From NCBI GenBank assembly GCA_018817005.1, contig JAHIUF010000015.1:1-63312 (forward strand): a stretch of DNA of 63,312 nt, written 5' to 3'. Both the position numbers and the translations under genes were made by a program. This stretch comes from Nanobdellota archaeon (GTDB taxonomy: Archaea; Nanobdellota; Nanobdellia; Woesearchaeales; GCA-2686295). Below are positions 1 through 63,312 of this stretch, in pieces (position 1 is the stretch's first letter; every line of letters starts with the position of its first letter). The notes under the pieces are model-generated. The model saw only the letters and a program-made list of their open reading frames with translations, ran no database searches and was not told the origin of the DNA.

Positions 1-44
1 AAAAAGTAAAAATAGAATAAAAACAACAAATTCTAAAAATTATT
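1..44 (+). repeat. Direct repeat copy 1: 3' end of an upstream gene
   Basis: A 44-bp block repeated exactly at 144-187, 143 bp downstream. It holds the last codons (K-V-K-I-E, stop at 18-20) of a gene that begins outside the window, followed by its 3' untranslated start. The rest of that gene cannot be seen, so its product is unknown. Confidence 0.85.
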
Positions 45-67
45 CGTGCTATTTGATAAATATCAAC

Positions 68-163
68 ATAGCACTTAAAGGTTTTGCTCAAGGTTTTCTA
101 AAAACATTGTTCGAAACCGGAATGCCAGGACAAGCAGTTGGCAAAAAAGTAAAAATAGAATAA
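68..163 (+). pseudogene. Orphan C-terminal gene fragment from the local duplication
   Basis: This short open stretch reads IALKGFAQGFLKTLFETGMP followed by GQAVGKKVKIE and a stop. It has no start codon or ribosome binding site, and its last residues repeat the end of the gene that stops at position 20. The simplest reading is a partial tandem duplication that left a second copy of the C-terminus. The parent protein lies outside the window and is not recognised. Confidence 0.5.
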
Positions 164-187
164 AAACAACAAATTCTAAAAATTATT
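144..187 (+). repeat. Direct repeat copy 2
   Basis: Exact second copy of 1-44, again ending an open frame with K-V-K-I-E and a stop (161-163). Together with copy 1 it shows a local duplication of the 3' end of the upstream gene. Confidence 0.85.
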
Positions 188-237
188 AACTTGTTTTAGA
201 AATATTTTAATATCAAGCTTGAAAACTATTTATAATC

Positions 238-879
238 ATGAGTAAAAAAGAATATTCATTAGATACTGTTAACAAAGTATATTCTTACTGGGGTCGTTCA
301 AGACTATTGTATCGTCTTGAAGTGTCCTTCTTCGGATACTTTTTTTTTTTAAGAAAAAAAGCAATAAATCATTTAAGCTTAAATAAAGGCTTCAAAGTAT
401 TAGACATTGGTTGTGGTCCTGGACTAACTTTCAAGCGCATAGAAAAAGAAATTGGCTCTAAAGGTGAACTAATCGGCGTGGACTATGTTAATGAAATGAT
501 TAAACAGTGTAAAAAAATTGTTCGTCGATATAAATGGTCCAATGTAACCTTGATACAAGAGGATGCTTCGAAGTTAAGTTTAAAAAAAAATTCTTTAGAC
601 GCAATAATTGCAATCACATCACTTAGTGCTATGCCAAAGCCATTAGAAGCTTTAAATAATTGTTACAATTCTTTAAAAAAAAACGGTTTAATGGTTATTC
701 TTGATTGTAAGAAATTAAGCAAGCATAAATGGTTAAATCCTCTGCTTAAATTAGTAAGATGGTCTAAAAGTTATAATGAAAATTCTGACTTGTTAAAAAT
801 AATCAATGAAGTTTTCAAAAATGTTAAGATTGAAGAATATCTTTTAGGAAGCACATTCATTGCTATCTGTCGAAAATAG
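238..879 (+). CDS. Class I SAM-dependent methyltransferase (UbiE-like)
   Basis: A 213-residue protein with a Rossmann methyltransferase core. The glycine-rich SAM motif VLDIGCGPG is at about residues 54-62, the acidic residue that binds the ribose is in GVDYVNEMI, and a later stretch (ILDCKK) resembles the strand 5 region. The substrate cannot be inferred; UbiE-like proteins methylate quinones, lipids or small metabolites. A TATA-like stretch near 199-213 sits about 28 nt before the ATG, so the message is probably leaderless. It stands alone between a duplicated gene fragment and a tiny membrane protein. Confidence 0.8.
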   Translation: MSKKEYSLDTVNKVYSYWGRSRLLYRLEVSFFGYFFFLRKKAINHLSLNKGFKVLDIGCGPGLTFKRIEKEIGSKGELIGVDYVNEMIKQCKKIVRRYKWSNVTLIQEDASKLSLKKNSLDAIIAITSLSAMPKPLEALNNCYNSLKKNGLMVILDCKKLSKHKWLNPLLKLVRWSKSYNENSDLLKIINEVFKNVKIEEYLLGSTFIAICRK

Positions 880-925
880 AAATATTTAAATAGTTATAAT
901 AAGGATGTATTATAGGTGATATTTA

Positions 926-1054
926 ATGAATAATAAAAAAGGATGGCTACAGCATCCAATAGGTGCAGGAATTATTTTTTTCATTGTTGGCATGATACTT
1001 ATGTATTTAATGTGTAAGGGCATAATACCATTAGGTGGAATCAAAATTTGTTAA
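926..1054 (+). CDS. Tiny single-span membrane protein (42 aa)
   Basis: A 42-codon frame beginning MNNKKGWLQHPIGAG, then one hydrophobic span (IIFFIVGMILMYLMC) and a short tail ending GGIKIC. It is preceded by a strong ribosome binding site (GGTGAT, 8 nt upstream) and by a TATA element (ATTTAAATAG, about 883-893), so it is probably a real gene despite its size. Two cysteines flank the outer end of the helix. No family is recognised. Confidence 0.65.
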   Translation: MNNKKGWLQHPIGAGIIFFIVGMILMYLMCKGIIPLGGIKIC

Positions 1055-1152
1055 AAGAAAAAAATAATCATTTTTTCTTAAATTTTTAATTAATCAATAA
1101 CTTATTATTCTACAACATTATTGACGCTATTCAAATAAACAAAAAAAATTAT

Positions 1153-1357
1153 TCAGTAACCCATAAATGCACCAACTATCAAAAATAATCCTCCTGCGGC
1201 AAACAAGAAATTTATGATTATCTCTGCAAACAAAGGCTATAACACCAACGCTATTAAGCATTGGAATCAAACCAAAAGCAATAGCTAAAAGATCAACAAA
1301 TAACAATATTTTCTAAACAAACCCTGCAAATTCAAAATATACAAAACTTTCTTTTGT
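1153..1357 (-). pseudogene. Decayed small two-span membrane protein
   Basis: The minus strand carries recognisable but broken coding sequence: a segment reading KILLFVDLLAIAFGLIPMLN continuing SVGVIAF, then after a frameshift AEIIINFLFAAGGLFLIVGA followed by FMGY and a TGA stop. An in-frame TAG lies just before the first segment. The two hydrophobic spans resemble the very small two-helix proteins common in DPANN genomes. With a stop and a frameshift it is unlikely to be expressed. It fills most of the 1055-1415 gap. Confidence 0.55.
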
Positions 1358-1415
1358 TTGACAACTTTGAAAAGAAGAAAAAGATTTAAATAAGCAGAAG
1401 AATGATAAGACTAAT

Positions 1416-1979
1416 ATGAATTGGTGGGATCAAACAAAAGAAGTTCTGAAATTTAAAGTTAAACCAAGCACAGAAGCAGAGGAAGAACTAGCTTTGAAAA
1501 GAAGTTATGATGAGTACAAAGACCTTGAATCCGCCATAAAAGAGTGTAATAATCTCAGAATGTGGGGATTTATACAAGATGCAAAAACAGTTCTTAAAAA
1601 AGAAGATCAAACTATTAAAAAAAATAGTCATGCTGAAGAAAAAATCAAAAAAAAGCTTGAGAGAATAAAACTTCTTTTAGAAAAAGCAAAATCTTTTGAA
1701 AGATTTATCTTTCGGCTTGAAGAAAATATTCTCGAAAAGTTGAAAAAAGAATCGTCTAAAGAAAAATTATTTGTAGCTGAACAACTAGTTGAAAAAGCAA
1801 AAACAATAAGCGAGTTTTTGGATGGGTCGATAGAATTTATCGATTGTTTTAAAGAAAATACAAAAGAAAATGTGAGTCAAAAAAGTGATTTGTTAAAGAA
1901 AAAACTTGAAAGGATTAAACGCGAAATAGCAGGTTTTATAAAATTAGAAAAAAAAGAGCTTAAAATGCTTCATGAATAA
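1416..1979 (+). CDS. Coiled-coil protein of unknown function
   Basis: A 187-residue, highly charged helical protein (Lys/Glu-rich heptad-like stretches over about residues 55-187) with no signal peptide or membrane span. It begins MNWWDQTKEVLKF. The ATG lies about 25 nt after a good TATA box (GATTTAAATAAG, 1383-1394), so the transcript is leaderless. It precedes a pair of paralogous membrane coiled-coil proteins on the same strand, each with its own promoter. Not recognised. Confidence 0.65.
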   Translation: MNWWDQTKEVLKFKVKPSTEAEEELALKRSYDEYKDLESAIKECNNLRMWGFIQDAKTVLKKEDQTIKKNSHAEEKIKKKLERIKLLLEKAKSFERFIFRLEENILEKLKKESSKEKLFVAEQLVEKAKTISEFLDGSIEFIDCFKENTKENVSQKSDLLKKKLERIKREIAGFIKLEKKELKMLHE

Positions 1980-2031
1980 ATATCATGATTTCTTTTAGAA
2001 AGATTTAAATAATATAATCATAAAATAACAT

Positions 2032-3300
2032 GTGTCAGAAATGAATAATAAAATATTATCAAAAATATCAATCCTTTATATTGCAATAGTAAGCATTATA
2101 CCATTTGTTAGTGCTGCAAATTCAGCCTTTAATTCTGTTACTAGAATTTTGAATGATTTCGCAAATTTTTTAGTTGTTAATGATTCTTGGGCAACAGCTG
2201 CAGCAATGTACCCTTCAAAACCATGGCTACCAATATTTTTACTGTTCTTCCTTGTAATGGGAATAATTCATGCAGCAGTAACATTCACACCACATCTTAG
2301 TAACCTGTTTAAAACTAAAGGATTAAAACTTGCAGTATCACTACCACTATCACTTTTTGCAATACAATCAGCACTCGCAATAAGCCTTGTTGGAGGATTA
2401 GGACCTACAGTTATGGCAGTAATATTCATAATAGTAATTGTAATGCTAATGCTAATAATTTTTCATTCTTTTAGCGCAGGACATAGCAGTGCTGCAGAGC
2501 AAGCATATAAAGCTAAAGAAACAAAACTAATCGCTGAAAAATCTTTGAACACAACACAAGATGATGTTAAAAAAGCAAAGAATCTAATTAGAAAAGAAAA
2601 CAAGGCAATCAAAGACTTTGACAAATTAGATAAAACCCTACAATCACACGTTAATGAAGAACTCAAAAGCAAACTTGCAAAGATCCTAAAAATACTAAAA
2701 GTAGTACAACAAATAGGTGTAAGAGACTCTGATACAAAGGACAAATATGTCCAGAGAGCCTTAAACATCTTAAAAACACTGCTTCCGACAATAAAAGATG
2801 ATTTTAAAACACTAAACGAAATGAAAAAAATCATCCACAAAGTAAAAAAAATTGACTTGTCAGCATGGGAACACATGATTAAAGATAAGAGCCTTGAAAC
2901 ACATTTAAAACATCTTTCTGAAAGCAGGAAAGGCAGTACTCTTTCAACAACACAAGAAGCAAGTCTAAAGGCAATCACCGGAAGGCTTGAAAGTATGTAC
3001 GAACACAAAAAAGAATTAGAAACGAAGATTACATCAGTTGGAAACAAAGTCCAAAACCACCTACAAGAATTCAATACATTAATCAACGAAACAATAAGCA
3101 GCTTAGAGCACGATAACATAAATGGAGCTCTTGGAAAAGTGCAAGAAGGATTAAATATTGAAAACAAGCAGACATTGGAATTATCCGAGCTTCACAAACT
3201 AAGTGAAGAGATAAAACATCTTGATATGAGCGAATTAAGAATGCTTAGCGACGAAAATCGAATCATCGAAAGAATACTATCAGAACCATCATTCTCGTAG
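2032..3300 (+). CDS. Membrane-anchored coiled-coil protein, tandem paralog 1
   Basis: A 422-residue protein with a cleavable-looking N-terminal signal (ending FVSAANS near residue 30), two to three hydrophobic segments (about 68-84, 98-115 and 125-145), then a long helical region of about 270 residues. It is clearly related along its length to the next gene: both have KGLKLAVSLPLS, SFSAGHS and a RDSD...QR.LN.LK..LPT block. The GTG at 2032 falls about 26 nt after the TATA box (GATTTAAATAATA, about 2001-2013); the ATG at 2041 is an alternative start. Function unknown; the layout suggests a membrane-tethered structural or scaffolding protein. Confidence 0.7.
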   Translation: MSEMNNKILSKISILYIAIVSIIPFVSAANSAFNSVTRILNDFANFLVVNDSWATAAAMYPSKPWLPIFLLFFLVMGIIHAAVTFTPHLSNLFKTKGLKLAVSLPLSLFAIQSALAISLVGGLGPTVMAVIFIIVIVMLMLIIFHSFSAGHSSAAEQAYKAKETKLIAEKSLNTTQDDVKKAKNLIRKENKAIKDFDKLDKTLQSHVNEELKSKLAKILKILKVVQQIGVRDSDTKDKYVQRALNILKTLLPTIKDDFKTLNEMKKIIHKVKKIDLSAWEHMIKDKSLETHLKHLSESRKGSTLSTTQEASLKAITGRLESMYEHKKELETKITSVGNKVQNHLQEFNTLINETISSLEHDNINGALGKVQEGLNIENKQTLELSELHKLSEEIKHLDMSELRMLSDENRIIERILSEPSFS

Positions 3301-3371
3301 AAAAATTTAAATAGTAGAATAACAAGAAATACAACTATAAAATAGTCAATACGCTCATGAGGTGTTTTATA

Positions 3372-4619
3372 ATGAATAAAAAACTAAGTTTAGTACTAAT
3401 ATTAATTCTGGTCGGAATAGGCATTGTTCCAGTTGTAAGCGCTGCAACAAATGCATGGTATACTATCGGAAACGTAATGGATGATGTTGTTAACTTTATT
3501 GTCACCGAAGATGTTTATGAAACAGCAAAATTAACTTACTCTGAAAAAGCATGGATTCCAATAACAATTTTGTTTTTCTTATGTATGGGTATAATTCACG
3601 CAACACTATCATTTACACCAAGACTAAAAGACCTTTTCGCAACCAAAGGATTAAAGCTTGCAGTATCACTACCACTATCATTCTTTGCAATACAATCAAG
3701 TATGGCAGTCGGAATTATCGGTGGTGTTGGACCAACATTTATAGGAATAATATTAGTTATAGTCTTCATACTCTTATTCAGCACAATATTAAAGTCATTT
3801 AGTGCCGGACACTCAGAAGCATCAACTATGGCATTTGGTGCTCAAAAAGAGAAATTGAAAGCACAAAGAGAGCTAACAGAAATAAAACAAGATGATAATA
3901 TCTCTGAAAAACTACTAGATAAAGAAAACAGTGCAATAAAAGGGTTGGACAAGCTAGAGAAAGCATTGGAAATTAATGTCACAAGAGACTTAAGAACAAA
4001 ACTAGTAGATGTTTTATCCTTTTTACAGCAAGTAGAAAAAATGGGGCCTAGAGATTCAGATCAATTAAAAAACTACAGTCAAAGAGGACTGAATGTTCTG
4101 AAATCAATTCTTCCAACTGTAAAAAATGATTGTAGAGTTGTCAGAGAACTCAATGATCTTACTGATAGTATTAAAAGAATTGATCTTTCTGTTTGGAAAG
4201 AAGAAAAAAGTGTAACTAATTTAGAAAATAGACTTAAGAGTTTAATAAGAGCACGAACTAGTGCAGCAGCTGTAACTCCTCAACAGACTGCCGCCGCACA
4301 AGCAATGACTAAAAGGATAATGAGCATTAGTAAGACCAAAGAGCATTTAGAAGAAGAATTACTAAAAATTGAATCTATTGTTAAAAGACAACTTTCAAGC
4401 TTTAACAGACTTATTGAAGATGCAGTTAATTCTCTTGAACATGGAAATATTAATGATGCAATAGCTAAAATCCAAGAAGGTCTCAACATTGAAAATAAAG
4501 AAACAAACGAATTACAAGCTATGAGAAAACTAATTAGTGAAGTTAATAATTTGAATCGTTTCGAGATATTGAACTTACGAAGTGAACACATGGTTGTTGA
4601 TAGAATGTTAAATCCATAA
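3372..4619 (+). CDS. Membrane-anchored coiled-coil protein, tandem paralog 2
   Basis: A 415-residue paralog of the preceding protein: an N-terminal signal (MNKKLSLVLILILVG...VVSAATN), a membrane block containing KGLKLAVSLPLSFFAIQSSM, SFSAGHSEAS, and a long coiled-coil tail with RDSDQLKNYSQRGLNVLKSI. The ATG at 3372 is chosen over the ATG at 3357 because a GAGGTG ribosome binding site lies 7-8 nt before it and overlaps the earlier ATG. Its own TATA box (AATTTAAATAGT) is at about 3303-3314. The pair probably arose by tandem duplication. No known family. Confidence 0.7.
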   Translation: MNKKLSLVLILILVGIGIVPVVSAATNAWYTIGNVMDDVVNFIVTEDVYETAKLTYSEKAWIPITILFFLCMGIIHATLSFTPRLKDLFATKGLKLAVSLPLSFFAIQSSMAVGIIGGVGPTFIGIILVIVFILLFSTILKSFSAGHSEASTMAFGAQKEKLKAQRELTEIKQDDNISEKLLDKENSAIKGLDKLEKALEINVTRDLRTKLVDVLSFLQQVEKMGPRDSDQLKNYSQRGLNVLKSILPTVKNDCRVVRELNDLTDSIKRIDLSVWKEEKSVTNLENRLKSLIRARTSAAAVTPQQTAAAQAMTKRIMSISKTKEHLEEELLKIESIVKRQLSSFNRLIEDAVNSLEHGNINDAIAKIQEGLNIENKETNELQAMRKLISEVNNLNRFEILNLRSEHMVVDRMLNP

Positions 4620-4641
4620 ATAAAAGTTAAAAAAAATATTT

Positions 4642-5718
4642 TTATTTTTTTCTTCCTGCATTAATGAATACTTGATAGTTTGTTTTATTACTTCTATAAG
4701 CACTCATGTTTGAGAAAAATTCTAAAGGATTATCTGTCAAGTAATCATAAAAATTTGAGTCAAACAAGAAAAAGTTTGAGTCTCTTATCTTGTTTTTTAC
4801 TTTAACCATCCCTTTGTAAACTGCTTTTAATGCGTCTGCACTGCATTCTACCATCTTGTTTAGTTTCTCTGTATTTGCAGCTTCAAGCTCTCGTGCGTTT
4901 TGTTCTTTTATACTTTCAATTGTTTCTTGGCTTATTGTTTTTTCCAGTCCTTTGTATGTGTATTTGATGTCTTCTTCTGATTTTTTATCTGGCAAGTCTA
5001 TGTTTTCAACAAGTTTTTTGTTTGCATCCTTGTCTCCTTGCTGGTTTTCATATTGAGTTATGAGCTTTGCAAGCTTTTGTCTTTTAAAGTAGCCTATTAC
5101 TTCATTGACAGGTTCCATCAACAATTCGTAAGAATTAGCTGTTTTTGTTGATGGTTTTACTGTTTTTGCTTCTGCTTTTCTGTAGGCTTTTGTTTCTTTT
5201 ACTTGTGCATATACTTCTTCTGCTGAGAGTTTTCTTATTTGTCCCATAACTTCATACACTATGACTTCTTTTCCAGATGGATATTTTTCTTTTGCAATAA
5301 CTGCAATGTCACTTGTGCCATCATATTTTTTGTCGAGCAGTTTTATTGCTTCTTCAAGAATTTCTGGTTTTTTGACTTTTTTGATTTTAGAAACATATTT
5401 TCCTTTTTGTACTTCATCAACAATTGTTTTGAATTCCTGAAGATTTGAGTCTAAGGTTTTATAATTTACCTGTATTTTTCCTTGTTCTTCCTTTACTTCA
5501 TCAACATTTTTTGTTAATCCATCAACGTTCTTGGTCAGTCCATCGATTGTTTGGTTTGTATTATTGAATTTTAAGTTAAAATCTTCTTGTACTTTTTCTA
5601 AATCTGCTGCTTGAGAAGTATATTTTGATCTGATTTCATCAATTGCTTGTGTAAATCTTTTGTTCGAAATTGGTATATATTGTTTAATCCAGTTTGTGAC
5701 TTTTTGTATGGTATTCAT
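4642..5718 (-). CDS. Coiled-coil protein with FFLFD C-terminal motif, 1
   Basis: A 358-residue soluble protein. It has a heptad coiled coil around residues 40-110 (including a repeat of the type TKNVDGL), a charged middle, and a C-terminal block (SNFFLFDSNFYDYL ... FFSNMSAYRSN ... YQVF). That block is shared with the next minus-strand gene, although the rest of the two proteins differs. The ATG at 5718 follows a GAGGTG site at good spacing, with a TATA box (CTTTATAAA) near 5757-5765. It is convergent with the preceding plus-strand gene. Function unknown. Confidence 0.65.
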   Translation of the reverse strand: MNTIQKVTNWIKQYIPISNKRFTQAIDEIRSKYTSQAADLEKVQEDFNLKFNNTNQTIDGLTKNVDGLTKNVDEVKEEQGKIQVNYKTLDSNLQEFKTIVDEVQKGKYVSKIKKVKKPEILEEAIKLLDKKYDGTSDIAVIAKEKYPSGKEVIVYEVMGQIRKLSAEEVYAQVKETKAYRKAEAKTVKPSTKTANSYELLMEPVNEVIGYFKRQKLAKLITQYENQQGDKDANKKLVENIDLPDKKSEEDIKYTYKGLEKTISQETIESIKEQNARELEAANTEKLNKMVECSADALKAVYKGMVKVKNKIRDSNFFLFDSNFYDYLTDNPLEFFSNMSAYRSNKTNYQVFINAGRKK

Positions 5719-5803
5719 AGTAAAACACCTCTTTTGTTACTGTATAGTGATTAAAGTTTATAAAGTTTTCGGTTTTATGATAAAAAATCTCCGAAAAAAA
5801 CCC

Positions 5804-6601
5804 TCAAGACCTAAATCGCCCCTCATATTTTTTCTTTCGCTTCTCATCCTTCTTATCACGAGAAAAAACCAAATAATAATCTCTACGGCTCTCAAAATAA
5901 TATGAAAAGTTAAAAAAAACATCAAAAGAAGAAAACATGCAATTATAAAAATAAGGATCAAAAAGAAAGAAAGAGGACTCTTGAAACTTATCAGAAACGC
6001 CTTTGAAAAGGCCTCCAACAGAATCCAAGAACAATCGCGTATCAGACTTGTCCGCAAAAGAGTCATAAACAAGTCTCTGAGGCTTATTAATTTGAAAGTA
6101 TGTTTTCTTCAAATCACAGTTATTAAACCTGTAAACAAGACTAGAAATAGCCTGAGGAGATGCATTAATAGAGTAATCCTTCTTTCTTGTCAAATAAAAC
6201 GATTTAAAAGTGTGAGACAACAATTTTTTCTTATTCAAAAGCTCCAAACTATTAGAATAAGCAGATGCAATTTTCATAGTCTTTAAAAGAGCATAAGAAG
6301 TTTCTTTAGCCTGCTTCAGATTAACCGAAACAATGTGTTTATTCTTATCAAAAGCCACTTGCTCCAACATAGAATCATAATTAGATAAATTATCTTTAAA
6401 AATAAAAGAAAACTGTTTCTCATCAAATTTTACATAAGGCTTTTCCATAACATAAAGCAATCTTGCAAGCCTCTGACCTGAAAGATTCAAAACACTCTGA
6501 TCTTTAGACAAAGTATGGAATAAAGCAGTCAAACCCCTTTCTATGCCAAAAACCAAATCATCCAAAGATTGTTGTTCTACCTTTCTAAAAATAAATATCA
6601 C
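5804..6601 (-). CDS. Unknown protein with FFLFD C-terminal motif, 2
   Basis: A 265-residue protein whose last 60 residues (SSFFLFDPYFYNCMF ... FFNFSYYFESRRDYYLVF) match the C-terminal block of the neighbouring 4642-5718 product. The N-terminal part is not coiled coil. The start is uncertain: GTG at 6601 lies about 30 nt after a shared TATA region, whereas the nearby ATG in another frame stops at once. It is transcribed divergently from the 6662 gene. No family recognised. Confidence 0.55.
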   Translation of the reverse strand: MIFIFRKVEQQSLDDLVFGIERGLTALFHTLSKDQSVLNLSGQRLARLLYVMEKPYVKFDEKQFSFIFKDNLSNYDSMLEQVAFDKNKHIVSVNLKQAKETSYALLKTMKIASAYSNSLELLNKKKLLSHTFKSFYLTRKKDYSINASPQAISSLVYRFNNCDLKKTYFQINKPQRLVYDSFADKSDTRLFLDSVGGLFKGVSDKFQESSFFLFDPYFYNCMFSSFDVFFNFSYYFESRRDYYLVFSRDKKDEKRKKKYEGRFRS

Positions 6602-6624
6602 CCATTAAAACAACGGAAATAGAA

Positions 6625-6645
6625 AAGTATTTATAAATATTAATC
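6625..6645. promoter_or_regulatory. Shared bidirectional TATA region
   Basis: A near-palindromic stretch (AGTATTTATAAATATT, about 6630-6645) lies between two divergent genes whose starts are at 6601 (minus) and 6662 (plus). Both starts are within about 30 nt of it, so one AT-rich core can serve both leaderless transcripts. Confidence 0.5.
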
Positions 6646-6661
6646 TAAATGATAAAAGTAA

Positions 6662-8098
6662 ATGATTAATCCCAACATAAGAAACAAAATAGTACATATT
6701 CTTGAACCAGAGTTTAACAAACAAACACAAAGAGGATTAAATAAATTTGCAGATGAGACAAATCAAAAATTTGAAAGAATAAAAAATCATTGGAGAAGAC
6801 CAATAACAAAAGCCTTATTATTCGCATTTGCTTTCAGTATCGGCAGTTCATCAGTATATGGAATGTCAAAAGAAACCAGAAACAATTGCAACGAACTGGT
6901 TAACGTCGCACACAAAATACAAAACGAATCAAATGTTTTTTTTGATTTACAAAGAAATTTACAAACAAATCCAACAACACAAAACAGCTTAAAACTTCAA
7001 GAATGCAAAAATAGATTAGCTGAATATTTAAAAGAGGCAAATCAACTAAAAAATGATATTTTTGATTCAATAAGAGCTGATGCTGTAGAACACATATTAA
7101 CAAACAATTTCTCACAAATAAAAGAAGATGCTGCACTTGTTAACTTGTATGCAAAACAAGATGGAGATGAAAAAATAATTGAAGAAGCAAGAAAATTAGA
7201 AACAGAACTGAAAGAATCAATAGAACAAGGAATCATCGTCAATAAAATTATAGAAGAAGCTAAACAACATGCTAAATTTGGTCGCGCCAAAGAAGCAAGG
7301 ATTGAAATGCAAAAAGCATTTAATATTCTTAAAAAACACGAATTTTTATTTAAAAAAGTTATCCATGGGTATTCAGAGGTATATTATATTCTTCTTGAAG
7401 ACGTTGATACCGCAGCAAGATTCGGTCGTTATGATGAAGCAAAAGCTGACGCAGAAGAATACTTAAAAGCCATAAAATCAATGGGTGTTCCAAAGGAAGC
7501 GAAAGAAGAACTTGAACAAATTTTAAAACAAGGACTTTCAATTATCGTCCAACACATACTTAATGATGCAGAGAGTAATGCAATCACACACAATAAGTTT
7601 GATGAAGCATATGTCTTGATTCTCAAAGCAAAAAGAGATTTCGAAGATATAAAGGCTGATTCCATAATTAGTATAACTGAAAAAAAAGTAGCCGAAAGCA
7701 TGTGTAAAGAAGCCATGAATAAGAGTAAGATTCATAAAAAATTTGAGGAGGGACTAAAACTTATTCAAACCGCAAAGGAAAGATATCCTGATCAAAAAGA
7801 AGTTATTCAGCATTACAGTTATAAATTTGGAATAGTTATTCTTTCAGAAGTAAAGGACCTTACAATAAAAAAGCATTTTAATCAAGCATTAGATATGCTT
7901 GAATATTATGAGAAACATCATTTCAAAGGTCCTATGAAAAGCATGAGAAAAACCATGGCCAATTACATTATGGAACTTGCTAAGATGTCTAGTAGTCCAA
8001 GGGAAGCTCAAAATCTTATTAAAATTGCCAAGGACATCGAGGAGGGACGATCTTTAGGTAATAATCTGTGGAACTGGTTAAAAGTTAATTTCTCATAA
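6662..8098 (+). CDS. Membrane-anchored alpha-helical repeat (TPR-like) protein
   Basis: A 478-residue protein with one hydrophobic segment near residues 46-64 (ALLFAFAFSIGSSSVYG), then about 400 residues of alpha-helical repeats with a TPR flavour (for example AKFGRAKEARIEMQKAF, ARFGRYDEAKADAEEYLK, AITHNKFDEAYVLILKAK: A..g.fdeA motifs about every 50-60 residues). This is typical of protein-protein interaction scaffolds. It probably sits on the outer face of the membrane, though the orientation is inferred. The ATG lies about 25-30 nt after the shared TATA region. Confidence 0.65.
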   Translation: MINPNIRNKIVHILEPEFNKQTQRGLNKFADETNQKFERIKNHWRRPITKALLFAFAFSIGSSSVYGMSKETRNNCNELVNVAHKIQNESNVFFDLQRNLQTNPTTQNSLKLQECKNRLAEYLKEANQLKNDIFDSIRADAVEHILTNNFSQIKEDAALVNLYAKQDGDEKIIEEARKLETELKESIEQGIIVNKIIEEAKQHAKFGRAKEARIEMQKAFNILKKHEFLFKKVIHGYSEVYYILLEDVDTAARFGRYDEAKADAEEYLKAIKSMGVPKEAKEELEQILKQGLSIIVQHILNDAESNAITHNKFDEAYVLILKAKRDFEDIKADSIISITEKKVAESMCKEAMNKSKIHKKFEEGLKLIQTAKERYPDQKEVIQHYSYKFGIVILSEVKDLTIKKHFNQALDMLEYYEKHHFKGPMKSMRKTMANYIMELAKMSSSPREAQNLIKIAKDIEEGRSLGNNLWNWLKVNFS

Positions 8099-8246
8099 AA
8101 AACCACTTCTGAATAATTCAATTTTTGCTTAAAAGTTTTAGATATTAAAAAAACAAATTTATTGTTTAACCAATATATTGCTAAACCAATTAATTGTATA
8201 AACAACATATAGTTTATACAATTAATAAAACAAAAAAAGTGGTTTT
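8098..8246. repeat. Outer inverted repeat of a convergent intergenic region
   Basis: AAAACCACTT (8098-8107) and its reverse complement AAGTGGTTTT (8237-8246) enclose a 129-bp AT-rich segment that itself contains the perfect palindrome at 8189-8226. The region separates two convergent genes, so it may act as a bidirectional terminator. It could also be a decayed mobile element. Confidence 0.5.
8189..8226. repeat. Perfect 15-bp inverted repeat next to xerA
   Basis: Arms ATTAATTGTATAAAC (8189-8203) and GTTTATACAATTAAT (8212-8226) flank an 8-nt spacer. It lies 65 bp beyond the stop codon of the XerA gene. It could form a strong hairpin at the ends of both convergent transcripts, or be a recombinase or regulator site. 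The better dif candidate is at 9391-9420. Confidence 0.75.
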
Positions 8247-8290
8247 AAAAGATTTAATTTTTGATTAAAATTTTTAAAAAAAATAAAAAC

Positions 8291-9097
8291 CTACAATTGA
8301 TCCAAAGGACTCTTTACTTTGCGTTTTTCAGCATTAGAAACATGGGTATAAATCTGTGTTGTCTGAAGATTAGCGTGACCTAAAAGATCCTGAATAACCC
8401 TGATATCAGTGCCATTTTCAAGAAGATGAGTTGCAAAACTATGTCTTAAAGTATGAGGTGTAACCACCTTTGAAATACCCGCACGCTTCGCCGCAAGAGA
8501 CACAATTTTTTGCACATTTCTCGTCGATAAATTGCCATTTCTACCATTAAATAATAAATCCTCTGAACGATTTTTTAAATATTTATAAATGTCTTTTACA
8601 ACCAAATCAGACAAAATAACTAATCTATCTTTAGCACCTTTTCCACCACGAACCCATGCACTTTTTGACTCCAACTCAAGATCAGAAACCCTAAGACCTA
8701 CCAGCTCTGAAACACGCATTCCTGATGAATAAAGAAGCTTAATTATAAGCACAGTTTTTTTTGAACCAGCACCACATATTAGCCTCTTTATTTCCTCTCT
8801 TGTAAGTACAACCGGTAATTTCTGAGCGATTTTTGGAGTTTTAATATTAACAATATTCATCTTTAGAATCTCATCATAATAAAACTTTAAAGCAGATTTC
8901 ACTAATGCAAGTGTTGCGTTAGAAACTTTCTTCTCAGATAAAAGATAAGATAAAAAAGACTTGATGTCATCCTCAGAAACTAAGTCTGCAGGTTTAGAAC
9001 AAAAGTTTATGAACTGCTTATTATAATAAAGATAAGATTCAACAGTTCTTGGGCTAAAACCTCTTAGTTTTAACTCAACATCAAGCTTTTTAAGCAT
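8291..9097 (-). CDS. xerA: Tyrosine recombinase XerA
   Basis: A 268-residue recombinase of the usual XerA length. An N-terminal SAM-like core-binding domain (about 1-85) precedes a catalytic domain with all expected residues visible: R128 in SGMRVSELVGLR, K153 in the GGKGAKDR beta-hairpin, H215-x-x-R218 in TPHTLRHSFATHLL, H241 in LLGHANLQTTQIY, and the nucleophile Y250. XerA resolves chromosome dimers at dif; the plain architecture without a long C-terminal extension fits a housekeeping Xer rather than an element integrase. It lies 10 bp after a small membrane protein gene and probably shares its transcript. A dif-like palindrome lies upstream at 9391-9420. Confidence 0.93.
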   Translation of the reverse strand: MLKKLDVELKLRGFSPRTVESYLYYNKQFINFCSKPADLVSEDDIKSFLSYLLSEKKVSNATLALVKSALKFYYDEILKMNIVNIKTPKIAQKLPVVLTREEIKRLICGAGSKKTVLIIKLLYSSGMRVSELVGLRVSDLELESKSAWVRGGKGAKDRLVILSDLVVKDIYKYLKNRSEDLLFNGRNGNLSTRNVQKIVSLAAKRAGISKVVTPHTLRHSFATHLLENGTDIRVIQDLLGHANLQTTQIYTHVSNAEKRKVKSPLDQL

Positions 9098-9107
9098 CTT
9101 ACCTCAC

Positions 9108-9356
9108 TTACTCTAAAAAATGATGCGAAAAGAAATGATGCCTTGCAATTTTATATGCTTGAAGCAACAACAACAAACCTGCAATTGCTAAAAGCGCATT
9201 TGCAATTATGTTTGGAACTGTTATTTCATAAGAAAGCATTCCAAACTCATTTAATAGGTTTGATCCGCCAAGTACAAGACAGACAAGTCCTACTAAAACT
9301 TCTTTTCCTACTGTTGAGCCACCTGATTTACGGGCTTTACTTTTCTTTTCAGACAT
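9108..9356 (-). CDS. Small two-span membrane protein upstream of xerA
   Basis: An 82-residue protein: a basic N-terminus (MSEKKSKARKSGGS) then two hydrophobic segments (about EVLVGLVCLVLGGSNLL and IIANALLAIAGLLLLLQAY) and a His-rich tail. The ATG at 9356 is preferred to the ATG at 9374 because a GGTGAT site, in a 3-nt longer stretch AAGGTGATAAA, precedes it. It precedes xerA by 10 bp, which suggests one operon. Similar two-helix proteins are frequent in DPANN archaea. Function unknown. Confidence 0.65.
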   Translation of the reverse strand: MSEKKSKARKSGGSTVGKEVLVGLVCLVLGGSNLLNEFGMLSYEITVPNIIANALLAIAGLLLLLQAYKIARHHFFSHHFLE

Positions 9357-9390
9357 TTTATCACCTTTTTGCATTTATTTTAACCGTGAA

Positions 9391-9420
9391 AAGTTCGTAT
9401 AATATACATTATACGAACTT
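9391..9420. other. dif: Candidate dif (XerA recombination) site
   Basis: Perfect 12-bp arms AAGTTCGTATAA and TTATACGAACTT flank the 6-bp centre TATACA, exactly the geometry of Xer/dif sites (left arm ending ATAA, right arm beginning TTAT). It lies just upstream of the xerA operon. It also falls about where transcription of that operon would start (TATA-like GTTTTAAATAGG, about 9422-9433), so an operator or 5' hairpin is an alternative reading. Confidence 0.6.
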
Positions 9421-9566
9421 CACCTATTTAAAACTTTTGTTTATCGACGAGAAAACACTTAGAAGAGGTTATTTCAATAAAAAAGACGGGGTTTTAAAGA
9501 AAGAAAGAGGATATTTGAGAAAAAAATATCTTTAAATGAAAAATAATATTACCATCAGTGATTATA

Positions 9567-10085
9567 ATGAGATTTTGGAAAATATCTAAACAAAAGGATT
9601 CAACATCAAAAACAATTGAAGATTTAGTAATAGAAACAACACTTAATCAAATAAAGATGTATAACAACCCTAATTACAAATCCTCAACAAAATATGATTA
9701 TATGAACATGCTCCACAATTACTGTGTAGGTCATCTAACAACAGAAGAAATATCTTTAACAATAAAGATAAATACACTTGCAGACAATATATCTTCAGCA
9801 ATTATTCAAGGTCGTAATAAATCCAAAAAGATAATGAGATTAGGAGATCTAAGCCTTATTGCAGGCATATTTACATTTCCAATAAACCCCTATATAGCTA
9901 TTGGGTTAGCAGTCACCTCTGCAGCCATTTATTATACTTCAAAAGTCACACACAGAAGAATTGTTAATAAACACTCTATGACGATTCCTGAAGAAATAAT
10001 GGATGATGAAAAGTTTTATGAAACTATTGACTCGATGAAACCAACCCTTCAAAAAATTCTTTTTGAGTCAAAAATGTATAATTAA
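9567..10085 (+). CDS. Unknown protein with a hydrophobic hairpin
   Basis: A 172-residue protein (MRFWKISKQKDSTSK...) with a helical N-terminal half, a hydrophobic hairpin at about residues 92-125 (LGDLSLIAGIFTFPI ... YIAIGLAVTSAAIYYTS) and a short polar tail. ATG 9567 is chosen because GTGAT lies just upstream; GTG 9558 would add three residues. It is transcribed divergently from the xerA operon. Not recognised. Confidence 0.6.
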   Translation: MRFWKISKQKDSTSKTIEDLVIETTLNQIKMYNNPNYKSSTKYDYMNMLHNYCVGHLTTEEISLTIKINTLADNISSAIIQGRNKSKKIMRLGDLSLIAGIFTFPINPYIAIGLAVTSAAIYYTSKVTHRRIVNKHSMTIPEEIMDDEKFYETIDSMKPTLQKILFESKMYN

Positions 10086-10115
10086 AATTTTTAAGCAAAA
10101 ATTAAAATTTTTAAT

Positions 10116-10517
10116 TCAATTTCTTTTTATTAGATGTTTTAAACCATAGAAGTAATCACTAAAAAGCTCATATAATATTTCTAACTCTCCCTCGCCAATC
10201 TCTGTTAAAAAATAGTTTTTCTTTCGCCCATCACGTTTGTACTTAACGAGTTTTTTGTTTCTAAGTTTTTTTAGAGCTGGATAAATGGTGCCGGGTGTTA
10301 AAATAACACCCTTTCTAGCACCCACCTTTTTCGCCAAGTCCTCACCACACAACCTCTTTTGTTTGAGTTCATGTAGTATGAGAAAGCTTAAGAAACCTTT
10401 GAGTTGAAGATACTCCGATTCTCTGCGTGTTTTTGTCTTCAGTTTTTTGTCACTGCTTGTTTGGTTCCTACTTTGTTTCTGTAATTTTTTGTTAGTCACT
10501 GTATCTGGCTTTCCCAT
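10116..10517 (-). CDS. PadR family transcriptional regulator
   Basis: A 133-residue protein with a basic N-terminal extension (about 35 residues rich in Lys and Gln) followed by a PadR-type winged helix: FLSFLILHELKQKRLCGEDLAK, then LTPGTIYPALKKLRNKKLVK and the wing with GRKKNYFLTEIGEGEL. The GTIYPAL signature is diagnostic. The long dimerisation helix after the wing is short here. The ATG at 10517 is about 26 nt from a TATA-like element (10538-10548), giving a leaderless mRNA. Two palindromes 100-145 bp upstream (10616-10661) are candidate operators. The effector is unknown. Confidence 0.85.
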   Translation of the reverse strand: MGKPDTVTNKKLQKQSRNQTSSDKKLKTKTRRESEYLQLKGFLSFLILHELKQKRLCGEDLAKKVGARKGVILTPGTIYPALKKLRNKKLVKYKRDGRKKNYFLTEIGEGELEILYELFSDYFYGLKHLIKRN

Positions 10518-10615
10518 CAAGTTAAATCTAGTTTCATCGTTTAAAAACTTATTGGTTATAAAATATATAGTTTGTAAAATATATAGGTTAAACTATTGAT
10601 TGGATAAACTATTTA

Positions 10616-10661
10616 TTGTTAGTACAATATATTGTAATAACAATTTATAGTATATACTATA
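10616..10661. promoter_or_regulatory. Two adjacent palindromes upstream of padR
   Basis: A 28-bp near-perfect palindrome (arms TTGTTAGTACAATA and TATTGTAATAACAA, one mismatched pair, 10616-10643) is followed by a perfect 16-bp palindrome TATAGTATATACTATA (10646-10661). They lie in the 233-bp gap between padR and the gene upstream of it, and are plausible regulator sites. Otherwise the gap is plain AT-rich sequence. Confidence 0.45.
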
Positions 10662-10750
10662 TTAATTAAAAAAAACTAAAAAAATAAATTTAAAACTAAT
10701 TTATTATTTTTATCCATAAAACTTAAAGAAAAAGTGAGCTTATATGATGC

Positions 10751-11287
10751 TTATATGGCTTCTTTTGAAACCAATCGTTGAGTTGCAGAACCATTAAGCT
10801 TCAAAATATTTTTTCGAGCCTGCAAATCTTTAAAGTTATACTCTAAAGAGAGATATTCATTATCAAAACTTCTTCTAACAACAGGTATCTTCTTAAAAAT
10901 TAGAGAATTTACATATCTTTCTACAAGTGCCTTTGTTAAACCTAATTTACGTGCGATCTCATCTACTGTTATTCCCTCATCCACAGAGTAGATTACAACA
11001 AAAACCTCCTCTTCTCTAGGAGAAAGGCTTATATTGTCAAAAGAATCATTATAAAAGTGAGGATTAACCTGCATTTGAAGATCATCAACTTTTTCCGAAA
11101 GCTTATCTACCTTTGCTTCCAATCTTAAAAGATACTCATAGTTTCCCTGTATCTCATTAGTATTCTGATTTATCGAGTCAAGATGCATATCTAAATCATC
11201 TTTTATTGCTTTAAAAACTGACTTTAAAGTATTCTTTATGTCAAAGATTTCTTTAGCAATATCTCTAACCTTTTTTACGCCTATAAT
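10751..11287 (-). CDS. Coiled-coil plus winged-helix regulator with probable ATT start
   Basis: A 178-residue protein with a helical coiled-coil N-terminus (including LRLEAKVDKLSEKVDDLQMQ) followed by a helix-turn-helix region (LSPREEEVFVVIY ... ITVDEIARKLGLTKALVERY) resembling a sigma-4 or MarR-like DNA-binding fold. The first ATG (11188) would leave about 110 nt of open in-frame sequence after a good TATA box (about 11322-11335). The frame runs back to a TGA just after a GGGGTGAT ribosome binding site, and the codon at the correct spacing from that site is ATT at 11287. I therefore place the start there. Probably a transcription regulator; target unknown. Confidence 0.6.
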   Translation of the reverse strand: MIGVKKVRDIAKEIFDIKNTLKSVFKAIKDDLDMHLDSINQNTNEIQGNYEYLLRLEAKVDKLSEKVDDLQMQVNPHFYNDSFDNISLSPREEEVFVVIYSVDEGITVDEIARKLGLTKALVERYVNSLIFKKIPVVRRSFDNEYLSLEYNFKDLQARKNILKLNGSATQRLVSKEAI

Positions 11288-11413
11288 GCTTAATCACCCC
11301 AATACAAAGTGAGAAAATGATAGTTTTTAAATATTATTATGCTCTAAATTATTATATTACAGGTTCCAATATTTATATGGATAAATATTCTTTTTTTTGA
11401 GAAAATAGTTGGT

Positions 11414-11980
11414 TTAGTTTTTTATTCGTGAGGCTGAACCTAAAATAAATTCTTCAACATTCTCACTTGATTTCAAAAGTTCATCATATTTTTCAGCAAT
11501 TCCCATCATTAAACTTGAAAATTTCTCTGAATCATCTTTAATCTTAACTTTTGAAAGCATATTTTTCGTTTCAGAATCTAACTCATTCACATTTTTTTCT
11601 TTGATAATCTTTGCTGTTGTTTTCAAATAATTACTAAAAGATTTCATTTCTTCATGCAGTTCATTTAGGGAAGGCCAGTCTTGGACATAATTTGTTAATC
11701 CTTCAAAAGTATTTTCTGCGTTAAAGGCCAAACCTCTTTGACAACCAGCGAATAAATAACCCATTTCATCTATTCTGTGATTATATTTTTCTACCAACTC
11801 AGAATATTTTTGACATATCGTCATGGATCTTTCTAAAAAATAAGGGTTGATTTTGCCAAAAAAGTTTACTAAAAGGCCTGATTTGTTCTCTAAAGATTCT
11901 AATCTTGTGTAAGGTATATTTATATACATTAATTCTTCATTAAGTCTTTCTATTAAAGACATATCTTTAGTTTCATTCAT
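11414..11980 (-). CDS. Unknown helical protein, third gene of a three-gene operon
   Basis: A 188-residue, predominantly helical, soluble protein (MNETKDMSLIERLNEELMYI...) with a long charged helix in the C-terminal half. It follows the 11990-12409 gene by 9 bp and is the last gene of a tight three-gene minus-strand operon starting at 12717. No motif or family is recognised. The shared character of the three products (helical, about 100-190 residues) suggests subunits of one assembly; this is inference. Confidence 0.6.
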   Translation of the reverse strand: MNETKDMSLIERLNEELMYINIPYTRLESLENKSGLLVNFFGKINPYFLERSMTICQKYSELVEKYNHRIDEMGYLFAGCQRGLAFNAENTFEGLTNYVQDWPSLNELHEEMKSFSNYLKTTAKIIKEKNVNELDSETKNMLSKVKIKDDSEKFSSLMMGIAEKYDELLKSSENVEEFILGSASRIKN

Positions 11981-11989
11981 GGTTTATAA

Positions 11990-12409
11990 TTAATTTCTTT
12001 GTATATAAGCTTGTCGCATTATATCAAAGCTTTTATTTGATAAGTCTAGGTATTTGGTGGCATCTGCCATTTTATCAAAAAATTTTGAACTATTTGACAC
12101 TTGAATTGTTGATTTGTGTAGATCTTGCACTTTTCCTTCCAGATAGTTTCGTGAAAGTTCATTTAATTGGGCTATCTCTTTCTCTATTTCTAATCTTGCC
12201 TGTGAAAGATAGTTTTTTGCTTCATCAAGATAACCACTTGTTTTTTCCACATCATCATAGTTTATTGAAAATTTCAGGTTTTTGTTTAAATCATTCTTTT
12301 TTTCTGTGACTTCTTTTATCTGAAATTCTAGCATTCTCCATGTTTCTTGTAGTGCTTTTACAGATACTGTGAAGAGTGAATAATCAAGTGAGTCTTTTGG
12401 TTTTTTCAT
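11990..12409 (-). CDS. Unknown coiled-coil protein, second gene of the operon
   Basis: A 139-residue helical protein (MKKPKDSLDYSLFTVSVKAL...) with a coiled-coil core at about residues 28-95. Its ATG overlaps the stop of the previous gene by 4 nt (ATGA type), indicating translational coupling. Not recognised. Confidence 0.6.
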   Translation of the reverse strand: MKKPKDSLDYSLFTVSVKALQETWRMLEFQIKEVTEKKNDLNKNLKFSINYDDVEKTSGYLDEAKNYLSQARLEIEKEIAQLNELSRNYLEGKVQDLHKSTIQVSNSSKFFDKMADATKYLDLSNKSFDIMRQAYIQRN

Positions 12410-12717
12410 TGTATATTTTTTTGTTGATTGTATAAGGTTTTTGCATAATTATTTGTTTGGTGTATTGCATTATCTACTTTTGTTTCTGCAAACAATATTG
12501 AGTTTAAATCATGAAGTGTTTTTGTAAATTCTTCTGCAAACTTTTTAACATCATTCATTGTTTTAGTTGCAAAGTCTATTTCATCAGCACTATATAATGG
12601 ATTTAATGGCTTCTCGAAAAATAATCTTGGTATTATAGGTCTTGTCATTGCCCCAATAACTGCCGTCGAAGCTAAGGCAAATATCTTATTGTATTCGATT
12701 ATTTTGTTTTTAATCAT
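12406..12717 (-). CDS. Unknown small helical protein, first gene of the operon
   Basis: A 103-residue protein (MIKNKIIEYNKIFALASTAV...) with a moderately hydrophobic N-terminal helix (about 12-26) that could associate with the membrane. The ATG at 12717 is chosen because a GAGGTG site ends 6 nt before it; an in-frame GTG at 12726 lies inside that site. The promoter TATA box (GATTTAAATAC) is near 12758-12768. The next gene overlaps its end. Unknown function. Confidence 0.6.
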   Translation of the reverse strand: MIKNKIIEYNKIFALASTAVIGAMTRPIIPRLFFEKPLNPLYSADEIDFATKTMNDVKKFAEEFTKTLHDLNSILFAETKVDNAIHQTNNYAKTLYNQQKNIQ

Positions 12718-12842
12718 AGTTTTCACCTCTATTTTATCTTATTAATTTTAATAAGTATTTAAATCTTTCGCTTTTTTACCACTGTAAAGTAACTATTTTT
12801 TGTTTGAAAGATTTATAAACAACAAAAAAACACGATGAAATA

Positions 12843-13454
12843 ATGAGTAAAAAAGAATTGGCAGTAAGGCTTTCAAAACTAAAAACCTTTGAAAACCCAA
12901 ACGTTATGATGGAACAATACCCAACAGACTCCGAAATAGCTGCCGAAGTATTATGGTTTGCAATGCTTAAAGGAGACATTGAAGGAAAAATCATTGCTGA
13001 CTTTGGAGCAGGAACAGGAACACTTGGTATTGGAAGTCTACTTTTAGGAACAAAAAAAGTGTTTTTTATAGAAAAAGACGAAAAAGCAGTCCAAATATTA
13101 CAAGAAAACCTGGATTTTGAAGAGATTTCAGAAGAAAAATATGTACTCATAAAGAAAGATTTAGAATTTTTTCAAGAAAAAACTGATGTTGTTATTCAAA
13201 ACCCGCCATTTGGAACAAAAGAAAAACACGCTGATTCTGACTTCTTAAAAAAAGCTATGCTTACAGCACCAGTTATCTACACGTTTCACAAGACTGAAAC
13301 TGAAAAGTTCATACAAGAAAAAGCCAACTCAAATAGTTTCATTTGCACAAACAAGTTTGAATTCAACTTTCCAATAAAAAAAATCATGGAGCATCATAAA
13401 AAAAGAATTGAACACATAAAAGTCACTTGTTTTAGATTTGAAAAAGACAACTAA
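12843..13454 (+). CDS. METTL5-like rRNA N6-adenine methyltransferase
   Basis: A 203-residue class I methyltransferase: SAM motif DFGAGTGTLGIGS (residues 53-65), acidic ribose-binding residue in FFIEKDEKAV, and catalytic NPPFGT at 120-125, the signature of N6-adenine methylases acting on structured RNA. Size, the N-terminal YPTDSEIAAEVLW block and the C-terminal basic region match the archaeal COG2263/METTL5 family, which methylates a conserved adenosine of small-subunit rRNA. A TATA box (GATTTATAAAC, 12808-12818) lies about 25 nt before the ATG. The exchanger gene follows by 30 bp. Confidence 0.88.
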   Translation: MSKKELAVRLSKLKTFENPNVMMEQYPTDSEIAAEVLWFAMLKGDIEGKIIADFGAGTGTLGIGSLLLGTKKVFFIEKDEKAVQILQENLDFEEISEEKYVLIKKDLEFFQEKTDVVIQNPPFGTKEKHADSDFLKKAMLTAPVIYTFHKTETEKFIQEKANSNSFICTNKFEFNFPIKKIMEHHKKRIEHIKVTCFRFEKDN

Positions 13455-13484
13455 TAAAAAGAACAAGATGTTAAAAGAACAAGA

Positions 13485-14438
13485 ATGATTACAATAATAC
13501 TCTGGATAATTATGCTAATTGTTAGTATCATAATTCTTGTTAAAAGTGCAGATTTCTTCACAACAGCTGCTGAGAAAATTGGTTTGTTCTTCAAGATGAG
13601 TCCATTTATAATTGGTGTAACCATTGTAAGTATTGGAACCTCACTTCCAGAACTCGCATCATCAATACTTGCAGTTATCCATAAATCATCAGAAATCGTT
13701 GTTGGAAATGTTGTTGGTTCAAATATCGCAAATATATTACTAGTCTTTGGTGCATCAGTAATCATTACAAAACTAATGAAAAACAGCTTTGAAGAGATTA
13801 ACTTTAACATGCCACTACTAATCGCCTCAACAATACTTATTCTCATAATGAGCTTAGATGGTACATTTAGCTTTATTGAAGGATTAGTCTGCATTTTTGG
13901 ATACATCATATACCTCGGTCACATTTTTTATAAAAAAGAAAAAGTACAAATAGAATTAGATGAAAAAGTAAGAACTAGATGTGATAAAAAAAAACTCTGC
14001 AAAAATATCTTAGTTTTATTGATAACAACCGTAGCAATTTATTTTAGTGCTAAATACACAGTTGTTTCAATAATAAAACTCTCAGAAATACTATCTTTTG
14101 GAACAGAAGTCATCGCTGCAACAGTTGTTGCTCTTGGAACATCACTTCCAGAACTTTCAGTCACCATAATTGCTACAAAAAAAGGTAAATCAGCAATGGC
14201 AATTGGGAATGTTTTAGGATCAAATATTTTTAACAGTTTTATTGTAATAGGAATTTCCGCTCTTATATCAAACCTTAAAGTTACTACGACCATGATGACT
14301 TTTGGAGTGCCTTTCATGTTTTTAACAACATTACTTTTCTTTTTCATTATGAGGGACAAGAAAGTTTCTAGATGGAAAGGCTGGATGTTTATACTATTAT
14401 ACTTATTTTTTATAGTCAAATTATTTGGCCTTCTTTAA
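13485..14438 (+). CDS. Na+/Ca2+ exchanger family antiporter (CaxA/YrbG-like)
   Basis: A 317-residue membrane protein with about ten spans and the two inverted alpha repeats of the CaCA superfamily. Repeat 1 has SIGTSLPELASSI and GNVVGSNIANILLVFG; repeat 2 has ALGTSLPELSVTI and GNVLGSNIFNSFIVIG. The conserved glutamates in the PEL motifs coordinate the cation. The family exchanges Ca2+ for Na+ or H+ across the cell membrane. It starts 30 bp after the METTL5-like gene and may be co-transcribed. Confidence 0.9.
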   Translation: MITIILWIIMLIVSIIILVKSADFFTTAAEKIGLFFKMSPFIIGVTIVSIGTSLPELASSILAVIHKSSEIVVGNVVGSNIANILLVFGASVIITKLMKNSFEEINFNMPLLIASTILILIMSLDGTFSFIEGLVCIFGYIIYLGHIFYKKEKVQIELDEKVRTRCDKKKLCKNILVLLITTVAIYFSAKYTVVSIIKLSEILSFGTEVIAATVVALGTSLPELSVTIIATKKGKSAMAIGNVLGSNIFNSFIVIGISALISNLKVTTTMMTFGVPFMFLTTLLFFFIMRDKKVSRWKGWMFILLYLFFIVKLFGLL

Positions 14439-14488
14439 CACCTTTTTTAATAGTTAAATTTATAAATAAAGGTCTTTTCCAGATTGAC

Positions 14489-14767
14489 ATGGAAATAAAA
14501 TTTCTAGAGGACACAAAGTATCGAGTTGTATTTGAACTTAAAGGTACTGATCATACATTTGTAAATGCCTTAAAAGAAGAACTTTGGAACGATGCAGATA
14601 TAAAAATTGCAGCATATAACATTGAACATCCTCTTATTGGCATACCTAAAATAATTGTCGAAACTGGTAACAGTAAGAAAGATGCAAAAAAAGCAATAAT
14701 GAATGCTTGTGATAGAATTAAAAAAGAAAACACTCAATTTCTCACAAAATTTAAGAAAGCTAAGTAA
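14489..14767 (+). CDS. rpoL: DNA-directed RNA polymerase subunit L
   Basis: A 92-residue protein, the normal size for RpoL (archaeal counterpart of Rpb11), which dimerises with RpoD during polymerase assembly. Signature stretches are HTFVNALKEELWND and YNIEHPLIGIPKIIVET. The ATG at 14489 is chosen over upstream in-frame codons because it lies about 27 nt after a TATA box (TTTATAAATAAAG, about 14459-14470), a leaderless start, and because family members begin at this point. Confidence 0.92.
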   Translation: MEIKFLEDTKYRVVFELKGTDHTFVNALKEELWNDADIKIAAYNIEHPLIGIPKIIVETGNSKKDAKKAIMNACDRIKKENTQFLTKFKKAK

Positions 14768-14799
14768 GATTTAAATAAAGAGGATGTTTATTCTTCGAT

Positions 14800-15348
14800 A
14801 TGGATGAAAAGGATAAAAAACTTATTTTGGATTTTGCCAGAGAATCTATAAAGACTTGGTTTTTTCAAGACGAACCCAATATAAATGAGGTTATTCATTT
14901 AAATGAGGAAAGAGGTTTGTTCGTAACACTTCATAAACGTGGAAATCTTCGAGGTTGTATTGGTTTTCCGTACCCAATTATGCCTCTTTATAAGGCAGTT
15001 ATTGAAGCTGCAAGAAGCGCTGCTTTTCATGATGCTAGATTTCCACCGTTAGAAAAAAGCGAACTTAGAGATTTAAAAATAGAAGTTTCAATTCTTAGTG
15101 TGCCTGAATTGATTATGGTAAATAGTCCTAAAGATTATTTTCGAGAAATAATAATTGGTGTTGATGGTCTTATTATAAAAGGCCTTTTTGGTTCTGGTTT
15201 ATTACTTCCACAGGTTGCAACTGAAAATAATTTTACTGTTGGTCAATTCTTGAATTGTTTATGTCAAAAAGCAGGTCTTCCTTTTAATGCTTGGCAGGAT
15301 TCTGAAAACAAAATTTACAAATTTCAAGCAGAAATAATCACTGAATAA
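14800..15348 (+). CDS. AMMECR1 domain protein
   Basis: A 182-residue protein that is essentially one AMMECR1 domain. The hallmark LRGCIG is at residues 50-55, followed by AARSAAFHDARFPPL, the EVSIL strand, and LLPQVATENNFT with a conserved cysteine near QFLNCLCQKAGLP. The domain is widespread in archaea; its biochemical activity is unsettled, with proposed links to RNA modification or radical SAM partners. A TATA box (GATTTAAATAAAG, about 14767-14780) places the start close to the ATG. Confidence 0.92.
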   Translation: MDEKDKKLILDFARESIKTWFFQDEPNINEVIHLNEERGLFVTLHKRGNLRGCIGFPYPIMPLYKAVIEAARSAAFHDARFPPLEKSELRDLKIEVSILSVPELIMVNSPKDYFREIIIGVDGLIIKGLFGSGLLLPQVATENNFTVGQFLNCLCQKAGLPFNAWQDSENKIYKFQAEIITE

Positions 15349-15388
15349 TAGTAACATTTATTAAGTTGTTCGTATTTCTTATTAATTA

Positions 15389-15988
15389 ATGAAAGAAGAA
15401 AACATTCTGCTTGAAGACAAAATACAAAAGCAAATCGCAGAGACAGGAATAATAAGTAAAGAGATAATTCGCTTCTATAACTACAGCGAACGAACATTCT
15501 TAAAAAAAATTCATTTATTCATAGATGAAGCATATAAAAGATTAGAAAAAGGAATTGATGCACATATTGAACCAAAAATTTTAAGAACAATAATCAAAAA
15601 ATCATTCAAAATAGGAAAATATCTAGAAGATGGAGTAAAAATGTATGTGGGTGGAATGTTTTTCAAAGAAGACCAAGAAACAATAGGAAAAATAATACAT
15701 AAAGAATCCTGGCAAATAACCGCAACAAACAGCGTACTAGAAACTGCCTATGCAGGAGTACTGGCATTAGGAGCAATAACTACTGGAACGATAGGACTTT
15801 TAGCACCAATAGCAATATATGGTGCAATACAAATTGCGAAAAGCGGAGTTTCAATAGCTCAGAAAAAAGCATTTGCATCCATAAGCATAGCAGGACTAAC
15901 ACTGAATTCCACAACCTACATTAAAAGATTTCAAAAACATTTCAAAGAAACATATTCTGAACCAACACAATTCTACCACCGATTATAA
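15389..15988 (+). CDS. Unknown helical protein with a hydrophobic core segment
   Basis: A 199-residue helical protein. Charged N-terminal helices (1-100) are followed by a Gly/Ala/Ile-rich hydrophobic segment at about 113-142 (AGVLALGAITTGTIGLLAPI) that could span the membrane as a hairpin, then a basic tail. The TATA-like ATTTATTAAG (15356-15365) lies 26 nt before the ATG. Not recognised. Confidence 0.6.
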   Translation: MKEENILLEDKIQKQIAETGIISKEIIRFYNYSERTFLKKIHLFIDEAYKRLEKGIDAHIEPKILRTIIKKSFKIGKYLEDGVKMYVGGMFFKEDQETIGKIIHKESWQITATNSVLETAYAGVLALGAITTGTIGLLAPIAIYGAIQIAKSGVSIAQKKAFASISIAGLTLNSTTYIKRFQKHFKETYSEPTQFYHRL

Positions 15989-16047
15989 CATCGCGATAGG
16001 ACTTGAAAACAAAATATTTAAAGCAAGCTTTCATTCTTAAAGTTAAC

Positions 16048-17094
16048 ATGAGTTATTTTGAAAAAGAAGTCATTAAATTAAAAAAAGAAATAAACAAAGA
16101 ACTAAAAACACTGATTAATAAAAAACTAGACAATACTTCTTTTGAAAAAATTATAAAACAATTTGTTCTCTCCGGTGGAAAAAGACTTCGACCAATAATT
16201 TTACTTCAAGCATATAAAGGTGTTGATGGAAAAAAGAACATCATCTCAGAAGCGCTAAGTGTTGAATTGTTCCATAACTCAACACTAATACATGATGATT
16301 TAATGGATGAAGACGAACAAAGAAGAGGTATGCCAACAGTTCAAAAAGAGTTAAAAGATTATTTCCTAAAAAAGCATTGTGAAAAGGAATATGCAGGTGT
16401 TTTGTTCAATAAAAAATCATCAAAAAATGCTGTTGCTAATACAATAATTGCTGGAAATATTCTTCTAATAATAGGATCTGAATGCTTAACCGAATCAAAA
16501 ATCGAGCCTAAAAAAATCACAGAAGCAATCAATGTTTATAACAAAGCATATTATCTTGTTAACAAAGGACAAGTAATGGATGTTGCTTTTGAAAATAAAA
16601 AAAAAGTTTCAGAAAAAGAATATCTGGACATGGCGACAAAAAAAACTGCCGAACTTATAAAAGCATCAATTGAAATTGGAGCGATACTTGGTGGAGCTAA
16701 CAAAAGACAAATCAAAAAGTTAAAAGATTACGCTGAAAACATAGCGATCGCATTTCAAATCCATGATGACTTAATGGACGTGGATTTAGAAATGAACAAA
16801 GGTAGAGCAGTGGGGTCGGATATCATACAAGGGAAAAAAACACTTCCGATAATAAAGGCTTTGAAAAAAGACAAAAAAATAATACAAATATTAAACAAAT
16901 CTGTTAAGACAAAAAAAGATTTATCACAAGCAATAACAATATTAAATAAAACAGGTGCAATAGACTACTGTAAAAAACTCTGCAAAAAAAAAACTATGGC
17001 TGGAGTAAAAAGTCTTTTAGAAGCAAAGCTTGAAAAAAGCTCTGAAGAATTCTTTTTAAAACTAGCAGAAAATTTGCTTACAAGAAAAAATTAA
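16048..17094 (+). CDS. Trans-polyprenyl diphosphate synthase (GGPP synthase family)
   Basis: A 348-residue isoprenoid synthase that condenses isopentenyl diphosphate with allylic diphosphates to build the archaeal lipid chain or a longer polyprenyl chain. The first Asp-rich motif is HDDLMDEDEQRRG (D83, D84, D87), the second is FQIHDDLMDVD, and GGKRLRPI and KKTLPIIKAL are also present. Ser78 occupies the position five residues before the first Asp motif, where archaeal GGPP synthases usually carry Phe. Since this position limits chain length, products longer than C20 are possible. ATG 16048 follows the TATA box (ATATTTAAAG, about 16013-16022) by about 27 nt. It is convergent, overlapping by 4 bp, with the next gene. 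Confidence 0.9.
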   Translation: MSYFEKEVIKLKKEINKELKTLINKKLDNTSFEKIIKQFVLSGGKRLRPIILLQAYKGVDGKKNIISEALSVELFHNSTLIHDDLMDEDEQRRGMPTVQKELKDYFLKKHCEKEYAGVLFNKKSSKNAVANTIIAGNILLIIGSECLTESKIEPKKITEAINVYNKAYYLVNKGQVMDVAFENKKKVSEKEYLDMATKKTAELIKASIEIGAILGGANKRQIKKLKDYAENIAIAFQIHDDLMDVDLEMNKGRAVGSDIIQGKKTLPIIKALKKDKKIIQILNKSVKTKKDLSQAITILNKTGAIDYCKKLCKKKTMAGVKSLLEAKLEKSSEEFFLKLAENLLTRKN

Positions 17095-17489
17095 TTATCC
17101 ATCAATTCAATTAGTTCTTTTTGTTTTGCTTCAATTTCATCTAGTAAAGATTCTGCTTGTTTCATCTTATGATATTCATTTTTAATTTCAGGAGATTCTA
17201 ATGCAAGCAAAATACTAAATAATTCTTTGTTTTCAATTCGTTCGCCATCAATCTTGAACTTTCTTGAAGGACCTTGATACAAAAGATTCCATTCATCAGC
17301 GCCTTTTTCTTTTATATAACAAGTTGTGTGAAAATCTGGCTGTATTGCAAAAACATCATGATAATTTCTGTCTTTTGATTCACACACAATGCCTTCGATT
17401 GCTGAATGTTTTTCTGGAAAAAAAGCTTCATATGTTCTATTTTCAATCAACACTTCTGTTGAAACACCGTCATATTGAGGATTATTCAT
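17091..17489 (-). CDS. Unknown protein; donor of the duplicated promoter and N-terminus
   Basis: A 132-residue soluble protein (MNNPQYDGVSTEVLIENRTY...) with a mainly beta N-terminal half (Tyr, Phe and Trp-rich) and a C-terminal helix (about 105-132). The ATG at 17489 is chosen because GGTG lies 8 nt upstream and the TATA box (CATTTAAAATA) is too close for the upstream GTG. Its first 28 codons, ribosome binding site and promoter are present again, 817 bp upstream, fused to the HldE-like gene. Here the frame continues normally, so this is taken as the original copy. Function unknown. Confidence 0.65.
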   Translation of the reverse strand: MNNPQYDGVSTEVLIENRTYEAFFPEKHSAIEGIVCESKDRNYHDVFAIQPDFHTTCYIKEKGADEWNLLYQGPSRKFKIDGERIENKELFSILLALESPEIKNEYHKMKQAESLLDEIEAKQKELIELMDN

Positions 17490-17533
17490 TTGTTCATCAC
17501 CAATAATGGTAATCACATTTTTATTTTAAATGT
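17406..17533. repeat. 128-bp direct duplication, copy 1 (source)
   Basis: Covers the promoter, ribosome binding site and first 28 codons of the 17091-17489 gene. Copy 2 is at 18223-18350, in the same orientation, offset 817 bp, with no gaps and 123 of 128 positions identical by eye. Confidence 0.9.
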
Positions 17534-17670
17534 TTGGGTGATTGTATCTTCTTATTTATATTTTTAGCAAAAGATTGATGTAGAATGATAAAACTAACTA
17601 ATAAGACTTATTAAGAAATAGAGTTAACATACGCAGCGTATTTATTTACCGCATTTTTTTAAGAGAAGTT

Positions 17671-18306
17671 TTATTTTTTGTTATTTATTCTTTCAATAAT
17701 ATTTGTTGTTGAGAATCCTTTTTCTAAAGGAATTAATATGACTTTTCCACCGTATTTTTCTACAATTTTTCTTTCAGGCATTGGTTTGTTAGAATAATCC
17801 TCTCCTTTTGCTTGAATTGTTGGTTTTATTTTTTTTATCAAATCCGAAGGGTTGTTTTCATTAAAAAAAACAATATAATCAACACATGTAAGCGCAGCCA
17901 ACATTTCTGCCCTTTCATTCTCATTAATTATTGGTCTATTAATACCTTTTAATTTTCTAATAGAATTATCAGTATTAAATCCTATTATTAAAAAATCTCC
18001 TAACATTTTGCATTTTTCAAGTAATCTTACATGTCCTACATGCAATATGTCAAAACAACCATTGGTAAAAACTACAGTTTTACCTTTTTTCTTAAATGAT
18101 TTGGATATCTTGCTTATTTCATCTTTTGTTTTTATCTTTGAGTTTTCTTTTTTAAAAATATTAATTAATTCTTCATTTGTTACAACAGCTGTTCCAGATT
18201 TACTAACTACTATGCCTGCGGCATGTTTTTCTGGAAAAAAAGCTTCATATGTTCTATTTTCAATCAACACTTCTGTTGAAACACCATCATATTGAGGATT
18301 ATTCAT
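17671..18306 (-). CDS. HldE/RfaE C-terminal nucleotidyltransferase with a transplanted N-terminus
   Basis: A 211-residue protein. Residues 1-28 are nearly identical to the N-terminus of the neighbouring 17091-17489 gene. From about residue 29 it reads AAGIVVSKSGTAVVTNEEL, the linker that joins the kinase and adenylyltransferase halves of bifunctional HldE. Then follows a complete cytidylyltransferase-like domain: VVFTNGCFDILHVGHV (HxGH motif), RPIINENERAEML, and the final STTNIIERI. The domain transfers a nucleotide onto a sugar 1-phosphate (ADP-heptose synthesis in bacteria). The kinase half is absent and no remnant lies before the next gene. The promoter is also the duplicated one. Confidence 0.85.
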   Translation of the reverse strand: MNNPQYDGVSTEVLIENRTYEAFFPEKHAAGIVVSKSGTAVVTNEELINIFKKENSKIKTKDEISKISKSFKKKGKTVVFTNGCFDILHVGHVRLLEKCKMLGDFLIIGFNTDNSIRKLKGINRPIINENERAEMLAALTCVDYIVFFNENNPSDLIKKIKPTIQAKGEDYSNKPMPERKIVEKYGGKVILIPLEKGFSTTNIIERINNKK

Positions 18307-18350
18307 TTGTTCAACACCAATAATAGGAATCATATTTTTATTTTAAATGT
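18223..18350. repeat. 128-bp direct duplication, copy 2 (fused to the HldE-like gene)
   Basis: Same orientation as copy 1 with five substitutions, three of them between the TATA box and the ribosome binding site. Its gene-proximal edge, just after the EKH codons, abuts the linker of an HldE-type gene. Confidence 0.9.
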
Positions 18351-18379
18351 ATTTATTTTGTAAAAGAAATTCAAAAGAT

Positions 18380-19102
18380 TTATCGTCCAAATCTTCTTTC
18401 ACGATCAGCAAATTCTTCAAGCACTTTTAAAAAATCTTCTTTTTCAAATTCAGGCCAACATTTTTCTAAAAAAAACCATTCTGAATAATTACTTTGCCAT
18501 ATTAGAAAGTTTGATGTACGCTTATCACCGCCAGTTCTAATTATCAAATCTGGTTCATCAATGATGTATAAATAATTTTGAAATATTTCTTCATTTATCG
18601 TTTCAACATCTACTTTTCCGTTTTTTAAGTCTTTTCCAAGTCTAATCACAGCATCTATTACTTCTTCTCTTCCACCATATGCAATTGCGAAGTTAACTAT
18701 GTATTTCTTGTTGTTTTTCGTTTTTTCCATTACTTTTTCTAATACTTCACGCACATCGTTTGGAAGAAGATGAATCCGACCGATGATATTCACCCTAAGA
18801 CCTTCTTTCATCACTTCATCGTCATTTAGAATCCTTAAAAATTCTTTTTTGAATATATTCATTATATAATCGAATTCTTCTTTTGGTCGGTTCAGATTCT
18901 GCATTGAAAAAGAGTAAAGAGTTATTTCTTTTACACCTAAATCCCTACACCACTTCAAAAGCTCTTCAACTTTTTTTGCACCCCATTCATGACCTTTCCA
19001 AGGTTTCATCATTAAGCGTTTTGCAAATCGTCTATTACCATCAAGAATTATACCTACGTGTTTTGGAATGGTGTTTTTTGTTGGTTTGAAATTTTGAGAC
19101 AT
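18380..19102 (-). CDS. uppS: Cis-prenyltransferase (undecaprenyl diphosphate synthase family)
   Basis: A 240-residue Z-type prenyl diphosphate synthase that elongates short allylic diphosphates into the long polyprenyl carrier used for glycosylation or envelope assembly. Conserved stretches: HVGIILDGNRRFAKR (catalytic Asp), ITLYSFSMQNLNRP, FAIAYGGREEV, DLIIRTGGDKRTSNFLIWQ and the final WPEFEKEDF. Length is typical. A TATA-like CCTTTAAAAATAA lies 30 nt upstream, in a region shared with the divergent transglutaminase gene. Confidence 0.92.
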   Translation of the reverse strand: MSQNFKPTKNTIPKHVGIILDGNRRFAKRLMMKPWKGHEWGAKKVEELLKWCRDLGVKEITLYSFSMQNLNRPKEEFDYIMNIFKKEFLRILNDDEVMKEGLRVNIIGRIHLLPNDVREVLEKVMEKTKNNKKYIVNFAIAYGGREEVIDAVIRLGKDLKNGKVDVETINEEIFQNYLYIIDEPDLIIRTGGDKRTSNFLIWQSNYSEWFFLEKCWPEFEKEDFLKVLEEFADRERRFGR

Positions 19103-19156
19103 TTATATGGTAAAAATAGAATTATTTTTAAAGGTTACTATAAATAATATTTTATC

Positions 19157-19819
19157 ATGAACAAACTACCAACATTTCCTGAAGTAGTGGAAGAAAAGAA
19201 AAGAAGTCCACTCAGATATATTCTTGCAGTATTCTTGATTTTTTTATTGATTGTAATGATTATTCCATATTATAATATAAAACTTGACCCCAGACCTGAA
19301 AACATACCATCTGTTGAGGATGTTTTTTTCTTTGAAGGCACACTTTCAAACAAGACGTATCACATCTCCACAGTACAAGATTTCAAAGAATTTGTTGATC
19401 CTACAAATCCAGTCATCAAAAGAACTGCAAATCTTATTGCTACAAAGACTTGTTCTGGAGAAAGAGTTTGTCAAGCGAAAGCCATGTATTATTTTGTGAG
19501 AGACAATATTGAATATGTGCCTGACCCTGTAAATTTTGAATATGTTGAACCCGCTGTTGAAGTATTGTTTTCTAAAGGTGCTGATTGTGAATCAGGGACT
19601 TTTCTGCTCGCATCTTTGCTTGAATCAATTGGTGTGGATACAGAATTAGTGTTTGTTCCTAAACACGCTTTTTTAAGGGCAAAAATTCCTGATGCTTTAA
19701 AAAGCTATAAAATTGAAGGTTGGGTGTACTTGGATTGGACTTGTAAGAATTGTGAGTTTGGAGAAATTCCTTTAGGTAATTCTTTTGAGAAAAGAACTTT
19801 TCTTGATGTTGGTCGATGA
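19157..19819 (+). CDS. Membrane-anchored transglutaminase-like cysteine protein
   Basis: A 220-residue protein with an N-terminal membrane anchor (about 21-38, YILAVFLIFLLIVMIIPYY) and a transglutaminase-like domain. Candidate catalytic triad: C144 in GADCESGTFLLASLL, H170 in VPKHAFLRA, D193 in VYLDWTC. Additional cysteines (CSGERVC, CKNC) may form disulfides or bind metal. Such archaeal proteins are usually proteases or peptide-processing enzymes on the outside of the cell; the exact reaction is not known. It is divergent from uppS and convergent with the CBS gene. Confidence 0.82.
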   Translation: MNKLPTFPEVVEEKKRSPLRYILAVFLIFLLIVMIIPYYNIKLDPRPENIPSVEDVFFFEGTLSNKTYHISTVQDFKEFVDPTNPVIKRTANLIATKTCSGERVCQAKAMYYFVRDNIEYVPDPVNFEYVEPAVEVLFSKGADCESGTFLLASLLESIGVDTELVFVPKHAFLRAKIPDALKSYKIEGWVYLDWTCKNCEFGEIPLGNSFEKRTFLDVGR

Positions 19820-19825
19820 TTTGAT

Positions 19826-20365
19826 TTATCTGCATTCAGGACATTTTTTCATGCCATCAATTTCTAAAAGACTATCTGAAAAGTTACCGCATGACTCACA
19901 AAGACCTGACTCTTCCCTAAGAGGTTTTGTATCTTCTTCCCGAAGTCGTATTTTTTCAACTAGTAACTCAAAAAGTTGAGGCTCTATTTTTAAGATATCT
20001 TTCATAGTTAAAAATCCAACAAATTTATCGTCATCAACAACCGGGAGATGCCTAATATCATTGTTTCTCATCATAAGCATGGCATCGTATATGTCTTTAT
20101 CGGGTGTTACTGTGAAAAGATTTGTAACCATTATTTCTCGCGCTAACACTTCCTTGGGATTTCTGTTTTTAGCCACTACTTTGTAAACCATATCTTGTTC
20201 AGTTATTATTCCATGAACAACTTTTCCATCTTTTACTAGTATGCTGCCAACTGAGAATTTTTTCATCATCTTTGCGCATTCCTCGGCGGTATAGTGTTCT
20301 TGTACACAGATAGGTTTAGTGGTCATGGCATCAAAAACCCTTATGCCTGTTTTTACATTACTCAT
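19826..20365 (-). CDS. CBS-pair protein with C-terminal zinc ribbon
   Basis: A 179-residue protein: two tandem CBS domains (about 10-65 and 73-130; signature stretches SVGSILVKDGKVVHGIITEQD and HLPVVDDDKFVGFLTMKDIL), then a charged linker and a C-terminal zinc ribbon (CESC ... CPEC). CBS pairs bind adenine nucleotides and act as energy sensors. The added ribbon suggests contact with nucleic acid or another protein. The ATG lies about 25 nt after a TATA-like CTTTTTAAAC. Confidence 0.88.
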   Translation of the reverse strand: MSNVKTGIRVFDAMTTKPICVQEHYTAEECAKMMKKFSVGSILVKDGKVVHGIITEQDMVYKVVAKNRNPKEVLAREIMVTNLFTVTPDKDIYDAMLMMRNNDIRHLPVVDDDKFVGFLTMKDILKIEPQLFELLVEKIRLREEDTKPLREESGLCESCGNFSDSLLEIDGMKKCPECR

Positions 20366-20412
20366 TTTAATTAGAAAAAGTTATCTCTGTTTAAAAAGAT
20401 TACTGTTATCTG

Positions 20413-20480
20413 GAATGTGACAATAGTTATTGGATTGCTTTTCACATTCTATTGTCTAAAGGAAATTATTATCAGTCTAA
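20413..20480 (-). other. Structured intergenic segment upstream of the CBS gene
   Basis: Two pairs of complementary blocks interleave: GAATGTGA (20413-20420) with TCACATTC (20442-20449), and ACAATAG (20420-20426) with CTATTGT (20449-20455), which is the pattern of an H-type pseudoknot. A third imperfect stem (CTAAAGG with CCTTTAG) lies to the right and extends past 20480. It may be a terminator for the long gene at 20514 or a leader structure. Confidence 0.35.
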
Positions 20481-20513
20481 TTTTTAATTACCTTTAGTAA
20501 TCGACCGATTGTT

Positions 20514-22334
20514 TTAGTAATTTATAAGTATCTCGACGTCTTTTCCGAAGATGTTTTTTAAGTCTTCAAAAATTGGCTCTTTTATAAATGCTTTTTCAGG
20601 TATTTCAATTGCGGCAAGAGCTTTTTCTAACTCTTCAAGATTTGATTTACTTATAGATCCTAACGAACCTTTTTCTGTTATTTCTGCTTTTGATATATCT
20701 TTATCATCATTGTCAATGTCATGGATTATATATGCTTCTTTTCCAAGCAGTATTACTTCTCCATATTTTTTTCCGTGCTTGACACGAATCTTTGTTCTTT
20801 CGAGTTCTCGTCCTCTTTTTCTTTGAATGTATTCTACGAGGAACTTGATGAGTTCTCTTCCTTCTTTCATAACCTTGTGTATTTCTGTTTTTGTAAGTTT
20901 TTTTGCATCATAGTCTTTTTTGGCTTTTGAAATGGTTTTTAACACTCTTAAAAACTTTTCAGGTATTAGGCCTTTGTTTATAACTTCTGATCCAAATACT
21001 GTTATTATGTCTGTATCCTTTACTCGTTCTATTCCTTCAAGCCTTAAAATATCTCTAATAATGGTTACGACACTTTCATATGTGTGTAGGACTGATTCTT
21101 CTTCTTTTAAGGTTTCTATTTGTTCAAATAGTTTATTTAGTCTTTTCAGGTATTTTTCTGCATCTGATAATAAGACATCCAGTTCTTTTCCTGAAAGTTC
21201 TTTTTTTGTTCCGTGTTCCATGTCTTTTCTTACTTTTATATTTCTTTTTAATATATCAACATATTCTTTTTCCAAAAGTTTGTCTTTTTCAACGAACACC
21301 TCTGTTAATACATCCGGTGTTTCTTTAGGTGTTGGTGGTGGAACTCCATACATCATAAGGGCTGCTTGTGATGGGGTTAGTATTGCATAAAACAAATCTT
21401 CCATACCTATATCTTTAATTTTTAGTTTTACTCGCTCTATCATTTGTTCGCCGGTTGATTTAAACATCTCAATTGCTTCTGGACTTGGTTTGACACGACC
21501 CATGTGAAGTAATTGTTTCCAGGGCATAAATATTCCTCTGTCATAAAATGGTACTCCATCTCTTAGGAAAGTAAAGATTATTGGGTTTGCTTCTTTGATG
21601 TTCTCCCAGAAATCTGTAAGAATATATACTTGCACATTTAATTTGTTCTCGATTCCGGTCATCTTTCCTGCATCGATACCCATTCCTATTATTATGGCTC
21701 TGAGTTTATCTTTTAATTCTGCGCGAGTCATCTTTTTTACGTCTGTGTCGTCGATAACAATGAATACATCTATGTCTGATTCTGGTGTTGCTCTTCCTTG
21801 GACAAGTGATCCTGCAAGAACATATGAAACAATATATTTTTCGAATTTCTTTAGAACCATTGTTTTGTGTATTTCTGCAATTTTTATTGCTGCAAGCATT
21901 CCTTTATCAAAAACAGGGGCAGACATAGCTATCATTTGTAAGAGATCATATTTTGCATCATAGCAAGATTGCCATAGTTCTGTTAATATTATTGTTTCAA
22001 CATTAAGATTTTTGTCAATGTCTTCAGCCATTTTTGCGATGATTGTTGTGAGCTTTTCTTTTAGCTCTTCTTTGGACATTTTCTGGCTGTCTGAATCATC
22101 TATTAGAACTAATGTGTTTATTTTTTCTTTATTCTTGTCATCTTTTTCTGGGGGCAAAAGTGCGATGCCCATGATGTAATTATCAAATTTTTCTAAAAGT
22201 TTTTTTTGGAATTGATCTAGCTTTTCTTTTATCGCTTCAAGCTTCTTTTTTGTTTCGTCAGGAATATCTATTTGTAATTGATCTATTTGTTGATTTGGAG
22301 TATCTGATTTTTTCTCTGATTTTTTCTTAGCCAA
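20514..22334 (-). CDS. Nucleotidyltransferase-HEPN fusion protein
   Basis: A 606-residue protein with two copies of a minimal nucleotidyltransferase-like domain. The second (about 160-275) keeps the active-site pattern AGSLVQGRATPESDIDVF (GS, G and the D-x-D pair). The first (about 45-150) aligns in VLIDDSDSQKMSKEELKEKL but has lost the GS and SDID residues. A helical region follows whose VRKDMEH fits the HEPN RX4H motif (Arg and His near 369 and 374), then a small C-terminal domain. MNT and HEPN proteins usually form toxin-antitoxin pairs; here they are on one chain. The TTG at 22334 is preferred because GGTGAT lies at the correct distance. Confidence 0.7.
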   Translation of the reverse strand: MAKKKSEKKSDTPNQQIDQLQIDIPDETKKKLEAIKEKLDQFQKKLLEKFDNYIMGIALLPPEKDDKNKEKINTLVLIDDSDSQKMSKEELKEKLTTIIAKMAEDIDKNLNVETIILTELWQSCYDAKYDLLQMIAMSAPVFDKGMLAAIKIAEIHKTMVLKKFEKYIVSYVLAGSLVQGRATPESDIDVFIVIDDTDVKKMTRAELKDKLRAIIIGMGIDAGKMTGIENKLNVQVYILTDFWENIKEANPIIFTFLRDGVPFYDRGIFMPWKQLLHMGRVKPSPEAIEMFKSTGEQMIERVKLKIKDIGMEDLFYAILTPSQAALMMYGVPPPTPKETPDVLTEVFVEKDKLLEKEYVDILKRNIKVRKDMEHGTKKELSGKELDVLLSDAEKYLKRLNKLFEQIETLKEEESVLHTYESVVTIIRDILRLEGIERVKDTDIITVFGSEVINKGLIPEKFLRVLKTISKAKKDYDAKKLTKTEIHKVMKEGRELIKFLVEYIQRKRGRELERTKIRVKHGKKYGEVILLGKEAYIIHDIDNDDKDISKAEITEKGSLGSISKSNLEELEKALAAIEIPEKAFIKEPIFEDLKNIFGKDVEILINY

Positions 22335-22478
22335 ATATATCACCTTTATTCTTTTTTTTACAATGAGTAGATTGTATAGTTTTTATTATAAATTCGATGT
22401 TTATAAATATTACGCTATTATTCTCTGAAATCGAAAGGTTTATTAAGTTGTTATGCCTCATAAATAGTGGTGGTAATT

Positions 22479-23168
22479 ATGGATGAAAAAAAAGAAAAAC
22501 CAGAGGATGATTGGGATTATGATAATATTGACAAGACTATTGAATCAAGAAAAACAGATATGGATGGAATTATTGGTTCTGTTAAAGCCATGGATAGTCA
22601 TTTAAATTACAAGATTGCGGAAATTCTTAAGAAGTATAGTGGCGAAGGAACTATCAAATATACTATTCTAGAAGAAGGTCATAAAGATTATAATGAAAAA
22701 GCTAAGAAAGAGGTTGAAGATCTTGTTGATAAGGTTTATGATGTTAATTCTGATATTCATCCACTTAAAGATGTTTTAAGCGGTGATATGTTAAAAAATA
22801 ATTATTTTAACAAGAAAATGATTGATGGCATCTACACACCTCACAAGAATAAAATTAAGCAATCTGTGGGTAAAAAGGATTTTATGGCTATTGCTGAAGA
22901 TGAACAAACAGCGAATTTTAAGAAACTCAACAATGAACTTTTTCAGCATTCGATAGAAGACATAAACCCGGACAAACATGGTGATGGTTGGATGAAATAT
23001 CTTATTAAAGAACATAATCTTGATGAAGAAAAGATACATAAAGATTCTATGAGAAGAAATATTCAAAATTATGCGTTTGGTCACATAACTAGGCAATTTA
23101 ATAAAGATAAGTTATATTCAGAACATCATAAATATTTAAACGATAAAAAGACTAAAGAAGAAAAGTAA
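22479..23168 (+). CDS. Unknown helical protein, paralog 1
   Basis: A 229-residue, charged, helical protein (MDEKKEKPEDDWDYDNIDKT...). It is related to the next gene over most of its length: I.S.K.. followed by I.EI.K.LK, GKK.F, and IDANPD versus INPDKH blocks align. The ATG at 22479 follows a GGTGGT ribosome binding site; the TATA-like GGTTTATTAAG is at about 22437-22447. No signal peptide or known motif. Confidence 0.6.
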   Translation: MDEKKEKPEDDWDYDNIDKTIESRKTDMDGIIGSVKAMDSHLNYKIAEILKKYSGEGTIKYTILEEGHKDYNEKAKKEVEDLVDKVYDVNSDIHPLKDVLSGDMLKNNYFNKKMIDGIYTPHKNKIKQSVGKKDFMAIAEDEQTANFKKLNNELFQHSIEDINPDKHGDGWMKYLIKEHNLDEEKIHKDSMRRNIQNYAFGHITRQFNKDKLYSEHHKYLNDKKTKEEK

Positions 23169-23312
23169 TTTTTCTTTATTTTTTAATTTATTTCTAATTT
23201 TTGATTGAATCTATTGTCATTCTGCTTAGAATTAAGGGTACCTCTTTTGGTTTTTTGTATTGTAAACCACAGGTAGTATTTAAATATTTTTATTTTAATC
23301 ACTTAATAGTAG

Positions 23313-23335
23313 TTAAAAAACGAAAGATTTATATA
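23313..23335 (+). promoter_or_regulatory. Strong BRE/TATA promoter, identical to one in the mobile element
   Basis: An A-rich BRE (AAAAAACGAAAG) followed by ATTTATATA, 25 nt before the ATG at 23360. The same 23-nt sequence occurs at 42535-42557 in front of the mobile element's main operon. Confidence 0.75.
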
Positions 23336-23359
23336 CTTGAAAGAATCATAACAAGTAAA

Positions 23360-24028
23360 ATGACTGAACAAACCCTAACAAACATAATCGATGGAAAGAT
23401 TGAAACACTGAAAAATGATGCTGAAAACACAATCGGCATGATTAAAGCATGGCAAGGAAACATCTTCTATGAAATAACAAAGATGCTGAAAGAAAAAAAA
23501 GGAAAAGTAGATTACTCAGCACTACAAGAAGAAGAAATAAAAAACGCAGCAGAAGCAATAATAGAAAGCGCATACAGTCTTGAAAATGCAAACAACCCAT
23601 TGCATGGAATTGTTAATAAAACAGACAACGCATTCATAGACTCGATGATTACAAACACATTCTTACCGGACAAAAGCAAATTATTAAGCGCACTAGGAAA
23701 AAAAGGATTTGTAAATGTTTATGATCTCACGATAAGTGAAAAAACAGATTCACTAAAAGAACAATCTATAAGCACGATTTTATCAGGACTTAAGATTGAT
23801 GCAAACCCGGATATTTACACGAACTACTTAATGCAAACATACAACGTAATGCCAAACGAAGTAAACGTGCCAACAATGAAAGCAGGAGTGAAAAACTTTA
23901 TGGAATATCACTTGTATGGAAAGCTAAACAAAGACGTGATAAAAAAGAATGCTGCGCCAGAAAAACCTACAAGCAACTTGACATTGCCAGGAACTTCAGG
24001 ATACGAAGAAATATTGCGACGATTATAA
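23360..24028 (+). CDS. Unknown helical protein, paralog 2
   Basis: A 222-residue paralog of the preceding product (MTEQTLTNIIDGKIETLKND...). Shared features are the GKKGFVNVYDL block, a PDIYTNYLMQ helix region and a final helical stretch; this copy ends in a Pro/Thr-rich tail (ILRRL at the end). ATG 23360 is chosen because the strong promoter at 23313-23335 puts transcription start almost at this codon. Function unknown. Confidence 0.6.
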   Translation: MTEQTLTNIIDGKIETLKNDAENTIGMIKAWQGNIFYEITKMLKEKKGKVDYSALQEEEIKNAAEAIIESAYSLENANNPLHGIVNKTDNAFIDSMITNTFLPDKSKLLSALGKKGFVNVYDLTISEKTDSLKEQSISTILSGLKIDANPDIYTNYLMQTYNVMPNEVNVPTMKAGVKNFMEYHLYGKLNKDVIKKNAAPEKPTSNLTLPGTSGYEEILRRL

Positions 24029-24079
24029 AAACAAAAAAAATAGTTTTTTATTTTTTTCTTTAATTTTCTTTTTCTATTC

Positions 24080-26251
24080 TTAACCAAAAATAGGTAACAA
24101 ATCAGAACGATGAGTTACTGAGTAATTCTCATAAGAAGTAAGAGTGCTTAAATCTTTAAAGTCAGACCATTGATCAACATCAGGAACAACCAAATTCAAA
24201 GTTATAACACCAGATTCTAAATTCTCAAGAGAAATATTAACAAAACCACTAGTTGATTCATCAAAAAGAATACCACCGGTAAAAACAGTTGAATTAAAAA
24301 CAATCTCCTCAATAGTTTGACATTCTTGACCCGCAAATAGACCAGCATCATAACACATTTCCTTTTCTGGAAAAACTATTTCTTGACGTGAATAATTATC
24401 ACCAACACCTAAAAGACTGTAAGCCTCAATCTTGTATAATCCACTAACAAGCTCCACGGGAACTCTATCAGAATTAAAACCTAAAACGTTGTACACACTA
24501 ACAAACTCATCATCACTAATGCTTGTTCTCTGCCTTGTAAAAATAATGATAACTGATTCATCATCATCTAAGTACATACTCTGATTTCTAAAAACCCATT
24601 CAAATTCACCCATTGAAATCGGCTCTTTTTTAAGCTCCTTTTTTTGAATCTTCATGTTCAACTCAGAAACTGGTTCAAGAGATAATTGAATCTCTTTTGA
24701 AACACCAACACTTGTTGTTAAAAGCTCCGGAGTTACAAAATAATCTTCTTTCATGCCAGTAACAAGACCATCCATACAAATAGGAAGCTTAGAAACAACT
24801 TTTGCTTCACCATCAGATATTTTTGACTCACCAATAAAAGCCGATTCATCAACACAATCAAAAGAAACCAAAACGTGTTCTAAAGGCAGATTTGATTTCT
24901 TGTCAATCGTTTTGATAGTTATATCTCCTGAAGTCCAATGAAGAGGATTTCCAAATAATGAATCTTCTTCAACGAGTTCAAAAGAAAGATTCAGAGCATC
25001 AGTTGTTATTGGTGCATTATTACGAATATTTACCTCAAAAGCGAATTGTAAAGTGAAACCCTTACCTCCAAAAGCATATTTATCCTCCAAAGTAACAAGC
25101 ATAGGATAAGAAACATCATATGTAAAATCATAAGTTTGCAAAGCCAAAGGAATGATGAAAGTGCTAAAATGAGAATCAGGCATGATAACACCACCATTAC
25201 TAGGAGAGATATCTAAGTAGATAGGCCACCATGGAAGGTATTGAAAATTAATCTTCACTTTAGAAAGTTCATCAGAATCATAATAAATCGAACGACCAAA
25301 CTGTGTAAAAATAGACTGAGAAAACTCATCATCAGAAATATAGCGCATATGTTCTTTTGAACCGAGAATCTGATTGTAAGGAACATATTCTGCTAAAAGA
25401 TTCTGCAAAGCGTCTTTAACTTCTGAATAAATCCAAATTTGTGGCGCTGCAAATTCATAAACAGTAAACCCTGTTGATGGTGGCAAAGGTGAATCATCAC
25501 CCATAGAATTAGTATCAATAATCATGGTTGTAAAATCCTCAAAAGTTCTCGAACCATTATCTAATTCTAATTGCTGCAAAATTTGCATCCCTATTAAGTA
25601 AAGCCTTTTAAAATCCACATCTAAAGTTGTTTGAAAAGAATTCATATCAACAACTTCTCCCTGTGAAATAATTCTTAAAGGCAAAGTCGAACTAATCTTA
25701 ACATCAGTTTCTGAAAAAATAATGTTGGACTCTAAATCACCCAAAACCTCAACACTATATAAATCATTAAAAGGTTTGAAATTATTAAGACATGAGTCAA
25801 TATTTTCATCAAGATAAATCGCGAGCTGAGATTCTATCGATGAAGAAATTTGCCCTTCTAGAACCGGAATGTTTGTTTCAAAAAAACAATCAGTACAGCT
25901 CATGCTACTTTTTAAATGATACCAATAAGGAACATATTCACCCGAGCCAGGAAAAACCTCTAAAGCAGATGACGAAGTTGGCATACCAGGAATTGCATAA
26001 AAACCCTGATTTTCAGGAGCGATGTACCCTCCATGAAACCCAATTTTTTTAAGACCTTCTTTTGCAATTTCAGAAATACAAGTTTCAACATAATTTTTCA
26101 AGGGAACAAACTCTGTCTGAACACTGGTTGTTTCATCTATTGGAGGTAAATTTTTCATACTTATACTTCGCATCATAAGAAGCAATCCAACTAAAACAAT
26201 CATAACTAGTCCTGCAATCACAAATAATGTTATTTGAGCTTTTTTATTCAT
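24080..26251 (-). CDS. Large extracellular protein with pilin-like N-terminus
   Basis: A 723-residue protein beginning MNKKAQITLFVIAGLVMIVL, a basic stretch plus Q-x-T-x-F just before a single hydrophobic helix, resembling archaeal class III (type IV pilin-like) signals. The rest is a beta-rich extracellular region with scattered cysteine pairs (CTDC, CFE, CMDG) and no obvious catalytic motif. The ATG at 26251 begins 5 nt after the stop of the 1327-residue protein, with GAAGG upstream, so the two are one operon and probably act together at the cell surface. Confidence 0.6.
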   Translation of the reverse strand: MNKKAQITLFVIAGLVMIVLVGLLLMMRSISMKNLPPIDETTSVQTEFVPLKNYVETCISEIAKEGLKKIGFHGGYIAPENQGFYAIPGMPTSSSALEVFPGSGEYVPYWYHLKSSMSCTDCFFETNIPVLEGQISSSIESQLAIYLDENIDSCLNNFKPFNDLYSVEVLGDLESNIIFSETDVKISSTLPLRIISQGEVVDMNSFQTTLDVDFKRLYLIGMQILQQLELDNGSRTFEDFTTMIIDTNSMGDDSPLPPSTGFTVYEFAAPQIWIYSEVKDALQNLLAEYVPYNQILGSKEHMRYISDDEFSQSIFTQFGRSIYYDSDELSKVKINFQYLPWWPIYLDISPSNGGVIMPDSHFSTFIIPLALQTYDFTYDVSYPMLVTLEDKYAFGGKGFTLQFAFEVNIRNNAPITTDALNLSFELVEEDSLFGNPLHWTSGDITIKTIDKKSNLPLEHVLVSFDCVDESAFIGESKISDGEAKVVSKLPICMDGLVTGMKEDYFVTPELLTTSVGVSKEIQLSLEPVSELNMKIQKKELKKEPISMGEFEWVFRNQSMYLDDDESVIIIFTRQRTSISDDEFVSVYNVLGFNSDRVPVELVSGLYKIEAYSLLGVGDNYSRQEIVFPEKEMCYDAGLFAGQECQTIEEIVFNSTVFTGGILFDESTSGFVNISLENLESGVITLNLVVPDVDQWSDFKDLSTLTSYENYSVTHRSDLLPIFG

Positions 26252-26255
26252 ATTA

Positions 26256-29200
26256 TTAACCTTCCACAACAATAGTTTGACAAAGTCTATTTCCATTTTC
26301 TAATTCTATTCTATCGAAATAATTATACAAGTCATTATTCAAAAATTCTATGCACACCTTATTATAAACTTGTGTGCTATTATATCTAAGCATACCCGAT
26401 CCGCTGAAAGTAACTTTCTCGCCTTGAAGAAGAGTTACAGCACCGTTTTCAAATCCTCGAACCTCTGAAGTCAAATCCTTTCTAGGGGTGAAAAGCAGCA
26501 CTTTAAACTTTAAACCATCCTTTTTAGCATTGTAAACACCACCAGATATAAAATAATCATAATAACTATAACCACTATCAGTTGCCATTCGCTGGCTTCT
26601 CGTAGCAGTAATATAAGAAGCGCTTGTATAAGATAATGTTCCTTCTTTAATCATAGTAAAAGATGATTGGTCGGCGTTCTTGTCATACTTACCTTGACAA
26701 ATCTGTGTTTCAGGGAAAGCAACCTTGTCAATCGCTTTGTTAGCCTCATTTAAAAGATTAGTAAGCCATGGCATAAAATGAGAATCCTCACCCCTTTTAA
26801 GACCAAATAAATCTTTCATCAAACCCATAGTTTTTCCAATGCCAAGCATACTCTGCCAAGCACCAAAACCAGTCCAAAGAAGCTCGTAATTAGCATCAGT
26901 CTTAAGATTTGCCATGCCTTTATCCATGTCTTGCTTTAATTTTTTATCTTGCTTCTCAAGAGTTTTTATATCTTTATTTAGTTTTTTCAATCTTTCTTTT
27001 GCTTGCTCCTCAGTATACAATTCCGGCTCACCATCCTCATAAATCCAAATTGTGTTATCTCCTTCAGCAATTTGAGATTCAATATCAACTATTTTACCTG
27101 ATTTGGTTGATATGTCTGTGTCTCTATCTGCCTTACCATTATAATAAGCATCTTGCGCATCAGCATAAGCTATCATAGAAGTAGAAAGGTCAGGATATTC
27201 TTTAGCAAAGTCTCTTATCAATTTACTTTGAGTTCTTGTTGCTTCTTCATAACCATTTTCTCTCACAACTTTTGCTTTTTCAAAATTAGGTTTTCCATTC
27301 TTAAAAAGACCTAAATCAGCATACCAGCCATATTCATCTTCTTTATCAACATTTATAACAACACTAGAGGGAGTCCCTGAGCCAGTTGATGAATCTGTAC
27401 TATCTGCACCAGTTGTACCTGAAGCAATTTCAAGAGAAGTGGAATCAAAAAACAATGTTTGTGCTAACTCGTCACCAGAAGTGCCTGCAGGAATCTGTGG
27501 AGGAATTATTTCTCCTGTATCAAGATTAGTACTGGGTCTAGAAGCTAAGTAATCAGCGATAATTATTGACTTGGATATGTCATTAAATTCTTTATTAATT
27601 TCTGAAGCAGTTCCTTTATACTCTGCTCCTCCGCTGCCATCATCATAGAATATGTAAACATCGTTAGAATATATATTTCCATCATTAGTTGTTCCTCGAC
27701 CTGTAGCGCCAACTTCTGCTGAGAAGCTTAAGCCTTTCATTCCTGATGCATCGTTGAATGTGCACATTCCGTCTTTGCAGGTTCCGATTACTGCTCCTGC
27801 ATCATTTTTTATGTCTTGTTGGAAATCTACGAGGTCTGGTTGTGTTGACATACCTTGCCAGTATTGAGTTCTTGGATCGATTGCAGTGATTACTTGTTCA
27901 CAATAATTATCTATTCCAGGATCTACCAGTCCTCTTGGGTCTATCATATCACCTATTATGCTCCAAACCCTAGTTATGGATGTTATTCCTGCAAGTGCGT
28001 TGCATGTTCCTTTTACTGCATGTTCTATTGGTGTTATTCCTGGTAGTAATTTACAGCCAACTGAAACTCCCGCTGTTGTTAAAAATGTTACTGGGTCGCT
28101 AAAGATTCCTTTTATCGTGTTTCCAAGGTCTCTTATGAGAGAATAAAAAGGAATAATACTAAATATGCCGCCCAAAGTATGCACACATTCTGCGTAGTGC
28201 TTGTCTGCTTTACATTGGCTTGGTGATGAACCCATATAACCTGTTCCTTCACTTAAGCATCTTGCATAGTTGCATTCTATTGCCATGCTTGTTTGTCTGT
28301 GCACAATTATTGCTGGTAAGCAAAAACTAGCAATTGCCATTGCCTTACTGTTATAGGGATTAAATGCTTGTTTGACATCATTATAACCCGCAAGTTTTGC
28401 TGCAAAATCCACGCCAGGAATTTGTCCCATTAAATTAGAAAGCCACATTTGCCAATCAGCTGTACAGGTAAAAGCTTCACATATTGGAAGAACAAATTTT
28501 TGAACTGCAACATTATCTCCTAAAACACCTGTTGCACTGCTTACTTGCCCTAAAGAGAATGGCACATATGATAATGATGGAACAGCTGCAAGTCCTGCTG
28601 TCGCTGTTTCAGCAACGCCTGTTGCTTCTGATAATCCTTTTATTCCAGTAACAATTTGACACCCAAAATATATTTTTCCAAAAGTATCCTGTAGTTTTGA
28701 TATCCAGTCTCTGTCTTTTTGTATGTTTACTTCTGCTTTCACTATTTCTTCTCTTATTCTTTGACTCATTGATTTGATTGCGTCAAAATCTATTTCTATG
28801 AAGAAGTCTTGTGTTTCATAAATCGTGTTTACAAAGTCTCCTCTTTTAGTAAGTATGTTTACACTGCAGTTATATTTGGCTTTTGTCAGATTTTCGTATC
28901 TGTGACCGGCCATTTGAGCCATTTCTGCTGTCAAATAAATCTTGTCTTGTGAAAAGTATAAAATGTTTGGATCTTTAATATCCGAGTCATCACCAAGTAT
29001 TCCTTTACATTCAAATGAGTTTTCTTCAACATCAATTATTTCTGAACTTTCTTTTCCTGGTTGTGGTTTTAAATCAAGGTTCACAAATATTTTTCTTGGA
29101 AATACAAGATTGTCTTTGTTTACTTTTTTTGGACTTTGCTGTATACTTTCTATGACCCAATTATCTGGTGTTATGTCTTCATCTGCTCCGTAGATTTGTA

Positions 29201-30239
29201 TTGTTTCAGTTATTTTTTCTTCGTTTCCTGCAAAGTCTTTGAGTGTGAATTTGAGCTCTGCAACGTATGGTTCTGTACCGTCCACATTTGTTGAGAATTC
29301 ACATCGCCAGTTATCACCATTTTTCAAACATTCTTTTTCTGTTTTTCCCCCTCCAACTCCTGAAAAGTTTACTTCTACTTTAGGTGTTGAAGTATCATCA
29401 TAAACATCTACGATTACTGACATCGTATCGCCGACTTTTATAACTTCAAAGCCTGTTGAACCAGACATGATTGTAATGCTTAATTTCTCTGGAGGTTCTG
29501 AGTCGCATATAAGATTATTTTCAATCATTCCTTCTGTTATTGCATTTCCAGCATCGTCTTGACTTGGAATACGGTTCATTCCTGCGAGTGATACTTTTAT
29601 TTCTTCTCCTGATTCACAAGTTACACGTATTGTTTTTACACATTCTAAGCCTTCACAATCATCAACTGTATATACAACTCTGCTTTTGCTCATTTGAAAG
29701 AATATCAGACCTTTCTCAAAAGTCGCTTTTGAATCTAATAATTTGATTTTTAAATCAGTTATTTTTCTTGATGGAATGTAGCAAACATCGCCTTTGCAGG
29801 TGTTTGTTCCTATGAATTCAACTGTTGGTTTTGTATTGTCTATTTCAAAGTTGTTTTCTATAGTATTTTCAGTCATAGTTCCAGTATTATCTTCTAGTTT
29901 GAAAGTGATGTGTGCAGTTCCTTTATTTAGCCACAACATAATATTTTCTGCGAAACATGTGTATTCTTTACTTGTTTCGTTATAATCGCAGTTCTCTATA
30001 GGTACAGGATAATTTTTGTAAAACCTGTATTTGGGGTTATAGTTTATATCTGATAAATCAACAATTATCCTTGTTAGGTTTTCTCCTGTTACTTTAAACC
30101 CCATTGTACTAACAACAGGATTGTATGATACTGCGCTTATTGGCTCTCCGTATGTATAGAAGACGACGTTTTCTACTTGTAGTCCAAAAACAAGGTTTAT
30201 TGACAAAAGTGTTATTAGCAGGAGCCAAATTCTTCTCAA
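26256..30239 (-). CDS. Giant secreted/cell-surface protein (1327 aa)
   Basis: Starts with a signal peptide (MRRIWLLLITLLSINLVFG). The first 500 residues contain Ig-like beta segments (IDNTKPTVEFIG, TAHITFKLED and LKFTLKDFAGNEEKI strands) with disulfide-type cysteine pairs. The middle (about 540-800) has hydrophobic stretches and many cysteines (CTADWQMWL, CLPAIIVHRQT, CKADKHYAEC). A coiled coil follows at about 1040-1100, then a beta-rich C-terminus. The start is TTG, with AGAGG about 10 nt upstream and a TATA box (CTATTTATAAG) near 30274-30284. This looks like a DPANN cell-surface or attachment protein; no specific family is recognised. Confidence 0.6.
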   Translation of the reverse strand: MRRIWLLLITLLSINLVFGLQVENVVFYTYGEPISAVSYNPVVSTMGFKVTGENLTRIIVDLSDINYNPKYRFYKNYPVPIENCDYNETSKEYTCFAENIMLWLNKGTAHITFKLEDNTGTMTENTIENNFEIDNTKPTVEFIGTNTCKGDVCYIPSRKITDLKIKLLDSKATFEKGLIFFQMSKSRVVYTVDDCEGLECVKTIRVTCESGEEIKVSLAGMNRIPSQDDAGNAITEGMIENNLICDSEPPEKLSITIMSGSTGFEVIKVGDTMSVIVDVYDDTSTPKVEVNFSGVGGGKTEKECLKNGDNWRCEFSTNVDGTEPYVAELKFTLKDFAGNEEKITETIQIYGADEDITPDNWVIESIQQSPKKVNKDNLVFPRKIFVNLDLKPQPGKESSEIIDVEENSFECKGILGDDSDIKDPNILYFSQDKIYLTAEMAQMAGHRYENLTKAKYNCSVNILTKRGDFVNTIYETQDFFIEIDFDAIKSMSQRIREEIVKAEVNIQKDRDWISKLQDTFGKIYFGCQIVTGIKGLSEATGVAETATAGLAAVPSLSYVPFSLGQVSSATGVLGDNVAVQKFVLPICEAFTCTADWQMWLSNLMGQIPGVDFAAKLAGYNDVKQAFNPYNSKAMAIASFCLPAIIVHRQTSMAIECNYARCLSEGTGYMGSSPSQCKADKHYAECVHTLGGIFSIIPFYSLIRDLGNTIKGIFSDPVTFLTTAGVSVGCKLLPGITPIEHAVKGTCNALAGITSITRVWSIIGDMIDPRGLVDPGIDNYCEQVITAIDPRTQYWQGMSTQPDLVDFQQDIKNDAGAVIGTCKDGMCTFNDASGMKGLSFSAEVGATGRGTTNDGNIYSNDVYIFYDDGSGGAEYKGTASEINKEFNDISKSIIIADYLASRPSTNLDTGEIIPPQIPAGTSGDELAQTLFFDSTSLEIASGTTGADSTDSSTGSGTPSSVVINVDKEDEYGWYADLGLFKNGKPNFEKAKVVRENGYEEATRTQSKLIRDFAKEYPDLSTSMIAYADAQDAYYNGKADRDTDISTKSGKIVDIESQIAEGDNTIWIYEDGEPELYTEEQAKERLKKLNKDIKTLEKQDKKLKQDMDKGMANLKTDANYELLWTGFGAWQSMLGIGKTMGLMKDLFGLKRGEDSHFMPWLTNLLNEANKAIDKVAFPETQICQGKYDKNADQSSFTMIKEGTLSYTSASYITATRSQRMATDSGYSYYDYFISGGVYNAKKDGLKFKVLLFTPRKDLTSEVRGFENGAVTLLQGEKVTFSGSGMLRYNSTQVYNKVCIEFLNNDLYNYFDRIELENGNRLCQTIVVEG

Positions 30240-30291
30240 TTTACATATCCCTCTTTTTATTTATTGTGCTACACTCTTATAAATAGTTTTC

Positions 30292-30300
30292 TATTAGTTT
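30292..30300. repeat. Target-site duplication, left
   Basis: TATTAGTTT, repeated exactly at 30391-30399 on the other side of the 90-bp MITE. Confidence 0.85.
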
Positions 30301-30390
30301 GGCTCTGTAGAAACCCTATTTTGGTTTCGTCGAGCGATTATTTCACAAACATAGTATATAGTGTCAAAAGCAGAGGGTTTCTACAGAGCC
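30301..30390. mobile_element. 90-bp MITE with perfect 17-bp terminal inverted repeats
   Basis: Termini GGCTCTGTAGAAACCCT (30301-30317) and AGGGTTTCTACAGAGCC (30374-30390) are perfect inverted repeats. The 56-bp interior has no coding capacity. Identical 9-bp flanks show a transposition event that has not decayed. The GGCTCTGT ends resemble those of IS6-type insertion sequences, but the family is inferred from memory only. No parent transposase is in this window. Confidence 0.9.
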
Positions 30391-30399
30391 TATTAGTTT
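30391..30399. repeat. Target-site duplication, right
   Basis: TATTAGTTT, the second copy. It overlaps the stop codon of the small Cys-rich gene (30398-30400). Confidence 0.85.
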
Positions 30400-30583
30400 A
30401 TAAACTCTTATTCAGCATTACTTTGTCGTATATGCTTTTTGCGTGTTCACACGGCTCTTTATCCCAACTACAATTATGTATGCAGCAGCCAAGGTGGACC
30501 ATTCCTCCATGTTGTGCACATAGAACTAGTGAGTCGGAACTTTCGGCAACTCTTTCTTCGCATAGCTTGCATGAGATTGGCAT
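30398..30583 (-). CDS. Small Cys/His-rich zinc-finger-like protein
   Basis: A 61-residue protein (MPISCKLCEERVAESS...) with CxxC near the N-terminus, then LCAQHGGMVHLGCC, CSWDKEPCEHA and a helical tail; spacing suggests one or two zinc sites. ATG 30583 is chosen because a TATA-like GTTTTTATATGG lies about 27 nt upstream. Its stop codon lies inside the target-site duplication of the MITE, which therefore inserted exactly at its 3' end without disrupting it. Confidence 0.65.
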   Translation of the reverse strand: MPISCKLCEERVAESSDSLVLCAQHGGMVHLGCCIHNCSWDKEPCEHAKSIYDKVMLNKSL

Positions 30584-30721
30584 TTTCTTGATTTTTAACA
30601 AGCAAAGACCATATAAAAACATTCTTAACTACTTAAAAATAGTGATTTTAGTAAACATTTTTAAATTAACTAATATTTTCCAATTACAACATTTAATAAA
30701 AAAACAATAAAAGGTGAAAAA

Positions 30722-31612
30722 ATGGCGTTAAACAAAGACCAACTAAACACACAAGCACAACAATTTAGGAACAATCTTCACAATGGAAATAAGATAGAAG
30801 TGCATCAACTCGCAACAGTCAGAGCAAATCTTGCAATGGTTAAAGGATATAATAATCATGGTGAATATCTAAAAGTTATTGAACACGCAGGAAAAGCACT
30901 GGAAGCAATCATAAATTACAATAAACAAACACCTACACAAGATGCCATTGGATTAACTTATTCTAAAATAAAAAACATCTTTGAACCAATAAAACAAGTA
31001 TTAGGTAAATATGGTAAAAAAGGAGAAATAGAATCTTTAATAAAAGAATTTGTAAAAGAACATGATACTTATAAAAAAAGAAGTTCTGGTGCTAGAGAAG
31101 ACGATTTAGAAGAAGAATTAAATTTAAACCTAGATGAACAACAAACATTTCAAACTGACAAGAATCAACCACTAATAACACAAGCATATGACATCATAAA
31201 AAATGATGAAAATAATTCATATACAATTAACTTTTTACAAAAAAAAGGTTTGATGGAAGCACTACCATTATTAATTAATTTTGATCCGTATTCATTAATA
31301 GAAAAAACAAGGGAACGAAGCGACTCATTAAAAAACAATCCTATCAGAATACCAGAAGCAAAAAAAATTGAAACTTATCTAACAGAGATTATAACAAACG
31401 AATACTCCTCACCTAGAAGCAAAAATCAAGAGTTAATAAATAAAACCAAAGAAGAACTAGATTTGTTAGAAAAGAGAGCAGAATCCGCAATAAAAGACTC
31501 CTATGCATTCGCAGGATGGTTTTTAGGAGTTGTTGCAGGCATTGGTGAAACATTCAACCAAGAAGATTTTACAAGTTACATTGGAAAGATAGTTTCTGAT
31601 ATGCAAAAATAA
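30722..31612 (+). CDS. Unknown helical protein
   Basis: A 296-residue protein (MALNKDQLNTQAQQFRNNL...) with helical repeats in the first 120 residues, an acidic low-complexity patch (EEELNLNLDEQQ) and a helical C-terminal part ending in a weakly hydrophobic helix (AGWFLGVVAGIGE). Start supported by GGTG 5-6 nt before the ATG. Convergent with metG, 5 bp apart. Not recognised. Confidence 0.6.
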   Translation: MALNKDQLNTQAQQFRNNLHNGNKIEVHQLATVRANLAMVKGYNNHGEYLKVIEHAGKALEAIINYNKQTPTQDAIGLTYSKIKNIFEPIKQVLGKYGKKGEIESLIKEFVKEHDTYKKRSSGAREDDLEEELNLNLDEQQTFQTDKNQPLITQAYDIIKNDENNSYTINFLQKKGLMEALPLLINFDPYSLIEKTRERSDSLKNNPIRIPEAKKIETYLTEIITNEYSSPRSKNQELINKTKEELDLLEKRAESAIKDSYAFAGWFLGVVAGIGETFNQEDFTSYIGKIVSDMQK

Positions 31613-31617
31613 GTTTT

Positions 31618-33726
31618 TTAACTTATTTTTCCTTTTATTTTTTTATCTACTAGAACTTTTTCTTCGCCTGCAAACAAAACTTTGTCTTCGAAAAAGACAC
31701 CACTTTCCTTTGAAACCAAAGACACTTCCAAGAATTCTTTAAAAGAAATTATTGTTTCACAAGGCTTTGAACCATCAATTGTAACTGTTGTTCCGGGTTC
31801 TGATTTTTCAACAAATAAAACACCAACACTTCCTTTTCCCTCATCACTTGCTGCAAGAAGCATTCCTTCAGATGTTTCACCTCGAAGCTTTGCAGGCTCA
31901 AGATTTGATACAATAACTATTTTTTTACCTAAGAGTTTCTCTGAACTATAATATGATCTGAGACCTGCAACTAGTTGTCGTTGTTCAGACCCTAAATCAA
32001 TTTTCATAACATAAAGTTTATCTGCGTTTGGATGATCTTTTACTTCCAATATCTTTGCAACTTTTAAATTAAGCTTTAAGAACTTGTCTTCTTCCATTTT
32101 TACACCGCCTTTTTCCTCTGAAATTATCGAGTCAATTTTTTTGTATATTATCTCAGCATCGTTTATCTTGTGTTTTTTCAAATCAAAATTTAAATCGTTA
32201 AATGAGAGGTTTGAAAGATTAAGTTGTTTCTCAATTGTGCCTGCAAAAATGGGCATTATTGGTTTTAACAAAATAACGATGTTCTTCACGAGGTTTATAC
32301 ATAATGATAATACTTCATGAGCTTTTTTTGAATCTTTTTTTATTAGCACCCAAGGCTCTTTTTCCTGAAAATACCTGTTACCTTCGGAACTTATTTGAAG
32401 AATGTTTTGTACGGCTTTTCGAAGCTCATATTTTTCAAATAATTCCGTTGTTTCAGAGAACAATTTTTCTAATTTTTTTGTAAACTTATCGTCTTTAAAA
32501 GTAATTATTTCTGAATCAAAGTTTCTGTTTAAAAAAGAAAGTGTCCGATACACAAAATTTGCAATATTTGAAACAATTTCATTATTAACTCTCGCAACGA
32601 AATCATCGAGATCCAAATCAATATCAGTCATGGTTTTTGAAAGGCTTCCTGCATAGTAAAATCTTAAAAATTCGGGGTCTGCAAGTTTTAAAAATTCTCT
32701 TGCCGTAAGAAAAGTTCCCCTGGATTTTGACATTTTCTCTTTGTTTACAGTTAAAAAACCATGAACCAAAATGTTTTCAGGAAGTGTTAGGTCTGCTTCC
32801 ATTAGCATTGCAGGCCAGAATAGCATGTGAAAATAAATTATATCTTTTCCAATAACATGAATTATCTTAGACTTATTCCAATATTGTTCTCCTTTCTTCA
32901 CATCACCGCCAAGATAGTTTGTAAGGCTTGATATATAACAAATTGGCGCATCAAGCCAAACATAGTAATACTTATCAGTTCCAGGAATTTGAAACCCAAA
33001 ATATGGTTTGTCCCTTGAGATACACCAATCTTCAAGTCCTTCTTCAATCCAAGTTAATATTTGGTTTCGTACTTCTTTTTGCAGATTTTTATTTTCCAAA
33101 AGCCATTTTTTAATTTTGTCTGATAAAACACTTAGCTTGAAGAAAAAATGAGTTGATTTTTTTCTTATAGGAGTTCCTTTACAAATAGTGCAGTAAGGTT
33201 TAATGAGATCTATTGTTTTATATGCAGAGTTGCACTTCTCACAAACATCACCATACTGGTCTTCTGCTCCACATTTTGGACATTCCCCTTTGACATATCT
33301 ATCTGGCAAGAATCGTTTGCAATTTTCACAATAGGTTAGTTCCATTTCTTTTTCATAGATTAACCCTTTTTTCTTTAGTCGTTCAAATACTAGGTTTGAA
33401 AAGTACTGATTTTCTTTCGAATTCGTGCTGTAATAAGAATCAAATTTTATATGAAAAGCTGCAAAGTCTTCCTGATGTTCTTTTTGAAATTTTGCAATCA
33501 ACTCTGTTGGTTTTATGCCTAGTTGAGTTGATTTTATTTGGATTGGTGCTCCATGAGTATCATCTGCACAACAATAAATCACATTTTTTCCTGCAAGTTT
33601 TAGAGCTCTAACTATTATGTCCGTTTGTATATATTCTACCAAGTGTCCTATGTGTATGCTGCCATTCGCGTAAGGAAGGGCGCTTGTTACAACAATCTTT
33701 TCTTCTTTCATCTTTTCTTCTTTCAT
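31618..33726 (-). CDS. metG: Methionyl-tRNA synthetase with C-terminal tRNA-binding domain
   Basis: A 702-residue class I aminoacyl-tRNA synthetase that charges tRNA-Met. The HIGH motif is at 25-28 and KMSKS at 331-335; four zinc-ligand pairs (CENC 133, CPKC 149, CEKC 162, CTIC 179) form the two knuckles of archaeal-type MetRS. The anticodon-binding helices follow, and from about 595 an EMAP-like domain (LKVAKILEVKDHPNADKLYV, SNLEPAKLRGETSEGMLLA) binds tRNA. The first ten residues are a perfect tandem repeat MKEEK-MKEEK. A TATA box (CCTTTAAATAC) lies about 25 nt before the first ATG. Confidence 0.95.
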   Translation of the reverse strand: MKEEKMKEEKIVVTSALPYANGSIHIGHLVEYIQTDIIVRALKLAGKNVIYCCADDTHGAPIQIKSTQLGIKPTELIAKFQKEHQEDFAAFHIKFDSYYSTNSKENQYFSNLVFERLKKKGLIYEKEMELTYCENCKRFLPDRYVKGECPKCGAEDQYGDVCEKCNSAYKTIDLIKPYCTICKGTPIRKKSTHFFFKLSVLSDKIKKWLLENKNLQKEVRNQILTWIEEGLEDWCISRDKPYFGFQIPGTDKYYYVWLDAPICYISSLTNYLGGDVKKGEQYWNKSKIIHVIGKDIIYFHMLFWPAMLMEADLTLPENILVHGFLTVNKEKMSKSRGTFLTAREFLKLADPEFLRFYYAGSLSKTMTDIDLDLDDFVARVNNEIVSNIANFVYRTLSFLNRNFDSEIITFKDDKFTKKLEKLFSETTELFEKYELRKAVQNILQISSEGNRYFQEKEPWVLIKKDSKKAHEVLSLCINLVKNIVILLKPIMPIFAGTIEKQLNLSNLSFNDLNFDLKKHKINDAEIIYKKIDSIISEEKGGVKMEEDKFLKLNLKVAKILEVKDHPNADKLYVMKIDLGSEQRQLVAGLRSYYSSEKLLGKKIVIVSNLEPAKLRGETSEGMLLAASDEGKGSVGVLFVEKSEPGTTVTIDGSKPCETIISFKEFLEVSLVSKESGVFFEDKVLFAGEEKVLVDKKIKGKIS

Positions 33727-33752
33727 AATATCTGTTGAGAGAAATAGAGTAT

Positions 33753-34466
33753 TTAAAGGTTTTCGTTGTCAGTTTTTGAAAGCTTAAGTTTCTTTAGTAA
33801 GTCTTGACATATTTCTCTTTGATTAAACTCACCCTTTTCTTCTATAAATTTTTTTGTTTTTGGAATAAACACTGCAAAAATCGTGTTGCTTACTAAATGT
33901 ATTAGTGTAAATGGTAATGCGGTTAGGAATAAAAATAGTCCTCCTGGAAAAATCATCAATGATCCTAAGTTAACTGTGATTTCAAAGATAACTGTTGCAA
34001 TAATCACAATAATAATCGCTTTTATTCTGCCTGATTTTCCTTTTAAAAAACCTCCAAGGAATCCTGCTATGCCAAATCCTATTGCTTGAAATATCGTCCA
34101 TGGTCCTTGACCTCCCATCACCAAAAAATTACTTGCAAAAAGAGTGCCCGCACCGGTTATAAACCCTTTTTTCTTTCCAAAAAGCCAACCTGATAAAATT
34201 GCAAAGAAAGTTATTGGTTCTGCGCTTGGAACGACTTGCATTACTGAGCGAAGCCCTGCACCACCCAAAATAAAACCAATTACTATTAACCATTCACGAA
34301 GTTTTATTATTGTCAATTGTTTTTCTAGTGCATGAATCGCAATTCTTTTTTTTATTCCGGATTTGCTTTTTACCTTGTCTTTCTGTTTTATTTTTTGATT
34401 TATCTTTGTTTTTTGCTGATTCTTTTGACTCTTCTTTTTTTGTTTTAAAATAGTTTTTTGGCTCAT
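33753..34466 (-). CDS. ECF transporter S component (vitamin uptake)
   Basis: A 237-residue protein: a very basic N-terminal tail (about 55 residues rich in Lys and Gln), then a six-span membrane domain. EPITFFAILSGWLFGKKKGF and GQGPWTIFQAIGFGIAGFLGG are characteristic of energy-coupling-factor substrate-binding subunits. These bind a vitamin (cobalamin, thiamine, riboflavin and so on) and use a shared EcfT-EcfA motor, which is not encoded in this window. Its ATG overlaps the TGA of the DUF4430 gene (ATGA), with GAGG at proper spacing, so the two are translationally coupled. Confidence 0.8.
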   Translation of the reverse strand: MSQKTILKQKKKSQKNQQKTKINQKIKQKDKVKSKSGIKKRIAIHALEKQLTIIKLREWLIVIGFILGGAGLRSVMQVVPSAEPITFFAILSGWLFGKKKGFITGAGTLFASNFLVMGGQGPWTIFQAIGFGIAGFLGGFLKGKSGRIKAIIIVIIATVIFEITVNLGSLMIFPGGLFLFLTALPFTLIHLVSNTIFAVFIPKTKKFIEEKGEFNQREICQDLLKKLKLSKTDNENL

Positions 34467-35749
34467 TTTTTCCTCAACAATAAAACAACCACGATGACTA
34501 AAATCATATTGAAAATTATGAGTCCTGAGAAAGTCCAAAAGTTCATTGTTGCTTTTGAATAATTGTTTGTTGGAACATTTTTTGTTAAAACAATTTCTTT
34601 TGTCGCAAATGCTGTTTGAAGGAGGGTTTGTTGTTCTGAGCTCTGCACGGTCTTAAAGTTTTCTTCTAGACATTCAACAATTATTTGTTTTGTTATCTCT
34701 TCTGTTTTTTCATCATAGTTCACTTTTAGCAATATATCAAAAACCCCTTTCTCTATTGGCAGAATTTTTTCTCTTATTCGTTCTTTTTCTCCTTCTTCAA
34801 GTTCTAGTTCTTCATAAAAATTGATTCCTAAATTTTCATTAACTATTTCTAGTGTTACATCTTCGTCTTTTTTTCCAATATTTTTTATATCTATATACAA
34901 CTCTGATTCTTCATTACAATTTATTGTGTTTGATAAATCCAAATTTATCAGTAATTCATGTTTTTCTTTTTCTATTTCTAGTTTGTAAGAAAGAGTTTTT
35001 CTATGAATGAATTCTTCATCATCTTTTCCAAAAATGATTATTTCAAGTTCATAGTTTCCTTCCTCAACATCAAATGGTATTTCAAATTCAAAAGTTAATT
35101 CTTCTTTGTCATCACTATTCAAATCCAACTCTTCTGAACCTGTCAAATCATCTCCTGCATCTATTTCTTTTATTGTTATTTCTATTTCTAAATTATCTAT
35201 ATCTATTTCTTTGTCAGTGTTTTTTATCTCTAATTTAATTATAAATTCATCTAAAGGTTTTAGCTCTAGTTTAGAAGTCTTATCTTCATTTATGTAAAAA
35301 TCAACATCAACAGCAATTATTTCTGGACAAATAAGTTCAAAAGGGGAATAAGGCGGTTTTGTTATTGGTTGAAAGGTTTGGTCAAATGCAGTTAATGATA
35401 ATCCTATTACATGTCCATCTGTTGATATGTCATAATCACTCGCGCCAACTTGTGAGCTTAAGAAAGTATTATCTGAAGAATCATTGTGCCAGAAAGACCA
35501 ATATTGACTATTTGTTGAACCAAATCCTGCTACTGATTTTAAAAAATATCCAAAGCCAAAGTTTTGCCAGTTAAGTTCAATACTGGTTTTCTCTAACGCA
35601 TCATAAGCTGTTTGTTCATCTTGAATATTAACACACTCTCTGTGTATTGTCGTGTTTGGCAGCAGAACAATTATTCCGACATTCGCTCCGAGCAATAGCT
35701 TGGATAACAATATTGTCCACAGCACTAAACATAATAAATATTTTTTCAC
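34463..35749 (-). CDS. Surface-anchored DUF4430 (transcobalamin-like) protein
   Basis: A 428-residue protein with a signal peptide (MKKYLLCLVLWTILLSKLLLG) and a DUF4430-like domain (about 45-125: TAYDALEKTSIELNW, then QYWSFWHND and SQVGASDYDISTDGHVIGLSL). Two beta-sandwich domains rich in Glu/Asp follow, then a C-terminal membrane anchor (WTFSGLIIFNMILVIVVVLLL) with RKK. DUF4430 resembles the C-terminal domain of transcobalamin and often accompanies ECF transporters. Coupled to the downstream S component, it is probably the external vitamin-binding receptor. The start is GTG after GGGGTG. Confidence 0.75.
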   Translation of the reverse strand: MKKYLLCLVLWTILLSKLLLGANVGIIVLLPNTTIHRECVNIQDEQTAYDALEKTSIELNWQNFGFGYFLKSVAGFGSTNSQYWSFWHNDSSDNTFLSSQVGASDYDISTDGHVIGLSLTAFDQTFQPITKPPYSPFELICPEIIAVDVDFYINEDKTSKLELKPLDEFIIKLEIKNTDKEIDIDNLEIEITIKEIDAGDDLTGSEELDLNSDDKEELTFEFEIPFDVEEGNYELEIIIFGKDDEEFIHRKTLSYKLEIEKEKHELLINLDLSNTINCNEESELYIDIKNIGKKDEDVTLEIVNENLGINFYEELELEEGEKERIREKILPIEKGVFDILLKVNYDEKTEEITKQIIVECLEENFKTVQSSEQQTLLQTAFATKEIVLTKNVPTNNYSKATMNFWTFSGLIIFNMILVIVVVLLLRKK

Positions 35750-35770
35750 AATTCACCCCAAAAAAGTTTC

Positions 35771-35789
35771 GTTGGATATAATGTCCAAC
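35771..35789. promoter_or_regulatory. Palindromic operator candidate between the vitamin operon and its divergent regulator
   Basis: GTTGGATATAATGTCCAAC (arms GTTGGA and TCCAAC) lies just downstream of a shared AT-rich promoter (about 35792-35814) in the DUF4430 direction. The divergent gene encodes a helix-turn-helix protein that could bind here. Confidence 0.5.
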
Positions 35790-35829
35790 AGAAAAGTATT
35801 TATACTATTTAAAACTTTCTATAAATCAA

Positions 35830-36405
35830 ATGGTTGGAAACAAAACTAATTACAATGAACAAGACGTTATAAGAGCATTCTTATTAATAACAGAAACACC
35901 TGTTGCAAGAATCAACCTTGTCAACGAGTTGGAACTTGGTGAAGGAACAATAAAAACAATACTACAACTAATCAAACAAAAAGAGCTAATAAAATCAACC
36001 AATAAAGGACATATACTAACAAAAAAAGGCTCTTTAAAGAAGAAAAAAATTCTTGAAGAAATAGATGGACCAAAAATGCTTGGATTAAAAGAATACAAAG
36101 GAATGAAAAATTGCGGACTTCTTGTGAGAAATTCTAAAACAACAAAGATAACACTCGATCTCCGAGACGAAGCAATAAGAACAGGCGCCTATAGCGCAAT
36201 AATATTCAAATATGAAAGCGAACTGAAAATTCCATTCTTAGAATGGAACTACAAAAAAGAAAACCTGAAAGATTATGAACAGCTAATACGGAGTTTTAAT
36301 TTAAAAAAAGGAGATTTATTGATTGTAACATTCGCAAAAGAAAAAAGAATCTGTGAAAACGCAAGTCTTTCAGTGATGAAAAGAATAAAAAAAATCAGAA
36401 TTTAA
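35830..36405 (+). CDS. Winged-helix regulator divergent from the vitamin operon
   Basis: A 191-residue protein. The N-terminal winged helix (about 8-70: DVIRAFLLITETPVARINLV, LGEGTIKTILQLIKQKELIK, then a KGHILTKKG wing) is followed by a ligand-binding-like domain (LVRNSKTTKITLDLRDEAIR, TGAYSAIIFKYESELKIPF). The layout recalls DUF4443-type archaeal regulators. The ATG follows overlapping TATA boxes at 35800-35813 and is leaderless. Its position facing the DUF4430-ECF operon across a palindrome suggests it senses the vitamin and represses uptake; this is inference. Confidence 0.6.
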   Translation: MVGNKTNYNEQDVIRAFLLITETPVARINLVNELELGEGTIKTILQLIKQKELIKSTNKGHILTKKGSLKKKKILEEIDGPKMLGLKEYKGMKNCGLLVRNSKTTKITLDLRDEAIRTGAYSAIIFKYESELKIPFLEWNYKKENLKDYEQLIRSFNLKKGDLLIVTFAKEKRICENASLSVMKRIKKIRI

Positions 36406-36409
36406 TTTT

Positions 36410-36814
36410 TTATTTCTTTTTCTTAGGAGTAGCCATTTTTTTTGTGATAGGAATTTTTTCACCACAAGATTCGCATTCAAAAATAATTGCTTTTACACCC
36501 TGAAAACTCTTTCTTTTATAAGGTGCTTGTGTTTCTCCAGAGAATTTGCATTTTGGACAAACATACTCTATATTGCAAGTTAGCGTGTCTTCATATTCTT
36601 CTTTTTCAACAGTGTATCCGCATTCAGGACAGACATACTCTAATGCTCTAATTTTGGCCCTGCCTGTTTTTTTATCTTTAGGTTTGCTCATTAGAGCCTT
36701 TTTACATTTTGGACATTCTTCTCTAAAAACCCAAGCAACAATTTTACCATTATCAACTGCTCGTCTAGTAAAATAAACGAGTTCTTCCATACTTTCTGGT
36801 TGTTTTAAACTCAT
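36410..36814 (-). CDS. Multi-zinc-ribbon protein
   Basis: A 134-residue protein with four Cys pairs (ECPKC, VCPECGY, TCNIEYVCPKCKF, ECESCGE) that should form two zinc ribbons, and a Lys-rich tail. Small archaeal proteins of this kind often bind RNA or ribosomal partners. Its ATG overlaps the stop of the marC gene (ATGA), placing it last in a three-gene operon. Confidence 0.8.
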   Translation of the reverse strand: MSLKQPESMEELVYFTRRAVDNGKIVAWVFREECPKCKKALMSKPKDKKTGRAKIRALEYVCPECGYTVEKEEYEDTLTCNIEYVCPKCKFSGETQAPYKRKSFQGVKAIIFECESCGEKIPITKKMATPKKKK

Positions 36815-37398
36815 AATACCACCTCAAAAATTGATATAATTCCCGATATGACAAACTCAACAGCTAAAGCTGCAAGTATCAGACCCATGATTCTTGAAAG
36901 AATTTCTGCCCCTTGATGACCAATAATTTTGTGTAAATAATTTGAGTATCTCATCAAAAGCCAAAAAATAAATAGATTAATTATTGCCGCAACTAAAGGA
37001 ATCCAAAATCCATAAAGTGAAACTAATATTATTGAAGAAGTAAGAACACCAGCCCCTGCAATTAAAGGAGTTGCCATAGGAACAGTGATATCATGCTCAT
37101 AAGTTTTGTTGGTTCGAAATTTTAAATCAAGAACATAAGAAATACCTATTATTAATAAAATAATTCCTCCGGCGATTTTAAAGCTTCCAACAGATATACC
37201 GAAGAATTCTAATAATGCCTTACCTAAGAATATGAATACAATAATCAACATCCCAGCAACTAAAGTTGCTCTATTCGCAGACTCTCTAACTTTCTTCAAA
37301 GAAAAATCTTTTGTCAAAGATAAAAATATAGGAATACCTCCAAAAGGATCCATAATTATTAGAAGCATTAAAAAGGATTTAAGGAACTCAGTTATCAA
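36811..37398 (-). CDS. MarC/UPF0056 family membrane protein
   Basis: A 195-residue protein with six predicted spans. Family hallmarks: MDPFGGIPIFLSLT, FKIAGGIILLIIGI, VPMATPLIAGAGVLTS and SRIMGLILAALAVEFVISGI. The family was named for multiple antibiotic resistance but its transport role is unproven. The start is TTG at 37398, set by GGTG 7 nt upstream inside the end of the DegT-like gene, which it overlaps by 11 bp. Confidence 0.9.
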   Translation of the reverse strand: MITEFLKSFLMLLIIMDPFGGIPIFLSLTKDFSLKKVRESANRATLVAGMLIIVFIFLGKALLEFFGISVGSFKIAGGIILLIIGISYVLDLKFRTNKTYEHDITVPMATPLIAGAGVLTSSIILVSLYGFWIPLVAAIINLFIFWLLMRYSNYLHKIIGHQGAEILSRIMGLILAALAVEFVISGIISIFEVVL

Positions 37399-38170
37399 GT
37401 CTTTTCACCTCAATACTAATTGCAGAGTCTAACACCCTTATCTCTTTAGGGCATAAAACGTATTCAAAACAATTGTTTTCACAGTACTTTATTAATTTTT
37501 TCTTTTCAGAATCATCATGAAACTTAACAAAAACATTTATGCCTTTCTTTTTTTTGTGGGTAATCTCAAAATCAGATAATTCTTTTTTTATACGATTATT
37601 TATTGTATTGAACAGTTTTAGCTTATACTTTAAGATTGAAAGTTTTTCTGATAAAGCTAAAAAATCCAGTTCAAAAGAGAATTCATTGAAAAAATCAGTG
37701 TTGATATTTGTTGCGATAAAGCCACCTTCTTGCAAATTAACAGGTTTCCAACGACCAAAACTACCAATGATTATATCGCCGAATTTTGCCTGTTTTGTGC
37801 CGATGCTTCCAGCAGCATCATTTATCAAAAAAATATTATTTTTCTTGCAGACCTTATAAATTTTTTTCATATTCTGAAGGAATGCATAACCACTCATAGA
37901 ATTTATTAGAAGAACTGAATCTTTGAAATTATTAAGTGATTTTGGGTTCACAACTCCAAAATCTGTTTTCAACCTTGTTAATTCAAATTTTAGTTTCTTT
38001 GCAAATTGAGGATAAGTAATCCACCCACCCTGATCTTGAATTAATAGTTTTTTATAACCAAGACTCTTTGCATATTTTAAAGAAGCATTTATCGAAGCAT
38101 TACCTCTTTTTGTAAATGCAACTTTGTTTTTGCTAGTAAGTTTTTTAAGGTATTCATTACAACGAATCAT
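37388..38170 (-). CDS. DegT/DnrJ-like PLP-fold protein (short form)
   Basis: A 260-residue protein related to DegT/DnrJ/EryC1 sugar aminotransferases. NIFLINDAAGSIGTKQAKFG corresponds to the E/NDAAH(S)LGA block; GSFGRWKPVNLQEGGFIAT to the internal-lysine strand, where a Lys (in RWKP) is present. It is about 100 residues shorter than the family's usual 360-400 and lacks the usual end domain, so activity is uncertain. First gene of an operon with marC and the zinc ribbon gene. Confidence 0.7.
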   Translation of the reverse strand: MIRCNEYLKKLTSKNKVAFTKRGNASINASLKYAKSLGYKKLLIQDQGGWITYPQFAKKLKFELTRLKTDFGVVNPKSLNNFKDSVLLINSMSGYAFLQNMKKIYKVCKKNNIFLINDAAGSIGTKQAKFGDIIIGSFGRWKPVNLQEGGFIATNINTDFFNEFSFELDFLALSEKLSILKYKLKLFNTINNRIKKELSDFEITHKKKKGINVFVKFHDDSEKKKLIKYCENNCFEYVLCPKEIRVLDSAISIEVKRLDN

Positions 38171-38244
38171 ATAAAAAAAGCAAATATTGATTGTTTATTA
38201 ATGTTTGTTTTAGAAAAACTCATTTAAAAGAAACAAAATGCTCA

Positions 38245-38718
38245 TCAAAAAAAATTTTTTGCAGAATATAACTTACTCTCAGGCCTATGTCTTACTGCTT
38301 TTAAAGAGGAAGAGTCAACACGAGATAAGTAATTCTCCAGATTAGAACCAACAACATCCTTAACATGATTAATAAATAATTCTCGACCATTAGAAATAGG
38401 GTCTTGACAAACATCAATATCATTAATGTAAATCTCACCGCCCTTGTTAGACAAATATTCCAATACCATTTCAGCATCAGAAAAATGAGAAAAACTCTTG
38501 AAAACAACTTCATTTTTTTTAAAGCGGTGATTATAAACAACTGCATAACAGGTTGAATAAGAACCATTGAAATACTTACGCTCGTGGAGAGCAAGTTTTA
38601 ACTGAACATGTGAAGCTAAGAAAACATTAACACTATAAAACTTTGAACCCTCATCAAGTTCTAAAAACTTAGGATGTGATGAAAAAGAAATCCTTTGTCG
38701 CTTGTTTTTAAAAGTCAT
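38245..38718 (-). CDS. Unknown protein
   Basis: A 157-residue soluble protein of mixed alpha/beta composition (MTFKNKRQRISFSSHPKFLE...) with no recognised motif. It has a GGTGGTGG-type ribosome binding site and a TATA-like ATTTATATATTAG upstream (about 38757-38769). Composition is like the host genes. Confidence 0.5.
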   Translation of the reverse strand: MTFKNKRQRISFSSHPKFLELDEGSKFYSVNVFLASHVQLKLALHERKYFNGSYSTCYAVVYNHRFKKNEVVFKSFSHFSDAEMVLEYLSNKGGEIYINDIDVCQDPISNGRELFINHVKDVVGSNLENYLSRVDSSSLKAVRHRPESKLYSAKNFF

Positions 38719-38854
38719 ATTAGTTTCTAACCACCACCATAATATATAGGATAAACTAATATATAAATGTTTCAGTTCTCATGAGTTAAAAATGAATTAA
38801 TGAGAATGAGAATAACAAAAGTTTTAAAAGAAAACCAATATTTTTCAAAGCTAC

Positions 38855-38965
38855 GCCTCCGTGGCTTAGTGGCTATAGCGGTCGCCTAGTAATAACAAAA
38901 AAGAAAAAAAATCTTTTTTGGAATCAGACAGCGACAGGTCGTGAGTTCAACTCTCACCGGAGGCT
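38855..38965 (+). tRNA. tRNA-Thr with 38-nt intron, anticodon reads AGT
   Basis: Acceptor GCCTCCG pairs with CGGAGGC, T arm GTGAG-TTCAACT-CTCAC, anticodon stem GTCGC/GCGAC, discriminator T. The loop reads CTAGTA, then an intron (38892-38929), then A, giving anticodon AGT at 38888-38890. The intron contains its own hairpin (AAAAGA with TCTTTT). A34 is unusual in archaea, and the A disrupts the core helix of the splicing motif (CTAG against TCAG), so function is somewhat uncertain. TATA-like AGTTTTAAAAG lies 26-36 nt upstream. Confidence 0.85.
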
Positions 38966-39002
38966 TACTTATTTCTAAGCACTGTTAAAAAAATAAAAAA
39001 AA

Positions 39003-39836
39003 TTAATTGAGTTGTAATCGATATCTTTGGTTTAATCCTCGCTCTAAATCTTGAAGCTTTTCAATTAAAACTTTGGCAGAATCAGGATTTAAATCTTCAA
39101 GACTTTGTTTGGCTCGAGAATATATTGAATTCGCTTTTTCCAAAGCAAGAGGTTCTTTAGCAACTCTCATGGTTAAATTATAAGCAATTACGAGTTCACC
39201 AGAAACTTTTTCAATACTCTTTGCTTGGTTTCCAATTCTTATCAATTCATTTCTTGAATTAAATATTGCTTGTGTTGTTTTAGACTCGATTGCTTTTAGA
39301 CCGTTTTCATAAACAGTTTGTGCTTCTTCTAGTAATTTTTGAGGAAGATATATTTTGCTTAAGTTAATGCTTTGTTCGTGAAAATAGTTTATCCCTCTTG
39401 CTAAACGTTCACCATTTTGAATTTCCCATTCTAAATCTCTCACACATTCATATACTCTGTCAAAAGAAGTTGATTTAAGTGTTATGTCTGCAAGAAAATA
39501 ATCATCTTGAGTTTCAAGGTTCATAATGGATCCTCTTGGATAATACTCATCTAAAACTTTGGTTTCAATTTGTTCTAGTTCCAATTCAAGTTTATTTCTT
39601 AAGGTCACAACTTTCTCAATATCAGTGTATGTTTTTGCAAAATCTTGAACTTCTAATTTTTTATAATCATCTTTACAATCCTCAAAGCGTTTCCAAACGC
39701 TTTCAATTTTAGACTCTATGTCTGATCTTTTTTCTTTTTTTTCATTCAAAAATTCAATATTAAATTTTGCACAACTTGTAAGAACAACAACTGCACCCAT
39801 TAAAATAATTGTTTTTAGTGTTTTGTTTTTTTTCAT
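39003..39836 (-). CDS. Lipoprotein with helical ectodomain
   Basis: A 277-residue protein with a lipoprotein-type signal: KTIILMGAVVVLTSCAK, whose Cys22 would be lipid-modified in the LTSC lipobox. The mature part is almost entirely helical and coiled-coil-like. GAGG precedes the ATG. Archaeal lipoprotein processing is not fully understood but the motif is clear. Role unknown. Confidence 0.65.
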   Translation of the reverse strand: MKKNKTLKTIILMGAVVVLTSCAKFNIEFLNEKKEKRSDIESKIESVWKRFEDCKDDYKKLEVQDFAKTYTDIEKVVTLRNKLELELEQIETKVLDEYYPRGSIMNLETQDDYFLADITLKSTSFDRVYECVRDLEWEIQNGERLARGINYFHEQSINLSKIYLPQKLLEEAQTVYENGLKAIESKTTQAIFNSRNELIRIGNQAKSIEKVSGELVIAYNLTMRVAKEPLALEKANSIYSRAKQSLEDLNPDSAKVLIEKLQDLERGLNQRYRLQLN

Positions 39837-39954
39837 TTTTAATTAACCTCTTTTATTTCTACTATAAAGTAGTTATTTTAAATATATAAATTCTTTGGTC
39901 AATATTTTTATCAAAAGCAAAGATTTAAATATAATGATTGCAATAAATAAAAAT

Positions 39955-40923
39955 ATGAAGCTTGATGTACTCGATAAGAAGATTTTATACGAATTAGAAA
40001 AGGACTCCTCACAAGCAACATCAATCATTGCAAAGAAGCTAAAACGATCTAAAGAAGTAATAAACTTCAGAATACACCGACTAGAACAAAATAAAGTTCT
40101 TCTAGGATATAGTGCAATAGTTGACATGGCAAAATTAGGTTACTTCACTTTCAGAATATATATTAGATGGCAAAATATGACTCAAGAACAAAAAGAGCAA
40201 TTCTACGATGAAATTAAAACAAAAGAGAACATCTGGACCACAACCGTTTTACATGGAAAATGGGATTTTGCATTCTTCGTGGGAGTAAAATTAGATCATT
40301 ACATAGAATCATTTCATAAAGTTTGGAATAAAATATTATTAACTTACAAACAAAAAATTGCTGAAAGTAAAATTGCAATATACTCACCAGTACATAATTT
40401 TAACAAACATTTCTTCATAGATTTTCCAATGAAAACAGAAACGATTGAAAGAGTCTATGGTAGTGGAAAATTGGTTGAATTTGATGCGTTAGACGAAACA
40501 ATCTTAAACATCTACGCCAGTAATGTAAGAACACCCTACACTAAAATTGCAGAACGACTTAATGTTACTTCTGAAACAATCAGACTAAGAATAAAACAAT
40601 TAGAAAAGAAAAAAGTTATTGTTGGTTACAAGATAAACATTAACCTTCCAAAAATCGAATTCCAAGGATATAGAGTGGATTTTCTATTAAAATCAGTCGA
40701 AAGAAACACTGAACTATTTGAATACTTAAAACAACACAAATATTTCTATCAAGTAAATAAATCAATTGGAGGAGCTGATTTTGAAACTGAAATAGTCGTT
40801 AAAAGTCTGAACCATTTGCTTGAAATACTAGAAGAAGTAGTAAGAAAATTTAGTGATGTAATAAGAGCATACGAATATTTTGGATACTCAGAATTCCCAA
40901 CACTATCAATGGTTCCGGATTAA
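39955..40923 (+). CDS. Lrp/AsnC family regulator with two tandem HTH-RAM units
   Basis: A 322-residue protein that repeats the Lrp layout twice. HTH 1 is at about 3-50 (LDVLDKKILYELEKDSSQAT, then RSKEVINFRIHRLEQNKVL), with a RAM-like domain to about 150. HTH 2 is at about 173-222 (FDALDETILNIYASNVRTPY, then TSETIRLRIKQLEKKKVI), with a second RAM-like domain. Lrp family proteins normally have one unit and form dimers, so this looks like a covalent dimer. The ATG lies about 25 nt after the TATA box (GATTTAAATATA, about 39921-39932), hence leaderless. Confidence 0.85.
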   Translation: MKLDVLDKKILYELEKDSSQATSIIAKKLKRSKEVINFRIHRLEQNKVLLGYSAIVDMAKLGYFTFRIYIRWQNMTQEQKEQFYDEIKTKENIWTTTVLHGKWDFAFFVGVKLDHYIESFHKVWNKILLTYKQKIAESKIAIYSPVHNFNKHFFIDFPMKTETIERVYGSGKLVEFDALDETILNIYASNVRTPYTKIAERLNVTSETIRLRIKQLEKKKVIVGYKININLPKIEFQGYRVDFLLKSVERNTELFEYLKQHKYFYQVNKSIGGADFETEIVVKSLNHLLEILEEVVRKFSDVIRAYEYFGYSEFPTLSMVPD

Positions 40924-40982
40924 AAACAAAAAACCAAGGAAGCAAAAAACTTTAAATACAGTTAATAAATTCTTAATCTCAC

Positions 40983-41066
40983 GCCTCTGTGGCTTAGTGG
41001 TATAGCGCGTGCTTGGTAAACATTCCAGACAGCACGAGGTCGCGAGTTCAATTCTCGCCAGAGGCT
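40983..41066 (+). tRNA. tRNA-Thr(GGT) with 12-nt intron; integration target
   Basis: Acceptor GCCTCTG/CAGAGGC, T arm GCGAG-TTCAATT-CTCGC, anticodon stem CGTGC/GCACG, discriminator T. The loop is TTGGTA, a 12-nt intron (41019-41030), then A: anticodon GGT at 41015-41017. TTGG pairs with CCAG and 3-nt bulges TAA and ACA flank it, a good archaeal splice motif. The last 16 nt of the gene plus one base are the left att site of the mobile element. TATA-like CTTTAAATAC is 25-34 nt upstream. Confidence 0.92.
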
Positions 41067-41067
41067 T
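41051..41067 (+). repeat. attL (3' end of tRNA-Thr)
   Basis: ATTCTCGCCAGAGGCTT; covers the second half of the T arm, the acceptor 3' strand, the discriminator and one more base. Integration leaves the tRNA gene intact. Confidence 0.9.
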
Positions 41068-41164
41068 ATATGTTTTGGTAGATGTTTGTTCTTATTTAGA
41101 GGTTTAAAAGTGAGTCTAAGAACGTATGTTAAAGGCTTACCTTTATATTTCCCCTAAAAAGTGA

Positions 41165-41350
41165 TTAGTTTTTTGTCGTTGGGTGGTCTCCTATTTTTCT
41201 GTTGTGCTTATATGCTTTTAGTACTCCTATAAATCCTAATTCTTTAAATTTGTCGTTTATTCCTGCAGATAATTCGTCCCATTCGATTGTGTTGGGTTTA
41301 TAGCTTGTTTGTTTGTCTTTTTTAAGTTTTTCTATATTTATTATATTCAT
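41165..41350 (-). CDS. Small unknown element protein
   Basis: A 61-residue charged protein (MNIINIEKLKKDKQTSYKPN...). The ATG at 41350 lies 9-10 nt after GGAG in a leader repeated before the 41716-41907 gene; an in-frame ATG at 41386 inside that leader is thought not to be used. Last gene of the element's minus-strand operon. Unknown function. Confidence 0.5.
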   Translation of the reverse strand: MNIINIEKLKKDKQTSYKPNTIEWDELSAGINDKFKELGFIGVLKAYKHNRKIGDHPTTKN

Positions 41351-41398
41351 TTTATTTTTCTCCTTTGTTAAATCTTTGTTTAACATCTTTTTTTTATT
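41348..41398 (-). repeat. Repeated 5' leader (hairpin plus GGAG), copy B
   Basis: 51 bp, one mismatch to copy A at 41905-41955. On the minus strand it reads TGTTAAA, CAAAGA, TTTAACA (a perfect 7-bp hairpin), then AAGGAG and an ATG. A decayed third version lies at about 41413-41450, with no start codon after it. Confidence 0.8.
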
Positions 41399-41446
41399 CT
41401 AATTTTTTTAACTTTATTTTTCTCCTTTGTTAAAATCTTTGTTGTT

Positions 41447-41719
41447 TTAACAAATTTTTATTTGTTTTTCTTCTTCTTGTTTTTCTTCTTCTTGTATTTC
41501 TTCTGGTTTCGTTACTTGTCTTGCAATAAATTCTAGTGTTGTTTTCATTTCATAAAATTCGGCTTTTATTTTACTTAGTTCAATTATTGAGTCTCTGTAA
41601 ACTTCAACAAGTCGGTTTAATTCTGTTCCTGCTTTTATGAGTTTATTTATTGTTTTTACAAATTGTTTAAAGGCTGTTTTATCTTCTACTTCTTGGTAGT
41701 CGTTAATTTTTGTTATCAT
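41447..41719 (-). CDS. Small coiled-coil element protein
   Basis: A 90-residue helical protein (MITKINDYQEVEDKTAFKQF...) ending in an imperfect EEEKQ repeat (tandem TTCTTCTTG-type DNA). Its ATG overlaps the stop of the preceding gene by 4 nt. Not recognised; possibly a regulatory or structural accessory protein. Confidence 0.55.
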   Translation of the reverse strand: MITKINDYQEVEDKTAFKQFVKTINKLIKAGTELNRLVEVYRDSIIELSKIKAEFYEMKTTLEFIARQVTKPEEIQEEEKQEEEKQIKIC

Positions 41720-41907
41720 TTGCTTTTATGGATTATTTTTCTTAAGTATTCAAAATCTTCTTCTGCTTCTGTGATGAATCTGCATAGTAAAATAATTAAT
41801 TTTTTATCTTCGCTAATTTTTTTGTAAAGGTTTTTTGTTTCTTGTATGTGTTTTTCTGTGTTTGTTAGTGCTTTTAGTTGTTGTTGTTTATTTTTGTTAT
41901 TTTTCAT
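41716..41907 (-). CDS. Small helical element protein
   Basis: A 63-residue protein (MKNNKNKQQQLKALTNTEKH...). The ATG at 41907 is preferred over the in-frame ATG at 41943 because the intervening 36 nt are the repeated hairpin plus GGAG leader. First gene of the minus-strand operon. Confidence 0.5.
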   Translation of the reverse strand: MKNNKNKQQQLKALTNTEKHIQETKNLYKKISEDKKLIILLCRFITEAEEDFEYLRKIIHKSK

Positions 41908-41955
41908 TTTGTTTTTCTCCTTTGTTAAATCTTTGTTTAACATCTTTTTTTTATT
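41905..41955 (-). repeat. Repeated 5' leader (hairpin plus GGAG), copy A
   Basis: Precedes the 41716-41907 gene. Same hairpin and ribosome binding site as copy B, with a single substitution between them. Confidence 0.8.
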
Positions 41956-42008
41956 TCAAATTTTAATATTATTTTTTTTTATCACCTTTTTTCTTTGTAT
42001 CTTTTCTG

Positions 42009-42057
42009 AAGTTCCTGACTTGGTTAGCTCATTTTTTGGCTAACCAATCATGAACTT
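42009..42057. repeat. Long imperfect hairpin in the element
   Basis: AAGTTC ... TTGGTTAGC (ending 42028) pairs with GCTAACCAA ... GAACTT (from 42039), with a 10-nt loop. Total stem is about 18-19 bp with a few mismatches. It lies upstream of the minus-strand operon: a candidate regulatory or replication structure. Confidence 0.7.
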
Positions 42058-42058
42058 T

Positions 42059-42248
42059 TTAAAAATCCTTTTTTTCGGCAGTTGCAAACTGCTTTACTAT
42101 CTTTTTCAAAGAAATGACTGGTTTTGCTCTTTCAAATTGTTTTTTATCAATCGGTATTTTTGAATAAGAAGCAAGGCTTCATCATCTCAAAAATAAAAAG
42201 CTTTATCTTGTCGGAATCAGCTTGTCTGGTTCTGAAAGAATAAAACTT
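42059..42248 (-). pseudogene. Frameshifted gene remnant
   Basis: One frame reads KFYSFRTRQADSDKIKLFIF then EMMK; after a shift near 42180 the adjacent frame continues SLASYSKIPIDKKQFERAKP then VISLKKIVKQFATAEKKDF and stop. Both parts look protein-like with host-like codon use, unlike the T-rich element genes. No start codon is evident. Confidence 0.35.
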
Positions 42249-42332
42249 TTAGATACACTTTAGAAAAAACAATCTTTTCAAGAATTATCCATTTTCATGT
42301 TATTTTTTTTCCCTTTAAAATTTGAAATTAAT

Positions 42333-42416
42333 TTTTTTGTTTTTTGCTGTTTTTCTTTATTTTTTTGGTTCTTTGCTGTTTTTTGTTTTTTGCTGTTTTT
42401 CCTTATTTTTTTGTTT
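42333..42416. repeat. Tandem ~38-bp T-rich repeat
   Basis: Two near-identical units (each containing TTTTTTGCTGTTTTTC and TTATTTTTTTG) at about 42333-42370 and 42378-42416. Low-complexity T-rich DNA occupies 42297-42480 and has no convincing gene. Confidence 0.6.
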
Positions 42417-42534
42417 TTTTTCTTTTTTTTGTCGTCTTTATTTTATGATTTATTAGTTTTTTATTATATATGTTGTGTTACCATAATCTTTATATACTTT
42501 GAAAGTTATACTTTTATTTAAGTTAGAATTTTCT

Positions 42535-42557
42535 TTAAAAAACGAAAGATTTATATA
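42535..42557 (+). promoter_or_regulatory. Promoter of the element's main operon
   Basis: AAAAAACGAAAG followed by ATTTATATA; a 23-nt sequence identical to the host promoter at 23313-23335. Transcription should start near 42580, about 100 nt before the first likely gene, leaving a leader that contains AATCGTT and AACGATT (possible stem). Confidence 0.75.
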
Positions 42558-42676
42558 GTCCTTTCCATATTAGAATGTGTAGATAATCGTTTATCGTGGA
42601 TGGTTTTTGTAGTTTTTACATATGATTAACGATTTGAGGTATAAGAAAATGTTGTTTTGTGTTTTGGGTGTTGCAA

Positions 42677-42841
42677 GTGAGTGATTGGATTACTATAACT
42701 TTTCCTAATTATTTTAGGGCTTTGTTTGATGATATTAAAGCTGAGAGAAAGGATTTAGTTTCTGAAAGGTTAATAACTCAAGAAGCTGTTAGGTTTTTTT
42801 GGCGTGTTAATTGTGAATCTAAGAAGTCTAAAAGAAGATGA
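42677..42841 (+). CDS. Small basic element protein, first gene of the Rep operon
   Basis: A 54-residue protein (MSDWITITFPNYFRALFDDI...) with a basic C-terminus ending KKSKRR. The start is GTG at 42677, preceded by GGGTG at 6 nt. An 11-codon frame starting at 42649 after GAGGT ends within this start region and may be a leader peptide. Basic tail suggests nucleic acid binding. Unknown. Confidence 0.5.
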   Translation: MSDWITITFPNYFRALFDDIKAERKDLVSERLITQEAVRFFWRVNCESKKSKRR

Positions 42842-42962
42842 GTTTTTTTGTTTTTTTTAAATCTTTTTTTTCTAATTCTATTTTTAAATCTAATTTTTTT
42901 AAATCTTTTTTTTCTTTTTTAGTTTTTTTGTCCTCGTTGGTGTTTGTGCATTGTTTAAAATT

Positions 42963-43029
42963 TAAGCCACTCGATAGTGGCTTACTATTAAACAAGAGTC
43001 ACCGGTGTTCGAATCGCGAAGCGATTGAC
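42963..43029 (+). other. GC-rich multi-hairpin segment, candidate replication origin
   Basis: In T-rich DNA this 67-bp stretch is suddenly GC-richer and highly structured: TAAGCCACT-CGAT-AGTGGCTTA (perfect 9-bp hairpin), the palindrome CACCGGTG, and AATCGC-GAA-GCGATT, the last two enclosed by AGTCA/TGACT. It lies about 250 bp upstream of rep, where double-strand origins of rolling-circle replicons are often found. A nick site cannot be identified by eye. Confidence 0.45.
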
Positions 43030-43063
43030 TTAATGCACCATGAAATTAGAGGGGGTGTTTTAA

Positions 43064-43279
43064 ATGGCTGTTAAGAGAAAGATTGGTAATGTTTTTATTA
43101 TCGCTTATGATTTGTTTGGTAAAAAGGTTTTTTCTTCAAAAATAACTTCTTTTAATTTTAATTGCTTGAGGTATCTAGCAATTCGTGATAAAATATCTAT
43201 TGATAAAGTTTTATCTCGTCTTATTTTATTTAATAAGAAGTTTGAAACTAAATCTAAAGTTTCTGAGGTTTCTAAATGA
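43064..43279 (+). CDS. Small basic element protein upstream of rep
   Basis: A 71-residue protein (MAVKRKIGNVFIIAYDLFGK...), beta-like at first, then helical and basic. A strong GGGGGTG site precedes the ATG. Its end overlaps the Rep ATG by 4 nt. Could be a DNA-binding partner of Rep; not recognised. Confidence 0.6.
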   Translation: MAVKRKIGNVFIIAYDLFGKKVFSSKITSFNFNCLRYLAIRDKISIDKVLSRLILFNKKFETKSKVSEVSK

Positions 43280-44577
43280 CTTTTCAAAAATCTGTTTATA
43301 AGCATTTCTTAGAAAATATTAGTTTGGTAAGTTTTGGTTTTGAAGTTTCAAATTATAATTATGTTTACAAAACTCCTTTTACTGAATCTCCTTATAGTAA
43401 TACTTTAAATGGTAATATTAATAATATTAATAATAATATTAGTGAAACTCCTTTACTTGTTCAAATAGGAATAACTCTTCCAGAGGTTAATCATTTAAAT
43501 TTTTTGTCTGCTTTAAGGAGTTTTGGTTATTTTAAAACTGATTATACTTTTAATAAATCCGTTGGTTGTTTTAAAGGTGAGTTGGGTGCTTCTGGCTTGG
43601 TTGTAGATTATGGTTGTCACGCTGTCGATTTGCCTGATAGGTGTGGGCAGTTGTTTTGTCCTAAGTGTTCTAAGTTGTATCGTTATAAGACTAAAAAGAG
43701 GGTTGTTGAAAAGGTTTTGTCTATGAGAAATCCTCGTTTTCTTACTTTTAGTGGTTCTAATGTTTCTGAGTTATCTAAAGAGTATTTTCAGAATAATTCT
43801 AAGATTTGGAATCGTTTTAAAACTGATGTAAATAAAGATTTCGGGTGTGTTTTTCAAGATTATGTGAATGTTATTGAAGTAAAGTTTCATGCTAAGGGTT
43901 CTAATAAGTATGATAAAAATGGTTCTGTGATTGGTGTTTATGATTCTAATAGTTGGAATATTCATAACCATATAATTTATGATGGTAAATACTTAGATTT
44001 CCATACTGCAAGAAACTACTTGTTAAAGGCTTCTAAAGGTCGTTATAAAGCTATTTGGTTTGAAAAGGCTAATAATGTTCAAGATAAGGTTAAGAGTGCT
44101 GGTTACATTTCTAAGTATCTTTTAAAGGCTTCTGGTTTTGGTGGTGATGTTCAGGCTATGGCTCAGTTTTATTTTCATACTAAAAATATGAGAATGGTCA
44201 CTTTTGGTCGTTCTAAAGATGTTTATGTTCCGTCTTTAGAAGAAGCTTTGCAGTTTCCTCAGACTCGTTCTTTATTCACTTGTCCATTATGTAATAAAAA
44301 AGTTAGTTCTGTAACTTTAAGTTTTGTTCGTGTTAAGGATAGAGATAATAATTATAAGGATTATGATTCACCAATATACATTGGTGTTATTGAAGATTCT
44401 TCTCAGCGTTTATTGAATGGTTCTGATGAAGTTTTACGTTTTATTGAATCTCAAAAGGGTGTTATGAATAATGCTTTAGAGATAGAAAAATTGTTTGGTG
44501 TAGATGTTATTAACGATTTAAAATCTAAAGGGTTTATTTATGAGTCTAAGATTAATTATTTAGAGGTTTTAAAGTGA
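43276..44577 (+). CDS. rep: Rolling-circle replication initiator (HUH endonuclease)
   Basis: A 433-residue protein with the ordered motifs of HUH replication initiators. A zinc-binding segment (C114-H115 ... C123, C128-PK-C131) comes first. Motif 1 is PRFLTFSG (153-160), motif 2 is WNIHNHIIYDG with H230-N-H232 (the metal-binding HUH), and motif 3 is Y277-I-S-K-Y281, carrying the nicking tyrosine(s). A CPLC pair (zinc ribbon) lies further on. The enzyme nicks the origin and primes rolling-circle replication. It is the only replication protein in the element. GAGGT precedes the ATG; the next gene overlaps its stop. Confidence 0.85.
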   Translation: MTFQKSVYKHFLENISLVSFGFEVSNYNYVYKTPFTESPYSNTLNGNINNINNNISETPLLVQIGITLPEVNHLNFLSALRSFGYFKTDYTFNKSVGCFKGELGASGLVVDYGCHAVDLPDRCGQLFCPKCSKLYRYKTKKRVVEKVLSMRNPRFLTFSGSNVSELSKEYFQNNSKIWNRFKTDVNKDFGCVFQDYVNVIEVKFHAKGSNKYDKNGSVIGVYDSNSWNIHNHIIYDGKYLDFHTARNYLLKASKGRYKAIWFEKANNVQDKVKSAGYISKYLLKASGFGGDVQAMAQFYFHTKNMRMVTFGRSKDVYVPSLEEALQFPQTRSLFTCPLCNKKVSSVTLSFVRVKDRDNNYKDYDSPIYIGVIEDSSQRLLNGSDEVLRFIESQKGVMNNALEIEKLFGVDVINDLKSKGFIYESKINYLEVLK

Positions 44578-44867
44578 AATCTATTTCTAAACAATTTCAA
44601 AAGAATGGTTTAAATCTTAAATTACTTGAAAGAGTTGGTAGTGTTGTGTTATTTAAGCTTTTTAATGATGAGGGGTGCGTATATGGTTATGAAGTTCATA
44701 AACTACGCTTAAAATCATATCCCTATGGTAAATTTAACGAATCTGGGGTTATGATTAGAGTAACTAAACTTTGTTTAGCAAGTAATGAAGAATTTGGTCG
44801 TTTTGCTTGGTCTTATGATAATTTTATTTCTGCAAGTAGTAAATTTAATGAATTATTAGAGGTTTAA
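44574..44867 (+). CDS. Unknown element protein downstream of rep
   Basis: A 97-residue protein (MKSISKQFQKNGLNLKLLER...), start GTG overlapping the rep stop (GTGA) with GAGGT upstream. Mixed alpha/beta; no motif recognised. Translational coupling links it to Rep. Confidence 0.6.
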   Translation: MKSISKQFQKNGLNLKLLERVGSVVLFKLFNDEGCVYGYEVHKLRLKSYPYGKFNESGVMIRVTKLCLASNEEFGRFAWSYDNFISASSKFNELLEV

Positions 44868-44869
44868 AG

Positions 44870-45067
44870 TTGGTTCTTAATTACTATGTCGCTTTTAAAG
44901 TTTCGTTATTAGATAGAGAGTTAATAAATGAGTTTGTTGGTGATAAACCTATATCTGAAGTTATTAGAAATATTGTTATGCAAAGAGTAAAACAAGGTTC
45001 TCATATTCAGGATTATTTAGAAAGTATTAATAAACAATTATTTGAAATTAAAGCTAAATTGGTTTAA
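44870..45067 (+). CDS. Ribbon-helix-helix DNA-binding protein (probable)
   Basis: A 65-residue protein whose N-terminal half fits an RHH fold: strand YYVAFKVSLL, then DRELINEFVGD helix, a turn, and PISEVIRNIVMQRVKQGS helix; a coiled-coil tail follows. Such proteins regulate copy number or virus genes. Start TTG at 44870 with GAGGT upstream. The last gene of the Rep operon. Confidence 0.65.
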   Translation: MVLNYYVAFKVSLLDRELINEFVGDKPISEVIRNIVMQRVKQGSHIQDYLESINKQLFEIKAKLV

Positions 45068-45075
45068 CATTGTTT

Positions 45076-45095
45076 TACTTTATTTATAAAGGGTG
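45076..45095 (+). promoter_or_regulatory. TATA promoter of the membrane-protein module
   Basis: ACTTTATTTATAAAGGG; the TATA core is about 26 nt before the ATG at 45113, giving a leaderless transcript for the 32-residue protein and the coupled genes after it. Confidence 0.6.
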
Positions 45096-45112
45096 GTTAC
45101 CTATTTTACTGT

Positions 45113-45211
45113 ATGAATTTAGATTTTAATACTATGTTGTTGTTAGCTATACTCTTTATTCTACTCTTTTTTGGTAGTCAATTCTTAAATTTTCTGAGGC
45201 GTTTCATATGA
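45113..45211 (+). CDS. 32-residue membrane protein, possible minor or major virion protein
   Basis: MNLDFNTMLLLAILFILLFF then GSQFLNFLRRFI: an acidic/polar N-terminus, one hydrophobic helix and a basic end, the layout of very small filamentous-virus coat proteins and of other tiny membrane proteins. Its TGA overlaps the ATG of the spike-like gene. The correct TATA distance and coupling support a real gene. Virion role is inference. Confidence 0.6.
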   Translation: MNLDFNTMLLLAILFILLFFGSQFLNFLRRFI

Positions 45212-46044
45212 ATAAAAATTATTTAATTATTTTAGGTGTTATCGCTTTAATATTTTTGGGTTTATCAAATGGTTTTTTAAGTAATTCTTTAACTTTTTTA
45301 AAAGAATTTTCTGATAGAGATTCAGCTAATCAATATTTAGATAGTATTAAATCTCAAGGTTATATTAATACGGCTGTTCGTTGTAGTTATGGTTCTGATA
45401 ACAAGGTGAGTAGTTGCAAAGTTTATGGTGAAATATCCTCTGATTCTAATGAAATTTCTAAATCTAATGTTTTAACTGCTTTTGTTGTTTCTAATAGTGT
45501 TTGTGTTGAGAAAAAGTATAGTAGTTCAGAGTGGCGTTTAGATATTATTGAGAAGTCTTTAAATACCAATGTTGATGGTTGTTTTAAGGGTATTAATGTT
45601 GATGGCTGGATTTGGAAATCTAAGAGTTCTTGTGTTGAATGTTTAGTTCGTGTAAATAATAATTTGAATCCTTATACTCGTTATGTTGTAGATTATTCTT
45701 CTGTTGAGCCTGTTTGTGTTGCTGATAGTAATGGTTATTATACTCTTAAAGATTGTTTGGATATTGTTAAACCTGATTTAAAGGTTTGTGGTGGCGTTGA
45801 GAGTGAATGTGTTTATCCTAATGGTGTTAGTAATGCTTTTAGGGTTTGTGAAGATGGTGGTTTAAAAGAGGGTTATTGTGCTGATGGACAATATTGTTAT
45901 GAATCTTCTGATGTCGTTGCTTCTTGCAAGGGTGAGGGTGGTTCTGATGAAGTTCCTGATAGTGTTAAATTTGCAGTTTCTGGTTTTTTAATAGCTGGGA
46001 TTCTTTTAGTTGTTTGGTATCTTTTTAAGAGGGGTAAATTATAA
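45208..46044 (+). CDS. Cys-rich single-pass surface protein (spike-like)
   Basis: A 278-residue protein with an N-terminal hydrophobic segment (about 5-22, YLIILGVIALIFLGLSNGF), about 230 extracellular residues with roughly 14-15 cysteines (for example SSCVEC, DGCFKG, QYCYES), and a C-terminal membrane anchor (VKFAVSGFLIAGILLVVWYL) followed by FKRGK. This is the design of viral spike or adsorption proteins. Preceded by GAGG and coupled to the 32-residue gene. No family identity could be read. Confidence 0.65.
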   Translation: MNKNYLIILGVIALIFLGLSNGFLSNSLTFLKEFSDRDSANQYLDSIKSQGYINTAVRCSYGSDNKVSSCKVYGEISSDSNEISKSNVLTAFVVSNSVCVEKKYSSSEWRLDIIEKSLNTNVDGCFKGINVDGWIWKSKSSCVECLVRVNNNLNPYTRYVVDYSSVEPVCVADSNGYYTLKDCLDIVKPDLKVCGGVESECVYPNGVSNAFRVCEDGGLKEGYCADGQYCYESSDVVASCKGEGGSDEVPDSVKFAVSGFLIAGILLVVWYLFKRGKL

Positions 46045-46045
46045 A

Positions 46046-46375
46046 ATGTATTTTGTTCAGATTATGAAAAAGTTTTTACCTTATATTGTTTTATTGTTTT
46101 TGGTGTTGTTGTTGTTTAATTATGTTGCTAACAATTTTTTTCAAAGTTATGATGAAAAAGTTGAGGATAAGGCTTATTTTAAATTATTTGGTATGCGTGT
46201 TTTTCCTAAATTTTTTGTTGAGTATGGTGATGTTAAATCTTATCGTGGTGATTATGAGGATTTATGTAAATGGTATATGCTTAAATGTAGTTGGAATTAT
46301 GAGAATAAGCCTTTAGATAATTGGGCTTTAAATAAAGATGGTTGTCGTCAAGAGGGTGACTGGATTGTTTGTTAA
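46046..46375 (+). CDS. Small membrane protein with Cys-rich ectodomain
   Basis: A 109-residue protein: N-terminal anchor (about 8-30, FLPYIVLLFLVLLLFNYVA), then an ectodomain with four cysteines (CKWYMLKC, DGCRQ, IVC end). The ATG at 46046 follows GAGGGG and the spike-like gene's stop by 1 nt. Probably made together with the spike-like protein. Confidence 0.6.
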   Translation: MYFVQIMKKFLPYIVLLFLVLLLFNYVANNFFQSYDEKVEDKAYFKLFGMRVFPKFFVEYGDVKSYRGDYEDLCKWYMLKCSWNYENKPLDNWALNKDGCRQEGDWIVC

Positions 46376-46406
46376 TGTTCATACTTTTTTCATGCGAAGA
46401 AAGGCT

Positions 46407-46465
46407 GGTTTTTACAGGATTTTGAAAAACTTTTACCCCCTTTCGTTTTTTCACCTGTAAAAACC
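46407..46465. repeat. Large hairpin between membrane module and small gene
   Basis: Perfect 12-bp arms GGTTTTTACAGG (46407-46418) and CCTGTAAAAACC (46454-46465) with a 35-nt loop. Could be a terminator, a single-strand origin or a packaging signal of the element. Confidence 0.75.
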
Positions 46466-46484
46466 TTATTTAATTTTTGTTAAA

Positions 46485-46733
46485 ATGGTTATTAAGATTT
46501 GTAAGAGTAAGAATAATAAGAATTATTTTTTATATCAGAATAAGCCTTTTTTTATTAATGAATCACCTCGTAATTTAACTCATAATCCTAAGGGTTATGA
46601 TTATTTTATAAGTAATTGTTCTTCTTATGGTGTTTGGTTTAAAAGTGGTTATATTGATGGTTTTGAGGTTTATTTATTTGGTGAATTATTTGGTGTAATT
46701 AATTCTGATGGTGATATTGAAGTTTCTGAATAA
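46485..46733 (+). CDS. Small unknown element protein
   Basis: An 82-residue beta-rich soluble protein (MVIKICKSKNNKNYFLYQNK...) with many Tyr, Phe and Gly, possibly a small beta-barrel. No strong ribosome binding site; it follows the big hairpin. Convergent with the integrase. Confidence 0.55.
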   Translation: MVIKICKSKNNKNYFLYQNKPFFINESPRNLTHNPKGYDYFISNCSSYGVWFKSGYIDGFEVYLFGELFGVINSDGDIEVSE

Positions 46734-46782
46734 TTTTTTTAGTAGAAATTTGGTTTAATTAATTTTTTTTATTAATTAGATT

Positions 46783-48039
46783 TTAATTTCTTTTCAATTT
46801 TTGAAATTGTTTTAATTTGTTTTTTTTTAAAATTGTTTTTTCTTCGTCTGTAAGATTTATTTTTCTTAATTTCATTATTGTTTCTAATTTTTGTTTAATA
46901 TTTAAGAAATCTATGTGGGTAGTTTGTTGTCTTCTGAATAGGTTGTTAAATATTTCGTTTTTTATTTTTTGTTGTTTAATTTCTTCTTTTAAGAGATTGC
47001 TTTCTTTAATTAATTGGTTTATTTGTTCTTGTTGTTTTTCTGCTTGAAAAGTGATTATTTTTTGTTTTGGTTTGTGTCTGTCGATTGCTAAAAAGTTAAT
47101 ATACTTGTCTATTTCTTTACTGCTTGGTTTATGTCCTAATCGGCTGTTGATTTCATCTCTGCTCCATCCTTTGTTTAGTAAATCACAAGCCATTGATGAA
47201 CGTAAATCTTTCCATGTTAATACTTGTCCGTTTGGTCTGCATTTCGTTTGTGTAATTTTTATTGTTCTTTTAAGTATTTTAAAGGCGTTTCGATAATCAA
47301 ATTTGAAGATTTGTTCTTCTTCATCATCTATTTTATTTAGAATAGCGTTTAATAGTTTTGCTGTTTCTGAGTAGTTTGTGATTTCACTTCTGGCTGTTCG
47401 GCTTCTTTTGAGTGTTTCTCGTCTTAGGTTTATTCTGTATTCATAATCATTATTTGTTTTATTTGTTTCTTTATTGCAATCTTTTTTTTTGAGTTGCAGT
47501 ATAGCTGTAATATTTTCTCCAATATCGAAGGCTAACCATATTAAGAGTTTATGTTCTGGTTTTGTGGTGGTTTCGATTATATTTCTGACTTCTTCTTCAG
47601 TGATATATCTTACTTCTTCTGTGTTTTTGTGGTGTCCATATTGCATTACTTCTTTGACTATTTTTTGTTTGCCTAACATTTCGAAAGGTTTGCTTTTAAA
47701 GATTTTATTGTAGAAACTATTTTTATCTTTATATGGTGTTCCTTTTTCGGTTTTTATCGTTCCATCTTCTAATCCGTTATAGACTTTTTCAAAGTCTTTT
47801 TTTGTAATGTTTTTTAATGGTTTATTTTGAAACCATTTATTTACTGTGTTTAGTAGTGTTATGTAAGTATAGAGTGTTTTGTAACAGCCTTTATCTAATT
47901 CGTTTAGATCATTATTTCTTTTTAATTTATATTCTTCATATTCAAAGAATTTTTTAAAGAATTCTCTGTTTTCGTTGCAAATATTTTTGTTTTGTAGAAA
48001 ATTTTTGATTCTTTTTTCATAGCTTATTTTTTCTTTCAT
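46783..48039 (-). CDS. int: Tyrosine integrase of the element
   Basis: A 418-residue site-specific recombinase. An N-terminal core-binding domain (about 25-125) precedes a catalytic domain with K277-D-L-R280 (the H-x-x-R box in K-x-x-R form, as in several archaeal viral integrases), H303 in RLGHKPS and Y313 in DKYINF. At the first catalytic Arg position there is N176 (DIGENITAILQL), which is unusual. A long coiled-coil tail follows (330-418). It lies next to attR, is intact and not split by integration. Leaderless, TATA CATTTAAATAAATC about 25 nt before the ATG. Confidence 0.85.
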   Translation of the reverse strand: MKEKISYEKRIKNFLQNKNICNENREFFKKFFEYEEYKLKRNNDLNELDKGCYKTLYTYITLLNTVNKWFQNKPLKNITKKDFEKVYNGLEDGTIKTEKGTPYKDKNSFYNKIFKSKPFEMLGKQKIVKEVMQYGHHKNTEEVRYITEEEVRNIIETTTKPEHKLLIWLAFDIGENITAILQLKKKDCNKETNKTNNDYEYRINLRRETLKRSRTARSEITNYSETAKLLNAILNKIDDEEEQIFKFDYRNAFKILKRTIKITQTKCRPNGQVLTWKDLRSSMACDLLNKGWSRDEINSRLGHKPSSKEIDKYINFLAIDRHKPKQKIITFQAEKQQEQINQLIKESNLLKEEIKQQKIKNEIFNNLFRRQQTTHIDFLNIKQKLETIMKLRKINLTDEEKTILKKNKLKQFQKLKRN

Positions 48040-48097
48040 ATAAGCTTGATAAATTCTGATTTATTTAAATGTTTTGGTAACATCTACTATATTGAGT

Positions 48098-48114
48098 ATT
48101 CTCGCCAGAGGCTT
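48098..48114 (+). repeat. attR
   Basis: Exact second copy of the 17-bp att core, 59 bp beyond the integrase start codon. No further tRNA sequence is present to its left. Confidence 0.9.
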
Positions 48115-48164
48115 GCAAAGCAAGACGAGAAGGCGAGGCCCAAAAACAAAAAAGTTTTTGACTG

Positions 48165-48179
48165 TCTCGCCAGAAGCTT
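48165..48179 (+). repeat. Degenerate third copy of the att core
   Basis: TCTCGCCAGAAGCTT, one substitution from the tRNA end, 67 bp right of attR. It suggests an earlier or tandem integration at the same site. Confidence 0.7.
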
Positions 48180-48279
48180 ACCGCTCTTTTGGTTGGTTTT
48201 TAAAGATATATTTAGAAATCATCGAATCAGACTCAGAAATTCTTATTACCGGTTGGATATTTTTAAGTTAATAATATAT

Positions 48280-51027
48280 TTATTCCACTTGTATTTCTAA
48301 TCCTTTCAGTCTTTTTTGTTCTTTGAATTCGCTTTTTATTAGTGCTTTTATTATCTCTGCAACTATTATTACTAAGCTACTAATTAGTGTTATAGTTATC
48401 CATTCAATTGCTGACAACGGAACTGTGTTAAAGATTTTTTGTCCAATTTCACTATATATTACCAGTATTGTTAATACTAGTGATGTGCCTACTGCTATGA
48501 ATATGTATTTGTTTGAAAAGAATTTCTTGTTAAATATGGTTGTGTGTAGTGACCTTGCATTGAATGTGTGCAATAATTCAAACATTATAAGAGTTACAAA
48601 GGCCACTGTCCGAGCTTTTTCTATGCCCCCGTCACCAATGTTTAATTCCCATAAAAATAATGCTAATGTTCCTAAAAATAACAACGGAACTAATACAAAT
48701 ATTTTTAATAAAATATAATGGGACAATATTTTTTCATCTGGATTTCTGGGTTTTTGTTTCATCACTTTTATATGCGTTGATTCAACACTTAATGCTAACG
48801 CTGGAAATGTGCTTGTTACTAAATTAATGAATAATATCATTAAAGCTGTTAAAGGTGTTATTAATCCAATCAGAACTGTTGATATTATGAGAATTACTTC
48901 TGTCATGTTTCCTGTTAATAAATAATATATGAATCGTCTGATATTGCTATAAATTGTTCTTCCTTCTTTTATTGCATTGACTATTGTTGAGAAATGGTCA
49001 TCTGTTAGCACCATGTTTGATGCCTCTCTGGCCACTTCTGTACCTGATTTACCCATACTTACACCTATATCTGCTTTTTTTAATGCAGGAGCATCGTTTA
49101 CGCCATCACCGGTCATTGCAACAATTTCTCCTTTTCTTTGAAGAGAACTAACTATTCTTAACTTATGGTCTGGTGTTGTTCTTGAAAATATTACTACTTT
49201 AGAAATGATTTTATCCAATTCTTCATCACTTATCTTATCAAGTTCCCAGCCTTCGAGAACTAAATCCTCACTTGTTTGTATTAAACCAAGTTTCTTCCCA
49301 ACACTTTTTGCTGTGTGCTTATGATCTCCAGTAATCATTATTACTCTGACATTGGCGCTTTGACATTCTTCAACTGCTTGGTATGCTTCTTCACGTATAG
49401 GGTCATCAATCCCAACTAATCCTTCAAATATAAATTTTGAATTGAGGTCTTCGTGGATATTATCTATTTGCTTAGTTGCAATTCCTAGAACTCTGTAAGT
49501 TTGGTTACCATAATGATGAACTTGAGATAAAATTTTGTTAACTATATCCTGATTTAATCTGATTATTTCATTATTTTTTATTCTTATATAAGTGCATTTT
49601 TCAAGAACTTTTTCAACCGCTCCTTTCAAATAAGCAGTTTTATTATCGTGATCCGCATTTATAGTTATCATGAATTTTTCGAACGGGTCAAAAGGCATTT
49701 CAAATAGTTGTTTATTTTCTTTTCTTATTGAAAGATCATCAAAACCTGCACTTTTAGCTAATGCTAATATAGCTCCTTCAGTTGGTTCGCCAGATAAGAC
49801 CCATTCTTCATCTTTGATTAAAAGTTGCGCATCATTACATAAAATGCATGCTTTAAAAAATTCTTGATATTTAGTAAATTCATGTTTATTGAAAACTTCT
49901 TGTTTATTTGAAAATGTGCTTGTTGGATTATATTTATGTCCTTTTACTTCAACTTCCAGACCATCAGAAAAGAAAATCTTTTCCACAAGCATTTTGTTCT
50001 CTGTAAGTGTTCCTGTTTTATCTGTGCAAATTATTGTTGTTGTTCCCAAGGTTTCAACAGCACTTAAATCTTTTACTATGGCATTTTTTTTGGCCATTCG
50101 TTTAACACCATTAGATAATGCCATTGTTAATGCTAAGGGAAAACTTTCAGGTATTCCTGAAACTGCTACAGCTCCAACTAATATTAATGATTCAAATAGT
50201 CCAAAGTTTTTACTAAGTAAAACAAAAAAAAGAAATATACACGCAACAATAACTGCATAAGCAATTCTTTTACTCATATCATCTATTTGTTTTTGCAAAG
50301 GACTTCTTTGAAAACCTATTTTTTTTAATGATACAGATATTTTTCCAATTTCAGATTCTAAACCTGTTGCAATAACTATTCCATGACCATGACCATTAGT
50401 GATGCTTGTTCCGGCGAATAACATGTTTTGTTGGTCGCTTATTGGAACGTCCTGTTCTTCAATTTTATCTGTTCGTTTATATTTTTGAATTGATTCGCCT
50501 GTGAGAATTGATTCATTAACGGATAATCCTTTGCTTTCAATAACTCTAATGTCTGCAGGAACAATCATTCCTCGTTTTAGAATGATTATATCCCCTATAA
50601 CTAATTCTTCATGATTAATTTGTGTTTTTCTCCCGTTACGAATAACTTCAACATATTTGACAGTCAATTTAGATAATGCTTCTAATGATTTTCCTGCATG
50701 ATATTCTTGTATAAAACCAAATAACCCAGTTAATAATATTATGACTGCAATTACTATGAACTCAATTAAATGATTTGAAAAAAGTGATATTAAAGCACTT
50801 CCTAATAAGATATATATTAAAAGTGAGTTGAAGTTTCTGAATAATAACTTAAGAACTTTATTTTTTTCTTCTTGAGCAATCGTATTTAGGCCATTAATTT
50901 TGAGCCTATCTTTTGCTTCTTGTTCTTTCAAACCATTAATTGAAGATTTTAATTCTAATAATGTTTCATCTACAGATATTTGATGCCAATAATTTTTATT
51001 GTTATCTTTTAAATTATTCTCGTTCAT
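48280..51027 (-). CDS. P-type cation ATPase (P2 type), copy A
   Basis: A 915-residue ion pump: N-terminal cation-ATPase domain, SILTGES actuator loop, CTDKTGTLTENK phosphorylation site, and MTGDGVNDAPALKKADIG hinge. The M4 motif is SGIPESFP and M5 carries GNMTEV. In M6 the stretch NLVTSTFPALALS has Ser where Ca2+ pumps have Asp, so the transported ion is uncertain (Ca2+, Na+, H+ or other). Paralogous to the 54491 pump. The upstream promoter is not obvious; the gene may be part of the same island programme as the antiporter. Confidence 0.9.
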   Translation of the reverse strand: MNENNLKDNNKNYWHQISVDETLLELKSSINGLKEQEAKDRLKINGLNTIAQEEKNKVLKLLFRNFNSLLIYILLGSALISLFSNHLIEFIVIAVIILLTGLFGFIQEYHAGKSLEALSKLTVKYVEVIRNGRKTQINHEELVIGDIIILKRGMIVPADIRVIESKGLSVNESILTGESIQKYKRTDKIEEQDVPISDQQNMLFAGTSITNGHGHGIVIATGLESEIGKISVSLKKIGFQRSPLQKQIDDMSKRIAYAVIVACIFLFFVLLSKNFGLFESLILVGAVAVSGIPESFPLALTMALSNGVKRMAKKNAIVKDLSAVETLGTTTIICTDKTGTLTENKMLVEKIFFSDGLEVEVKGHKYNPTSTFSNKQEVFNKHEFTKYQEFFKACILCNDAQLLIKDEEWVLSGEPTEGAILALAKSAGFDDLSIRKENKQLFEMPFDPFEKFMITINADHDNKTAYLKGAVEKVLEKCTYIRIKNNEIIRLNQDIVNKILSQVHHYGNQTYRVLGIATKQIDNIHEDLNSKFIFEGLVGIDDPIREEAYQAVEECQSANVRVIMITGDHKHTAKSVGKKLGLIQTSEDLVLEGWELDKISDEELDKIISKVVIFSRTTPDHKLRIVSSLQRKGEIVAMTGDGVNDAPALKKADIGVSMGKSGTEVAREASNMVLTDDHFSTIVNAIKEGRTIYSNIRRFIYYLLTGNMTEVILIISTVLIGLITPLTALMILFINLVTSTFPALALSVESTHIKVMKQKPRNPDEKILSHYILLKIFVLVPLLFLGTLALFLWELNIGDGGIEKARTVAFVTLIMFELLHTFNARSLHTTIFNKKFFSNKYIFIAVGTSLVLTILVIYSEIGQKIFNTVPLSAIEWITITLISSLVIIVAEIIKALIKSEFKEQKRLKGLEIQVE

Positions 51028-51137
51028 TTTTAATCAAGCTTTTTCAGAGCTTTTTAATGATTTTGTTACTTTAGATGCACTTATGTTATATTAATCTATC
51101 AGTATATTATTATTTTACTTCTTTTGTTATGTTATTT

Positions 51138-52856
51138 TTAATACTTCTCATGCCTTGGATGTTCGTGCCCTATCTTTTTCCTATTTTTTAAATGTTCAAT
51201 ATGATTAATTTTCTCTTTCAAGAATTTATTAAATTCTAATTTATGTTCTTCAATCATTGTACCCATGTGGTGCCCACCTAAAAAGTGAGGCATTAAAACA
51301 TAAGTTGCGCCTTCATCATACAATCTAACTGCATCATCAATCTGATGCGAGACAACTGCAATTATAGCTTTTTTATTTTCTTCCTTTACCCTATTAATCA
51401 ATAATAGATTAGTGTCAATTATAGGGATTGTTGATATAACCATTTTTGCTTTTGAAAAATTAAGTTCATTAAGTAATTCCGAATCATCAGCATCCCCATA
51501 TCTGCAATCATATCCCTCTTTTGATAATTTAGTAATAACTTCAGGGTCATAATCAATAATCAGAAATTTCTTTTTTATTTTTTTAAGTGATTCTAATATA
51601 TCAAATCCAATTCTATTATAACCAATAAGAATGATTTCGTGATCATTATCCTTATGATATTTATGTTCATCAACTTTTTTGCCTTTTCTTTCAAATATTG
51701 TTAAATATTTTGATAACATGGAATAAAGTTTATTTGAATATAAAATCATATAGGTTGAACCCGCAAAAGTTATCAAACCAACCGCAGTTACTAAAGAGAG
51801 CAGTTCATTTGTTACATGACCTACTGAGACACCCATAGCAACAACAATTAAAGAAAACTCACTTATTTGTGCGACTGTAAGACCTGCCAAAAAACTATTT
51901 CTTTTTGTGTAACCTAATAATCCCATTAAAATCATTACTATTAATGGATTACCAATTAGCACGAAAAAAGAAAATATCAAAATCAATCCTATATTTTGGT
52001 ATATGTTAGAAAAAACCATTTGAGATCCTAACATAATAAAGAACAGAATTAGGAAAAAATCTCTTAATGGTTTTAGTTTTGAACTTATTTCATAATGATA
52101 AGGTGATAATGATAAGGTCATTCCTGCAAGTAATGCACCTACTTCAATGGAAAAATTTAGATAATAAAAAATAGTTGCAATGGCAAAACACCAACTAATA
52201 GAGAATAATAGTAAGAATTCCTGTGATTTTGCAATAATTTTAGTTAGTGGTGGAATTACATATATTGTTAATACAAACAATACTAAAATCCCCCCAATAC
52301 CTTTCAGAACAGATTCTACAGCTAAAGAAGTTAAATTATTCCCATTATTAAGAGAAGATATAACTAATAAAATTCCAATTGCTATAAAATCTTGAACAAT
52401 TAAAAAACCAATAGATATTCTTCCATAAAGAGATTCTAAGTCTTTTTTGTCAGATAATAACTTCATAATAATAATTGTGCTACTGAATGCAAGAGCAATT
52501 GCAACATATAATGAAGCAATTGTAGATAATCCTAATAATTTTGAGATTAAGAATCCAATTGTGGTGGTAAAAATAACTTGACCTAGACCAGTAATTAGTG
52601 AAATCTTTCCTACGTCTTTTATGACTTTTGGATTCAAATTTAGTCCTACGAAGAATAATAATAATGCTATTCCTATCTGTGAGAATGCTGTTAAAGTATT
52701 TGTAGAATTAATCATATTAAAAACAAAAGGACCTACAATGACTCCGCTCAAAATATATCCAATAACTGCTGGTTGTTTAAGAAGCCGCATAAAACCAGTA
52801 ATTAACACAGTCACGATGAGTATCTTACTTAATTCAATAAATATTTCTGGATTCAT
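51138..52856 (-). CDS. KefB/CPA2-type monovalent cation:proton antiporter with TrkA-N domain
   Basis: A 572-residue protein: about 12 membrane spans (1-375) of the CPA2 antiporter family (AVIGYILSGVIVGPFVF, LFFVGLNLNPKVIK, ALAFSSTIIIMKLLSD) followed by an RCK/TrkA-N Rossmann domain (EIILIGYNRIGFDILESLKK; acidic residue in LIIDYDPE) that senses nucleotide or redox state, and a His-rich end (GHEHPRHEK). Exports K+ or Na+ in exchange for protons. GGTGG precedes the ATG. Third gene after arsR and the CBS gene, 18 bp from the latter. Confidence 0.9.
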   Translation of the reverse strand: MNPEIFIELSKILIVTVLITGFMRLLKQPAVIGYILSGVIVGPFVFNMINSTNTLTAFSQIGIALLLFFVGLNLNPKVIKDVGKISLITGLGQVIFTTTIGFLISKLLGLSTIASLYVAIALAFSSTIIIMKLLSDKKDLESLYGRISIGFLIVQDFIAIGILLVISSLNNGNNLTSLAVESVLKGIGGILVLFVLTIYVIPPLTKIIAKSQEFLLLFSISWCFAIATIFYYLNFSIEVGALLAGMTLSLSPYHYEISSKLKPLRDFFLILFFIMLGSQMVFSNIYQNIGLILIFSFFVLIGNPLIVMILMGLLGYTKRNSFLAGLTVAQISEFSLIVVAMGVSVGHVTNELLSLVTAVGLITFAGSTYMILYSNKLYSMLSKYLTIFERKGKKVDEHKYHKDNDHEIILIGYNRIGFDILESLKKIKKKFLIIDYDPEVITKLSKEGYDCRYGDADDSELLNELNFSKAKMVISTIPIIDTNLLLINRVKEENKKAIIAVVSHQIDDAVRLYDEGATYVLMPHFLGGHHMGTMIEEHKLEFNKFLKEKINHIEHLKNRKKIGHEHPRHEKY

Positions 52857-52874
52857 AATCCACCTAATAATCTC

Positions 52875-53372
52875 CTAATAATCTTTTAGTAAATTTATGA
52901 TGCTGCTTGGAGTTACAACACCTATAACTCGCTCATTATCATCTATGATAGGGATGTGGTGAAAACCTTCTTGACAAATTAATTCTATAAGTTCATTTAT
53001 GGGTGTATCTAATGTTGCAGTTGATTTGTGTTCATTCATTAGTTCTCTTGCTGACTTATAATTAAATTCTCGCCTGTAACCTGTATTAAGAGTTTTTACT
53101 AATGGTTCTTGCTTAACTTGTTCTAGAAATAGTTTATTAATATCTTCATCGCTTATTTCTCCTAAGAATTTTTTATCTCTACTAATCACAATACATTCAT
53201 TAATACTTTCTTTTTTTAATTTTTTTAGTATGATTTTAACATTATCATCAGGATACAAAAACACTGGTTTCATCATAGCATCTTTCGCAAACAACCTTTT
53301 AACTTTAATCTCATCAGAGAATATGGCTATTTGTTTTTCTCTTAATAAAGCAAGGTTATTTTCAAATGTCAT
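52875..53372 (-). CDS. CBS-pair protein
   Basis: A 165-residue protein made of two CBS domains (about 25-90 and 105-165; PVFLYPDDNVKIILKKLKK and HHIPIIDDNERVIGVVTPSS). It probably senses adenine nucleotides or ionic strength. Located between an ArsR-type regulator and the antiporter, it may gate that transporter or the pumps. Confidence 0.85.
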   Translation of the reverse strand: MTFENNLALLREKQIAIFSDEIKVKRLFAKDAMMKPVFLYPDDNVKIILKKLKKESINECIVISRDKKFLGEISDEDINKLFLEQVKQEPLVKTLNTGYRREFNYKSARELMNEHKSTATLDTPINELIELICQEGFHHIPIIDDNERVIGVVTPSSIINLLKDY

Positions 53373-53385
53373 TTTTTATTAAATC

Positions 53386-53655
53386 TCATAGTTTTTCCAT
53401 TACTCTATTATATACTTCGAGTAATTCTTTTATCTCTATAACTTTTAGAGAATAAAATCTTTCTTTTCCTTCATCGTGAAACTCAAGGATACCTAAATCA
53501 TGAAGTAATTTCAAGTGTTTTGAAGCTGAAGACTCTGTAATGTGCAATTCATCCGCTATTAAATGTACTGGATGTTTAGGTTTTATTGCCAGAATGTGAA
53601 GTATATCTCTTCTTACTCTGGATCTTATTGCTCTCGCAAGTTTTTCATCTGGCAT
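53386..53655 (-). CDS. ArsR-type winged-helix regulator
   Basis: An 89-residue DNA-binding protein: RRDILHILAIKPKHPVHLIA, recognition helix region ESSASKHLKLLHDLGILEF and wing EGKERFYSL. No clear metal-binding cysteines. First gene of the arsR-CBS-antiporter operon. Its TATA box (ATATTTAAATA, about 53679-53689) touches a perfect palindrome (53688-53721), so it should autorepress. The signal is unknown. Confidence 0.85.
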   Translation of the reverse strand: MPDEKLARAIRSRVRRDILHILAIKPKHPVHLIADELHITESSASKHLKLLHDLGILEFHDEGKERFYSLKVIEIKELLEVYNRVMEKL

Positions 53656-53687
53656 GATTTTATTTAGAAAATTACAAGTATTTAAAT

Positions 53688-53721
53688 ATTTCTATGTTTC
53701 GCAACACGGAAACATAGAAAT
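53688..53721. promoter_or_regulatory. Operator of the arsR-CBS-antiporter operon
   Basis: Perfect 13-bp arms ATTTCTATGTTTC and GAAACATAGAAAT with an 8-nt centre GCAACACG; one arm abuts the TATA box, so an occupied site would block TBP/TFB. Confidence 0.75.
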
Positions 53722-53776
53722 AAACAAATCAAACACGTAATTATTATTAATTTGTCGTTGATAAAATTCACTGTTC

Positions 53777-54262
53777 TTATTCATCAATCCTGTTTATTAT
53801 ATTGAAATCAAAGTTTGTTATGATATTATCGCTTGAAACTAGGAACGAGTCCATGCTTTCAAGCATCTCAGCCCATTTTGCTCTCATTTCTCTTAAGAAA
53901 AGTTCATAAGACTTGTAGTTTTTATGAAAAGTCATTATTATTTTGGTTTTGTCCTCAAATCCTTCTCCTGGAGCTGAAAAGAGCACTCGTTTATCATATT
54001 TTAAGAATTTGTTGAACTCTTCGAGCTCTTTTACGTTTGTATAATCTTTCCATTTTAGGGTTATAAAAATCACAAATTCTATGTCTAGTTTGGCTAGATT
54101 TGGTATTATTGTGTATCCTTCTATTACTCCTTCTTTTTCAAGTTTTTTTCTCAGTCTGCTAATGGTTGGTTGTGTTGCATTAAGTTTTTTGCTTAGTTCC
54201 CTGTCGCTTTGTTTACTGTTTACCGTAATTTCTTTTAAGAATTCTTTTGTTAACTGATTCAT
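53777..54262 (-). CDS. Lrp/AsnC family regulator
   Basis: A 161-residue protein: an HTH at about 1-55 (LTKEFLKEITVNSKQSDREL, then TQPTISRLRKKLEKEGVIEG) and a RAM-like ligand domain (57-150). ATG 54262 is chosen over an upstream in-frame TTG because the TATA box (ATATTTAAATATG) is about 26 nt upstream. It faces the second P-type ATPase gene and may regulate it. Confidence 0.85.
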   Translation of the reverse strand: MNQLTKEFLKEITVNSKQSDRELSKKLNATQPTISRLRKKLEKEGVIEGYTIIPNLAKLDIEFVIFITLKWKDYTNVKELEEFNKFLKYDKRVLFSAPGEGFEDKTKIIMTFHKNYKSYELFLREMRAKWAEMLESMDSFLVSSDNIITNFDFNIINRIDE

Positions 54263-54446
54263 TCTATATGCCAATTATGTTTCATATTTAAATATTTTCT
54301 TAGTTTTATTTATTGTTTAGACATATATGTTTTTCATTTGAAATATTATTTATTCAATTACTTTGTGAATGATACATTTTAGTTTTTTCTTTTTAAATAA
54401 TATTTATATAAATCTATTTCACAATATAAATACTTGCAAGAAGAAT

Positions 54447-54461
54447 GGGTCATACTTTGAC
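54447..54461. promoter_or_regulatory. Short palindrome in the leader of the second ATPase gene
   Basis: GGTCA-TACTT-TGACC between the promoter (ATATTTATATAAATC, about 54401-54416) and the GAGGAG ribosome binding site; possible operator for the divergent Lrp-type protein. The rest of 54263-54490 holds only AT-rich promoter sequence. Confidence 0.4.
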
Positions 54462-54490
54462 CTATTTTAAAGAACAAAAGAGGAGTTTAA

Positions 54491-57220
54491 ATGTCTGAAA
54501 CTGATGAAAAGTGGTATTCTAAATCATTAGATAGAATATATGATAGTTTAAACACCTCAAAAGAAGGATTAACAGACAAAGAAGCTTTATCAAGAGTGGA
54601 TAAATTTGGGTATAACGAGCTTGATACTGGAAAAAAAGATACAATCTTAAATATTTTTTTAAGACAGTTTAAATCTTTTATAATCTGGATTTTATTTACA
54701 GCCGCAATCATCTCTTTATTTATAGGTCACATTATAGAATTCACTGTTATTATTATTATTATATTTCTAATAGTGCTCTTAAGTTTTTTCATGGAATATA
54801 GGGCTTCAAAAGATATGGATGCACTTATTAAATTAACACCAAAAAAATCTTTTGTTATAAGAAATAAAGAAGAAAAAGAGATTTCATCAAAAGAATTAAC
54901 TATTGGTGATATAATTGTTTTAAGAAGAGGAGGAGTTGTAGGTGCAGATGCAGTCTTAATTGAATCTAATAGCTTGAAATTAGATGAATCAACTCTTACA
55001 GGTGAATCTGTGTCTGTTAATAAGTTTCCTGGTCAATTAACTGGAACTGTTGATTTGGCTAATCGAACAAACATGGTTTTCTCAGGAACTAACATTACAG
55101 ATGGATTTGGACTTGCAGTGGTTGTTCATATTGGTATGCAAACAGAAATAGGAAATATTTCTTCTATGATAAAAAGTATTAAGGATGAAACAACACCTTT
55201 GCAAAAAAGAATTGACAAACTCACTAAACAAATATCTATAGCAGTAATTTTTATTGCGGTTGCTGTTTTCTTTATTGGTGTGTGGAAAGGCTCTAATCCT
55301 GCTACTATGTTCATTTTTTCTATGGCTGTGATTGTTTCAGGAATACCTGAAAGTCTACCAACAGTTGTTGCAGTGACTCTAGCAAAAGGAGTTAAACGAA
55401 TGGCGGATAAAAACGCCATAGTTAAGAGACTGCCATCTGTTGAAACCTTGGGAACAACAACAGTAATATGCACAGATAAAACAGGGACGTTAACTCAGAA
55501 CAAAATGTTTGCAGAGAACATATTCACTTCTGATTTAGAATTAAGCATTACTGGAAAAGGATACGAACCAACTGGTTTATTTTTGAAGGAAAATGTTCAA
55601 ATAGATCCTAATAAACATGAAACTTTATCAAAACTTTTAGAGATAGGAATTCTTTGTAACAATAGTGATGTTAAGAAAAAAGGGACTGAATGGGTTATGG
55701 ATGGTGAGCCAACTGAAGGAGCTTTGATTGTTCTTGGCCATAAAGCAGGTTTGATAAAATCAGATTTACATAAGAGCATGCTTAGAATAAAAGAACATCC
55801 TTTTGATTCAGAACGAAAATGCATGAGTACAATACATTCGCATAAAGATGGTAATTTTGTTTATTCCAAAGGTGCGCCTGAGTTACTTATTCAAAAAGCG
55901 AAATACTACTTGAACAATGGTAAAATACTCAAACTAGATAAATCAACAGAGAATAAATTCATAAAGAAGAATAAGGAATATGCTTCAAAAGGCTTAAGAG
56001 TGTTAGGATTAGCATTTAAAAAACACGAAGGTTCTTCTGAGTTAAAAAATGTTGAGTCAGGATTAATATTTGTTGGATTAGTTTCTATAAGGGATCCGCC
56101 TGAACCAAGTGCTAAAAAATCAATTAAATTGTGTAAAGAAGCAGGTATAAAAGTTGTTATGATAACAGGCGATAATGAACTCACCGCCAAGGCCATAGGT
56201 TCAGAACTAGGAATTTATAATGATGGGGATACAATATTAACAGGTAAACAATTACAACGAATGAGTGATTTGGATTTAGAAAAAATTGTTAATAATGTGA
56301 CTGTTTACGCAAGAGTCACTCCAGCACATAAGCTAAGGATTGTTAAAACATTGCAACGAGCAGGTCATATAGTGGCTATGACTGGTGATGGAGTTAACGA
56401 TGCTCCTGCATTGAAGAGTGCTGATATAGGTATTGCAATGGGTGTTTGTGGAACTGAGGTTGCAAAGGAGTCTGCAGAGTTAATATTAAAAGATGACAAC
56501 TTTACAACCATAGTGAATGCTGTTGAAGAAGGAAGAACCATTTATGAAAATATTAGGAAATTCATATCTTATTTGCTTGTTGGAAACCTTTCAGAGATAC
56601 TAATTGTTTTAATTGCAGTAATTGTAGGTTTGAATTTACCATTGACTGCACTTATGATTCTTTTCATAAATTTGGTCACTAGCGAGTTTCCAGCCTTAGG
56701 ATTGAGCTTTGAGAAACCTTCAGAAAGGATTATGAAGCAGAATCCGAGAGATCCAAAAGAAGGCATATTAAGTAATTATATAATATTTAAAATCGCTCAG
56801 ATTGCTCCTTTGATAATATTGGGCACAGTTATACTTTATCAGTGGGAATTAGTTTTTGGCGCAAAAGACATCTTTAAAGCTCAAACAATAGCTTTTGCAA
56901 CAATAATATTTTTCGAACTATTTCACACACTTAATGTTCGTTCATGGGATGAATCAATATTCACAAAAAATTTTTTCTCTAATAAATATTTATTAGGAGG
57001 TGTAATACTATCAAGCTTATTAACAATAATAGTAATTTATTGGGCTCCATTACAAAGAATATTTGGAACTGTGGCTTTGAATGTTCAAGATTGGATATTA
57101 ATATTACTTGTTTCATTAAGCGTTATAGGTTATGTTGAAATTCAAAAAACACTAGTTCAAGTTGAGTTAAAAGAACGGGAAAAAATGGAGATTCATCCCA
57201 CCAGGCACACAGTTGATTGA
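54491..57220 (+). CDS. P-type cation ATPase (P2 type), copy B
   Basis: A 909-residue paralog of the 48280-51027 pump with the same motif set: TLTGES, CTDKTGTLTQNK, MITGDNELTAK and MTGDGVNDAPALKSADIG. M4 has SGIPESLP, M5 GNLSEIL, M6 NLVTSEFPALGLS, again without the Asp of Ca2+ pumps. GAGGAG precedes the ATG and a TATA box lies near 54401-54416. It is divergent from the Lrp-type regulator. The two pumps flank the arsR operon. Confidence 0.9.
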   Translation: MSETDEKWYSKSLDRIYDSLNTSKEGLTDKEALSRVDKFGYNELDTGKKDTILNIFLRQFKSFIIWILFTAAIISLFIGHIIEFTVIIIIIFLIVLLSFFMEYRASKDMDALIKLTPKKSFVIRNKEEKEISSKELTIGDIIVLRRGGVVGADAVLIESNSLKLDESTLTGESVSVNKFPGQLTGTVDLANRTNMVFSGTNITDGFGLAVVVHIGMQTEIGNISSMIKSIKDETTPLQKRIDKLTKQISIAVIFIAVAVFFIGVWKGSNPATMFIFSMAVIVSGIPESLPTVVAVTLAKGVKRMADKNAIVKRLPSVETLGTTTVICTDKTGTLTQNKMFAENIFTSDLELSITGKGYEPTGLFLKENVQIDPNKHETLSKLLEIGILCNNSDVKKKGTEWVMDGEPTEGALIVLGHKAGLIKSDLHKSMLRIKEHPFDSERKCMSTIHSHKDGNFVYSKGAPELLIQKAKYYLNNGKILKLDKSTENKFIKKNKEYASKGLRVLGLAFKKHEGSSELKNVESGLIFVGLVSIRDPPEPSAKKSIKLCKEAGIKVVMITGDNELTAKAIGSELGIYNDGDTILTGKQLQRMSDLDLEKIVNNVTVYARVTPAHKLRIVKTLQRAGHIVAMTGDGVNDAPALKSADIGIAMGVCGTEVAKESAELILKDDNFTTIVNAVEEGRTIYENIRKFISYLLVGNLSEILIVLIAVIVGLNLPLTALMILFINLVTSEFPALGLSFEKPSERIMKQNPRDPKEGILSNYIIFKIAQIAPLIILGTVILYQWELVFGAKDIFKAQTIAFATIIFFELFHTLNVRSWDESIFTKNFFSNKYLLGGVILSSLLTIIVIYWAPLQRIFGTVALNVQDWILILLVSLSVIGYVEIQKTLVQVELKEREKMEIHPTRHTVD

Positions 57221-57332
57221 TATTTCATTAATTTCTCAAATACAAATCACATTGTTATTATACTTTAAATAGCTGTTATATCTTAAGCATATAAAAAAAA
57301 TGTGTTAGACATCTTACTAGTTGTAATGCATC

Positions 57333-57344
57333 CGCCAGAGGCTT
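57333..57344 (+). repeat. Partial copy of the tRNA-Thr 3' end (possible far att remnant)
   Basis: CGCCAGAGGCTT, 12 bp identical to the end of tRNA-Thr(GGT). It lies 112 bp after the second ATPase gene, in a 226-bp gap that also holds a GTATG/CATAC hairpin. It may mark the right border of an older island. Confidence 0.5.
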
Positions 57345-57446
57345 CTTTGTTTTTTCTTTGTATGCTTGAGCGTTAGCAAAACATACTTTTCTCATCAATG
57401 CTGAAAAGGATTGGAGTTTTTGTACTGCAAGTTCACATTAAAAATA

Positions 57447-58235
57447 CTATTCCAAGTAATCTTGTAATGTATCATGTAATTCTTCCATGTCTTGAATTAG
57501 ATATACATTTGGTTTTTCTAGAAGTTTTTCTGGTATTCTTTTTATCTGGAAAAAAATAAATGGCTTTGTTTCTGGAATATTGGAAATAATGTTTTTTTCT
57601 AAAGAAAAGTTGTATTCATGAAATACAAATCCTGCATAGACATCAATATTTTTTGGTTTCCGAATATCTACTTCTATGTCTGCAATCTCACTTATGCGTT
57701 CATAATAACTTTCTGGTTTCCAGTCTCCAATAAATACTTTTTTGAATTTTGGCAAGTCGAACTCATATGTTGGTTTTCCCATCGATTTGAGCATATTGGT
57801 TTCTCTTATAGATTGTGGTCCCAGACCTATTCTTATCATTGCGTCTAGTCCATAGTGTGGATGGCCTGAGTATTCAAAAACTTTTTCAGGGTCAACGTCA
57901 ACGTCTTTTATTGCATCAATTCCATGAATAAATACAGGACTTTCGGCACCCCATTCTTTTCCGACTATTATCGGTTTTTCAGTTGTGGAGAATAGTTCGT
58001 ATTCTGCTGCTTTTTCTGATGTTACTCCGCCTGTTTTGTATCCTTTTTTTGTTGCTAGAGCATATGCTTGTGCAAGCACACCGACATTTGTAACGCCAGA
58101 CACAATTATTATTTCTCTATCTGGAAAATCATTTTCTACTTTGTCAAAGGCTTCTTCTAAGTATTGTAATGCCTTATTCTTATTGTATTTTGTTGGTGGA
58201 CAATATCCAGCGACACCAATTCTCACAGGCTTCAT
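57447..58235 (-). CDS. Unknown Rossmann-like protein
   Basis: A 262-residue protein. The N-terminal part (RIGVAGYCPPTKYNKNKALQ, then EIIIVSGVTNVGVLAQAYAL) looks like a nucleotide-binding Rossmann or SLOG-like fold with a glycine-rich SGVTNVGV turn. The C-terminal half is alpha/beta without a motif. The ATG at 58235 lies about 26 nt after a TATA box (CTTTATAAATTCC) and is leaderless. Function not assigned. Confidence 0.6.
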   Translation of the reverse strand: MKPVRIGVAGYCPPTKYNKNKALQYLEEAFDKVENDFPDREIIIVSGVTNVGVLAQAYALATKKGYKTGGVTSEKAAEYELFSTTEKPIIVGKEWGAESPVFIHGIDAIKDVDVDPEKVFEYSGHPHYGLDAMIRIGLGPQSIRETNMLKSMGKPTYEFDLPKFKKVFIGDWKPESYYERISEIADIEVDIRKPKNIDVYAGFVFHEYNFSLEKNIISNIPETKPFIFFQIKRIPEKLLEKPNVYLIQDMEELHDTLQDYLE

Positions 58236-58321
58236 TTGCAAAAGTATTTATTTGGAATTTATAAAGTTTGTCATTTTTACAACTACTAAGTTGTTACAAT
58301 AATTAATTTATTTTTATAAAA

Positions 58322-58340
58322 CTAGTTTAGATGAAACTAG
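58322..58340. repeat. Small perfect hairpin
   Basis: CTAGTTT-AGATG-AAACTAG, between the ZIP gene's end and the 57447-58235 gene; may form part of a terminator region. Confidence 0.45.
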
Positions 58341-58387
58341 CTTCTTTTATTGTTTTTTGAGCTAACTCCAATAAAAATTAGAAACTG

Positions 58388-58412
58388 AGTTTAATGTTTT
58401 CTACATTAAACT
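58388..58412 (-). terminator. Hairpin at the 3' end of the DtxR-ZIP operon
   Basis: Perfect 10-bp stem AGTTTAATGT/ACATTAAACT with loop TTTCT, 5 bp past the ZIP stop codon. Archaeal termination normally uses T-runs, so this could also protect the 3' end. Confidence 0.55.
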
Positions 58413-58416
58413 GTTT

Positions 58417-59166
58417 TCAAAGAAAAACTAAACTCAATGCCATCATAGCCATACCCAAAAAAATTCCTGCAATGGTTATGTGATTATTTTTTTGCTTATA
58501 AGCATAAGGTAATAATTCATCAAAACTTATGAACACCATTATACCAGCAGTAGCTGCAAGAATAACATTTAACAACGTATTGGTTAAAAAATTCCTTAAA
58601 AAAAGAAAAGCAATAATTGCACCTAAAGGCTCTGCTAAACCTGAAAGAAAAGAATACCAAAAAGCTTTAATCTTGCTATTGGTCGCATAGTATATGGGCA
58701 TTGCGATAGCAATACCTTCAGGAATATTGTGCAAAGCAATTCCTAAAGCAACTATTATTCCTAATTTAAAGTTCACCATTGAAGAAAAAAAGACAGTAAT
58801 TCCTTCTGGAAAATTATGTATTGCGATTCCTAGTGCAACTATAAGTCCACATCTTTTAAGACCATGTTTATCTTTTAGATTTAGACTACAAGCATTTTCC
58901 GCTTCATAAGAATGAGGTATAAACACATCTATAACATAAATCAGTAGAATTCCTGCAAAAAATGATATAATTGCATAAAGATATCCTATATTAGAAATAC
59001 TTTCATTTAGTAACTCTGTAAGCGAAATAAAAATCATAACTCCTGCCGCAAAACCCATCGCTATACTAAGAAAGCAATCATTTCGTTTTTTGATAAAAAA
59101 AATTATCAAACTACCTAAAACTGTTGATAATCCGGCAAGAGTGGTTAGTATTAAAGCATTAATCAT
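58417..59166 (-). CDS. ZIP family divalent metal transporter
   Basis: A 249-residue protein with eight spans and the ZIP metal motifs HNFPEG and HNIPEG in spans IV and V, plus a central His/Cys loop (PHSYEAENACS). Family members import Zn2+, Fe2+ or Mn2+. It begins 2 bp after the DtxR-type regulator's stop, forming one operon. Confidence 0.92.
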   Translation of the reverse strand: MINALILTTLAGLSTVLGSLIIFFIKKRNDCFLSIAMGFAAGVMIFISLTELLNESISNIGYLYAIISFFAGILLIYVIDVFIPHSYEAENACSLNLKDKHGLKRCGLIVALGIAIHNFPEGITVFFSSMVNFKLGIIVALGIALHNIPEGIAIAMPIYYATNSKIKAFWYSFLSGLAEPLGAIIAFLFLRNFLTNTLLNVILAATAGIMVFISFDELLPYAYKQKNNHITIAGIFLGMAMMALSLVFL

Positions 59167-59168
59167 TT

Positions 59169-59579
59169 TTATATTTGAGATATTTTTTTTCTATAAGGAG
59201 ACATTTGAGGGTTATTTAAAAACAAGTTTAATTTTTTTATTACTTTGTCTGAAAACGCATGTTCTAAAATGTGTGCTTCTTTATGTATATCTGCAACATC
59301 TAATTCTAAAATATTTCTAAGAAAAACTTCTATGATTCGATGATTATGTATGAGTTTTTTTGCATAAGTTAATCCTTTTTTTGTAAAAAAAATTTTAGAA
59401 TAAGGTTCACTCTTCAAATAATTCAAATTCGTTAATTTTTTAATCATTGAAGAAACACTTGGTTTAGATATTTTTAATTCAGAGGCAATTTCTACCGACC
59501 TGATTCCTTTCAATTTATCTTGTTGTTTTTCGTAGAAACGATAAATTGTTATCAAATAATTCTCCATTGAAATATCCAT
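59169..59579 (-). CDS. DtxR/MntR family metal-dependent repressor
   Basis: A 136-residue protein: winged helix (about 5-65, with GIRSVEIASELKISKPSVSS and a KGLTYAKKL wing end) and the metal-binding dimerisation domain (HNHRIIEVFLRNIL, then IHKEAHILEHAFSD, typical E-A-x-x-x-E/H ligands). No SH3 extension. It should repress the ZIP transporter when metal is plentiful, with its operator at 59623-59638. Leaderless start after TATA AAATTTAAATAGG. Confidence 0.9.
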   Translation of the reverse strand: MDISMENYLITIYRFYEKQQDKLKGIRSVEIASELKISKPSVSSMIKKLTNLNYLKSEPYSKIFFTKKGLTYAKKLIHNHRIIEVFLRNILELDVADIHKEAHILEHAFSDKVIKKLNLFLNNPQMSPYRKKISQI

Positions 59580-59622
59580 TTTAATTCAGTTAAAGACAAC
59601 TCCTATTTAAATTTTTTGAAAA

Positions 59623-59638
59623 GTTAGGCTTGTCTAAC
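59623..59638. promoter_or_regulatory. DtxR-type operator of the metal uptake operon
   Basis: GTTAG-GCTTGT-CTAAC, resembling the DtxR/MntR consensus half-sites TTAGG and CTAA. It lies just upstream of the BRE/TATA of the DtxR-ZIP operon and about 50 bp before the divergent peptidase start. Confidence 0.65.
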
Positions 59639-59689
59639 ACACGTTACTTTCCAATAATTTTATATACTATCACTTTCAAAAAAACAATT

Positions 59690-61168
59690 ATGAAAGAAGC
59701 ATTAAAACTAATACAAGAAATCCAAAAAGAGGTTTTTCTCTTGCACGGAGTCATTGCACTTCTTGATTGGGATGAAAAAACGTATATGCCAAAAAAAGGC
59801 ATTGGTTCCAGATCAGAACAAGTTTCCATAATCAACTCGCTGGCTCATAAAAAAATTGTTTCAAACGAATTGTTTAAGACTTTGAAAAAATTATCAAAGA
59901 AAAAACTTTCAAAAAAAGATTCAATTATAGTAAAAAGACTTCTAAAAGATGTAATCGACGCAAGAAAACTTCCACAAAAATTTGTGGAAGAGCTTTCAAA
60001 AGAATCAATAATTACATCAGGTATTTGGCAAAAAGCAAGAAAAGAAAATGATTTCGAAATATTTAAACTCGCATTAAAAAAAATGATTAATCTTAAGCGA
60101 AAACAAGCAAAATACATTAATCCAAAAGCAGAAGCATACGATGTTTTGATTGATAATCATGAAGAAGGAATGACTGCAAAAAAACTCACAGAAATATTTA
60201 CACCTTTAAAAAAAGAACTTATCAAAATTTTAAAAGATATAAAAAAAACAAAACAGTATAAAGCACAAAAACATCATCACATAAAAATTTCTGAAGAAGA
60301 GCAAAAAAATCTTGTTAAATTATTTGTAGAAAAAATGAGTGTTTCTTGGGATGTATTATCACTAGACGCCTCAGCCCATCCTTTCACAACAAGAATCTCA
60401 GAATATGATGTTAGAATAACAACTCGTTTTCCAGATTTGATGGATGCATTTTTTTCAACAGTTCATGAGGCAGGGCACGCATTATACGAATTGAACCTAC
60501 CAAAAGAATATGCACCAACCGTAATATATGAAGCGCCATCAATGGGAATTCATGAATCACAATCCAGATTTTGGGAAAACATGATTTGCAGAAACAAAGT
60601 TTTCTGGAAGGGATACTTTAAAACATTCAATAAAACAGCAAAGCAAAAAGTAACATCTGAAGAATTCTATAACTGGATAAACCTTGTCAGACCATCTTAT
60701 ATCAGGGTTGATGCTGATGAAGTAACCTACTGTCTTCACATAATATTGCGATTCGAAATAGAAAGAGATCTTATTAATGGAAAATTATCAGTTGATAATG
60801 CAAGAGATGAGTGGAATAAAAAATTCAAAGAAATGTTTGGAATCACACCAAAATCCGACAATCAAGGAATATTGCAAGATATACATTGGTCAATGGGTGC
60901 TTTCGGCTACTTTCCATCATATGCTATTGGAACAATTTACTCAAGTCAAATAAGAGCAAAGCTAAAACAAGAAATTAAGGATTTTGATTCATTAGTTGAA
61001 AGACAAGAATTCAAGAAGATAATACTCTGGCTTGAAAAAAATATTCATTCAAAAGGAAGAACTATGCTTGCAGATGAAATAATAAAAAAATCCACTGGAA
61101 AAGGACTTGACCCAGAATCTTACATTAAATATTTAAAAGATAAATATTCAAAAATATATGGGTTTTAG
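59690..61168 (+). CDS. M32 family metallocarboxypeptidase
   Basis: A 492-residue zinc carboxypeptidase that removes C-terminal residues from peptides. The zinc motif H259-E-A-G-H263 and third ligand E289 in GIHESQSRFWEN are present, as are the family blocks DWDEKTYMPKKG near the N-terminus and VRPSYIRVDADEVTYCLHI, and the ending region HWSMGAFGYFPSYAIG. Length matches the family. ATG 59690 is chosen over an upstream codon because TTTTATATAC (about 59659-59668) is the likely TATA box. Convergent overlap of 4 bp with the radical SAM gene. Confidence 0.93.
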   Translation: MKEALKLIQEIQKEVFLLHGVIALLDWDEKTYMPKKGIGSRSEQVSIINSLAHKKIVSNELFKTLKKLSKKKLSKKDSIIVKRLLKDVIDARKLPQKFVEELSKESIITSGIWQKARKENDFEIFKLALKKMINLKRKQAKYINPKAEAYDVLIDNHEEGMTAKKLTEIFTPLKKELIKILKDIKKTKQYKAQKHHHIKISEEEQKNLVKLFVEKMSVSWDVLSLDASAHPFTTRISEYDVRITTRFPDLMDAFFSTVHEAGHALYELNLPKEYAPTVIYEAPSMGIHESQSRFWENMICRNKVFWKGYFKTFNKTAKQKVTSEEFYNWINLVRPSYIRVDADEVTYCLHIILRFEIERDLINGKLSVDNARDEWNKKFKEMFGITPKSDNQGILQDIHWSMGAFGYFPSYAIGTIYSSQIRAKLKQEIKDFDSLVERQEFKKIILWLEKNIHSKGRTMLADEIIKKSTGKGLDPESYIKYLKDKYSKIYGF

Positions 61169-62253
61169 GAAAAAGCAGTAAGCATTTTTTGTTTTTTACC
61201 ATCGACTTCTATGAATGGTTTTGCTCTGTTAATCCAAACACCAAAATTTTGAAGTTCTGAATACCTCTTTATTTTTCTGTTCGACTCAAGAATTCTTTTT
61301 GCAGAAATTGGACCAATGCCTGGAACTCTGATAAGATCATTAAAAGAAGCTTGATTTATATCTATTGGTTTATCAAAAAAATTCATTGCAAGTGATAGTT
61401 TTGGATCTTTGTTAGGAAGCATTCCATCATTCATTATCAACTCGAATTCTTCTAGTTTGAATTTATAATCTCTCATCAAAAAGTCTACGTTATAAAGATG
61501 ATTTTGTCTTGAAAAAGGTTCTTGTTTCTCATGTTCTAAGGGCGTTCCCTTTACTGGTCTGAAGGAAGAATAATAAACTCTTTTAAGAGAAAGCTTATCA
61601 TACTCCCATCTGGCCATTCGAAGAATCTCTTTGTCAGTTGCAAGATTATTAATCATCATTTGAGTTGTTTGTCCTGAACTAAGTTCAAGCCTTGATATCC
61701 ACGCCTGTCTTTTTAATATATCAATCTTATAATCTTTACAACTAGAAAGCTCTGATAAGATATTTTTGTTTGGTGCTTCAATATTGATGCTCATTCTAGT
61801 TGAAAACTTAGAAGCTTGTTTTATAAGTTCATAAGATGTTCCCGGTAAAACCTTAAAGTGAATATATCCATTAAAACCTTTTTTTTGTCTGATAATCTTT
61901 ACAGCCTCAATCATTCGCTTTGTTGCAGTATCTGGATCTTTTGACACCCCTGAACTCAAAAATAATCCATCCACAGAGAGATTTTTGTTCAAAAAATCAA
62001 ATACCTTCGCGAGTTCATCAGGTTCGTATCTGATTGCTTTCTTCTTACAGCCAGAAGCATTAGCACAATACTTACAATCAAATGAGCAAGTGTTATCCAT
62101 TAAGGTTTTAAATATTCGACAGGTTTTATGTTCTGCTTTTGCGTGATATATGCCTCCAAGTCCTGATTGAACTTTAACTTCACACATCTTTGGACCACAA
62201 CTATCATATTCTCCGGCAGAACCAAGAATTTTTGCTTTTTCAAATAAATCCAT
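61165..62253 (-). CDS. Radical SAM protein with C-terminal helix-hairpin-helix (DNA modification/repair family)
   Basis: A 362-residue enzyme with the 4Fe-4S motif C56-SFD-C60-KY-C63, a radical SAM barrel (GLFLSSGVSKDPDTATKRMI; INIEAPNKNILSEL), and a C-terminal HhH domain (FNDLIRVPGIGPISAKRILE) for DNA contact. This matches the putative DNA modification/repair radical SAM family that is often linked with a uracil-DNA glycosylase-like gene, which is not in this window. Substrate unproven. Confidence 0.9.
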   Translation of the reverse strand: MDLFEKAKILGSAGEYDSCGPKMCEVKVQSGLGGIYHAKAEHKTCRIFKTLMDNTCSFDCKYCANASGCKKKAIRYEPDELAKVFDFLNKNLSVDGLFLSSGVSKDPDTATKRMIEAVKIIRQKKGFNGYIHFKVLPGTSYELIKQASKFSTRMSINIEAPNKNILSELSSCKDYKIDILKRQAWISRLELSSGQTTQMMINNLATDKEILRMARWEYDKLSLKRVYYSSFRPVKGTPLEHEKQEPFSRQNHLYNVDFLMRDYKFKLEEFELIMNDGMLPNKDPKLSLAMNFFDKPIDINQASFNDLIRVPGIGPISAKRILESNRKIKRYSELQNFGVWINRAKPFIEVDGKKQKMLTAFS

Positions 62254-62310
62254 AGATTTATTTTATAAAAACAATTTATATATCCTGCGTGCGCATGTCC
62301 AGTGTTATTT

Positions 62311-63312
62311 CTATTTTATAATCTGCAAGTGTGGGTATGCAATTTCTACTTTCTTTGTTTTAGAAATTTTGTATAAGAATCCTGAGTTAATTTCTGATTT
62401 CATCATTTTTAAATTTCTGTAGTGCGCAAGATATCTAACATTAAGACCTACTGATGAATTCCTTAATTCTACACGAACAATAGGCTCTCTTTTCATATCT
62501 TTAAAGGCGTATTTTTTCGCACCTTCAATTCTTTTGGTTTCTTCTGTTACTTCACCTATTCTTTTAGCTATTACCTCTTTATCTTTTTCTGCTTCTGTTT
62601 CTTTATGTTGAAATTTAAGGATATCAAGAGTTTCTAATAAATGAGCTTTTTTTTCAGAATGATCGTATTTAGTTGCACCTATATATTTATTTACAACTTG
62701 AAAAGCCACGTCTTTTAAAATCATTATTGCTTCCTGCCAGTTACTTTCGTAAGTTATATCTACTGATAATTCGTCCCATAAGTACTCTCCGTTTTTAGTG
62801 TAATTAGTAACTGAACCAGTTAAGACCATCTCATTTGGTATGGTTATTATTTTTCCGCTGGGTTCATCTGTATTATCCAAAAGTCCATCCATAACTGTGT
62901 ACATCATTTGTATTTCAACAACATCGCCTCTTACATCACTTACTTTTATCCTGTCACCAATAGAATATGCCTTATTAAACATTAATGAAAGCCAACCTAC
63001 AAAATTTAATATTGGTTTTTGCAGTGCAAAAGTTATTCCAAAACCCACAAGCCCAACAGATGTAAGCCAAACCCCTAAATCTCCCACCATTACTGAAAGA
63101 ATTGCCATCAGTGCAAGTATCCAAATAGCATATTTCACTATTGACCTGGCAGTAACATATTCATTTTCTCTTCCAATCAATCGAGAATATTTTTCAATTG
63201 CAGAGCTTATTATTGATATTAATAATTTTGCAAGAATAATTATTAAGATTATCGTGATAAATTTTGGTATAACTGCAATTACAGATGAATTTACAAGCTC
63301 ATAGTTTTGTTG
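62311..63312 (-). CDS. MscS family mechanosensitive channel (5' end beyond the window)
   Basis: The frame stays open to the right edge, so the N-terminus is outside the window; at least 333 residues are visible. Three spans are seen (IPKFITIILIIILAKLLI; VKYAIWILALMAILSVM; LTSVGLVGFGITFALQKPIL, the Gly/Ala-rich TM3 pore helix), followed by the beta domain (YSIGDRIKVSDVRGDVVEI, ITIPNEMVLTGSVTNYT) and a C-terminal alpha/beta domain. The channel releases solutes under hypo-osmotic stress. A TTG at 63180 could serve as a start but would cut off the first span. Confidence 0.9.
   Translation of the reverse strand, partial: QQNYELVNSSVIAVIPKFITIILIIILAKLLISIISSAIEKYSRLIGRENEYVTARSIVKYAIWILALMAILSVMVGDLGVWLTSVGLVGFGITFALQKPILNFVGWLSLMFNKAYSIGDRIKVSDVRGDVVEIQMMYTVMDGLLDNTDEPSGKIITIPNEMVLTGSVTNYTKNGEYLWDELSVDITYESNWQEAIMILKDVAFQVVNKYIGATKYDHSEKKAHLLETLDILKFQHKETEAEKDKEVIAKRIGEVTEETKRIEGAKKYAFKDMKREPIVRVELRNSSVGLNVRYLAHYRNLKMMKSEINSGFLYKISKTKKVEIAYPHLQIIK

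Follow-up and report, generated by a model that had tools for sequence, protein, structure and literature searches.

Introduction

Promoter-upstream targeting has been reported for Mutator-like elements in bacteria and for retroelements of Pol III genes in eukaryotes. The bacterial TnGBS/ISLre2 and ISKra4-group elements, which carry Mutator-like transposases, insert 15–17 bp upstream of the sigma-A -35 box, in one orientation or in two, as set by the symmetry of their ends (PMC3942029). In yeast, Ty3 integration is confined to a narrow stretch ahead of Pol III genes, where its intasome contacts TBP within TFIIIB (PMC8632968), and in the gene-dense genome of Dictyostelium TRE5-A lands on the upstream side of tRNA genes, ~47 bp away (PMC5391098). 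For the woesearchaeal family described here, positional targeting offers a way to spread in a crowded genome without breaking genes. We found no report of promoter targeting by archaeal IS5 elements in the literature searched, which was mainly open-access.

Here we describe a short mobile element in a 63,312-nt stretch of woesearchaeal DNA (hereafter the window), together with related elements of other Woesearchaeales. These elements share with the TnGBS type the strategy and a strikingly similar spacing, at a fixed distance from the promoter, but the TnGBS type combines a Mutator-like transposase with bacterial promoters, whereas here an IS5_2 transposase is combined with the archaeal BRE/TATA. 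The woesearchaeal elements therefore work like the TnGBS type without being members of it, their transposase being IS5_2 and not Mutator-like. Ty3 likewise has a narrow insertion window upstream of genes, in its case those of Pol III, but relies on a retrotransposon integrase at Pol III promoters, and TRE5-A differs in being a non-LTR retrotransposon. What is new is how archaeal IS5_2 elements choose their target, which is anchored to promoters; the element in the window is itself of a known kind, a MITE.

A recently inserted MITE upstream of a BRE/TATA

The element measures 90 bp, and its arms form a perfect 17-bp inverted repeat, 56 nt apart. Allowing up to three mismatches, the terminal 17-mer occurs nowhere else in the window (chance expectation 0.04 matches), and the ORF list holds no frame of 40 aa or more inside the element. 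The locus is laid out as follows.

30398..30583, minus strand: 61-aa gene, upstream, its stop codon overlapping the right duplication; intact
30391..30399, no strand: right copy of the 9-bp target site duplication (TSD)
30374..30390, minus strand: right terminal inverted repeat (TIR)
30318..30373, no strand: MITE interior, 56 bp, common to the second copy in this genome and absent from the IS
30301..30317, plus strand: left TIR, GGCTCTGTAGAAACCCT
30292..30300, no strand: left copy of the TSD, TATTAGTTT
30286..30291, minus strand: BRE-like GAAAAC adjoining the duplication (consensus RAAANC before TTTAWAWA), conserved in relatives
30276..30285, minus strand: TATA box TATTTATAAG of the 1327-aa gene, 15–17 nt from the element end
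30249..30255, minus strand: Shine-Dalgarno-like AAGAGGG ahead of a TTG start
26256..30239, minus strand: gene with the targeted promoter; encodes a 1327-aa protein with a signal-peptide-like N-terminal stretch

The 61-residue gene corresponds to a 74-aa ORF (30398..30622, minus strand) read from an internal ATG; its product has no Pfam or NCBIfam match, and its TAA stop shares two bases with the right duplication. On the other side, the outward flank reads AAACTAATA-GAAAAC-TATTTATAAG, and at 61 nt, behind the AAGAGGG, comes the TTG with which the 1327-aa gene starts; its protein matches no Pfam family above cut-off. In three related genomes (G001, G002 and G006), AATAGAAAA(C/T)TATATA is kept before the orthologous gene (33–34% identity) without an insert, with TATAGAAAACTATATA in G001. 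Before the insertion, only ~15 bp separated the upstream stop codon from the TATA box. The window TATA fits a matrix trained on the cousin elements described below less well than does a TTTATA at the opposite junction.

A first-pass annotation had called this feature a recent MITE insertion with 17-bp perfect TIRs and an exact 9-bp duplication, and the coordinates of the arms and of the TATTAGTTT repeats, together with the three relatives that have the same promoter uninterrupted, bear it out. The same annotation placed the landing site at the stop codon of an undamaged gene: the gene is indeed whole, but the actual target was the promoter of its neighbour, the 1327-aa gene, where the element lies upstream of the BRE/TATA. 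The stop codon lay that close to the TATA by happenstance. The 90-bp repeat is thus a real mobile DNA element, recently inserted, with the following marks of a MITE: it is short, has TIRs and a TSD, lacks a transposase gene, occurs in more than one copy and has an autonomous element with matching ends.

A probable IS5-family partner in the same genome

The second copy lies inverted on another contig of the 91-contig genome (C46:7284-7372); it is 89 bp long, 92% identical and has its own 9-bp TSD, TCAATAATA. The autonomous partner was read from fragments at contig ends. Three of these (C3, C5 and C88) carry GGTTCTGTAGAAACCCT and then an ORF start (MSVIQYKFKKFSKI...), and four (C38, C40, C42 and C43) carry the transposase end and GGCTCTGTAGAAATGCT. 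The flanks, read by eye, pair through exact 9-bp TSDs (C3/C43 by GATGAGGGA, C88/C38 by TTTTGAAAA and C5/C40 by TAAACACCG), so that the fragments represent one IS, collapsed by the assembler and present in at least four copies. Its ends match the 17-bp end of the MITE at 16/17 and 15/17 positions. The annotation had expected a mobilising transposase elsewhere in the population, and this IS, to judge from its ends and TSDs, would supply one within the same genome. Also, a further copy and a full IS with matching ends were both found, the former on C46 and the latter in a relative that has the exact 17-bp end.

That relative is an intact IS of 994 bp (JAHJDQ010000046.1; 17/17 at the left end; duplication TGTTCTTAG), and a second intact IS of 990 bp carries the duplication GGAAAAAAC (JABIJM010000015.1). 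The transposase of the intact relative scores 140.3 bits with NCBIfam NF033579 (transpos_IS5_2), whose cut-off is 140, that of one cousin contains Pfam DDE_Tnp_1 and DUF772, and the fragment from the own genome gives a weak match only (E 0.023). In the catalytic D, D, E, D115 and E246 are invariant, and the second D is present in three of the four aligned relatives. The relative of the window MITE is therefore an IS5-family (IS5_2) element of ~990 bp, intact in other Woesearchaeota. The fourth aligned transposase, of an IS5 cousin in G005 (L079/L096, G005:C1), has N as second catalytic residue (YANRGYD) in an intact ORF and, on its sequence, is possibly inactive.

With IS5-family IS and their MITEs these elements share the length of ~990 bp, the single ORF, the short inverted ends and the 9-bp duplication. 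The IS903 subgroup of IS5 presumably has ends of the form GGCTTTGTTGAAT... and a 9-bp duplication; the duplication recurs here, and the ends look similar. In contrast, a fixed spacing to archaeal promoters was not found described for IS5 in the literature searched, and the interior of the window MITE does not derive from the IS found. Compared with the known IS, this interior showed no similarity, only the ends being common to both; the IS interior accordingly found no support as its source.

The only clear PF01609 transposase in the own genome, on contig C9, was also considered as partner and rejected: by eye it resembles IS1182, and it showed no matching ends. Its ORF (G000:C9:1262-1921, L014) lies between fragments that resemble another transposase, a nested insertion. 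The 17-mer has no exact match in viral contigs. Contig C5 holds a decayed IS copy at C5:11411 and a solo, exact left TIR with an IS-like flank and no partner end (G000:C5:16151-16167, L024), neither of which was counted as an element; the solo TIR now makes up the sequence upstream of a 513-aa ORF. In the own-genome IS (C3, C5 and C88 ends), a hairpin, strong at -24.3 kcal/mol (z -6.5), spans the 5' region directly ahead of the transposase start, and similar-looking inverted repeats precede the transposase start in cousins (L110, L109 and L095). Such a hairpin possibly shields the start codon from read-through transcripts.

Elements lie at a fixed distance from TATA boxes

A de novo caller that required the ends and the 9-bp duplication yielded 19 distinct elements in Woesearchaeales loci, namely MITEs of 89–308 bp and two IS, and the element pattern was far above the reversed control (353 genomes). 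A TTTAWA lies at offset 13–17 outward (starting at 15 or 17 nt), always on one side, in 12 of the 19, a count to be read knowing that the spacing hypothesis arose from about a dozen and a half flanks which partly overlap the test sets. The intergenic null for the same loci expects 0.92 of 19 at this offset, and none of 200,000 simulations reached 12. In the remaining seven a strict TTTAWA at 15–17 is missing, and several of them show near-matches.

A cousin family with different ends (GGCTAATATGAAAYCC) served as a test set chosen by end sequence alone; it has TTTAWA at 15–17 in 37 of 116 flanks, a few of which (in G003, G005, G015 and G070) had been seen previously, against ~1.1 per other 3-bp bin. 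The offsets form a single sharp peak at 15–17 over a background that is flat to 100 bp. With the TATA at 15, the flank consensus of the cousins is RAAANC-TTTAWAWA, a BRE followed by a TATA box, directed away from the element. The matrix trained on these cousins, applied to the 19 elements, found its best match at 13–17 in 11 (null 6.8%). Additionally, all six IS5_2 elements that could be delimited, each with different ends, have TTTAWA at 14–17 on one side; two of them are also in the earlier sets.

Taken together, these data demonstrate position targeting: the element family inserts 15–17 bp from a TATA box, on one side only, with the duplication abutting the BRE. The pattern has Woesearchaeales as its scope; in Thermoplasmata and Methanocellaceae, element ends were not delimitable. 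The GGCTAATATGAAAYCC family occurs in 37 of 288 Woesearchaeales genomes, with up to 32 ends per genome, and follows the same target rule.

An ATG ORF starts 43–48 nt from the element end in 11 of the 19 elements (0.49 expected). Measured from the TATA, an ATG ORF lies at 26–34 nt in 8 of 12 targeted boxes as compared with 10 of 79 other intergenic TTTAWA. The targeted TATA boxes are thereby shown to serve genes, most of which, given the distance to the ATG, look leaderless, with the element near -45.

How the target may be chosen

We propose that transposase from the full IS5_2-type elements of the same genome would recognise the 17-bp ends of the MITE, as suggested by the similarity of the ends, and insert it through a 9-bp staggered cut. 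The target is chosen by position: the insertion falls directly beside the BRE/TATA of an active promoter, on its upstream side, and the TATA lies 15–17 bp from the element end. By analogy to Ty3 and TFIIIB/TBP, contact with promoter-bound TBP/TFB may place the transposase-target complex. The outcome would be an insertion at about -45 that leaves the core promoter intact, along with the genes on either side. We put a probability of roughly 80% on the reading that the window feature is a non-autonomous IS5-type MITE, mobilised in trans and inserted just upstream of a BRE/TATA; the docking of its transposase on TBP/TFB we infer from the Ty3 analogy.

A possible, though rather doubtful, alternative is that the transposase reads the DNA sequence or the bendability of the BRE/TATA directly, with no host protein involved. 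The targets do share a clear sequence, RAAANCTTTAWAWA, and the archaeal ISH6 has an AT-rich target preference and duplicates AANATNTT (PMC3942029). However, a two-fold symmetric strand-transfer complex should occasionally produce a motif on both sides, and two-sided elements number 0 of 43, where ~4 would be expected were the sides independent. This one-sidedness modestly favours an asymmetric bound factor over symmetric DNA recognition. The excess of promoters among targeted TATAs, compared with other intergenic TTTAWA, also speaks against direct reading.

Untargeted insertion of an ordinary MITE, followed by purging from all but the short gaps of a compact genome, is very improbable. The genomes are gene-dense and the ancestral gap at this locus was short, as such a history would have it, but purging predicts a broad spread within gaps, whereas a single peak is observed relative to intergenic positions of the same loci, and the intergenic null further disfavours it. 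Since the peak is three bases wide, selection against gene hits cannot alone explain the spacing.

It is scarcely credible that the feature is a palindrome that does not move, serving as a terminator or a regulatory RNA hairpin and resembling a MITE by chance: the transcript does fold strongly (-33.2 kcal/mol, z -5.6), but exact 9-bp duplications of different sequence flank the two sites in the genome, the second copy being inverted, an IS with the same ends exists, no Rfam family matched, and related genomes lack the palindrome at the same place.

Returning to TBP/TFB docking, we lean slightly towards a general form of it, in which the archaeal IS5-family elements widespread in Woesearchaeales would home to promoters by transposase contact with promoter-bound TBP/TFB, as a DNA-transposon counterpart of Ty3 targeting. 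If true, this would be a third independent case of promoter-upstream targeting, joining archaeal TATA promoters to IS5-type transposases, and would show how mobile DNA can persist in genomes that are tiny and packed with genes. A simple transposase would also be tied to TBP/TFB in a way open to direct testing, and the elements and their MITEs would mark active promoters and could provide a natural promoter map for uncultured DPANN archaea.

Elsewhere in the window, at 38855-38965 on the plus strand, Rfam reports a tRNA of 111 nt (51.5 bits) for which there is no ARAGORN call; it probably contains an intron.
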